From the IMG/VR virus record IMGVR_UViG_3300032293_001788, positions 1 to 30,870 of that record: a DNA stretch of 30,870 nt. One strand, given 5' to 3'. This DNA comes from a virus. Shown piece by piece: positions 1 to 30,870 of this stretch; position 1 is the stretch's first letter, and each line of letters opens with the position of its first letter. Below the pieces are notes generated by a model. It had not been told where the DNA came from, did not search any database, and saw only the letters and a program-made list of their open reading frames with translations. The position numbers were made by a program, and so were the translations under genes.

Positions 1-222
1 AGGCTCAACACACTTATGAACATACATTCTATATGTCTTGATTGCTCTAGCAGAGCGAGCAACCAACTTGACATCTGCCATACTGCGATGCTTATAATCA
101 CCAGGATTATCAATATTGCCCTTTAGTTTGAAGCGAGTCAACTTGTCTTTGGGCATAGTGCCAACAGGATGTGCATTGCTGCCGCGATTGTTATTAGTAG
201 TATTTTTATCGATTTTTGCCAT
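1..222 (-). CDS. Hypothetical protein, cut by window edge
   Basis: Reading frame open from the ATG at 222 to the window edge (74 codons seen, C-terminus missing). The first 20 residues are Asn/Gly/Ser-rich and polar. The rest is basic, with a KHRSMADVKLVARSARAIK stretch that may form a helix. No family recognised. A TTGACA box lies just upstream, fused to the stop codon of the next gene. The start fits the local habit of ATATATG at initiation codons. Confidence 0.6.
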   Translation of the reverse strand, partial: MAKIDKNTTNNNRGSNAHPVGTMPKDKLTRFKLKGNIDNPGDYKHRSMADVKLVARSARAIKTYRMYVHKCVEP

Positions 223-262
223 ATATGAAATGCTACGATATATATGTAGACAGTATTGTCAA
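223..262 (-). promoter_or_regulatory. Possible promoter overlapping an upstream stop codon
   Basis: A perfect TTGACA (257-262) contains the TGA stop of the gene at 259-402. The downstream sequence is ATAT-rich but gives no clear -10 box at standard spacing. Weak evidence, supported by the same -35/stop overlap at four other places in the window. Confidence 0.35.
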
Positions 263-402
263 GTCCATTCTATATCAGTTTTATCAGCGTCTTTTTTCTT
301 TATTATAGATGCTTTTATTTTAGTATATTTAGCCTTGACAAAAGAAGCAAATGCTCCCAAGCCAACGCCAACTAGTATAGTGAACAGTATTGTTTCGTGC
401 AT
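259..402 (-). CDS. Small single-span membrane protein
   Basis: A 47-residue ORF. A hydrophobic N-terminal segment (residues 5-20, ILFTILVGVGLGAFAS) is followed by a Lys-rich tail, as expected of a one-span inner-membrane protein with a positive cytoplasmic end. Function unknown. The ATG sits about 20 nt below a TTTAGGTACCC motif. The opposite-strand ORF over this region is longer but looks like a shadow. Confidence 0.55.
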   Translation of the reverse strand: MHETILFTILVGVGLGAFASFVKAKYTKIKASIIKKKDADKTDIEWT

Positions 403-423
403 AAAAATATATATTATATGTGG

Positions 424-434
424 GGGTACCTAAA
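424..434 (-). repeat. TTTAGGTACCC motif, copy 1
   Basis: Minus-strand TTTAGGTACCC, about 20 nt upstream of the ATG at 402. Full copies recur at 1718-1728, 2262-2272 and 6108-6118, with a partial copy at 608-615. None was found beyond 6.2 kb. Confidence 0.5.
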
Positions 435-442
435 TTTTGATC

Positions 443-471
443 TTGACATATATATGGAAATCTGATAAAAT
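443..471 (+). promoter_or_regulatory. Sigma70-like promoter on plus strand
   Basis: TTGACA (443-448), 17-nt spacer, TAAAAT (466-471). It points into 480-700, where no plus-strand gene is convincing, so it may make a small or antisense RNA against the end of the gene at 667-939. Sequence match only. Confidence 0.4.
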
Positions 472-666
472 AAAACTGCTTGTGCGTTGTGGCGTGGAAA
501 TACATTCTCTCCCACCTTACCCCATTTTGTCCCACCTACCATAACCATCCATTTTATTTATAATCCACACACTATCCATATATACCATCTTTTTTTCAAT
601 ACCCTAATACCTAAATTTTACAATATCGTATCTTCAACTACTTTTTATAATATCGCTATATATATA

Positions 667-939
667 TCAAGAAGCGTTATTTTGGCTATTATAGCCTAGT
701 TTGTTATACTCATATATCATATTAGATTTTTCTTTCATATACCATTCAGTAAGTGCGTCCATATACTCTTTACGCTTTGAATATTCTAACAGGCTATTAT
801 ATTCATTTATCATACTTGCCAGTCCATACTTGTTGAATGTAGTTGTTGCTGCTTTTTCAGCATATATATTTTGGGCATTGTTGTTAGTGTCATTGCCTAT
901 ATTGTTTTTGTTATCTTCCATATTATTATCGTTATTCAT
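667..939 (-). CDS. Asn-rich hypothetical protein
   Basis: A 90-residue protein. The first ~25 residues are almost all Asn, Asp and Glu (disordered). Residues 26-85 look helical with aromatic and charged positions (NEYNSLLEYSKRKEYMDAL). No known family. Initiates in an ATATATG context like its neighbours. The compositional match with the genes at 1-222, 961 and 1236 suggests one block of low-complexity proteins, perhaps virion-associated (inference). Confidence 0.6.
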   Translation of the reverse strand: MNNDNNMEDNKNNIGNDTNNNAQNIYAEKAATTTFNKYGLASMINEYNSLLEYSKRKEYMDALTEWYMKEKSNMIYEYNKLGYNSQNNAS

Positions 940-960
940 ATATATGCTGCTATTTTGTTT

Positions 961-1206
961 TTATGCTTTGCTATACTTTACTTCAACGTAGGTTGGATTT
1001 TTGCCGTCATATACTACAGTGGTAGATGTTCCATCTTTGTATATATATCGTCGATTAGGCGATATTTGTTCGTTATCTGCCGATGGCTCTAATGCAGATG
1101 TTATAGATGGCGTAGTAGGTTCTTCACCCTTATCTATAAAACTATCTAAAGTGTCGTGGTTGTCTTTAGATAGTTTCTTAGTTTTTTTATTATAACCTTT
1201 AGCCAT
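961..1206 (-). CDS. Hypothetical polar protein
   Basis: An 81-residue protein with a Lys-rich N-terminus (MAKGYNKKTKKLSK), an acidic/Thr-Pro middle, and a C-terminal part rich in Tyr and Val that could form a beta hairpin (RYIYKDGTSTTVVYDG). No family recognised. ATG in ATATATG context. Lies 21 nt upstream of the gene ending at 939 and probably shares its transcript. Confidence 0.6.
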   Translation of the reverse strand: MAKGYNKKTKKLSKDNHDTLDSFIDKGEEPTTPSITSALEPSADNEQISPNRRYIYKDGTSTTVVYDGKNPTYVEVKYSKA

Positions 1207-1235
1207 ATATAACCTTTATTTTATATATGTATATA

Positions 1236-1640
1236 TCAACTTAGCACTAGTGCGAGGAATGCTATTAGCGCAAATGCTCCTGCAACTATAATCATTGTTT
1301 TAACGCCATCGTTGTTTGCTTTTGGCACTACGCTATTGTTGTATGCTGCTTCTTCTTCAAAGTCTGTATACTTTGAATATATTTCTTCTTTATTAGGTAA
1401 TGAAGTTATAACTGTTTCTTTGTTATCAACTATATCATAGTTAGTGGCATCTACATTAACTGTATATGTAGTAGCCGTTGATCCTGTAGTTGTATTACTT
1501 TTATTTACTTGATCTATAGTATATACCGGCAATACTGTTTCTTTGGTTTTTAACTTTAGTTTCTTTGATTTACCTTTGGCGGGCAATTGGATTTTACGGC
1601 CATTCTTCTTTGGCTTGTTGTTACTGTTGTTATTTTTCAT
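1236..1640 (-). CDS. C-terminally anchored membrane protein
   Basis: 134 residues. The N-terminal 35 are Asn/Lys-rich and strongly basic, the middle is Thr/Asn/Val-rich and the next part acidic. The last ~20 (MIIVAGAFALIAFLALVLS) form one hydrophobic span ending at the C-terminus, a tail-anchor layout. Function unknown. Upstream are ~95 nt of AT-rich DNA with a TTTAGGTACCC motif. Confidence 0.6.
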   Translation of the reverse strand: MKNNNSNNKPKKNGRKIQLPAKGKSKKLKLKTKETVLPVYTIDQVNKSNTTTGSTATTYTVNVDATNYDIVDNKETVITSLPNKEEIYSKYTDFEEEAAYNNSVVPKANNDGVKTMIIVAGAFALIAFLALVLS

Positions 1641-1717
1641 AATTGTTGTATATATGGTTGTTCAATAATATATATTATATATATGAAGTGAGTGTTATAT
1701 ATAATAAATGGGGTATA

Positions 1718-1728
1718 GGGTACCTAAA
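1718..1728 (-). repeat. TTTAGGTACCC motif, copy 2
   Basis: Lies 8 nt beyond the stop codon at 1737 and about 78 nt before the start at 1640, in an otherwise TATA-rich spacer. Confidence 0.5.
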
Positions 1729-1736
1729 TTATATTT

Positions 1737-2258
1737 TTATGTGTTTTGGAAATCTGATATCTTGAGGATATTATCTTCAACAAAAGCCAATCCTTTGCGT
1801 ATCTGCTTGCCGCTTACGCAATAGTTTTCAACAAACTTGTGCTTCTTGATATATTTGATTTCGTCGAATCTGTGGCGTGAGATTGAACCCACAAACTCTA
1901 CTGTGGTATAATTTTTGTCAATGCGTGCAAGAACATATGCTATAGGATACTTTCTGTTGAATTCAGAGATTTTTACCTTTAGTTCTATATCATCGCCCCG
2001 CCAAGTGCTGGTTTTGATCTCTATACCATCAAAATCGCTGTCATCGCCTATAGCATAAAGGTTTTCATCCAACTTCCGGTTGGTAATTTTAGCATATGCT
2101 ATTTCAGCGCATATTCCTAAGATATGAGGAGTTTCTGGATTGCTATAGCCACATACTATGTTTCGTAGTTTGGCTTCTTTGGCTTGATTTCGCTTCTTAC
2201 CTAGTTCTACGGCTAGGTTGCGCTCATCTTCGGATAGTTTATATACTGGATTTATCAT
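1737..2258 (-). CDS. Putative PD-(D/E)XK nuclease-fold protein
   Basis: A 173-residue protein. An N-terminal helical, charged part leads to GICAEIAYAK (Glu52), then DFDGIEIKTST with Asp77, Glu80 and Lys82, the usual spacing of the (D/E)XK metal-binding core, followed by beta-strand segments. The G-x-x-(A)E, D-x-G-x-E-x-K-T order is typical of phage endonucleases and restriction-like folds. DNA cleavage is inferred from the motif only; it could be a structural relative without activity. TTTAGGTACCC lies 3 nt before the ATG, and its AGG could act as a weak ribosome binding site. Confidence 0.5.
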   Translation of the reverse strand: MINPVYKLSEDERNLAVELGKKRNQAKEAKLRNIVCGYSNPETPHILGICAEIAYAKITNRKLDENLYAIGDDSDFDGIEIKTSTWRGDDIELKVKISEFNRKYPIAYVLARIDKNYTTVEFVGSISRHRFDEIKYIKKHKFVENYCVSGKQIRKGLAFVEDNILKISDFQNT

Positions 2259-2261
2259 AGG

Positions 2262-2272
2262 GGGTACCTAAA
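2262..2272 (-). repeat. TTTAGGTACCC motif, copy 3, next to a start codon
   Basis: Here the motif abuts the ATG at 2258, with AGG about 8 nt upstream of it, so this copy must lie within or right at the start of the mRNA leader. Confidence 0.5.
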
Positions 2273-2273
2273 A

Positions 2274-2453
2274 TTATCTGTCTCGTTCTTGTAGCATTCG
2301 TTTTGCTCGTTCTTCTAGCATTCTTTGTGCTGTTCTATAACTCCAAACTACGGCATTTTCTGCCGATGCACCTGCTGATAAATAACCTGTTAATGCCGCC
2401 GCAGCAAAATAATCTTTCAGCGTCATTTCAGTATTCAATGGTTGATTATTCAT
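2274..2453 (-). CDS. Small phage-type protein with MTLKDYFAA motif
   Basis: A 59-residue ORF. Residues 10-20 (MTLKDYFAAAA) followed by a small-residue helix and a C-terminal Arg/Glu helix (AQRMLEERAKRML) match a very widespread but unnamed family of small phage and prophage proteins that begin TLRDYFA and end in a MLxER helix (from memory). Function unknown. The ATG at 2453 gives MNNQPLNTEMTLKDY; the internal Met10 is an alternative start. Confidence 0.6.
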   Translation of the reverse strand: MNNQPLNTEMTLKDYFAAAALTGYLSAGASAENAVVWSYRTAQRMLEERAKRMLQERDR

Positions 2454-2458
2454 ATGTC

Positions 2459-2584
2459 TTATTCCTCGTCAATATGAAAGCCATCATCATCCTCATATCC
2501 GTCCTGTGCGTTCATTTGGGAGTATAAAAATAATACAACTCCGCACAATACAAGTAGGCCAAGGAAAAATAATAGTATCTTCAT
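2459..2584 (-). CDS. Tiny single-span membrane protein
   Basis: A 41-residue ORF. Residues 2-22 (KILLFFLGLLVLCGVVLFLY) are one continuous hydrophobic span, followed by an acidic tail (GYEDDDGFHIDEE). This is typical of small phage membrane proteins. Five bases separate its stop from the next ATG. The start codon is the last part of a perfect hairpin sequence. Confidence 0.55.
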   Translation of the reverse strand: MKILLFFLGLLVLCGVVLFLYSQMNAQDGYEDDDGFHIDEE

Positions 2585-2605
2585 TTGCCATATATTGATG
2601 GCAAA
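2584..2605 (-). promoter_or_regulatory. Perfect inverted repeat abutting a start codon
   Basis: The arms TTTGCCAT (98-105 side) and ATGGCAAA are exact complements of 8 bp around a 6-nt loop. In the minus-strand mRNA the hairpin runs into the AUG at 2584. A TTGACA lies at 2615-2620. It could control initiation or stabilise the 5' end. No T-run follows, so it is a poor terminator. Confidence 0.45.
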
Positions 2606-2632
2606 ATCTGGCGTTGTCAAACTATAATAAGT

Positions 2633-4072
2633 TTACAAGCCGAATCTGCCTTTTAGGGCATTATAGTTTTGTATTTGCTCGTTGCGATTCAATGCCCTGT
2701 TATATATTCTTACGTTGGCTATTCTAATGCTGGAGTATTCCGTACTATATCCCGCATTTCTTCGTCTACCTATATCAATATTATCGTCGGTAGTAGTTTC
2801 GTTAGAAATTATTATAGAATTATTTGCTACAGTTTCCGTATAGCCATTTATTAAAAAATTACAAAACATAGAAGTTGTTCCTACTTCTACAGACCAAGAC
2901 ACTATATTCCAATCATTTGTTTTAATATAAGATAGACCAGTAGAAGAAGCATATACTCTATATACATATGGTGGACCATTTGTAGCGTGTTGCTCGTAAA
3001 AACATTCGGAAGCGGTACACCAATACCAACCATGACCTGTTTGACCAGTTTCTCGTTCGTTGGTCGCTATCCACCCACCGCCACCAGTGGGAATAAAAAA
3101 TGCGGCTTCTACTGTCATTTTTTGATTTGAACCACCAATTCTAATAACATTGCTTCTGGTTATATAATCATTTGTACCATCAAACGCAATACTGCCATTA
3201 TTACTACTATTGAATGTTGGTCCGTTAGTTAGTGTTCCGTTGTATCCATTGCCGCTTAAATCAAAGATGGTACTACTTCCACTAACATAACTTTTCTTGT
3301 TTCCTGCATCCAAAGACATTACTAATCCATTTGTAACCAATCTTGGTTGAACAGAGTTTATTGCTCTTGGTGTATCAAATCTGCCTTTGGTAGCATTATA
3401 ATTTTCAAGTATTTCGGCGGGTGATAATTCTCTATTATAAAATTTTATTGAAGATATTGCGTTTCTGTGGTGAGCTACATAAGAAGCTCCATCTGTTTTG
3501 TTGATAAGTCCCAACGAAGCGGCTGCGACAGGAGCATTCTGACCAGTTCCAGAATGCCATAATGTTCCGTCCAAATAAATACGCATTATTCCTGTACTAG
3601 AATTTTTTGTGAAACACCAGTAATGCCAACCAGACCGTTCAGTTGCGGTAGTACTTTTATTTATTCGATCAAAAACTCCACCAGATGTACCCGTACCATT
3701 TCCCCCATCAAAGTAAATTACATTGTCTCCCCAAGTAAGATGTACGCTAAAATATCTTGCGTCATTTCCATCTTCGAGCCAGATTATACTTCCATCTCTT
3801 GTTGAAGTTATATTTACCCACACACAAAAAGAAACCTGACTACCACTCATTATTGACGGTCTTGCTAAAATAACGTGGTCATTTGTTCCATCAAAAACCA
3901 TATTTCCCTTACCGTCGCTGCTAAAAGTTGGTCCATTAGTCAATGACCCGCTATTGTTATTACCACTCAAATCAAACCAAGTACTACTTCCACTAACATA
4001 ACTTTTGCTATTGGCAGCATCCAGATACAATACCAATCCATTCTTTACAACATCTCCAATATACGCACTCAT
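2633..4072 (-). CDS. Tandem two-domain LamG (concanavalin-like) protein
   Basis: 479 residues with two LamG/concanavalin-A-like jelly-roll domains, about 1-235 and 240-479. Each starts with GLVLYLDAAN or GLVMSLDAGN, then KSYVSGSST, (W/I)FDLSGN, LTNGPTF and a FDGTNDH/Y core, and ends with (E/Q)NYNA(T/L)KGRF. Proteins of this type occur in phage structural regions and marine metagenomes, where a carbohydrate-binding or fibre role is assumed. No catalytic motif or signal peptide seen. The ATG overlaps the stop of the next LamG gene (ATGA), so the two are translated together. Confidence 0.8.
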   Translation of the reverse strand: MSAYIGDVVKNGLVLYLDAANSKSYVSGSSTWFDLSGNNNSGSLTNGPTFSSDGKGNMVFDGTNDHVILARPSIMSGSQVSFCVWVNITSTRDGSIIWLEDGNDARYFSVHLTWGDNVIYFDGGNGTGTSGGVFDRINKSTTATERSGWHYWCFTKNSSTGIMRIYLDGTLWHSGTGQNAPVAAASLGLINKTDGASYVAHHRNAISSIKFYNRELSPAEILENYNATKGRFDTPRAINSVQPRLVTNGLVMSLDAGNKKSYVSGSSTIFDLSGNGYNGTLTNGPTFNSSNNGSIAFDGTNDYITRSNVIRIGGSNQKMTVEAAFFIPTGGGGWIATNERETGQTGHGWYWCTASECFYEQHATNGPPYVYRVYASSTGLSYIKTNDWNIVSWSVEVGTTSMFCNFLINGYTETVANNSIIISNETTTDDNIDIGRRRNAGYSTEYSSIRIANVRIYNRALNRNEQIQNYNALKGRFGL

Positions 4073-4752
4073 AATCCAAATCTGCCTTTTGTTGCGTTAT
4101 AGTTTTGGAGAACTTCTGAGGATGTCAATCCTTTACCGGAATATACCTTTGCTGATGCTATATACCCATTTAACGGGTCGCTATTAAATTGAGTGTCGAG
4201 TCCATAAACCACACTGTTATTCACAAGTAGATTAAACGTGAATGCTCTGCTATCACGTAAAACTGCGTTGTTATATATATAACTGATTCCAGATATTCTT
4301 GTCCATACTATATAATGCCACCGGTTTATTGAGATAGAAGCATTACTCTCAGAAAAAGTAGAAGTTGTGTATAAGCTAATTCTACCGGCGGTGTCGGAAT
4401 AAAGTAATGCACCATTATTTCCAGTAAAGTAGTTTCTTGCCAAAAAAATAGTAGGAGACCCACTAAGACTGCGAAAATACATCCAAGAACAAACTGCAAA
4501 ATCTCCTGTCCCAAAATCAAATACATTTTTGTCTTGAATAACAACGTGATCGTTTGAACCGTCAAAAACAATTGCGCCAGAAAAAGACGAAGTGTATGTT
4601 GGACCATTAGTCAACGTTCCATTGTTATTATTCCCCGTCAAATCAAACCAAGTACTGCTGCCGCTGACAAAACTCTTCCTGTTTGCCGCATCAAGGCATA
4701 ATACCAAGCCATCTTTTACTATACTAGGTCCGTATGAATATCCCATATACAA
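4069..4752 (-). CDS. Single-domain LamG protein
   Basis: 227 residues, one LamG/concanavalin-like domain filling the whole protein. The opening GLVLCLDAANRKSF, FDLTGN, LTNGPTY and FDGSNDHV, and the ending QNYNATKGRFGL, match both copies in the downstream gene, so the locus arose by duplication. Start ATG at 4752; Met3 is possible. Likely a surface or fibre-associated sugar-binding protein (inference). Only 23 nt separate it from the DUF1501 gene upstream. Confidence 0.8.
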   Translation of the reverse strand: MYMGYSYGPSIVKDGLVLCLDAANRKSFVSGSSTWFDLTGNNNNGTLTNGPTYTSSFSGAIVFDGSNDHVVIQDKNVFDFGTGDFAVCSWMYFRSLSGSPTIFLARNYFTGNNGALLYSDTAGRISLYTTSTFSESNASISINRWHYIVWTRISGISYIYNNAVLRDSRAFTFNLLVNNSVVYGLDTQFNSDPLNGYIASAKVYSGKGLTSSEVLQNYNATKGRFGL

Positions 4753-4775
4753 ATAAGTATATGGACTATGTCATT

Positions 4776-6011
4776 TCAACTTATTATATCAAGGTTGCTG
4801 TATTTCTTGAATAATACTGGTTCTGGCGGGCAATTCATCCATTTTTCAAGCAATGTGCTATATACTTGTCTGAAATCGGTGCTAAACTCTACATCTTGAT
4901 TTTTTTGTAGTTTTAGGTTTGGTGCTTTGCCATATACACCACCTTTTATATTTGAGCCTAATACAAATAGCGGGGCAGCAGTCCCGTGGTCTGTACCAGC
5001 ACTATCATTTTCATTTGGACGACGACCAAACTCGCTAAATGTCATTGTAGTTACTTGATTATCAAGTTTATGACCTTCCAAATCTTTCTGAAAAGCAAAA
5101 AGTGCTTCAGATAGTTGAGACAATAGATTACCGTGATTGACTAGTTGATTGCTGTGTGTATCAAAGCCACCAATAGATACAAAATATACTCTGGTTGGCA
5201 ATCCGGCGTGTATTAGAGCAGCAACATTGCGTAATGAAGATGCCAGATTGCTAGTTGGATATTTATAAGAAGGCTTATAGGCATCCAACTTTTGTTGTAC
5301 TTTGCGTTCTGTTACCAATGTGTTCATTAGCGTTTGTTTTAGAAACGTGCTATTGTCATCACCGAGAATCTTGTCAGCATATGAACTTTCCAGCAACTTG
5401 CGTGTATCATCATTGTCGCGACGATTTATTCTATTTACAAAACCAAATGTTGAGTGGGGCTTTTTTCCGCCAAATGATTGCGGCGTGTTGCCTGTCATAT
5501 GTATTGCGGTAGGATCGTGGCTGTCAGATGGCATACCAGAACAAGCATTATCAAGAAAACGACCAATCCAGCCTGTAGAAGATGTTCTATCACTATCCAT
5601 CGCTGTTTCCCATATTTCGGTTGAACGAAAATGACTGCGATTTGGATTTGGATAACCAACATTTTGTATAATGCCCATCTTACCGCTGTTATACAAATCA
5701 AACATCTTGCTCATTGAAGGATGCAGACCGTGAGTACTGTTTAGTGCTATAGCGTCTTTTTTCTTGATGGCAATCTTTGGACGCAGATTATAATAGTTGC
5801 TGTCTTCATATGGCACTAGTGTATTCAATCCATCATTACCACCTGCCAATTGAACAAGCACAAGTATGCTCTTGTCTTTTTCTGGTTTTGGTGATGATGC
5901 CATTGCTGAACGAACAAGAAACTCTGGAGCAAACTGACCGAAAGCAAGCAGGCCAATGCCTGATGAAGACAACTTGATGAACTCTTTGCGTGTATGGGGT
6001 AGATTTTTCAT
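4776..6011 (-). CDS. DUF1501 family protein (alkaline-phosphatase-like superfamily)
   Basis: 411 residues from the ATG at 6011. An N-terminal export signal has a Tat-like motif (TRKEFIK) and the hydrophobic stretch GIGLLAFGQFAPEFL, as is usual for this family. Family motifs follow: VQLAGGNDGLNTLVPY (54-69), SHFRSTEIWETA, the GGFDTH segment, and TFSEFGRRPNENDSAGTDHG near the C-terminus, with conserved Asp/His residues resembling the metal sites of the sulfatase/alkaline phosphatase superfamily. Family proteins are exported in bacteria; the substrate is unknown. Four bases below the DUF1800 gene, its usual partner. Presence in a phage-like region is unexpected. Confidence 0.85.
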   Translation of the reverse strand: MKNLPHTRKEFIKLSSSGIGLLAFGQFAPEFLVRSAMASSPKPEKDKSILVLVQLAGGNDGLNTLVPYEDSNYYNLRPKIAIKKKDAIALNSTHGLHPSMSKMFDLYNSGKMGIIQNVGYPNPNRSHFRSTEIWETAMDSDRTSSTGWIGRFLDNACSGMPSDSHDPTAIHMTGNTPQSFGGKKPHSTFGFVNRINRRDNDDTRKLLESSYADKILGDDNSTFLKQTLMNTLVTERKVQQKLDAYKPSYKYPTSNLASSLRNVAALIHAGLPTRVYFVSIGGFDTHSNQLVNHGNLLSQLSEALFAFQKDLEGHKLDNQVTTMTFSEFGRRPNENDSAGTDHGTAAPLFVLGSNIKGGVYGKAPNLKLQKNQDVEFSTDFRQVYSTLLEKWMNCPPEPVLFKKYSNLDIIS

Positions 6012-6015
6012 ATGT

Positions 6016-7419
6016 TTAGCATAGTTGATATTCAGGTGATTGTAGTATTGTGACCGCAGCACGCTTCAATCTAAAGGTAGGTATGTTGCGTTCTTTTTTC
6101 AGGGTGGGGGTACCTAAAAATTTTTGTATGTTGCTTACAAGTTGTGGAGATGGATTTGATATAAATCTATTACACAATACATTTGCCGCCGTAGCAGCAT
6201 CCAACTTGGATAGTTCAGCCAACGAACTTTCAGAGAATGTAAATGTTGGATTGCCAATCTGCTTGGCATCATTCAACAATCTCTTTTCATCCGCATTCAA
6301 TACCTTTTCATCCAATACAGCGAATAGATTTTCAACCGTTTGGCGGCGTGCTTGTATAGTGCTTGAGTTTATCCAGTTCTTGCCGCCGACCCATCCACGT
6401 ACATTTGGCGGATAAAATGGCATCTGTCCCATACTTCTCAATGGTTGAGTAACCAATCTCTGTAATGGGGATACTTTGATTCCACTATCCTGCACCAGTC
6501 CGCAATAAAACTGAATAGGACTTTTTATATAGTTGTGCTTATACTGCTTGCTATAGAATATATTGCTGGCAAAAAACAAACCAAGCAATGCTCGCAGGCT
6601 ATAACTCGTTTTACTCCATTCTTTAGCAATAGCATCAAGATATTCAACACCAACTTCACTGTCAGTAAGATAAAACTTTATCATTTCTTGCGGCAAGAAT
6701 CTGCCAGCAGCAGGTTGGCGATATGCTATATCAATAACATCATCGCCGCTAAATCTGCCAGATGTATCAAATATGCTTTTTACTCCAGCATCGTGCTGTG
6801 GAGCACTTAGATAAAATCTTTGATTCTTTGCTCTATAGCCAGTAAATGCCTTGGCTGATTCTTTGATGTCTTTTTCATTATAGTTGCCTTCGCCAAGCAC
6901 AAACAACTCAAATAGTTCTCTGGCAAAATTTTCATTTGGAGCACGCTTGTCATTTCTGTTGAGGTCAAGATATTGTATCATTGCTGGCGAGCGTGATACA
7001 AACTTGGTAAGATTAGGAGCAGTGTTATATGCGTGCTTTGCTAGTATATCAAAATGTTGATGAACAGTTGCAGGATCTCGCACCTTGTCTGCTCCAATAA
7101 CATACACATCACTCAAAAAGAGATTCCATTTATAAAACGCACTATTTTCATATACAGATGCGTCTTGTATCCAACTTATAGCAAGATCATTTATGCCATT
7201 GCGTTGTTTGTTTTGTATTTCTCGACGCAATTTGTTGCGTTCTTCTACATCAGCACCTCGCATAGATGCTTGTAGTTCTTTTTCTTCTTGCTCAAACTTG
7301 GCTACAGACGCCGGTTTGGATATGCCACGGCTTGGTGCGTCGAGCGGAAACAACTTGTTGAGTGTACCACCCAATCCATCTTGTAGTGCCTGCTTACTCT
7401 GTCTTGGGTCGCAGACCAA
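6016..7419 (-). CDS. DUF1800 family protein, main part (frame broken near N-terminus)
   Basis: 467 codons carrying most of a DUF1800 protein: helical body, LDLNRNDKRAPNENFARELFELFVLGEGNYNEKDIKE-type core (about 150-190) with the ARELxELFxLG family signature, FTGYR, the VRGWVGGKNWINSST region, and a C-terminal LQSPEYQ. The first codons have no proper start (TTG after an in-frame TAG at about 7430). The true N-terminus, HLLNRAGWSAT, lies in the other frame at 7302-7523. A one-base deletion near 7395-7420 would explain this. The full gene would be 6016-7523, about 500 residues. Probably works with the DUF1501 protein; role unknown. Confidence 0.8.
   Translation of the reverse strand: MVCDPRQSKQALQDGLGGTLNKLFPLDAPSRGISKPASVAKFEQEEKELQASMRGADVEERNKLRREIQNKQRNGINDLAISWIQDASVYENSAFYKWNLFLSDVYVIGADKVRDPATVHQHFDILAKHAYNTAPNLTKFVSRSPAMIQYLDLNRNDKRAPNENFARELFELFVLGEGNYNEKDIKESAKAFTGYRAKNQRFYLSAPQHDAGVKSIFDTSGRFSGDDVIDIAYRQPAAGRFLPQEMIKFYLTDSEVGVEYLDAIAKEWSKTSYSLRALLGLFFASNIFYSKQYKHNYIKSPIQFYCGLVQDSGIKVSPLQRLVTQPLRSMGQMPFYPPNVRGWVGGKNWINSSTIQARRQTVENLFAVLDEKVLNADEKRLLNDAKQIGNPTFTFSESSLAELSKLDAATAANVLCNRFISNPSPQLVSNIQKFLGTPTLKKERNIPTFRLKRAAVTILQSPEYQLC
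6108..6118 (-). repeat. TTTAGGTACCC motif, copy 4 (inside DUF1800)
   Basis: Encodes FLGTP in the DUF1800 frame, about 100 nt before the DUF1501 start. Being coding, it may be chance, or an internal regulatory site for the DUF1501/LamG genes. Confidence 0.35.
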
Positions 7420-7523
7420 CCTGCTCTATTCAGTAGATGCCGTGCATTTTCCTCATTCCATTCAGAAACTGGCAACGGCTTCCACGCATTCTCAACACTA
7501 AGTCCGTTGATAATATTACTCAT
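7302..7523 (-). CDS. DUF1800 N-terminal fragment
   Basis: 73-codon ORF whose first ~42 residues hold the family N-terminus (WNEENARHLLNRAGWSAT; compare the usual HLLRRAGFG). After about residue 42 the reading becomes nonsense and ends, while the family continues in the frame at 6016-7419. Starting at the ATG at 7523, it is the real start of the DUF1800 gene. No standard -1 slippery heptamer is in phase here, so mutation or a sequencing error is likelier than programmed frameshifting. Confidence 0.65.
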   Translation of the reverse strand: MSNIINGLSVENAWKPLPVSEWNEENARHLLNRAGWSATQDRVSRHYKMDWVVHSTSCFRSTHQAVAYPNRRL

Positions 7524-7576
7524 ACAATATATAAGTATATACCAACGGACCCAAGAATATTCTATTTACAAAACAT

Positions 7577-7753
7577 TTACGTTTTTGTATTGTCCTTGTC
7601 TTTATCTTTCATCTTACGAATATCAAGTGAAAGAACCAGCAGCAGCATAAAGTTGCCTGCTGTAATCTGCCAAGGATTTCCGACCAAAACGCCCAGACCA
7701 GCAACGGTCAAAGCAAATAAACAAAGAAGGGCTTCAATGATAGTGTATCGCAT
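7577..7753 (-). CDS. Small two-span membrane protein
   Basis: 58 residues from the ATG at 7753. Two hydrophobic segments (TIIEALLCLFALTVAGLGVLVG and NFMLLLVLSLDI) are joined by a short GNPWQIT loop, with a Lys/Asp-rich C-terminus (KMKDKDKDNTK). No family recognised. A good promoter lies 10 nt before the ATG, leaving an RNA leader of at most a few bases. Confidence 0.55.
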   Translation of the reverse strand: MRYTIIEALLCLFALTVAGLGVLVGNPWQITAGNFMLLLVLSLDIRKMKDKDKDNTKT

Positions 7754-7865
7754 AGTGTTTGTAATATACAACAGTAATGGAAGATGTCAAATAGTTTCTT
7801 TCTTGGTAAGTTATTATAACTCGTTGAAAAATGCTTGTTTTTGACATATTATGCTATTTATATGT
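7754..7865. promoter_or_regulatory. Divergent promoter region
   Basis: Minus strand: TTGACA (7785-7790), 16-nt spacer, TATATT (7763-7768), directing the gene at 7577-7753 with almost no leader. Plus strand: TTGACA (7841-7846) upstream of the flavoprotein start at 7866; its -10 is poor (TATATG at short spacing). Confidence 0.55.
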
Positions 7866-8636
7866 ATGTCCAATTTTGAATCTACATTCCTAAAGCACAG
7901 AGCATTGCTCAAAGAACATTTTATGCTCAATGAAAATGCTGAGTATGAAGGCAAGTTGGACAAGATGATAGAACACCTCAAGGGCAAGAAGAAAGTTTTA
8001 TTTCTTACTACCAGCACTCGTTGGTCAGGCGACAAGCAAAAGCCAAAAAGCACTGTGCTCGCTGAACATATTGCTGAAGAAGTTGGCAAAAATGTTGAAC
8101 TTATTGACGTTGGTGCCTTGACAATACATTGCTGCGAAGGTAATGTAAGTAAAAATGAAGGAAACAACTGCGGAGTAAAAGAATCTGCTCTAAAAGATAA
8201 AGAAAAAAATCCGACCGGCGATCATCGTTGCTGGGCTTCATTCAATAACAAAGATGATGAACTATGGAAAATATCTAAGTCGCTCTTCGAGGCTGAGAGT
8301 GTTGTGTTTTTTGTTAGTGTTCGTTGGGGCCAAACTAATAGCGTATATCAAAAACTCATAGAACGCTTGACTTGGCTGGAAAATAGACACAGCACACTAA
8401 ACGAAGATAATATCATCAAAGACAAAGAAACAGGTATTGTCTTGATTGGTCAGAACTGGAATGGTGAGAATGTACTTGATACTCAAAAGCAAGTATTGAA
8501 GTTTTTTGGCTTCAAGGTTCCAGATGTGTTGTCATTCAACTGGCAGTATTTGGATAATCCAAAAGACGAATCACAAAGCAGCTACAAAAAAGCCCCCTCT
8601 GCGTTTGAAGAGGCTTTTGATGTCAAACTGAAATAA
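7866..8636 (+). CDS. Flavodoxin-fold NAD(P)H-dependent reductase
   Basis: 256 residues from MSNFESTF; five codons further upstream are open but less likely. After ~38 helical residues comes a flavodoxin-like domain: KKVLFLTTSTRWSGDKQKPKST (strand and phosphate-binding loop), LIDVGALTIHCCEGN, then ESVVFFVSVRWGQTNSVYQKLIERLTWL, similar to the second flavin-contact loop in FMN-dependent NADPH:quinone/FMN reductases. Probably binds FMN and transfers hydride from NAD(P)H. One of few plus-strand genes; its stop is 4 nt from the converging gene at 8641. Redox support for ThyX or bilin reduction is conceivable but speculative. Confidence 0.65.
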   Translation: MSNFESTFLKHRALLKEHFMLNENAEYEGKLDKMIEHLKGKKKVLFLTTSTRWSGDKQKPKSTVLAEHIAEEVGKNVELIDVGALTIHCCEGNVSKNEGNNCGVKESALKDKEKNPTGDHRCWASFNNKDDELWKISKSLFEAESVVFFVSVRWGQTNSVYQKLIERLTWLENRHSTLNEDNIIKDKETGIVLIGQNWNGENVLDTQKQVLKFFGFKVPDVLSFNWQYLDNPKDESQSSYKKAPSAFEEAFDVKLK

Positions 8637-8640
8637 TATA

Positions 8641-9201
8641 TCAGGGAATACGAAGTCTGATATAACTTATGCCACGTTCAATGGCATACAAGACCTTGTT
8701 GATTAGACGACGTATCTTGGCCCATACTTTGGTACGAAAGATATACTTGTTATACCACTTGTTTCTTTCCTTTTCATCCTGTTGTTGCCATTCAATCGTT
8801 CGCTGCTTGCGTTCTGCGTTGGCTGTCTTATCGCACTTGAATAGTTCTATCTTATCCAACTTGCCGTGGGTAAAATATGCAACATACTCAATCCAATAAT
8901 CATATTCGTCTCGGTCAAGCATAGTATAAAAATATATCTTACCGTGCTGACCATCCAGTTCTTCTTTATATGGCTCTTGGCGGTCAATATATCCACCCAA
9001 AAAAGATTCAGAATCTTCTATCCATTCGGTCTTTCTATATTTCTCCACAAACAATCTGCCGCCCTGAATATAATAACTAGCCATTACGTTGTCTAAATCT
9101 TTTGTTTGGAAAGATTCAGCAGACAGATCAATGCCAAGAGCATCAATCTCTGAGTTGGTTGGCAGTTTATCTGCCACATTGATATAGTCGAACATTCCCA
9201 T
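8641..9201 (-). CDS. Conserved phage hypothetical (MGMFDYINV family)
   Basis: 186 residues. The N-terminus MGMFDYINVADKLP with FQTKDLDNVMASYYIQGGRLF is a pattern I recognise from many phage and prophage proteins of unknown function. The middle is beta-rich and acidic, the C-terminus strongly basic and helical (RTKVWAKIRRLINKVLYAIER). A GAGG ribosome binding site lies 8-9 nt before the ATG. Last gene of the thyX operon. Confidence 0.65.
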   Translation of the reverse strand: MGMFDYINVADKLPTNSEIDALGIDLSAESFQTKDLDNVMASYYIQGGRLFVEKYRKTEWIEDSESFLGGYIDRQEPYKEELDGQHGKIYFYTMLDRDEYDYWIEYVAYFTHGKLDKIELFKCDKTANAERKQRTIEWQQQDEKERNKWYNKYIFRTKVWAKIRRLINKVLYAIERGISYIRLRIP

Positions 9202-9233
9202 AGTATTATCCTCGTTTAATCAATATATATGAA

Positions 9234-9860
9234 TTATAATAACTTGAACGCAGCGATTGTATGCTGAAATGGGTTACCTTCTATGTTCTTTACCAGATTT
9301 AGCATCTCTGCTGCAACTTCTCGTATTTCCTTTTGAGCATCCGGCTTGTTGCGTAAAGACAAGAAGTGATAGAACGAACGCCAGTTGAACATAACATCAG
9401 CACAAATCTGGCTGTTGTACGTCTTAAAGAATCTGGCACTTTCCTTTACACGCTTCTTGTCCATACCTCTATTTACAAGATCTGCCACACACTTATGATA
9501 TAGTTCATTGCCCTTTTCTGTGTATGCTTGCAGCAAGTCCTTCCAGTCCTGCGGCCAATCATCGGGTATAAGAAACTTGTCCTGCTTGATTTCTTTGTAT
9601 CTGGCACTTTCACCATTCACAGATACACCAACTCGGTGCTTAATCAAATGAATATGGGAAGCGATGTCTGTATCTACAAGGAAATGAAGACTGCTTTTCT
9701 CAAACGGAGTATGATGTCCGTGGTCAGCAAGCATCTTTAGCAGAGCAGGTATGCGATTACGCTTTTCTTCTGTTATTTCTCTGCTGGTAGATGTCCAAGC
9801 CGAACAGGCGATTATTGTATCATCTCCATAGTATCCCAACAATTCTACTGTATTATTCAT
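9234..9860 (-). CDS. thyX: Flavin-dependent thymidylate synthase ThyX
   Basis: 208 residues. ThyX makes dTMP from dUMP using methylene-tetrahydrofolate, FAD and NADPH. The sequence has GHHTPFE (48-54), a KHRVGVSVNGESARY segment (74-88) that is the RHR-X7-S ThyX motif in its phage-like K-H-R form with one extra residue, and FNWRSFYHFLSLR with the usual Arg/His residues. Start chosen at 9860 because MNNTVELLG matches the family N-terminus and overlaps the HNH stop (ATGAATAA). A diverged copy of its first 19 codons lies at 10462-10521 beyond the HNH gene, so the gene's 5' end was replaced when the endonuclease inserted. Confidence 0.92.
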   Translation of the reverse strand: MNNTVELLGYYGDDTIIACSAWTSTSREITEEKRNRIPALLKMLADHGHHTPFEKSSLHFLVDTDIASHIHLIKHRVGVSVNGESARYKEIKQDKFLIPDDWPQDWKDLLQAYTEKGNELYHKCVADLVNRGMDKKRVKESARFFKTYNSQICADVMFNWRSFYHFLSLRNKPDAQKEIREVAAEMLNLVKNIEGNPFQHTIAAFKLL

Positions 9861-10428
9861 GTAATTCGTATTTTTTTGTTTTAGTATTAAATTTAATTTT
9901 TCCACTCTTTACAAGCGAATATGCAATTTTTTCAAGCGAGTCGTGCATACTTGAATGTTCTTCTTCATTGCTGTATAAACATAAATTCTTTAATTCATTA
10001 TTTAATTTATCCCCGTCTATATGATGAACCCCTTCTCCTTTACCATATCTCGTTCTTTTTAATTTTCTACCAATATAATTTTCCATAACCAGAATATGTT
10101 CTGGTCTATACATTTCCCATCCATTTTCTATTTCCAAATATTCTTTAGATTTAACATATCTATATCCTCTCTGTGAGACGTATTCGCATTTTTCCTTCCT
10201 GTTATCATAGCGAGGTTTATAAGGATATTTCTTACCTTTATTATAATCATTACCATATTGTCTCTGGAATTCACTTCTATCTAAATCAAATTTTCGTCTG
10301 CCCCTTAATTGAATTGCATCCCATGTTCTGTTAGGAAGAAGCCGCATTAACGCATCTTTTTCCATAGTTTCATAATTAGTTTTTATAATTAAATCTTCTT
10401 CTTTTGACCATATTTTATTTGTATTCAT
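9853..10428 (-). CDS. HNH homing endonuclease inserted at thyX
   Basis: 191 residues. The N-terminus (residues 6-45, WSKEEDLIIKTNYETM through NRTWDAIQLRGRR) is a Myb/SANT-like helix-turn-helix for DNA binding. The C-terminal HNH_3-type nuclease has RPEHILVMENYIGRKL, HHIDGDKLNNELKNL (His135, His136, Asn143) and a final His in EEEHSSMH. Its last codons overlap thyX, so it sits between a leftover thyX start and the working gene. Such free-standing HNH genes spread by cutting an empty thyX allele. Confidence 0.88.
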   Translation of the reverse strand: MNTNKIWSKEEDLIIKTNYETMEKDALMRLLPNRTWDAIQLRGRRKFDLDRSEFQRQYGNDYNKGKKYPYKPRYDNRKEKCEYVSQRGYRYVKSKEYLEIENGWEMYRPEHILVMENYIGRKLKRTRYGKGEGVHHIDGDKLNNELKNLCLYSNEEEHSSMHDSLEKIAYSLVKSGKIKFNTKTKKYELHE

Positions 10429-10461
10429 AATACTATAAATATGGTTCAGATATAGTTTTTT

Positions 10462-10521
10462 TCAGAAAAAATGTAGTTCATCACTGCCATAATGTCCAAT
10501 AAGTTCTACTTTGTTATTCAT
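10462..10521 (-). pseudogene. Remnant 5' end of the original thyX
   Basis: 20 codons (19 residues plus stop) beginning MNNKVELIGHYGSDE. This aligns with the working ThyX start MNNTVELLGYYGDDT; the reading then runs into LHFF and a stop. The ATG overlaps the stop of the preceding gene (ATGA), as expected for the original operon junction. The DNA differs from the working copy at many third positions, so it is a diverged homologue rather than a recent direct repeat. Confidence 0.75.
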
Positions 10522-10916
10522 TCTTCAATATTTTTTTGGTGTTGTAATCCTACGTCTTCTGTAAGCACAAGAGATAGTATATCAAGCGAGTCTTTTGTCA
10601 ATGGCATAAGAGTGCTATATACAGGACTATCATTGATAGTTTCATCATCAAACCCTTCAAGTTCCATAGCACGAATAAGTCCTCTATTTAGTATAGATGC
10701 TTTTGCTCCTTCTTCACTAAAGTCAGGAAAGATTGTTACAAATCCTGTGTCTGTTTGTATATCGCAGATTGATGCGTGATATTTGCCATCATCGCTCGTG
10801 GTTGTTTCGCAGTCACATACCAACCCAACGTCTGGGTCTCTTTTTACTGCTGCGGCAACAATAGCATCAGCAAACTCTTTGACGGCATCATCTACTTTTT
10901 GGTTTAGTTTAGTCAT
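10518..10916 (-). CDS. Hypothetical protein upstream of thyX
   Basis: 132 residues from MTKLNQKVDD. N-terminal helix, then DVGLVCDCETTTSDDGKYHASICDIQTDTGFVTIF, likely beta strands, and an acidic C-terminal half. No family recognised. Overlaps the gene at 10909 by 8 nt and the thyX remnant by ATGA, so it was translationally coupled to thyX before the endonuclease arrived. Confidence 0.6.
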   Translation of the reverse strand: MTKLNQKVDDAVKEFADAIVAAAVKRDPDVGLVCDCETTTSDDGKYHASICDIQTDTGFVTIFPDFSEEGAKASILNRGLIRAMELEGFDDETINDSPVYSTLMPLTKDSLDILSLVLTEDVGLQHQKNIEE

Positions 10917-11133
10917 TTTTCTTTGGCCAATACTTTTCGCCGCCAAAATAATAGCGTGTGCGTTTGATTGCCTCAAGGTCAATGATATAATCTGCCAACT
11001 CTTCCTTCTGGAAAGGCTCCAGTTTCTTGAGTTTCTTCAATGCTTTGATATTGCTTTCAATATGACCAATAGATTCTGATAGAGCATTTACTACAAGATT
11101 ATCAATAACTTCTTCGTCGATTTCAATTTTCAT
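10909..11133 (-). CDS. Small helical phage protein, paralogue A
   Basis: 74 residues: MKIEIDEEVIDNLVVNAL, a long helix with Lys/Leu repeats, then IDLEAIKRTRYYFGG. The same plan (MKI, acidic strand, helix with consecutive Lys, YFG near the end) occurs in the gene at 11393-11602. Similar short proteins are widespread in phages, without known role. The ATG overlaps the stop at 11130. Confidence 0.6.
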   Translation of the reverse strand: MKIEIDEEVIDNLVVNALSESIGHIESNIKALKKLKKLEPFQKEELADYIIDLEAIKRTRYYFGGEKYWPKKND

Positions 11134-11396
11134 GATTTACAAGTTTTTATATAGATTGGAGTTTTTTCACCGACATAAGCACATTCAATATTATAATGAA
11201 AATATTCCCACGCATCGTCCTCGGTCATATCTTTTGATAATATTTCTATGATCTTGTCTATGCTATATACTGCCCGAATATTGTCGGTTGTCAATCCAAT
11301 AAATGCTTCATCAAGACCATCAGCAAGCAATACTTCTTCATCAGGATCGCTGCCCGTATATTCATCCACGAACGTGTCTATTTGTTCTCTGTTCAT
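11130..11396 (-). CDS. Small conserved phage protein (EYFHYNIECAYVGEKTPI)
   Basis: 88 residues. An acidic N-terminus and DGLDEAFIGLTTDNIRAVYSIDKIIEIL lead into DDAWEYFHYNIECAYVGEKTPIYI. The pattern 'A..YF.(F/Y)N(V/I)..A(Y/W)VGE.TP' is one I recognise from many phage and metagenomic small proteins of unknown function. Four-base overlaps with both neighbours indicate coupled translation. Confidence 0.65.
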   Translation of the reverse strand: MNREQIDTFVDEYTGSDPDEEVLLADGLDEAFIGLTTDNIRAVYSIDKIIEILSKDMTEDDAWEYFHYNIECAYVGEKTPIYIKTCKS

Positions 11397-11602
11397 TTGT
11401 TTGCTCCAAAATAATCAGACACAATCTTTAGTGCTGGTAGCAACTTCTCAAAATATTCCTTGTCTTCGGTTTGATATTTCTCAAGTTTCTTTTTCTTTTT
11501 CAGTACCGTCAACTCTTCTTTTACAAAGTTATTATGCCAACGCAACTGACTCTTGACCACAGAGTCAATCAACTCAGGTTCCATTTCGATTTGTATTTTC
11601 AT
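11393..11602 (-). CDS. Small helical phage protein, paralogue B
   Basis: 69 residues from MKIQIEMEPEL. Resembles the gene at 10909 (VV..QL/NAL, a Lys-rich helix LKKKKKLEKYQ, and ending YFGANK). Eight more upstream codons are open, but the MKI start matches the paralogue. Its start lies inside the end of the gene at 11574 (29-nt overlap). Confidence 0.55.
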   Translation of the reverse strand: MKIQIEMEPELIDSVVKSQLRWHNNFVKEELTVLKKKKKLEKYQTEDKEYFEKLLPALKIVSDYFGANK

Positions 11603-11798
11603 CGGTATACTCAATGTTATAATCAAAATCGTTCATGATATGGTCCCATAGCATTTCGCGCTCACGGTCTTCTTTTAGTTCCATTCTTTCATTGAGCGTG
11701 CCAATCATAAAATCAATAACCGCATCATTTGCATGCATGAAGTCCTTGATGCGAGTAATGTCCTTCTTATATTTGCTGTCAATTATTAGTTTTTTCAT
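11574..11798 (-). CDS. Small charged helical protein
   Basis: 74 residues from MKKLIIDSKYKKDI. Mixed-charge helices (NERMELKEDREREMLWDHIMNDFDYNIEY) and a polar tail. Possibly a more distant member of the 10909/11393 family. Overlaps the upstream 50-residue gene by 20 nt. Confidence 0.5.
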   Translation of the reverse strand: MKKLIIDSKYKKDITRIKDFMHANDAVIDFMIGTLNERMELKEDREREMLWDHIMNDFDYNIEYTDENTNRNGT

Positions 11799-11931
11799 TT
11801 TTCTTGGCTTTGTTTTTTGTTTCAGTTCCAACTACAGGTTGTTGTTTTCTAAAGATATTGTTCCAGTTTTCGCAGTATTGCGTATATGATACGCTGTATG
11901 GTCTTGGTTTGCTTCCTTTTCCGTTGCTCAT
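11779..11931 (-). CDS. 50-residue phage protein (MSNGKGSKPRPYSVS)
   Basis: A short ORF beginning MSNGKGSKPRPYSVSYTQYCENWNNIF. This matches the layout of a common unnamed phage family (M-S-K/N-G-K-G-S-x-P-R-P-F/Y-S-V, then a W..IF motif). The tail is Lys/Asn-rich and disordered. One base separates it from the stop of the gene at 11933, consistent with the same operon. Confidence 0.6.
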   Translation of the reverse strand: MSNGKGSKPRPYSVSYTQYCENWNNIFRKQQPVVGTETKNKAKKNEKTNN

Positions 11932-11932
11932 A

Positions 11933-12529
11933 TTAGTTGTCCAAAAGATATTCTTTGTTTTTTGGGAGGTTTTTCACGGGAATATATTCACGCTCGGCCA
12001 ATTCTGGATTGGTCTTTGCTTCTTCAATATTTAGTGTTTTATACCATCCACCTCTATGTCCTCCACTTACGTGTAGTTCACCCGGCTTGCCAGAATATTC
12101 GCAGGTTCTGGCAGACAATATTTCAGCATAATGAACAATGCCATCAATATAGTTGCGATAACCATCCTTGATTTCATTTATATCTGGATACTTTCCAGAT
12201 TCTCCAAGTTTGTTCAGTTTTTCATCAAACTCAAGTTTGTAATAAAAGCGAAGCATACCAAACTTCTCTTTTACCTGCGTAGCAATAAACTTTGGCGGAT
12301 TTACTTGAAAAAATGCATTGCCATCATTCTGATCTCGGTCGGCTGGATCTATGGATATTCCAGTAGAATATAACTCGGTGCAGGCTTGACACATTGAATC
12401 AATAATATCATACCAGCCGTCGCTGCACTCAAAACCCCATCCCATACAAGAGTGTAGAACAGAAGTTTGTCTGTCCACGAATACACTCGGATATTTCTCA
12501 CAAAGTTGTTTGTCTAGATTTGGACTCAT
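11933..12529 (-). CDS. Conserved phage hypothetical with Cys/Gly/Trp motifs
   Basis: 198 residues. LCEKYPSVFVDR, CMGWGFECSDGWYDIIDSMCQAC, ATQVKEKFGMLRFYY and AEILSARTCEYSGKPGELHVSGGHRGGWYKTL are landmarks of a widespread phage and bacterial family that I know only as hypothetical. In many members the C-terminal part is a CxxC...C zinc knuckle; here only Cys-Glu-Tyr-Ser-Gly remains, so metal binding is doubtful. Follows the bilin reductase gene by 7 nt. Confidence 0.7.
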   Translation of the reverse strand: MSPNLDKQLCEKYPSVFVDRQTSVLHSCMGWGFECSDGWYDIIDSMCQACTELYSTGISIDPADRDQNDGNAFFQVNPPKFIATQVKEKFGMLRFYYKLEFDEKLNKLGESGKYPDINEIKDGYRNYIDGIVHYAEILSARTCEYSGKPGELHVSGGHRGGWYKTLNIEEAKTNPELAEREYIPVKNLPKNKEYLLDN

Positions 12530-12536
12530 AAAATTT

Positions 12537-13211
12537 TTACCATTTCAATTCTATCTCTGGAAATAGATGATTGTCAATGAAGTTCTTTACGTCTTCTTCT
12601 TTATGACCGCAGTTTATAAGAAAGCGTGATGTATGTATATTGTTTTTTTGATTGACGCAATAGTGATTGTGAGCAGGAGCATTATTGACATTTCCAATCG
12701 TCCCGCCAACATTTTCAATATAAAACTTCATACAATCCTTTGCCACATCAATGACTTGATTGAGTTCTTCATCTGTATTTACCATACCTGCCGCAATCAT
12801 ATTTGGACTAAAGATGCGTTTGCCCCAATCTGGCAGTTCTCTATCCTTTTTCCATACAAGGTCTTTGGTCTTTTCCTTGAACCATATATTCATAGGATGA
12901 TTTTCATCACCCATACTAAAGTCAAGAAATACACCTGTGATTTTATTGGCTCCGCATATTACGTCAAAGCCAAAAATAGGAGAACTATCATCGAGGTGTG
13001 GAAAGATGCAGATATGCATAATCCACATCTTTTTTGACGATGATACATCCAATACTTCAATATGACCACGGCGAAATCTTAGATTACGAAATATTCTATT
13101 TGTCCAAGCATATTTGGATAGTTCTTGTAGTTCTATCTCAATACTATCCTTGGCCAGCAACAAATATAAGTCGCTGCTCAAGGTTCGCATCTTGTCAAAT
13201 ATAACACTCAT
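12537..13211 (-). CDS. Ferredoxin-dependent bilin reductase (PcyA/PcyX type)
   Basis: 224 residues. The family reduces biliverdin IXalpha to phycobilins with electrons from ferredoxin. Seen: RRGHIEVLDV (Glu52), KMWIMHICIFPH (His66) and SPIFGFDVICGANKITGVFLDFS (Asp83), matching the Glu, His and Asp active-site residues of PcyA, and a C-terminal HYCVNQKNNIHTSRFL...FIDNHLFPE, the usual YCxxQxxN...LFP ending. Start and heme oxygenase stop overlap as TAATG, so the two are coupled. Product could be phycoerythrobilin, as for PcyX from viral metagenomes, or phycocyanobilin; a PcyX assignment is inference from the non-cyanophage-like context. Confidence 0.85.
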   Translation of the reverse strand: MSVIFDKMRTLSSDLYLLLAKDSIEIELQELSKYAWTNRIFRNLRFRRGHIEVLDVSSSKKMWIMHICIFPHLDDSSPIFGFDVICGANKITGVFLDFSMGDENHPMNIWFKEKTKDLVWKKDRELPDWGKRIFSPNMIAAGMVNTDEELNQVIDVAKDCMKFYIENVGGTIGNVNNAPAHNHYCVNQKNNIHTSRFLINCGHKEEDVKNFIDNHLFPEIELKW

Positions 13212-13765
13212 TACAACCAAAGATCACGTTTGACTCCGCATATTTCATCAACAATATCAATCGTATAACCAAATGCCTTATTTGCTTCTTCTGCCAAGTT
13301 TGGCGTAGCAAACTCACGCATCTTCATACGCAGTGCAGGCAGATTATGCTCAAAATCATACATTCTACCAGTGCTTGGCACAAGGCTCTTTAGCATTTGA
13401 CCACCAAACATATCACCAGCAAATCTTACATAAAAGTGAGCAGCAACCTTTTCCTTGTCATCAAGATTGATAAGATAGTTGTAATATAGTGTAGTACATA
13501 GGCGAATAATACATCTCTTACCATTTACAGTATTTGCTTCTTCAAGGTCTGCCTTGATTTTATCTGAACGCTTGATGCCATCAAACTCTTGTAGTATACC
13601 AAATCTATTGGCGGCATATTCAAGCCCATCATATACCAACGCAAACTGAGTCAGATAATCCATATATTCATATGGCGTAAGTGCCTTTGCCATAAGCAAA
13701 CGCATAAATACGGTATTCTCTGCTTTAGTATGACTTTCTGCTGTAAGTTCTCTTAGTGTGCTCAT
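13211..13765 (-). CDS. ho1: Heme oxygenase (biliverdin-forming)
   Basis: 184 residues. Opens heme to biliverdin IXalpha, CO and Fe(II) using O2 and reduced ferredoxin or a reductase. LRELTAESHTKAEN carries His12, the expected axial heme ligand. HFYVRFAGDMFGGQML (110-125) is the distal helix with the family's G-D-x-x-G-G motif. LTQFALVYDGLEYA corresponds to the family's Y-L-x-x-x-x-x-Y-x-x-L-E segment. Shorter than the ~240 residues of cyanobacterial enzymes. Overlaps the bilin reductase gene, its natural partner, by one base. Cytoplasmic. Confidence 0.88.
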   Translation of the reverse strand: MSTLRELTAESHTKAENTVFMRLLMAKALTPYEYMDYLTQFALVYDGLEYAANRFGILQEFDGIKRSDKIKADLEEANTVNGKRCIIRLCTTLYYNYLINLDDKEKVAAHFYVRFAGDMFGGQMLKSLVPSTGRMYDFEHNLPALRMKMREFATPNLAEEANKAFGYTIDIVDEICGVKRDLWL

Positions 13766-13773
13766 AAGTTATA

Positions 13774-14004
13774 TCATTTCTTGGTTAGCCAAATATAAAA
13801 TGGCTCAAAAATATTATCTATCGTTTTATTTACTACATATACCATTGGTAGCGTGAACCAAATCAATGGTCCGCACATCAAAAAGAATGTAATCTTTTGC
13901 GGCTGTAATATAACCTTACCAAAGTAAATAGGATACGTGATTGCTCCAATGAGCGACCATAAGCATCCGAATATAAACAATCCTTCAAGTAGTATATTAT
14001 TCAT
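13774..14004 (-). CDS. Small membrane protein with two or three spans
   Basis: 76 residues: ILLEGLFIFGCLWSLIGAITYPIYFG, then ITFFLMCGPLIWFTLPMVYVV, and a short polar end. Probably in the inner membrane. Function unknown. The ATG overlaps the metallophosphoesterase stop by 8 nt, and its own stop lies 8 nt from the heme oxygenase ATG, so it belongs to the bilin operon. Confidence 0.6.
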   Translation of the reverse strand: MNNILLEGLFIFGCLWSLIGAITYPIYFGKVILQPQKITFFLMCGPLIWFTLPMVYVVNKTIDNIFEPFYIWLTKK

Positions 14005-14686
14005 TTTCGGACATTATGCTTACAATTCCATCTTTGTCAATATCAAAAATAGTAGGCTTGCCCCAAACAAGATATGCCTCGTTTAGCATAGATACATTAG
14101 CATATGTTGTTTTGGGACCAATATAATTTGTTTGACCGTCGAAGTGAATATGTCCAAAAATATGTAGTTTAGGGGCAATACGCAGTGTAGCATCGAGCAA
14201 ATCTTTGCAGCCTACATTTTCTGTGGTCTCGAATTCTGGACGAAGTGCCTTATCGCAAATGCCATACGGAGGACCGTGCGTAATCAATACATCAGTATCA
14301 TCTGGTATAATATCCCAATGATGCTTGATTTCTTCGCCTCTATGGCGATTGAATGCCCAGTTATAGAAAAAAGGCTGAATAGGCGATCCGAAAAATTTTA
14401 GTCCATTTATTGTGCAAGAAGTTTCCTCAAGATAAATCAAATCTGGAAACTCTGTCAGCAATCCTCTGAACAACGATGGATCTTTTTCACAGATCCAATC
14501 GTGATTGCCTGCGATAAAAATCTTGTGCTTATGAGGATGCGTATTGAACCATCTCAAAAAAATCATAGCATCACGCACGTTCCCCTCAGAGGAAAAATCT
14601 CCCGCGTGAATCAACACATCGCCATCTGGTATTTTTATACCAAAATGGAGACCATGGGTGTCAGAGATGGATACAATACGTGTCAT
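13997..14686 (-). CDS. Calcineurin-like metallophosphoesterase (MPPED/UPF0046-like)
   Basis: 229 residues from MTRIVSISDTHG. Metal-binding motifs in order: Asp9-x-His11, HAGDF (Asp30), IAGNHDW (Asn61, His62), LITHGPP and FGHIHFDG. DVLIHAGDFS followed by FLRWFNTHPHKHKIFIAGNHD is close to the MPPED/UPF0046 group of small phosphodiesterases. It hydrolyses phosphodiesters with two metal ions; the substrate cannot be read from sequence. Coupled (ATGA) to a 29-residue membrane peptide upstream. Confidence 0.85.
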   Translation of the reverse strand: MTRIVSISDTHGLHFGIKIPDGDVLIHAGDFSSEGNVRDAMIFLRWFNTHPHKHKIFIAGNHDWICEKDPSLFRGLLTEFPDLIYLEETSCTINGLKFFGSPIQPFFYNWAFNRHRGEEIKHHWDIIPDDTDVLITHGPPYGICDKALRPEFETTENVGCKDLLDATLRIAPKLHIFGHIHFDGQTNYIGPKTTYANVSMLNEAYLVWGKPTIFDIDKDGIVSIMSENE

Positions 14687-14772
14687 AACTTGATTAGAGC
14701 AACAATAATAGCCAATATTGCCATACAAGCAAGCACTTTCTTTATGATTTGGAATTTTTGTTCAGATGTCAT
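14683..14772 (-). CDS. 29-residue membrane peptide
   Basis: MTSEQKFQIIKKVLACMAIL followed by AIIVALIKL: a short cytoplasmic stretch and one hydrophobic span. Its stop overlaps the metallophosphoesterase start (ATGA). Too small for homology. Overlap, hydrophobic pattern and tight spacing to the upstream stop are the evidence. Confidence 0.4.
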   Translation of the reverse strand: MTSEQKFQIIKKVLACMAILAIIVALIKL

Positions 14773-14778
14773 TGTGTG

Positions 14779-14985
14779 CTAATATTTTGTTGTAGTAGCA
14801 AGCCATTTTCTAAAAAGATCATATGCTTCGCCGTGATCGTGTATGACTTTACCTTGATAATGAAATCCCTCTTTTGTCAATCGCAACATAACTTCTTTTC
14901 CAGACATAAAATTTATTTCTGGATTTGGATTATGCTCACACAAAGTCAAACCGGGTTCATTTGTGTATAAAGGTGTATCGCTCAC
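14779..14985 (-). CDS. Small protein with SDTP start tag
   Basis: 68 residues from a GTG start ([15 protein letters not shown]). The start is set by AAGGAG 5 nt upstream and the GTGA overlap with the pentapeptide gene. The upstream in-frame codons are the high-GC tail of that gene read in another frame. The C-terminal half ([22 protein letters not shown]) is a beta-hairpin plus helix often seen in small phage proteins. It belongs to the GC-rich mosaic block at its N-terminus only; the rest has local base composition. Confidence 0.6.
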
Positions 14986-15560
14986 GGCTTCTCCTTTTGT
15001 GCGGCGTCGATGGCGGCGACGATGAAGTCGCGTGCCAGCTTGCGCGTCGCCTTGTAGCGCTCTTCTCCGTTGTCGATGTAGGCATCTAGCTCGGCTAGCG
15101 TGCCAGCAAAGCAACCGCAGAACAGCCGCAGCTCTCCAGCGATCACTACGCCAGATAGCTGTCGTCCTCTCTCGCCGTGCGCGTCAAACGAGCATTGGGC
15201 ATAGCGTAGGCCAGTCGCCTCGACCAAGTTGGCCCCGCTCAGGTAAGCCCCGCTCAGGTCGGCCCCGCTCAGGTCGGCCCCGCGCAGGTTGGCCCCGCTC
15301 AGGCCGGCCCCGCTCAGGTCGGCCCCGCGCAGGTTGGCCCCGCTCAGGTTGGCCCCGCTCAGGCCGGCCCCGCTCAGGTCGGCCCCGCGCAAGTTGGCCC
15401 CGCTCAGGTAAGCCCCGCTCAGGTTGGCCCCGCTCAGGTTGGCCCAGCTGAAGTCGGCCCCGCTCAGATCGGCCCTGCTCAGGTTAGCACATTTGCCCCC
15501 ACTTCCCGCGAGCCACAAAGCGTGGTCGTCCAGAATGCGTTTGAGTTCGTATGGTGTCAC
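14982..15560 (-). CDS. Pentapeptide-repeat protein
   Basis: 192 residues from a GTG start ([13 protein letters not shown]) with AAAGGAG 5 nt upstream and GTGA overlap. Residues ~28-110 are about 17 pentapeptide repeats of the A(D/N)LSG kind, forming a right-handed quadrilateral beta helix. Then comes a C-terminal domain ([31 protein letters not shown]) known from other phage pentapeptide proteins, and a tail [11 protein letters not shown] shared with other genes here. Some family members mimic DNA and bind gyrase; that role is not shown here. Markedly GC-rich, so recently acquired. Confidence 0.85.
15230..15475. repeat. 15-bp tandem repeats within the pentapeptide gene
   Basis: The unit GGCCCCGCTCAGGTY (15 bp, five codons) repeats about 16 times with small changes, and larger blocks such as GCGCAGGTTGGCCCCGCTCA recur. 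Near-identity at DNA level, not only protein level, shows recent expansion by slippage or recombination. Confidence 0.8.
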
Positions 15561-15790
15561 GGCTGCTCCTTTCGTGCGGCGTCGATGGCGGCGCGTATGT
15601 CTTCCCCGAGCGGTGGATGCGGCCAATAAGTCGCGTTCTGAAGCCAGTCCAATCGCTCCTTATCCGCCCGCAGCGAGGCGTTTTCACGCTCCAACTCGCG
15701 AGCAAAATCAATCTGGACGAACTCTTCGCCCTCGTCTGGATTGAATCCGAAAAACTGAGCCTTCGCGTCTGTTCTTGGTGTGTCGCTCAT
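15557..15790 (-). CDS. Small mosaic protein, RLDWLQ/AIDAA family
   Basis: 77 residues, [14 protein letters not shown] at the start and [20 protein letters not shown], then [13 protein letters not shown] at the end. The MSDTPRTDA opening and RLDWL...AIDAA ending are shared by many small phage and environmental bacterial proteins; no function known. About 135 bp at the 3' end (15559-15694) is ~90% identical to 21660-21795. The last codons carry AAAGGAG for the next gene. GC content well above the surroundings. Confidence 0.7.
15559..15694 (-). repeat. Dispersed ~135-bp repeat, copy 1
   Basis: Encodes [20 protein letters not shown] and the tail ending KEQP. The second copy is at 21660-21795, about 6.1 kb away, same strand, roughly 90% identical with one 3-bp length change near the stop. 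Confidence 0.8.
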
Positions 15791-15799
15791 GATGTTCCT

Positions 15800-16297
15800 T
15801 TACAGATCGTTATGGGTTTGCAGCAAAGCCGCAACGATCTTTTCAGCATTTTCTTGAATAGAAGGATAAGCAAGAGTGTTGAACGCTTCGCCATGCTTCT
15901 TGATGAACTTGTCCCAGTCCTTCTTTTGCTCTTCAGTAAGAAGACTTTTAGATGGACGAGCCTCACCAGCCTTACGAATAATATCAACCAGATTGTCTTC
16001 CATTACGCGAGCAGCAGCAGAGATATGAGCCCTGTCTGGATAAATCTCTTGGCGAATAGAGGTAGAACCATCCTTGACGTGAATCAGCCAAAAGCCGTTG
16101 CGAAGACCCTCATAAGCATAAGGATCATTGTCAGGAATGAACTTCTTGCCAACTTTGCGATAAAGCCGCTGATCTTCTCTGATAGAAGCTCGATGAGTAA
16201 TAGGATCAGATTGAAACTTGAAGTTGAGTTGATTATGAAGCCGCTTAACTTCGTTCTTGTAATACTCGATAGTTTCTGTCTCGGTTTTAGTTTTCAT
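15800..16297 (-). CDS. Hypothetical phage protein, 165 residues
   Basis: A Lys/Glu-rich N-terminal helix (IEYYKNEVKRLHNQLN), then basic RASIREDQRLYRKVGKKFIPDNDPYAYEGLRNGFWLIHVKDGSTSIRQ-type alternating segments, and a helical C-terminus (EEQKKDWDKFIKKHGEAF). The layout resembles small phage DNA-metabolism proteins, but no family is recognised. Driven by its own TTGACA promoter immediately upstream. Confidence 0.6.
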   Translation of the reverse strand: MKTKTETETIEYYKNEVKRLHNQLNFKFQSDPITHRASIREDQRLYRKVGKKFIPDNDPYAYEGLRNGFWLIHVKDGSTSIRQEIYPDRAHISAAARVMEDNLVDIIRKAGEARPSKSLLTEEQKKDWDKFIKKHGEAFNTLAYPSIQENAEKIVAALLQTHNDL

Positions 16298-16332
16298 ATT
16301 CGCTATTATGATACAGATATTTTATATGTCAA
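16298..16332 (-). promoter_or_regulatory. Promoter fused to upstream stop codon
   Basis: TTGACA (16327-16332) includes the TGA stop of the gene at 16329. A CATAAT/TAATAG -10 candidate lies 16-18 nt downstream, and the ATG at 16297 comes 7-10 nt after it, so any leader is very short. Confidence 0.55.
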
Positions 16333-16679
16333 CTATAATTTGTGTGCATCTTGAAGTAAAATTCCATAAGTGCGATTTTTCTGGCATCAAGCATAGATTT
16401 GGTTACGGCTTCAGAAAAGAACTTGTTCATAATGCCTTCTATCTTATTATATTCTTTACTATCATCAAAGTCATATACTTCTACGCCGTGTGAAAAGTAG
16501 CTTACGCATTCTTGCTTATGTTCTTCTTTCGGAAATTCACTATTACAGATATGCGTTTCAATAAACTTTACTTTTGCTTCTTCTTTTGACTTACCACTAA
16601 CTACGGCAACAGAAAATGTCAATCCTTCTCCGGTTGCGAAATGTTCCAGAAAGCAGAAATATGATTTGTATTTATTCAC
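16329..16679 (-). CDS. Hypothetical protein, 116 residues
   Basis: Starts with GTG overlapping the upstream stop (GTGA), with GGAG 7 nt before it. YKSYFCFLEHFATGEGLTFSVAVVSGKSKEEAKVKFIETH suggests a beta hairpin and a helix; DFDDSKEYNKIEGIMNKFF and a final helix follow. No family. The junction (EQP stop, GGAG, GTGA) resembles those of the GC-rich mosaic genes. Confidence 0.6.
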   Translation of the reverse strand: MNKYKSYFCFLEHFATGEGLTFSVAVVSGKSKEEAKVKFIETHICNSEFPKEEHKQECVSYFSHGVEVYDFDDSKEYNKIEGIMNKFFSEAVTKSMLDARKIALMEFYFKMHTNYS

Positions 16680-16984
16680 GGTTGTTCTCCAATCTCTGGA
16701 TATGACTCTATCCTAAAGCCTTCAGGGAAGTCAATATGATCTTTTAGATATGGATAGATTTTGTCGTGTTCAGCACCTCCATCAAGATCATCTCCAATCT
16801 TTTGGCTAAAATCGTACCAACTATCCTTTTTGCTTTTGTTCCATTGTGTCTCACTTTGAGCAACAACATAACGCAGCATACCATTTCTGTATCTTATATA
16901 CAGCCATTTGCCATCTTCTGTATTTGCTTCAATCTGATATGGACAAGCGCCACCAGCGTAAATAATTTTGGATATTTTTATCAT
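16676..16984 (-). CDS. Hypothetical protein, 102 residues
   Basis: MIKISKIIYAGGACPYQIEANTEDG, then WLYIRYRNGMLRYVV (beta strands with aromatic residues), and an acidic C-terminal part. Small phage proteins with 'ACPYQIEA....YIRYR.G.L' are familiar to me but unnamed. Three- to four-base overlaps with both neighbours. Confidence 0.65.
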   Translation of the reverse strand: MIKISKIIYAGGACPYQIEANTEDGKWLYIRYRNGMLRYVVAQSETQWNKSKKDSWYDFSQKIGDDLDGGAEHDKIYPYLKDHIDFPEGFRIESYPEIGEQP

Positions 16985-17703
16985 TAGAATTTCCTTTCAC
17001 TTTCCATTCTGCGAAGTGTTTGTTCGGGTGTTTCATTATGCAGCATTTCATATGAGCAGCCAATAGTTCCACCTTTCCAAGAACCGCTTCTCTCTCCTAC
17101 TTCATCATCAAACTTTACATCCAATGTAGTGCTAACCATCTTGACCCAAGGAGCCCATCTTACAGTCCAAGTGCGGCGTTCAATATGACAAGTTGCCTTT
17201 CGGTTTTGTATCGTGCCATTCTTTAGAACATATGTATAATCATATGTCTTGGCATTGTCTTTTACCCAAGCCTCTTTTTCATTATACCATTTGTGCCAAT
17301 CTCTTTCGCCAGCTTCTTCTTTACATACTGTTTTCATATCCCAATCAAGCAGTTCAGTACGCTTCCATTTGTATGTCCAAGGCATATCAATATGCGGCGA
17401 TTTATTATGAAATTGAAATACCGTTGCTTGCCAGTTGTTTAGATTAGGATAAAGATAAAAACCGTAATTGCGTTCTTCTTTGGAACTTTGTGCGGCCTTT
17501 ACTCCAAACGATGGAGTGCGAATATAAAATGATATAAAATATAGACCGATAATTAGTTTAGGCTCATAACAGTAATGAGGACCATTCCATCTAAACGAGA
17601 TGTCTTTATTCAATGGAGCAATTTCGCCCCACGAAAATTTATATGAGCGACCTCTGCCGCCGTAGTTATGCTTATAGCCGATTATTTTTAGTAATTTATT
17701 CAT
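16984..17703 (-). CDS. Hypothetical protein, 239 residues, aromatic-rich
   Basis: From MNKLLKIIGYKHNYGG (the upstream codons overlap the previous gene and are not likely used). Trp/Tyr-rich throughout: FSWGEIAPLNKDISFRWNGPHYCYEPKLIIGLYFISFYIRT, KWKRTELLDWDMKTV, and a C-terminal GSWKGGTIGCSYEMLHNETPEQTLRRMESE. The ending 'GSWKGG..GC.Y.M..GE.P...LRRM' is recurrent in phage hypotheticals. Function unknown. ATGA overlap with the gene upstream. Confidence 0.65.
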   Translation of the reverse strand: MNKLLKIIGYKHNYGGRGRSYKFSWGEIAPLNKDISFRWNGPHYCYEPKLIIGLYFISFYIRTPSFGVKAAQSSKEERNYGFYLYPNLNNWQATVFQFHNKSPHIDMPWTYKWKRTELLDWDMKTVCKEEAGERDWHKWYNEKEAWVKDNAKTYDYTYVLKNGTIQNRKATCHIERRTWTVRWAPWVKMVSTTLDVKFDDEVGERSGSWKGGTIGCSYEMLHNETPEQTLRRMESERKF

Positions 17704-17957
17704 TTTGATAATGCTTTTGTTGCCATAGTATCTATACGCATAAACTTCCCCCAAGCATCTTGTAATGTTGGTGTATTCAATGGACCTGCTTTGGCAATAC
17801 AATGTGCAGTTGTGGCTATTTCCTCCAATGCTTCACGCAGTTTGGCGATTTCCTTTTCCTGCTCACAAGCGTGAGAATATAACTCTTTATAAGCGTGATG
17901 CCAAGGCTTGCCAAGATTAACTACTTGTACTTTTTGAGTGTGTGGTGTATCAGTCAT
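17700..17957 (-). CDS. Small coiled-coil protein with TDTP tag
   Basis: 85 residues from MTDTPHTQKVQVV. A heptad-like helix (ACEQEKEIAKLREALEEIAT) in the middle, then KAGPLNTPTLQDAWGKFMRID. The M(S/T)DTP opening is shared with three other genes in the window. Start chosen by that tag and by AAGGAGG 15-20 nt upstream in the tail of the previous gene. Confidence 0.6.
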   Translation of the reverse strand: MTDTPHTQKVQVVNLGKPWHHAYKELYSHACEQEKEIAKLREALEEIATTAHCIAKAGPLNTPTLQDAWGKFMRIDTMATKALSK

Positions 17958-17961
17958 ATGT

Positions 17962-18279
17962 TTATGTTGGCGTCCCTCCTTCGTTAAGGTGCTGTTGCAT
18001 AATAGCATCTCTTAGAAACATGGCATCTCTTGGAAAAACCGATACTGCGTCCATTGAAAAGTGACCATCCAAATGATCGCATTGTAAAAACTCATAGGCA
18101 GGATATCTTTTGCCATTCCATTCAATAAACATTTGGCCATTTTCTTCAATAACTTCTGCGATATTATTATACATTACAAATTCCCCATCCTCGTTAGTTC
18201 CAGACCATTGAAAATCTAGGCTGTCAAGATGCTTGGCTTCAAATTCGGGTGAATACCTTGGCTTAAATTTAATTGTCAT
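17962..18279 (-). CDS. Hypothetical protein with EGGTPT tail
   Basis: 105 residues. FQWSGTNEDGEFVMYNNIAEVIEENGQMFIEWNGKRYPAYEFLQC-type beta-rich body, then a helix ending RDAIMQQHLNEGGTPT. That ending is nearly repeated in the gene at 21365 (DDAIMRQHLTEGGTPT), and its codons supply AAGGAGG for the next gene. A basic N-terminus (TIKFKPRYSPEFEAKH). Function unknown. Confidence 0.6.
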   Translation of the reverse strand: MTIKFKPRYSPEFEAKHLDSLDFQWSGTNEDGEFVMYNNIAEVIEENGQMFIEWNGKRYPAYEFLQCDHLDGHFSMDAVSVFPRDAMFLRDAIMQQHLNEGGTPT

Positions 18280-18291
18280 TTTTTATAAAAA

Positions 18292-18696
18292 TTATATAGG
18301 ATCGCCACGCATCCATTTATCGCCGGAAAGGCAACTATGTCCAATATCCAGCGAAGCCGCATCAGTCATTTGTTTTATTTTTTGCTCGCGTATGACGGAA
18401 CGGCATCGTGCAATCAGTTCGTCAAGGTTGGATTCGTCGAGTGATTCAATTGCCAATGCGGTTTTCAAGGCTGTCCGCAGTGCCTCGTTCTCGCGTTTGA
18501 GTTTTTTCTCTACTGCCATTCCTGCTCTAGCGGCACATTGATAGTTTTCCTTGTCTTGAGCATAATTTATTTTTAGAGCAATTAGTTTTCTTTGCAACTC
18601 GGCGTTCTCACGTTCAAGTTTTTCAATATATTCTCGCAAAGTTGCGAATACTTCAGGAAAACGCCGTACAAGTTCGGTAGCTTCTTTGTTGTTCAT
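18292..18696 (-). CDS. Coiled-coil protein, 134 residues
   Basis: Residues 10-105 form long heptad-rich helices (LREYIEKLERENAELQRKL and KLKRENEALRTALKTALAI), separated by a short CAARAG segment. The C-terminus is Cys/Gly-containing and non-helical (IGHSCLSGDKW). Typical of small phage coiled-coil proteins of unknown role. Confidence 0.6.
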   Translation of the reverse strand: MNNKEATELVRRFPEVFATLREYIEKLERENAELQRKLIALKINYAQDKENYQCAARAGMAVEKKLKRENEALRTALKTALAIESLDESNLDELIARCRSVIREQKIKQMTDAASLDIGHSCLSGDKWMRGDPI

Positions 18697-18700
18697 AACT

Positions 18701-19036
18701 TTATGATTTATTCTTTATGCTTTCAGCAACAGCAGCGTTAGTATCATTGACTAATCCCGCCGAAATATTAGGTTCACCCATTCCATAAGCATCTACTTCT
18801 GCATACCATTCTACCATTACATCTCTCCAACGTGTTAGTATTTCTAAATACTTTTTATTCTCTGTTTCAATTTGATGTCTATAACTTACACTTTCTCTGG
18901 ATAGTTCCGTAAGCGACTCTCGTAATGCAGATTCAGTAATAGCCATCTGCTTAAGCTCTTGTTCGAGTTTAAATATTTCATCCCACGGATTTGGAATATA
19001 TCTATCATTGTCGTGCCACCATTTATTGTTTTTCAT
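18701..19036 (-). CDS. Hypothetical helical protein, 111 residues
   Basis: From MKNNKWWHDNDRYIP; a TTG five codons upstream is an alternative start. NPWDEIFKLEQELKQMAITESALRESLTELSRE is coiled coil. WRDVMVEWYAEVDAYGMGEPN and a helical end follow. No family recognised. Confidence 0.55.
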   Translation of the reverse strand: MKNNKWWHDNDRYIPNPWDEIFKLEQELKQMAITESALRESLTELSRESVSYRHQIETENKKYLEILTRWRDVMVEWYAEVDAYGMGEPNISAGLVNDTNAAVAESIKNKS

Positions 19037-19047
19037 ATAATATTCCG

Positions 19048-19377
19048 TCAAATCTCATATTTGTTACCTGGAAACTTTTCTTTATAAAGGCGAGCGATCA
19101 TACTCTTTGTCCCATTCTCAATGGCTATAAGCGTATATTCAGATTGGCTGATTACACAACCAGCACGCCGATTGGTAAAAGAAATCTCATTTAGCCTATT
19201 TTCTTTTTCTTCTTCGGTTGAAAGAGCGAAATCAAGTGGATGTGGCTCGGGAATAATCTCTTTCTTCGCCTCCTCAATCCTATTATTCAGCCATTTGATA
19301 ATTGATTCATGTCTCTTCTCAAGAAAAGCAATCTTTTCCTTATCGGTGAGTTGCAGAGTATCAAGGTCTGATTTCAT
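19048..19377 (-). CDS. Hypothetical protein, 109 residues
   Basis: Helical, charged N-terminal half (DKEKIAFLEKRHESIIKWLNNRIEEAKKE), Pro-rich linker (IPEPHPLD), then a mixed C-terminal part with one Cys. No family. Transcribed from the first copy of the repeated promoter element. Confidence 0.55.
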   Translation of the reverse strand: MKSDLDTLQLTDKEKIAFLEKRHESIIKWLNNRIEEAKKEIIPEPHPLDFALSTEEEKENRLNEISFTNRRAGCVISQSEYTLIAIENGTKSMIARLYKEKFPGNKYEI

Positions 19378-19414
19378 GCTGTATAGAGTGACTGATTTTT
19401 ATATGAAAGTCAAG
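19378..19414 (-). promoter_or_regulatory. Repeated promoter element, copy 1
   Basis: TTGACTTTC (19405-19413), ATATAAAAA and CAGTCAC then CTCTAT, 5 nt before the ATG at 19377. One base longer between TTTC and TATAAAAA than the other copies. Confidence 0.65.
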
Positions 19415-19420
19415 AGTTAT

Positions 19421-19606
19421 TCACTCAAGCCGCTTGTAATTTTTATCAATATAAGCAGTAAATTCCTTGAGCGTCTTGAAACTCCAAGCCTTGCATCCAT
19501 CTTCATTCATCATATACCATCCTCCACTCTTTCCATAAACGCAATAGCCTCTGTAGTTGTATCCATCGGAGTAAGGAAGTTTAGCAATCTTATGTTGAAT
19601 TTTCAT
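19421..19606 (-). CDS. Small hypothetical protein, 61 residues
   Basis: MKIQHKIAKLPYSDGYNYRG, then YCVYGKSGGWYMMNEDGCKAW and a helix (LKEFTAYIDKNYKRL). Aromatic beta-hairpin plus helix. No family. Own promoter copy upstream. Confidence 0.55.
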   Translation of the reverse strand: MKIQHKIAKLPYSDGYNYRGYCVYGKSGGWYMMNEDGCKAWSFKTLKEFTAYIDKNYKRLE

Positions 19607-19645
19607 AATGAATATGCTATGGTCTATTGTTTATAGAAAGTCCAG
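19607..19645 (-). promoter_or_regulatory. Repeated promoter element, copy 2
   Basis: TGGACTTTCTATAAACA at the -35 side (19629-19644), then the TAGCATATTCATT block before the ATG at 19606. The most diverged -35 box (TGGACT). Confidence 0.55.
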
Positions 19646-19646
19646 C

Positions 19647-19823
19647 TTATTCTAACGGAATGTTGTTCAGAGAGTTCTTTGCTTCCTCAATAATGCGATA
19701 AAGGAAGTCAACCGACACTACGCCGAGATGGTCCTCTGCGAAATTACCAGCCTCATGGTAATTGGCAAAGAAACCAAGAAACTTGAACGAACCGCCCTCA
19801 ATCTTGAAATATGCAGTTTTCAT
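19647..19823 (-). CDS. Small hypothetical protein, 58 residues
   Basis: MKTAYFKIEGGSFKFLGFF at the start, then helices (HEAGNFAEDHLG; VDFLYRIIEEAKNSL). Two short strands and two helices are likely. No family. Begins directly after a promoter copy and ends just upstream of another, so it forms its own transcription unit. Confidence 0.5.
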   Translation of the reverse strand: MKTAYFKIEGGSFKFLGFFANYHEAGNFAEDHLGVVSVDFLYRIIEEAKNSLNNIPLE

Positions 19824-19861
19824 AATGAATATACTATGGACTGCTTTTTATAGAATGTCGA
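19824..19861 (-). promoter_or_regulatory. Repeated promoter element, copy 3, inside coding DNA
   Basis: CGACATTCTATAAAAAGCAG (19842-19861), TAGTAT 7 nt before the ATG at 19823. It overlaps the last nine codons of the gene at 19834, which read RHSIKSSP across the element. Confidence 0.6.
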
Positions 19862-20061
19862 GAGTTTTTAGAATAAAACTTTATCGCGTCATCTTTATTA
19901 TCAAAGATAGTGATTTTTTCATAACTGTGAGTATAGCCAAAGTTGCCTTCTTTTACAAATCTCTTGGCTTCTTCTTCGGTTGTTACAGCGACTCCAAACG
20001 GTCTATCTAATGAAGATGTAGTGCCGTCGCTATCACTCAATAACAGATATATGGTTTTCAT
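19834..20061 (-). CDS. Small hypothetical protein, 75 residues
   Basis: MKTIYLLLSDSDGTTSS, then GVAVTTEEEAKRFVKEGNFGYTHSYEKITIFDNKDDAIKFY. The pattern of a short first strand, a 'T.EEEAK.FV' helix and a YEKI strand is common in phage proteins that resemble DUF7336-type small folds (low certainty). Its C-terminal codons are made from the promoter element of the next gene, suggesting the element was inserted into or captured by the reading frame. Confidence 0.55.
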   Translation of the reverse strand: MKTIYLLLSDSDGTTSSLDRPFGVAVTTEEEAKRFVKEGNFGYTHSYEKITIFDNKDDAIKFYSKNSRHSIKSSP

Positions 20062-20069
20062 AAAATCAA

Positions 20070-20459
20070 TCAGATTTCATCTTTGCATTTCCAAAACATT
20101 GAATTGAAACAAATAGAGTCATCTTCCCACTTACCAATGGTCTTTAGAAATGCCTCTGCTCTTTGCTCTGCGGTTGCGTGCCACATTTGATTGCCAAGTG
20201 TAGTTTTATCTTCACCATTGACAATAACATTCGCCAATTCTCCAACATAAGCACTCAATTGTGAGTCAGATAAGCGTTTTTCTGCTTCGTGCATTTCGTT
20301 TAGATTTCCTGCATAATCGGGAGGATATCTATATGCAGTACCGTTTGGACTATTCCAAGGATGAGTTGCATAACTTGTGTTATCAAATGTCCATCCAAAA
20401 AACAGAGCAATGCGTCCATTTGGGCCATAACTTTCAATGATATGTTTGGTTTTATCCAT
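20070..20459 (-). CDS. Phage protein with EMHEAEK and AEAFLKTIGKW motifs, paralogue 1
   Basis: 129 residues from MDKTKHIIES. PDYAGNLNEMHEAEKRLSDSQLSAYVGEL and TAEQRAEAFLKTIGKWEDD are recurrent motifs of phage/metagenomic small proteins, some annotated as phage ABA-sandwich domain proteins (I am not sure this one belongs). Paralogue of the gene just upstream at 20464. Ends CFNSMFWKCKDEI. Confidence 0.65.
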   Translation of the reverse strand: MDKTKHIIESYGPNGRIALFFGWTFDNTSYATHPWNSPNGTAYRYPPDYAGNLNEMHEAEKRLSDSQLSAYVGELANVIVNGEDKTTLGNQMWHATAEQRAEAFLKTIGKWEDDSICFNSMFWKCKDEI

Positions 20460-20463
20460 AGTA

Positions 20464-20787
20464 TTATTCTTCCCACTTACCAATGGTCTTTAGAAATGCT
20501 TCTGCTCTTTCTGCGGCAGATACATGAGTAATACACCATACAGATATTCCCATAATATCAAGAAGATGGCCCATATATGTTTTGATCTCTTCTGTAGATA
20601 GGTGTTCTTCTGCTTCGTGCATAGCATTTAGGTCATTGGTATAATACTCAATAAACTCCAACGGTTCTTTTTGTGATTTTCTGCCCATCAACGAAAGACA
20701 ATCATCGTCCATATCCACAACATACTCACGCACATCAATATACCCAAGATATTCAGCAATAGCGGTTCTTTGTTTATTTTGGTTCAT
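20464..20787 (-). CDS. Phage protein with AMHEAEE and AEAFLKTIGKW motifs, paralogue 2
   Basis: 107 residues from MNQNKQRTAIAEYLGY. TNDLNAMHEAEEHLSTEEIKTYMGHL and SAAERAEAFLKTIGKWEE match the neighbour at 20070 closely at the C-terminus, including ~30 nearly identical bases. Its N-terminal IAEYLGY is typical of the family. GGAG about 13 nt before the ATG. Tandem duplicates. Confidence 0.65.
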   Translation of the reverse strand: MNQNKQRTAIAEYLGYIDVREYVVDMDDDCLSLMGRKSQKEPLEFIEYYTNDLNAMHEAEEHLSTEEIKTYMGHLLDIMGISVWCITHVSAAERAEAFLKTIGKWEE

Positions 20788-20791
20788 AGTA

Positions 20792-21088
20792 TCAATCTCC
20801 AATAACAATATATTTTATCTCTGTTCCGTCAAGGTAATTCTTCAGATCAATATACTCTTGATGAATTTTTTTATTGAAGGGATAGAACTCCTCAATATAC
20901 TGGTCTAAAAGGTCTAACCAATCACTCGATTTCCAAAGCGGCCAACCACCGTATTCGTCATTATTTCTAACGCCAACACAAAGAAATTCATCTTTGATTA
21001 TTGTCGCAAACTTTTTAGAAACATGCTTGCATATCTGATGATCAAATATCATAGTATGCGGTTTGATTTTAGATAGTTTTTTGTTCAT
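20792..21088 (-). CDS. Hypothetical protein, 98 residues
   Basis: Basic N-terminus, then KKFATIIKDEFLCVGVRNNDEYGGWPLWKSSDWLDLLDQYIEEF and a polar end. No family recognised. It overlaps the end of the gene at 21069 by 20 nt. Confidence 0.55.
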   Translation of the reverse strand: MNKKLSKIKPHTMIFDHQICKHVSKKFATIIKDEFLCVGVRNNDEYGGWPLWKSSDWLDLLDQYIEEFYPFNKKIHQEYIDLKNYLDGTEIKYIVIGD

Positions 21089-21368
21089 GGTTGTTCTTTT
21101 CTAATACCGCAGTTTTTCTACTAACCCCAGAGAATCCTATGCGTTTTAGTCGAACTTCAACAGGCCCGACTCGTTTACCTTGTCGGTTTTTTGGTGTCCA
21201 ATAAGCATAACTTCCTTGCCACCAGACTATATCGCCTTCCGAAATACAGAGCGATTGACTTGTACGCTCTACAAAAATAGCACAGCTTTCAGAAGGATTC
21301 TCCTGCGTGTTTATCCACACGCGGTTTCCGATGTCAATAGTTTCAATGACTTTTCCTCCCACGCTCAT
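21069..21368 (-). CDS. Conserved phage protein (LKRIGFSGV family)
   Basis: 99 residues. CAIFVERTSQSLCISEGDIVWWQGSYAYWTP and VEVRLKRIGFSGVSR correspond to a recurrent small phage family, GD.(L/V)WWQ...A.WTP....LKRIGFSGV, without known function. The ATG is set by the EGGTPT tail overlap (ATGA) and AAGGAGG 8 nt before it. Confidence 0.7.
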   Translation of the reverse strand: MSVGGKVIETIDIGNRVWINTQENPSESCAIFVERTSQSLCISEGDIVWWQGSYAYWTPKNRQGKRVGPVEVRLKRIGFSGVSRKTAVLEKNNHEQKTI

Positions 21369-21661
21369 GTCGGTGTCCCTCCTTCAGTTAGGTGCTGACG
21401 CATAATAGCGTCGTCTCCTGTTTGCTTACTCGTAACGGCGCGTGCGATATCACGCAATTCATTTGCGTCTAACGCATAAGCATCGGCAATCATTTGAAGT
21501 CTTTCCCGTAGGGCGGCGTTTTCGGCCAGCAATTCGGCCTTATCGATTTCCAGTCTTTTATTTTCCCATTTCATGAAGGCATAGCTAGACAGGGTTTTAT
21601 CATTTAGTTGGCGAAGTTCCTTAGCATGTCTAACTTCAATTGGTGAAGGTGTATCACTCAC
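21365..21661 (-). CDS. Mosaic coiled-coil protein with SDTP tag and EGGTPT tail
   Basis: 98 residues from a GTG start (VSDTPSPIEVRHAKEL), with AAAGGAG 5 nt upstream and GTGA overlap. The body is coiled coil (KWENKRLEIDKAELLAENAALRERL). The tail DDAIMRQHLTEGGTPT resembles that of the gene at 17962. Both ends are shared with other genes here while the middle is not. Confidence 0.65.
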   Translation of the reverse strand: MSDTPSPIEVRHAKELRQLNDKTLSSYAFMKWENKRLEIDKAELLAENAALRERLQMIADAYALDANELRDIARAVTSKQTGDDAIMRQHLTEGGTPT

Positions 21662-21879
21662 GGCTGCTCCTTTCGTGCGGCGGCGTCGATGCTGGCGCGA
21701 ATGTCTTCCCCGAGTGGTGGATGCGGCCAATAAGTCGCGTTCTGAAGCCAGTCCAATCGCTCCTTATCCGCCCGCAGCGCGGCGTTCTCGCGCCCCAAAT
21801 TGTTGCGTTCAGTTTCAATAAGTCGAATTTGTTCCCGTAGAGTATAAACTTCAGACTCCCAGAATGTTTGTTTGTTCAT
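21658..21879 (-). CDS. Mosaic coiled-coil protein, RLDWLQ/AIDAA family
   Basis: 73 residues. A coiled-coil N-terminus (YTLREQIRLIETERNNLGRE) joins to [20 protein letters not shown] and ends ASIDAAARKEQP, almost identical with the gene at 15557. The junction is abrupt: AT-rich upstream, GC-rich from about 21800 down. ATGA-type overlap with 21876. Confidence 0.7.
   Translation of the reverse strand: MNKQTFWESEVYTLREQIRLIETERNNLGRENAALRADKERLDWLQNATYWPHPPLGEDIRASIDAAARKEQP
21660..21795 (-). repeat. Dispersed ~135-bp repeat, copy 2
   Basis: Partner of 15559-15694; see that entry. Differences are mostly single bases plus one extra GCG codon near the stop. Confidence 0.8.
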
Positions 21880-22106
21880 ATTTCTTCCTCATATCGGCTC
21901 TTACGAGCATTATCAATTACTGTTAAAGTATTTGCTATAATAGCAACAGCAGTTCCTACTTTACCCTGATTATAATAATCTAAAGCCTGCCTCATACCAG
22001 TGATTGCTACCATATTTTCACCCTTGAGACTAGCAACTTCTCGCTCCAATTCTTTTATACGAATTGCAGCGTTCTTAATTGTTTCAGATGGTAATCCAAC
22101 GTTCAT
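21876..22106 (-). CDS. Small helical protein, 76 residues
   Basis: IRIKELEREVASLKGEN is coiled coil. GMRQALDYYNQGKVGTAVAIIANTLTVIDNARKS is a second helical pair, typical of small phage proteins. No named family. Transcribed from promoter copy 4. Confidence 0.55.
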   Translation of the reverse strand: MNVGLPSETIKNAAIRIKELEREVASLKGENMVAITGMRQALDYYNQGKVGTAVAIIANTLTVIDNARKSRYEEEI

Positions 22107-22141
22107 AATGCAGATGCTATATTGAGGTTATAGAATGTCAA
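22107..22141 (-). promoter_or_regulatory. Repeated promoter element, copy 4, fused to a stop codon
   Basis: TTGACATTCTATAACCT (22125-22141), TAGCAT before the ATG at 22106. The -35 box contains the TGA stop (22138-22140) of the upstream gene. The spacer is shorter than in other copies. Confidence 0.6.
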
Positions 22142-22389
22142 GACAACTTCTTCACATCATTCCAATATGTCTCTGTTTGATAATCAGGAATAAACTCTGA
22201 TGCCTTTGTTAGAGCATCAATGGCTACGCACATTCCCATTGTAAGACGTTTGCTGTCTTTATATGAATGTCCATTGCTAAACTCACATACAATACGAGTG
22301 TGCTCCAATGCAAGAACAACATCTCGCAACATTTTTTTCAGTTTGGCGTTTTCACGGGTTGTTTCAGTCATTTTTGACTTGTTTTTCAT
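22138..22389 (-). CDS. Hypothetical protein, 83 residues
   Basis: Basic N-terminal helix, then KKMLRDVVLALEHTRIVCEFSNGHSYKDSKRLTMGMCVAIDALTKASE. Seems all-helical. Met7 (MTETTREN) is a possible later start. No family recognised. Stop overlaps promoter copy 4. Confidence 0.55.
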   Translation of the reverse strand: MKNKSKMTETTRENAKLKKMLRDVVLALEHTRIVCEFSNGHSYKDSKRLTMGMCVAIDALTKASEFIPDYQTETYWNDVKKLS

Positions 22390-22393
22390 AATA

Positions 22394-22702
22394 TCAATCC
22401 AATCTTACGGTTGAGCCCTTGAAGAAAATGCCTCTGCTTACATTACCAGACACTTTAGTTCCATTTGGAGCAGTTGCTATAAATCCTGTGTTAAAATAAT
22501 CTTGCGTGCCATTGAACCATCTGTATCCAGTAATCTTGATATCTTTATATCCACTGGCTTGTAATACTCTGGTTGCTCCATCAGCATCAACAGCAAGTAC
22601 AGGAGCAAATGCCGCCATACCAATCCCCACAGAAAAAAGAATCAATACAAATACTACTCCTGATATCTCTTTTAGTGTTTCTATCTTATTATTGAATTTC
22701 AT
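22394..22702 (-). CDS. Exported or membrane-anchored small protein
   Basis: 102 residues. A hydrophobic segment (GVVFVLILFSVGIGMAAFAPVLA, 15-37) ends near a possible signal cleavage site. Then ATRVLQASGYKDIKITGYRWF and a beta-rich region ending VSGNVSRGIFFKGSTVRLD. The 'A..VL...GY....ITGY..F.....F.TGF.A....G..V.G.V..G.F.KG.T.R.D' pattern is a family common in proteobacteria and phages; function unknown. Probably periplasmic. Confidence 0.65.
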   Translation of the reverse strand: MKFNNKIETLKEISGVVFVLILFSVGIGMAAFAPVLAVDADGATRVLQASGYKDIKITGYRWFNGTQDYFNTGFIATAPNGTKVSGNVSRGIFFKGSTVRLD

Positions 22703-22705
22703 AAA

Positions 22706-22963
22706 TTAGTCGGTCAAATGCATAATCTCAAATGTTCCGCTTACAGTGCGAGGATTGCCATTTTGATCAATAAAATGTATAGTATTTGGCCCACGCCAAG
22801 TAATCTTGCTTGTGCTATACATTTCTGGAAAAGCACTTACGTTATAACGAACCATAAACTGGTTCTTATCGTTGCTTCTGTTATTCTCAACAATCTTTTT
22901 ATTTTCAACCTTACAAGCAGGCAGCAACAACAAAGCAGATGCTAATATGATAATTTTATTCAT
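22706..22963 (-). CDS. Predicted lipoprotein, 85 residues
   Basis: MNKIIILASALLLLPACKVENK: short basic end, hydrophobic segment and a lipobox LPAC with Cys17 as the lipid-carrying residue. The mature part has TWRGPNTIHFIDQNGNPRTVSGTFEIMHL, beta-rich. Adjacent to the exported protein at 22394, which suggests a periplasm-directed pair. Superinfection exclusion is one known role of phage lipoproteins but is not shown here. Confidence 0.65.
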   Translation of the reverse strand: MNKIIILASALLLLPACKVENKKIVENNRSNDKNQFMVRYNVSAFPEMYSTSKITWRGPNTIHFIDQNGNPRTVSGTFEIMHLTD

Positions 22964-23165
22964 CTAAAAGTTTTAGCACGTCGCTTATTTCGTGTCTGAT
23001 TTCGGTCGCAAGTTCTTCTGTTGTATTGAACGCAGAACCATACTTGAGATGATTTCTCAGCATACTATCAATATTATACAACGCATTCCACGCAGTAGCA
23101 GAATGTATGGCACGAAGATGTTCGCTTCGTTCTTCTGGTAGATTATATTCCAATGTTGCTTTCAT
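22956..23165 (-). CDS. Small conserved phage protein (MKATLEYNLPEE)
   Basis: 69 residues. MKATLEYNLPEERSEHLRAIHSATAWNALYNIDSMLRNHLKYG followed by a helical end is a layout recurrent in phages (MKA(T)L.(F/Y)NLPEE ... LR...KYG). No function known. Overlaps its neighbours by 8 and 4 bases. Confidence 0.7.
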   Translation of the reverse strand: MKATLEYNLPEERSEHLRAIHSATAWNALYNIDSMLRNHLKYGSAFNTTEELATEIRHEISDVLKLLDE

Positions 23166-23335
23166 TTGTTTTTCTCTTTCAGCAGTTGGTTCAATCTGGC
23201 AATCTCCTTTTCATATTCTTCAATTTCTTTCTTGGCAGTTTTCAGTAAATCACCCTCGCTGCTATTCGGAAATGCATATGTGCCATCCGTTTTAGCATAA
23301 AAGTAAAATAGATTTGATAGAAATACTGATTTCAT
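23162..23335 (-). CDS. Small protein with C-terminal coiled coil
   Basis: 57 residues from MKSVFLSNLFYFYAK; the upstream extension overlaps the previous gene. The middle is TDGTYAFPNSSEG and the end is a heptad-type helix (KKEIEEYEKEIARLNQLLKE). ATGA overlap with 23332. Confidence 0.55.
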   Translation of the reverse strand: MKSVFLSNLFYFYAKTDGTYAFPNSSEGDLLKTAKKEIEEYEKEIARLNQLLKEKNK

Positions 23336-23730
23336 AACTTTAGTTCTGCTGCTGCTTGCCAAGGATAGTGCCACGGATTTTTCTGGCTGTCAATGTCTTT
23401 TATCCATTCTTTCGCAAGTTCTACATTACTAAACTGCTTGGCAGTGCCACACAATCCAAGTATCATATTACGAGCCTCTTTTTCAGTTGAGTCCTCCCAA
23501 TCATCACAACCACTGCAACTGCCATAATAATCAGTCATAATAGCAACTTCGCCATTACTAAACTTATAAGCAATAGCAATAACACCCTGCCAATCACCAG
23601 AAGTATACCAAGATATAACTTCAGCATTTTTGCCAAAGATATTACGCATTACATCCTCGTGTCCACCAGCACAACGAGGTTGAGACAATACAAGCGGCCA
23701 ATCAATATAATCTTCAAGAATGAGGCTCAT
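23332..23730 (-). CDS. Phage protein with CSGCDDWE motif
   Basis: 132 residues. GDWQGVIAIAYKFSNGEVAIMTDYYGSCSGCDDWEDSTEKEA is a distinctive segment, recurrent in phage hypotheticals with 'DYYG.CSGCD.WE'. The Cys-x-x-Cys could bind metal. A helical region and a Trp-rich end follow. Function unknown. Promoter copy 5 stands directly before the ATG. Confidence 0.65.
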   Translation of the reverse strand: MSLILEDYIDWPLVLSQPRCAGGHEDVMRNIFGKNAEVISWYTSGDWQGVIAIAYKFSNGEVAIMTDYYGSCSGCDDWEDSTEKEARNMILGLCGTAKQFSNVELAKEWIKDIDSQKNPWHYPWQAAAELKL

Positions 23731-23767
23731 AATGAATATACTATGACTGCTTTTTATAGAATGTCAA
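23731..23767 (-). promoter_or_regulatory. Repeated promoter element, copy 5 (reference copy)
   Basis: TTGACA (23762-23767), TTCTATAAAAAGCAGTCA, TAGTAT at an 18-nt spacer, then 7 nt to the ATG. No Shine-Dalgarno sequence fits between. If TAGTAT is the -10 box the transcript is practically leaderless; if TATAAAAA is the -10 box, a leader of ~15 nt results. The core from TTGAC through TATAAAAA is kept in nearly all copies. Confidence 0.7.
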
Positions 23768-23771
23768 GAGA

Positions 23772-23906
23772 TTATGCCGGTCCTTCTCCACAAGCAGGTT
23801 CAAGATAGTTCGGTCCACCTACAATTTCGGTATCTTCATCATACTCATAACAAGTGCCAACGAACTTACAGTTCTTACACCATTCAAACATAAACTTTGT
23901 TTTCAT
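23772..23906 (-). CDS. 44-residue Cys-rich protein
   Basis: MKTKFMFEWCKNCKFVGTCY followed by an acidic end with one more Cys (EPACGEGPA). CxxC-x5-C near the start may bind zinc. Flanked on both sides by promoter copies, so expressed alone. Short, but the fixed promoter-ATG spacing supports it. Confidence 0.55.
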   Translation of the reverse strand: MKTKFMFEWCKNCKFVGTCYEYDEDTEIVGGPNYLEPACGEGPA

Positions 23907-23943
23907 AATATAGATACTATGACTGCTTTTTATAGAAAGTCAA
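23907..23943 (-). promoter_or_regulatory. Repeated promoter element, copy 6
   Basis: TTGACTTTCTATAAAAAGCA (23924-23943), then TAGTAT before the ATG at 23906. The full core is identical to copies 8 and 10 up to AAAAAG. Confidence 0.7.
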
Positions 23944-23949
23944 GCACTA

Positions 23950-25095
23950 TCAATCGGCACGAAAACAATTGTCGGGATTGATGCGAGGATAGTTCGGCAC
24001 TCCCAAACCAGTTGTATTCATATACATAAAAGTAACTGTCTTGCCTTCCCAATCCTTCTTGTTTTTCAGACGATCAACACCCTGCTCATATGTGCCAGTA
24101 AATGTAGCATCAAAAATCTTGCCATTCCACTCAATAGTGGCGGTCTTGGCAGTATTCGCCCAGTTGCCGCCACCTTCAATAAGTTTGACAATAACACCTT
24201 CATCCGAATTTTCGGGCTTGTATTTGAGCAAATACTTACTTCGCTTTCCCTCATAAGGAGAATGTGGAATACGAATAATCGCACCTTCTTCACCATCGTC
24301 AAGAAACTTGTTATACAGTTCATCAAGTTCCTTCTGTGAATGAACAAGAGTAGTATCTACCTTGCGATAATACTTACTATACTGTGGAAGGAGTTCATCA
24401 AGACGAGCCTTGCGAACAGAATACTTGTTACAAGCATCGGTGGCAGTGCCAATGTTATAACAATCATAGATATAGAAACGAACCATCTCTTCACTTTTCT
24501 TGAGGTCTTGAGCAGAAATGTTCTTTGTCTTGCGAACAAGTTTCACCAACTCATTCAACTTCTGGCGATGTTCATAGCAATAGAGTTCACCATCCAAGAC
24601 CGCCGAAGGATACTTCTCAAAGAACTTCTGCAAGTCCTTGTTGATATGCACAACGCTTACCCAAGATTCTCCCTTTCTACTTTTTAGAACAACCTCACCA
24701 TTCTCAAATGTAGCAACACAACGAACACCATTATACTTGTTCTGAACAAATACGCCCTCTTCCCAATCCATCTTGTCACGATAATCATCGTAGTTCTTCG
24801 CCAACATCGGTTCTACAAACGAAGTAGAACTGTCAATCTTGGTCACATCAGTTGTATAACCGAGCTTGACCTTTTTGTCCCACTTGGCTTGAGCCTCACT
24901 CAAGGCTTGTTCAGTAGGAGTTGTAGCATTAGCACGCCCAATATTCTTGGCTTCACAAATAGTAGGTTCGCTCTGAGTTTTTTTACCATCCTGTTGTCCC
25001 GAAATAACATAATACTGATTGCCTTCAACAATCATTTGCCAAGTTTGGATTGCACCAGTAGAAGTGCGAGAGAACAATGTGGGAAGTGATTTCAT
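23950..25095 (-). CDS. ATP-dependent DNA ligase with WGR-like N-terminus
   Basis: 381 residues. N-terminal ~80 residues (LPTLFSRTSTGAIQTWQM, YYVISGQQDGKK) form a WGR-like domain, then the nucleotidyltransferase core. Motif I is FVQNKYNGVR with Lys120 as the expected AMP-bound lysine, but with Asn instead of the usual Asp of KxDG. Motif III LDGELY (167-172), IIIa RFYIYD, IV EEGAIIR, V YLLKYKP, and an OB-fold end with ATFTGTYEQG. Seals nicks in phage DNA replication or repair. Single gene between promoter copies 6 and 7. Confidence 0.9.
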   Translation of the reverse strand: MKSLPTLFSRTSTGAIQTWQMIVEGNQYYVISGQQDGKKTQSEPTICEAKNIGRANATTPTEQALSEAQAKWDKKVKLGYTTDVTKIDSSTSFVEPMLAKNYDDYRDKMDWEEGVFVQNKYNGVRCVATFENGEVVLKSRKGESWVSVVHINKDLQKFFEKYPSAVLDGELYCYEHRQKLNELVKLVRKTKNISAQDLKKSEEMVRFYIYDCYNIGTATDACNKYSVRKARLDELLPQYSKYYRKVDTTLVHSQKELDELYNKFLDDGEEGAIIRIPHSPYEGKRSKYLLKYKPENSDEGVIVKLIEGGGNWANTAKTATIEWNGKIFDATFTGTYEQGVDRLKNKKDWEGKTVTFMYMNTTGLGVPNYPRINPDNCFRAD

Positions 25096-25130
25096 TCTGT
25101 ATATAGTGACAGGTTTTTATAGAAAGTCAA
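25096..25130 (-). promoter_or_regulatory. Repeated promoter element, copy 7 (ligase)
   Basis: TTGACTTTCTATAAAAACCT (25111-25130), GTCACTATATACAGA then ATG at 25095. Core intact; downstream half differs, with TATATA in place of TAGTAT. Confidence 0.65.
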
Positions 25131-25143
25131 GTCAATACTGTTA

Positions 25144-25581
25144 TCACCACGGCGCCTTGCATTCGATGTCCCAGTCCCAAGGACGGCGCTTGCCAGTAGA
25201 TTTCTCCCATCCCTTCCAGATCAAGTCCTTTAGATAAAAATACATCCACGCATCTTCCTCCTGTGGCTTCTTGCAGGGATAAACATTCTTGCGATTGTAC
25301 ACGGCAGTTTCATGCCCCTTGGGATCATATTCTTGAATCGGAATGACCGTCACGTTGTTGCCCTTGACTTCAACGACCTTGTATTCAATGCGCCACTCAT
25401 TGTTAAAAGGAGCGTAGGCATAATAGGCTTCAAATGCCCAATACCCATAAGCGTCAATGCTATTTTTCTTGAGATAAACAATGTCGCCAACTTTGACGGG
25501 AATGTTATTCTCCAAGCGATTGATCTTGGAGTCCAGAGCCTTGCGGGCGGAGCGGAGCTTATTCAGAGTGACAGTCTTCAT
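25144..25581 (-). CDS. Hypothetical protein with KOW/SH3-like beta body
   Basis: 145 residues. N-terminal helix (LNKLRSARKALDSKINRLEN), then VKVGDIVYLKKN and IEYKVVEVKGNNVTVIPIQEYDP, the strand-turn pattern of a small SH3/KOW-like barrel, and an aromatic C-terminus (EDAWMYFYLKDLIWKGWEK). The fold guess is from pattern alone. GC content somewhat higher than its neighbours. Own promoter copy. Confidence 0.55.
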   Translation of the reverse strand: MKTVTLNKLRSARKALDSKINRLENNIPVKVGDIVYLKKNSIDAYGYWAFEAYYAYAPFNNEWRIEYKVVEVKGNNVTVIPIQEYDPKGHETAVYNRKNVYPCKKPQEEDAWMYFYLKDLIWKGWEKSTGKRRPWDWDIECKAPW

Positions 25582-25618
25582 GTTGATGATAGAGTGACTG
25601 CTTTTTATAGAAAGTCAA
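25582..25618 (-). promoter_or_regulatory. Repeated promoter element, copy 8, fused to a stop codon
   Basis: TTGACTTTCTATAAAAAGCA (25599-25618), GTCACTCTATCATCAAC then ATG at 25581. The TGA of the upstream gene (25615-25617) is part of the TTGAC. Confidence 0.7.
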
Positions 25619-25851
25619 GATACTTCTGTGGGAACAAATGAAAAACTATCATCATCATAACTGACGACGAATACGCCCTTGGATCGCGTATTATGCCAAT
25701 ACTTCAGTTCTCTGCTATATCTGGGTAGATCCCCACTAGTTTCCAACCAAGATTTCCACAAACGCTTATTATCTTTGAACACGGCTTTGCTTACATCCAT
25801 ATCTTTTACTTCAACACAACCATCATAGTTGGAAATGACTTTGATTTTCAT
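25615..25851 (-). CDS. Hypothetical protein, 78 residues
   Basis: MKIKVISNYDGCVEVKDMDV, a Lys/Trp-rich centre (KDNKRLWKSWLET, SRELKYWHN) and strands at the end (GVFVVSYDDDSFSFVP). No family. Stop overlaps promoter copy 8. Confidence 0.55.
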   Translation of the reverse strand: MKIKVISNYDGCVEVKDMDVSKAVFKDNKRLWKSWLETSGDLPRYSRELKYWHNTRSKGVFVVSYDDDSFSFVPTEVS

Positions 25852-25886
25852 ACTGAATAGAATGAATACTTTTTATAGAAAGTCAA
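25852..25886 (-). promoter_or_regulatory. Repeated promoter element, copy 9
   Basis: TTGACTTTCTATAAAAAGTA (25867-25886), TTCATTCTATTCAGT before the ATG at 25851. Confidence 0.65.
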
Positions 25887-25895
25887 GCAACTACT

Positions 25896-26120
25896 CTATT
25901 CACATTCAGCACCGTTCTGCTTAATACGAATGATCTTACCATCACGGCAGGTATAAAGGGATGCGTAGCGAAAGTAATGCTGATTCTCGGGGTTCATTGA
26001 ATCAAGATGATACTTGCCATTACGAAATTTTAGAAAATGCTTTATCTTGTCGGCAAAGAACATTCTGTTGTGTGTGATCAGCATGTACTTGCCGCTATCT
26101 GGAGATTTTCTGGTTTTCAT
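25896..26120 (-). CDS. Small basic hypothetical protein, 74 residues
   Basis: MKTRKSPDSGKYMLITHNRMFFADKIKHFLKFRNGKYHLDSMNPE, then a Tyr/Arg-rich end with two Cys. Highly basic and beta-rich; could bind nucleic acid, but no motif shows it. One base separates it from the gene at 26122. Confidence 0.55.
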   Translation of the reverse strand: MKTRKSPDSGKYMLITHNRMFFADKIKHFLKFRNGKYHLDSMNPENQHYFRYASLYTCRDGKIIRIKQNGAECE

Positions 26121-26121
26121 A

Positions 26122-26421
26122 TTATACCTTCTTCTTTAGCGGTTTGCGCACCCATTCTCCACCTACCCAAACCAACCGCTGATTGTTCTTCTCGGCTCGT
26201 TCAACATCACGCCAATCAGGTTCGGGAATAGGATACATAATATGCTTGGCTTCCTTCATGCCCATTCCAAGCCGCTTGCCGATCTCTCTAAATCCCATCT
26301 TGTGATCAAGATGTAGATGTTCGATCATAAGCTTGAGAGCATATGCATTTGCTCCTCTTTCTGCTTCATGGCGACTGCTGGCAGCGGCGCCGTATAGATT
26401 ATATAGAGTTACTTCGTCCAT
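26122..26421 (-). CDS. Putative helix-turn-helix protein, 99 residues
   Basis: SRHEAERGANAYALKLMIEHLHLDHKMGFREIGKRLGMGMKEAKHIMY: the last part fits a helix-turn-helix (MGFREIGKRLGMGMKEAKHI), as in sigma-region-4-like or terminase-small-type DNA-binding proteins. A basic tail (RKPLKKKV) follows. DNA binding is inference. Promoter copy 10 drives it, with the following gene 1 nt away. Confidence 0.55.
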   Translation of the reverse strand: MDEVTLYNLYGAAASSRHEAERGANAYALKLMIEHLHLDHKMGFREIGKRLGMGMKEAKHIMYPIPEPDWRDVERAEKNNQRLVWVGGEWVRKPLKKKV

Positions 26422-26458
26422 AATGAATATACCATGACTACTTTTTATAGAAAGTCAA
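26422..26458 (-). promoter_or_regulatory. Repeated promoter element, copy 10, fused to a stop codon
   Basis: TTGACTTTCTATAAAAAGTA (26439-26458), GTCATGGTATATTCATT then ATG at 26421. The TGA stop at 26455-26457 lies in the -35 box. Confidence 0.7.
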
Positions 26459-26712
26459 GACTTCAGTTGCTTTTCCAAATAGTTTTTCAGTTTGATTACG
26501 CTATTCTTGCTCAAAATAACTTCATCGCCATATGGTCTACCGTATTTTAGAATATGCCAAATACACTTTAGACGATACTTCCAAGGTGTATCTGAAGCAT
26601 ATCCTCGCTGCCAAAATGAAACGTACCACACACCAAGTTCATCGTCTTTTTCGAAATGAAGTTCGTGTGTATGACAATCGCAAGTGATGTGTAGTTCGTT
26701 TTCTTTTTTCAT
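26455..26712 (-). CDS. Small phage protein with CDCHTHELHFEKDDE start
   Basis: 85 residues. ITCDCHTHELHFEKDDELGVWYVSFWQRGYASDTPWKYRLKCIWHILKYGRPYGDEVIL. The layout 'C.CH.HEL.FE.D......VS.W.......W..R....W.....G.PY.DEV.L' is known from tailed-phage hypotheticals. Two Cys and several His near the start may bind a metal. Function unknown. Confidence 0.65.
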   Translation of the reverse strand: MKKENELHITCDCHTHELHFEKDDELGVWYVSFWQRGYASDTPWKYRLKCIWHILKYGRPYGDEVILSKNSVIKLKNYLEKQLKS

Positions 26713-26713
26713 T

Positions 26714-27016
26714 TTAATTGGCAGTGCTTTCTACTCCATATTCTATCAAGGATTCAATTCTGAAAGAACGCCATCCCTTTTTTTCTACGTCAAACACACT
26801 TAGAACTTCAAGATTCTCAGTTACCACCTTATCCTTTTTGTCGGATTGTTCTGTCTTTGGAGCAAATTCAGATGGAATGTATTTTGGATTTCTGGTGCAT
26901 TTCATATGCCTGACTTCTCCGTTGCTTTTAAAAAACTCAACGCGCACAATGTTTTCACTTCTGAGCGCGGTTAGGAGTTCTTCTCGTGTATATTTCTTGG
27001 TTTTTTTGTTTTTCAT
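26714..27016 (-). CDS. WYL_2-like SH3-barrel protein
   Basis: 100 residues. REELLTALRSENIVRVEFFKSNGEVRHMKCTRNPKYIP, then VLSVFDVEKKGWRSFRIESL. This matches the WYL_2 (formerly DUF2693) phage family: a helix, 'V.F.K.(N/D)G..R.M.CT.(N)P..IP', and '..V.D.(E)...WRSFR(I/V)(D/E)S'. Members are Sm/SH3-like and often near phage regulatory genes; the role is not known. Confidence 0.75.
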   Translation of the reverse strand: MKNKKTKKYTREELLTALRSENIVRVEFFKSNGEVRHMKCTRNPKYIPSEFAPKTEQSDKKDKVVTENLEVLSVFDVEKKGWRSFRIESLIEYGVESTAN

Positions 27017-27031
27017 AGTTTGTTTTTTCAG

Positions 27032-27382
27032 TTAAGATGTTACTTCGCCTTCTTCATCAGTCTCTGAACGAATGAATCGCATATATTCTCGCTCTTCCTT
27101 GATTTTGTCGAACTTCATTCCGTTATAGCCAAAACTCTCAGTCAACGAAGTAAGTTCTGGGTCGTGTGGCACAATCTCATACGCCGAACCTTGACCCGGT
27201 CGGGGATTATTATCATCATAATCTTCGTCCACACTCAATTTGTTTGAGTTTTCGTATGCCCAATCGGCAATTTCTTCTCCAGTTTTGTCCTGTAGTTCTG
27301 GAAATTTTTCCAAGTCAATAACATAATCGTCAAATCCACAATATGTGACAAATGACTCAGCATACATTAGACGCATTTTCAT
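27032..27382 (-). CDS. Acidic phage protein, paralogue of 27384 gene
   Basis: 116 residues from MKMRLMYAESFVTYCGFDDY; the further upstream codons overlap the acidic tail of the next gene and look like a frame shadow. VIDLEKFPELQDKTGEEIADWAYENSNKLSVDEDYDDN and YEIVPHDPELTSLTESF parallel FPELENLDYEYVTQWVVENSENLSV and EIVPYDSSLAILADTL in the neighbour. A tandem duplicate. Confidence 0.6.
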   Translation of the reverse strand: MKMRLMYAESFVTYCGFDDYVIDLEKFPELQDKTGEEIADWAYENSNKLSVDEDYDDNNPRPGQGSAYEIVPHDPELTSLTESFGYNGMKFDKIKEEREYMRFIRSETDEEGEVTS

Positions 27383-27383
27383 A

Positions 27384-27761
27384 TTATTTCTCTTTGTCCT
27401 CATCCTCGTCTTCGTCAAGTTCTTCATCTTTATCTTCATCAGACTCTTCGTCTTCGTCGTCATCCTCGTCATCGTCACCAAGATACTCAAACCAGTTTTC
27501 ACTATCTGTGGTCTTCTCACTTTGGACACCACCTTCGGTCAATGTATCAGCGAGGATAGCAAGACTGCTGTCATATGGCACAATCTCCAGTTTTCCACCT
27601 TCGTATTTTACAGACAAGTTTTCCGAGTTCTCGACCACCCACTGAGTCACATACTCATAGTCCAAGTTTTCCAGTTCTGGAAAATTATCTGTATCAATCG
27701 TGTATTTGTCGTATCGCAGAAAAGCCCGAAAGGACTCGCAGTATTGAACGTTCATTTTCAT
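27384..27761 (-). CDS. Acidic phage protein with Asp/Glu tail
   Basis: 125 residues. N-terminal ~85 residues match the next gene downstream; then a low-complexity tail of about 35 Asp, Glu and Lys residues (DDDEDDDEDEESDEDKDEEL) from GAY/GAN repeats in the DNA. The tail may mimic nucleic acid, or be slippage-expanded. Promoter region with TTGACA at 27808-27813. Confidence 0.65.
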   Translation of the reverse strand: MKMNVQYCESFRAFLRYDKYTIDTDNFPELENLDYEYVTQWVVENSENLSVKYEGGKLEIVPYDSSLAILADTLTEGGVQSEKTTDSENWFEYLGDDDEDDDEDEESDEDKDEELDEDEDEDKEK

Positions 27762-27838
27762 AAATTTTTTATGTATTCTGTATATACGCTACACATTTTT
27801 TGTGGTTTGTCAATCAGATTATTACTATTTATAATATT
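27762..27838. promoter_or_regulatory. Back-to-back promoters sharing a -35 region
   Basis: Plus: TTGTCA (27807-27812), 17-nt spacer, TATAAT (27830-27835), 3 nt before the ATG at 27839. Minus: TTGACA (27808-27813) pointing to 27761, with GTATAT at a 20-nt spacer. The two -35 boxes overlap by five bases, so the divergent promoters would compete. Confidence 0.6.
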
Positions 27839-28492
27839 ATGGAAAACGTATCTTGGATAATGGACTCTATCAAAACTGGTGCTCCTGCGCTTGTTGGATT
27901 TCTCGTCAAATACCTATGGGATTATTACAATAGCAGAAAGCAGTTGAAGCAGGAAAGAATACGCAAACTTGAAGATTTGAAGAGTATGCTTGAAGAAAGC
28001 AAGAATCTTTTTGTGATGCAGAACAAGTTGCTTCGTAGATTGTCAAATGAAGTATGCGAACGTATAAAATGCGACGCCACATACAATACAAGAGGATATG
28101 AGCATTTTCTTTCTCAAAATTATGATAATATGACCGATGTTGAAAGAGATACTCACTCAGTCATACGTGGCACAACCACCAACTCTATCAATATTGTAAA
28201 TCAAGAGTTGGAGAAATGGATACAAGCAGACAGAGAGTTCAAGATAAATAGCGTAAAGGAATTACGCACTATTGATTTTGGCAGTGAGTTTGCCAAACAA
28301 CTAAATCAACTTGAACTACATCTAAACTTATGGCGAGACAAGTATAATGTATGGATGAACAATGAAAAACATTGTGTTGTATATCTTGACGATGAAGTAC
28401 AACACGGTGTTGGTTTTCCAAAAGGCATAGAAGATATGGTAAATAAGGCATTATCTATACTAAGCAGTAAAGCCAAGTATAGCATCAAGTAA
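27839..28492 (+). CDS. Membrane-anchored coiled-coil protein
   Basis: 217 residues from MENVSWIMDSIK. One hydrophobic segment (APALVGFLVKYLWDYY, 13-28), a coiled coil (KQLKQERIRKLEDLKSMLEESKNLF), and a helical cytoplasmic-type domain with several Trp. No family recognised. One of three plus-strand genes; its stop overlaps that of the converging gene at 28485 by 8 nt. With TATAAT only 3 nt before the ATG, either Met8 is used or the ATG begins the RNA. Confidence 0.6.
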   Translation: MENVSWIMDSIKTGAPALVGFLVKYLWDYYNSRKQLKQERIRKLEDLKSMLEESKNLFVMQNKLLRRLSNEVCERIKCDATYNTRGYEHFLSQNYDNMTDVERDTHSVIRGTTTNSINIVNQELEKWIQADREFKINSVKELRTIDFGSEFAKQLNQLELHLNLWRDKYNVWMNNEKHCVVYLDDEVQHGVGFPKGIEDMVNKALSILSSKAKYSIK

Positions 28493-29351
28493 GATTATTC
28501 ATCTCACTTTCGTTGATTGATATAGTACCAGCGTCTCTTAGATTTACGTGGTGCATACTATCGTATATCTCAACGACGCCATCTTCAATAACCATATAGT
28601 GATTATTGTCTGTATCTAAAGCATAATTTACGCTGAGTGGGTTTTTGAACTTGCGTTTATAATATTCTGTGACTGGACCTTGATATATGCCGCCACCTTT
28701 TTGCTGCACAAGTATATGCGGCACTCTGTGTCTGCTATGCCCAACGATTTGATTTACATTCTTGATTGGAGAAAATGAATCCCAATCAACCCAGTTGATG
28801 CCGCCGTGCATTTGCATACCACCTCTGTCCCATCCTGCACTAAACAGCATAGCACTTTCTCCCTTTTTTGCTCGTTCTATATCTTCGGTTACTGCCTCTG
28901 ACAGCACTTCATCTACAAACTCAAGCGAGTATTCTCTGTCAGCATCAATAGCATCCGCCCATACTTGCCATATAGGCTTGGTCAAGCCAGCGTGGCTAAA
29001 AAGAAAGTTTTGCTCGATGTGATATACCTTGAAACGGCTTTTGTCTTCGTCAGTAAGTATCTTGTTGATTTCAATGTTTTTGCTGGTAGAATATCCACTA
29101 CAGCGAAAGTTGATATTGTCTTTATAGATATATGAAGTGCAATGGTTTCCCATAAGTGGAACAATTTTTGGATTATGTAACACGCACTCTTTGAGCCATA
29201 TTGCTGTTTTTCTGGCGTCTGTTGGGGTGTCTCCGTATGAGTCAAAGTAATCTCCCAACAAAATACACTTGTCGTGAGATACCTCATCAATCACCCTTTG
29301 AGCGGTCAGTACTTTGTTGTGAATATCCGATAAAGTTAAAATTTTTGTCAT
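28485..29351 (-). CDS. Calcineurin-like metallophosphoesterase, 288 residues
   Basis: Metal-binding motifs: LTLSDIHNK (Asp9, His11), LLGDYFDS (Asp34, Asp37), PLMGNH (Asn69, His70), FSHAGLT and IVGHSRHR. This is the PP2A/lambda-phosphatase-like serine/threonine phosphatase layout, so protein dephosphorylation is possible, though phage relatives are mostly untested. AT-rich divergent spacer with the LAGLIDADG gene. Confidence 0.85.
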   Translation of the reverse strand: MTKILTLSDIHNKVLTAQRVIDEVSHDKCILLGDYFDSYGDTPTDARKTAIWLKECVLHNPKIVPLMGNHCTSYIYKDNINFRCSGYSTSKNIEINKILTDEDKSRFKVYHIEQNFLFSHAGLTKPIWQVWADAIDADREYSLEFVDEVLSEAVTEDIERAKKGESAMLFSAGWDRGGMQMHGGINWVDWDSFSPIKNVNQIVGHSRHRVPHILVQQKGGGIYQGPVTEYYKRKFKNPLSVNYALDTDNNHYMVIEDGVVEIYDSMHHVNLRDAGTISINESEMNNLT

Positions 29352-29407
29352 TTTTTGATGTATAATGTGTGTCGTGAGATATTTATATGTGAAACAACAA
29401 TAACATT

Positions 29408-30223
29408 ATGATAAACTTTGTCAACCTAAACAATGATACTTTTATATACTTTCTCGGATGGTACTGGGCAGATGGATGGGGAAAAACAAATGCAATATCC
29501 TGTAAATATGAGGATATGGTATATATGGAAAAATGGATAGAATCTCACGGGTTCACGGTCAAAAAACACCAACGAATGAAAAATGGTAAGCCTTGGGGAA
29601 GCCTTCAAGGAATAGTTTACTTCTCTTATTCGGATTTCAATAAAAAGTTTCTTTCTGAAAACGGATTCAATACTAAATCAAAAGATTCCCCACAAATAAT
29701 ATTGTCAAAAATATCAAAAGAAAAACATCATCTATTCTGGCGAGGATTTTTTGATGGCGATGGTCATATCCAAGTTCCAACCAAAAATAGACGCAAGAAG
29801 GAGGTTGCTTTCTGGGGAACTATTGACCAAGATTGGTGTTTGCTTGTTGAGGTGCTAAACAATCTTGATATAAAACATATCATAAGAACATACCAAAGAA
29901 AATGTGGCGATTCTTCTTGTGTTGTTTTTTACAAATACGATGATATAATCAAGTTTTCGGATTATATATATAAAGGATATGACAGCAACCCGATAGGGAT
30001 GAAAAGAAAATGGGATAAGTTCCACTTTCTAAAAAGCAAGGGAAAAAAAGAAAAAACATCTTCTATGAAAGGGGTGTGCTTCAATAAGAAAAATGGATAT
30101 TGGAAAGCGACTTTATTACAATCCGAAACTAAAATAAAAGAAAAACATATCGGATGGTATAAAACGGAAAAAGAAGCAATGAAGGCAAGAATGGAAGCGA
30201 TCTGTACTTTACAGATGCGATAG
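29408..30223 (+). CDS. LAGLIDADG homing endonuclease with AP2-like domain
   Basis: 271 residues. Two LAGLIDADG helices: YFLGWYWADG (14-23) and LFWRGFFDGDG (109-119), each ending in the acidic residue needed for cutting, so a single-chain enzyme with two active-site halves. Residues ~218-265 (SSMKGVCFNKKNGYWKATL, IGWYKTEKEAMKAR) form an AP2/ERF-like DNA-binding domain, more often joined to HNH endonucleases. On the opposite strand to both neighbours and not within a recognisable gene, so free-standing. Confidence 0.85.
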   Translation: MINFVNLNNDTFIYFLGWYWADGWGKTNAISCKYEDMVYMEKWIESHGFTVKKHQRMKNGKPWGSLQGIVYFSYSDFNKKFLSENGFNTKSKDSPQIILSKISKEKHHLFWRGFFDGDGHIQVPTKNRRKKEVAFWGTIDQDWCLLVEVLNNLDIKHIIRTYQRKCGDSSCVVFYKYDDIIKFSDYIYKGYDSNPIGMKRKWDKFHFLKSKGKKEKTSSMKGVCFNKKNGYWKATLLQSETKIKEKHIGWYKTEKEAMKARMEAICTLQMR

Positions 30224-30240
30224 GAGATGCCCAAATTTTG

Positions 30241-30609
30241 TCAAGAACGTTTCTTCTTTATATAATCGCTGTTGATGAAATCTTCTGGCTTCATTGCTGC
30301 TTTCTTTTGATTGCAACTATGACAGCATACAGCAAAGTTAGATGGGCTAAATGGGTCACCCCCACCTGACTTGGGCATATAATGGTCTACCGTGGCTTGC
30401 TCTCCACGCTTGATAGATTTCATCTTTAGATTTGTTTTACCGCAATAAGAACAAATCAAACAGCCCTTGCTTTTTATTTCTTGTTTTAGAAAAGCGGCTC
30501 GGGCTCTATTCCATCGCTTACTCTCCATACTGGAATATACTTTGTTCAGTAATACCAGATGTGCATAACTTTTTATATGCACATCTTCCATATGGATAGT
30601 ATGTTTCAT
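30241..30609 (-). CDS. HNH endonuclease with Cys4 zinc site
   Basis: 122 residues. CSYCGK (Cys53, Cys56), ATVDHYMPKSGGGDPFSPSNFAVCCHSCNQKKAA (Asp75-His76, Asn91, Cys96, Cys99): a complete HNH_1/HNH_5-type nuclease with a structural zinc. Could be a homing or packaging-associated nuclease. Abuts the stop of the upstream gene and converges with the LAGLIDADG gene (17 nt apart). Confidence 0.85.
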   Translation of the reverse strand: MKHTIHMEDVHIKSYAHLVLLNKVYSSMESKRWNRARAAFLKQEIKSKGCLICSYCGKTNLKMKSIKRGEQATVDHYMPKSGGGDPFSPSNFAVCCHSCNQKKAAMKPEDFINSDYIKKKRS

Positions 30610-30870
30610 TTACCCAACCCGTGACGTTGGACCAGCCCAACCATAACCTTCATCTCCTTTATCCATCTGGTCGCAAAGCAGTTGCTTCTTCTTAGGAGTA
30701 TTGTCAGGCTTGTTTGCTTCCCAAGTAATCTTGATGCTGTTCATATGCTTTTCTGGCATATACGCCACACGAATACCATTTGTGGCAAACGTATGGGCAA
30801 AATCTTTCAGCGTCATTTTCTTCAGTTGTTCAATATCAAACTTGCCGCCAGATTCAACGATGGAATTTCC
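30610..30870 (-). CDS. Hypothetical protein, cut by window edge
   Basis: Frame open from the window edge (GNSIVESGGKFDIEQLKK) through MTLKDFAHTFATNGIRVAYMPEKH to the stop at 30610; 86 codons seen. The ATG at 30816 lacks a ribosome binding site, so the true start is probably outside the window. GDEGYGWAGPTSRVG ends the protein. No family recognised. Confidence 0.55.
   Translation of the reverse strand, partial: GNSIVESGGKFDIEQLKKMTLKDFAHTFATNGIRVAYMPEKHMNSIKITWEANKPDNTPKKKQLLCDQMDKGDEGYGWAGPTSRVG

Follow-up and report, generated by a model that had tools for sequence, protein, structure and literature searches.

A heme oxygenase (HO) and a ferredoxin-dependent bilin reductase (FDBR), encoded in overlapping frames, likely form a two-gene auxiliary metabolic operon by which a large T4-like phage makes a phycobilin. 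The window, by which we mean the whole stretch of DNA analyzed, is a 30,870-base IMG/VR virus record and a fragment. The pair and the genes around it are as follows.

9234..9905, minus strand: thyX, flavin-dependent thymidylate synthase (PF02511, 5.8e-32; TIGR02170 above cut-off)
11933..12529, minus strand: uncharacterized 198-aa protein (MSPNLDKQLCEKYP...), directly downstream of the FDBR
12537..13211, minus strand: FDBR, 224 aa, start ATG at 13211-13209 (PF05996, 2.1e-14)
13211..13765, minus strand: HO, 184 aa, axial His12, distal motif GDMFGGQ (PF01126, 1e-15)
13774..14004, minus strand: small hydrophobic ORF, 76 aa, directly upstream of the HO
13997..14728, minus strand: calcineurin-like metallophosphoesterase (PF00149, 3.6e-10)

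An earlier note on this DNA had proposed the gene pair, and both reading frames lie exactly where it placed them, with TAATG holding the HO stop and the FDBR start in a one-base overlap. Protein families, solved structures and AlphaFold models, the last built from viral alignments, agree on both identities. The HO has the proximal His12 named in that note, a distal GDxxGGQ motif (G117-D118 and G121-G122-Q123) and an all-helical fold; its sequence matches heme oxygenases among PDB entries, and its model (mean pLDDT 95.4) resembles PDB structures of heme oxygenases from bacteria and humans, with TM up to 0.84. The FDBR scores 54.2 bits against Pfam Fe_bilin_red PF05996 (cut-off 31) and matches phrog_7278 (6e-18); among solved structures its best match is PcyX (5owg, 5e-47), and PcyA follows at ~1e-11. 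Its model (mean pLDDT 93.7) adopts the alpha/beta/alpha fold of the FDBRs, and Foldseek returned PcyA and PcyX first and also PebA, PebB and PebS, with E down to 1e-12. The phylogeny that the note had named as a check likewise placed the enzyme among the bilin reductases. Chance is excluded by the open frames, the Pfam matches above cut-off, the synteny in independent contigs and the dN/dS values described below. Judged by its sequence, the pair very probably converts heme to a bile pigment, blue-green or pink in color.

The surroundings of the pair are conserved. thyX, the metallophosphoesterase and the small upstream ORF were found as previously described, and the order metallophosphoesterase-HO-FDBR-198-aa protein-thyX recurs in the related contigs L003 and L004 and, for the most part, in L005. 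In these three contigs the metallophosphoesterase upstream of the HO is 67-79% identical to that of the window, and the 198-aa protein, for which profile searches found no family match, is 47-56% identical and adjoins or lies near the FDBR; thyX, also part of this neighborhood, is 84-91% identical in related contigs. The 76-aa hydrophobic ORF had no match in Pfam or PHROG and has a weak relative (34%) in L003. Elsewhere in the window, a DUF1800 and DUF1501 pair (4776-7419, minus strand) is 75-80% identical to a pair in L004 and is probably host-derived; phage records held no full-length DUF1800, the only match being one of 73 residues in a 6.9-kb fecal record, and DUF1800 relatives in plasmids gave no host signal. 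A flavodoxin/FMN-reductase-like protein encoded on the opposite strand (7851-8636, plus), with 73-79% identity to its counterparts in L004 and L005, is a conceivable electron carrier. The segment 15001-16000 has a GC content of 60% against ~38%, and its minus strand encodes pentapeptide repeats (PF00805, 5.7e-34); this island looks either recently acquired or made up of repeats.

Marker genes in the related contigs identify the lineage as large T4-like aquatic phages, the window itself being a fragment without them. The L004 contig (G002, 184.8 kb) carries the major capsid protein gp23, the portal gp20, a prohead protease, a T4-type terminase, PhoH, DnaK and HSP20, and shares gp23 with the L005 contig (G003, 297 kb). 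Both contigs also have tmRNA genes (L099:8603-8996 and L114:7795-8185; RF00023, ~95 bits), for which ARAGORN predicts long, unusual tag peptides, and L005 has 36 predicted tRNA genes. Nine related records contained no phytochrome PHY domain, phycobilisome globin or plant-type ferredoxin (PF00111) in searches that detected their positive controls, and no photosystem II (PSII) reaction-centre match above cut-off, the matches below it being broken by stops. A Photo_RC match in the window (30121-30360) was rejected as spurious, as it lies below cut-off and contains two stops. No AlaS-family (ALA synthase, PF00155) gene was present in contigs L003-L006, and a search for pmoC gave no match, its controls being likewise silent. 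Because the related records are fragments, these absences do not amount to proof.

The catalytic residues set the reductase apart from the viral enzyme of known structure that it most resembles. Glu52, His66 and Asp83, which the earlier note had recognized as a retained triad, correspond in the alignment to Glu76, His88 and Asp105 of the PcyA from Synechocystis. The triad is indeed present; what the note missed is that the solved PcyX and the Mosig enzyme have Asp at the first position, which places the window enzyme in a separate Glu/Gln phage clade. When the viral reductases are aligned, 67 rows, those of PcyX 5owg and Pelagibacter phage Mosig among them, have Asp at the site of PcyA Glu76. 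The window shares Glu with L002-L005 and a number of further phages, L006 and L021 have Gln, and no row departs from the equivalents of His88 and Asp105. In the maximum-likelihood tree, every phage row with Glu or Gln falls in a single clade (96/96), and the window with L003, L004 and L005 forms a subclade (100/98). PcyX 5owg and Mosig fall in a separate clade (100/99), so that the window FDBR does not group with 5owg. The Glu/Gln clade also stands apart from cyanobacterial and cyanophage PcyA, and the NCBIfam PcyA equivalog NF002760 gives the window FDBR 80 bits against a cut-off of 206. The Gln-type reductases (L006:9998-10663 and L021:7998-8672) belong to phages that also have no Shine-Dalgarno enrichment, and that of L021 additionally has Ser in place of the neighboring His (PcyA His74).

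These relationships bear on the product. Were the window reductase a PcyX, it would yield phycoerythrobilin (PEB), in keeping with its far better match to PcyX 5owg than to PcyA and with the PEB made by those viral FDBRs of two-gene cassettes that were characterized before the freshwater phage CB_2 (PMC11480375). We consider PEB improbable, given the Glu at the position of the PcyX Asp, the separate and well-supported clade, and the FDBR of CB_2, which is described as being without the "PcyX specific" Asp55 and made phycocyanobilin (PCB) in vitro (PMC11480375). Asp55 is presumably the Glu/Asp position of our alignment, the 5owg chain seemingly carrying an eight-residue tag, and from the reported lack of this residue the CB_2 enzyme may belong to the Glu clade. 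Because an enzyme without Asp55 makes PCB and the window enzyme has Glu at that position, we somewhat favor PCB as its predicted product. Restoring Glu in place of the Asp of PcyX reportedly did not convert that enzyme into a PcyA, so that the product is not fixed by this one residue.

The cassette is by no means rare in viruses. At least 514 IMG/VR stretches encode a relative according to a pattern scan of viral contigs, and among the best 80 of these, nearly all loci with sufficient room have an HO directly upstream of the FDBR or one or two genes before it, a gene being inserted between the two in a few. Among isolated phages, Pelagibacter phage Mosig has the pair. A scan of genome contigs matched four cellular contigs, with a linked HO in 4/4, and the three loci long enough to place all fell inside the Asp phage clade; from the presence of the HO in all four and from this placement, we regard them as probable phage sequence that was binned with bacteria. 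A survey of 385 alphaproteobacterial genomes gave three with a match to PF05996; two of these matches exceed the cut-off, and one is an HO-FDBR cellular contig of this kind. No bacterial donor emerged from the genome contig scan or the 385 genomes, and a plasmid search gave no match.

Some cassettes hold a third gene. In a group of Asp-type viral loci, HO and FDBR are separated by a flavin-dependent tryptophan-halogenase-family gene whose frame overlaps theirs (L032:5967-8693; PF04820, 3e-93); the family assignment applies to L032 only, a similar ORF being present in L063, L064, L069 and L074 and the same gap only in L033-L035 and L065. The insertion suggests a possibly halogenated bilin, and we found no paper on a halogenase within HO-FDBR cassettes. 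A relative of carbon-nitrogen hydrolases (PF00795, tested in L091) lies between HO and FDBR at L090:6916-7968 and L091:7108-7968, both in contigs binned with bacteria. A third cassette gene of the alaS type was considered and rejected: the sole full-length aminotransferase match (L013 contig) is an ordinary class-I aminotransferase, and the extra gene of the marine-type Asp loci is the tryptophan halogenase.

Both genes are kept functional by purifying selection, the FDBR more strongly. In unsaturated pairs among the window and L002, L003, L004 and L005, dN/dS was 0.03-0.12 for the FDBR and 0.07-0.30 for the HO, values that are rough owing to large synonymous distances. The greater constraint on the FDBR suggests that the reduced bilin matters, and selection probably acts on this bilin and not just on the supply of iron or CO. 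In the mechanism we propose, the HO would open the ring of host heme, yielding biliverdin IX-alpha and setting free Fe2+ and CO, and the FDBR, encoded on the same presumed message, would take up the biliverdin made by the HO; the overlapping frames make co-translation probable. The FDBR would then reduce biliverdin to a phycobilin, likelier PCB than PEB, with electrons from ferredoxin supplied by the host. With no PF00111 gene in the related contigs, the electron donor would come from the host or from another protein.

The pair might instead serve to strip iron from host heme and perhaps to release CO, the FDBR only clearing biliverdin that would otherwise inhibit the HO or be toxic. Iron supply has been proposed for such cassettes (PMC11480375), and it is favored by the lack of PHY domains and phycobilisome globins in the related contigs, in searches that did detect their positive controls. 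Those contigs are fragmentary, however, and a bilin-binding protein may come from the host; moreover, an FDBR that is more conserved than the HO and practically never missing speaks more for a product that the phage requires than for a disposable pull reaction. We therefore regard the iron explanation as possible but doubtful. The stronger constraint on the FDBR disfavors iron release alone, the host signals disfavor support of phycobilisomes, and the bilin may still act as a chromophore or in redox reactions.

Those host signals favor Bacteroidota over cyanobacteria but conflict with one another, and they do not settle between Bacteroidota and other bacteria. Shine-Dalgarno sequences precede 51/657 genes of this lineage (0-10% per record, 3-7% when shuffled), which is no enrichment, and Flavobacterium and Cellulophaga phages show none either. 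The proportion is likewise low in L054, another Glu-clade contig (12% of 17 genes), and intermediate in S-PM2 and P-SSM2; the Microcystis phages and the majority of the other phages with an FDBR are clearly enriched (33-71%). Bacteroidia ribosomes disregard Shine-Dalgarno signals, and Bacteroidia start sites carry adenines at -3, -6, -12 and -13 (PMC9976891). This adenine pattern is seen at -3 and -12 in a Flavobacterium phage and is absent from the present lineage, which weakens the case for a Bacteroidota host. A T at -1 resembles a Cellulophaga phage, and a scan for Bacteroidota promoter motifs gave a weak excess that was not specific. Bacteroidota hosts have been predicted for large freshwater phages in which a comparable structural block includes a bS21 gene (PMC9723584). 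Taken together, a Bacteroidota host is in our judgment a roughly even prospect, with part of what is left falling to cyanobacteria, which are unlikely, and the remainder to other bacteria.

The cyanobacterial alternative is that of an ordinary cyanophage whose bilin feeds the phycobilisomes of a freshwater host. PCB is a cyanobacterial pigment, and the gp23 of L004 is nearest to that of Microcystis phage Mel-JY01 (57.8%), slightly ahead of Flavobacterium phage immuto (56%) and well ahead of Rhodothermus phage RM378 (37.5%); the terminase and protease of the lineage are likewise nearest to Mel-JY01. The Shine-Dalgarno counts of Microcystis phages are nonetheless much higher (12/36 in LMM01, Fisher p 2.5e-5; 15/39 in Mel-JY01, Fisher p 4e-7), the tmRNAs of L004 and L005 are of the general type RF00023 and not of the cyanobacterial type, the nine related records have neither a PSII reaction-centre gene above cut-off nor a phycobilisome protein, and the FDBR lies outside cyanobacterial and cyanophage PcyA in the tree. 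A photosynthesis aid of this kind thus seems unlikely. The earlier view that the neighborhood does not look cyanophage-like holds insofar as the phage is not obviously a cyanophage; to be added are the T4-like character of the lineage and the conflict among host signals.

The earlier note had attributed such cassettes to cyanophages and uncultured marine viruses, a range that is correct but incomplete, as freshwater hemO-pcyA/X phages and the SAR11 phage Mosig have also been published (PMC11480375). Its question of what an HO and a reductase do in a phage that is not obviously a cyanophage is the one discussed for the published cassettes (PMC11480375). One close parallel is CB_2, a large freshwater phage with vHemO and vPcyA/X and a presumed heterotrophic host, whose FDBR, by its description, shares with that of the window the absence of the PcyX-specific Asp (PMC11480375). 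Unlike the window-related contigs, which have no PF00155 gene and no Shine-Dalgarno enrichment, CB_2 carries alaS and has a proposed Methylocystis host (PMC11480375). The PcyX of uncultured marine viruses (EBK42635, 5owg) occurs with ho1 in the same HO-FDBR order and is the closest solved FDBR, but it belongs to the other clade and carries Asp in place of the window's Glu. Mosig (EXVC030M), an isolated phage of SAR11 with T4-type neck genes and thus a heterotrophic host, shares the overlapping pair, whereas its Asp-type FDBR is 38-40% identical to that of the window and its cassette adjoins 2OG-Fe(II) oxygenases, ferrochelatase and neck genes in place of thyX and metallophosphoesterase. PcyA of Synechocystis and of cyanophages S-SSM4 and P-SSM7 has the Glu/His/Asp triad and the fold in common with the window enzyme, yet it lies outside the phage clade and is only ~18-26% identical.

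The cassette itself, its occurrence in freshwater phages and in phages of heterotrophs, and a PCB-making reductase are thus already published (PMC11480375). Two things are new: reductases with Glu or Gln form a many-membered clade distinct from PcyX, and this clade is represented in a T4-like lineage that shows no Shine-Dalgarno enrichment and in which the other tetrapyrrole and photosynthesis genes that we looked for were not found. Phage bilin cassettes were first explained as aids to photosynthesis in cyanobacterial hosts; a lineage in which no PSII or phycobilisome genes were found, and in which the FDBR is the more constrained gene, sharpens the question of why phages of heterotrophs make phycobilins. 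The division between the Glu/Gln and Asp clades offers a sequence-based prediction of the product, and two small genes make the question tractable. Bacteroidota are not known to make or use phycobilins. That large T4-like phages of Bacteroidota keep a PCB-making operon under selection is a tentative proposal, which we hold to be rather unlikely in full; if true, it would point to a non-photosynthetic use of the pigment, in light signaling, redox protection or the control of heme.
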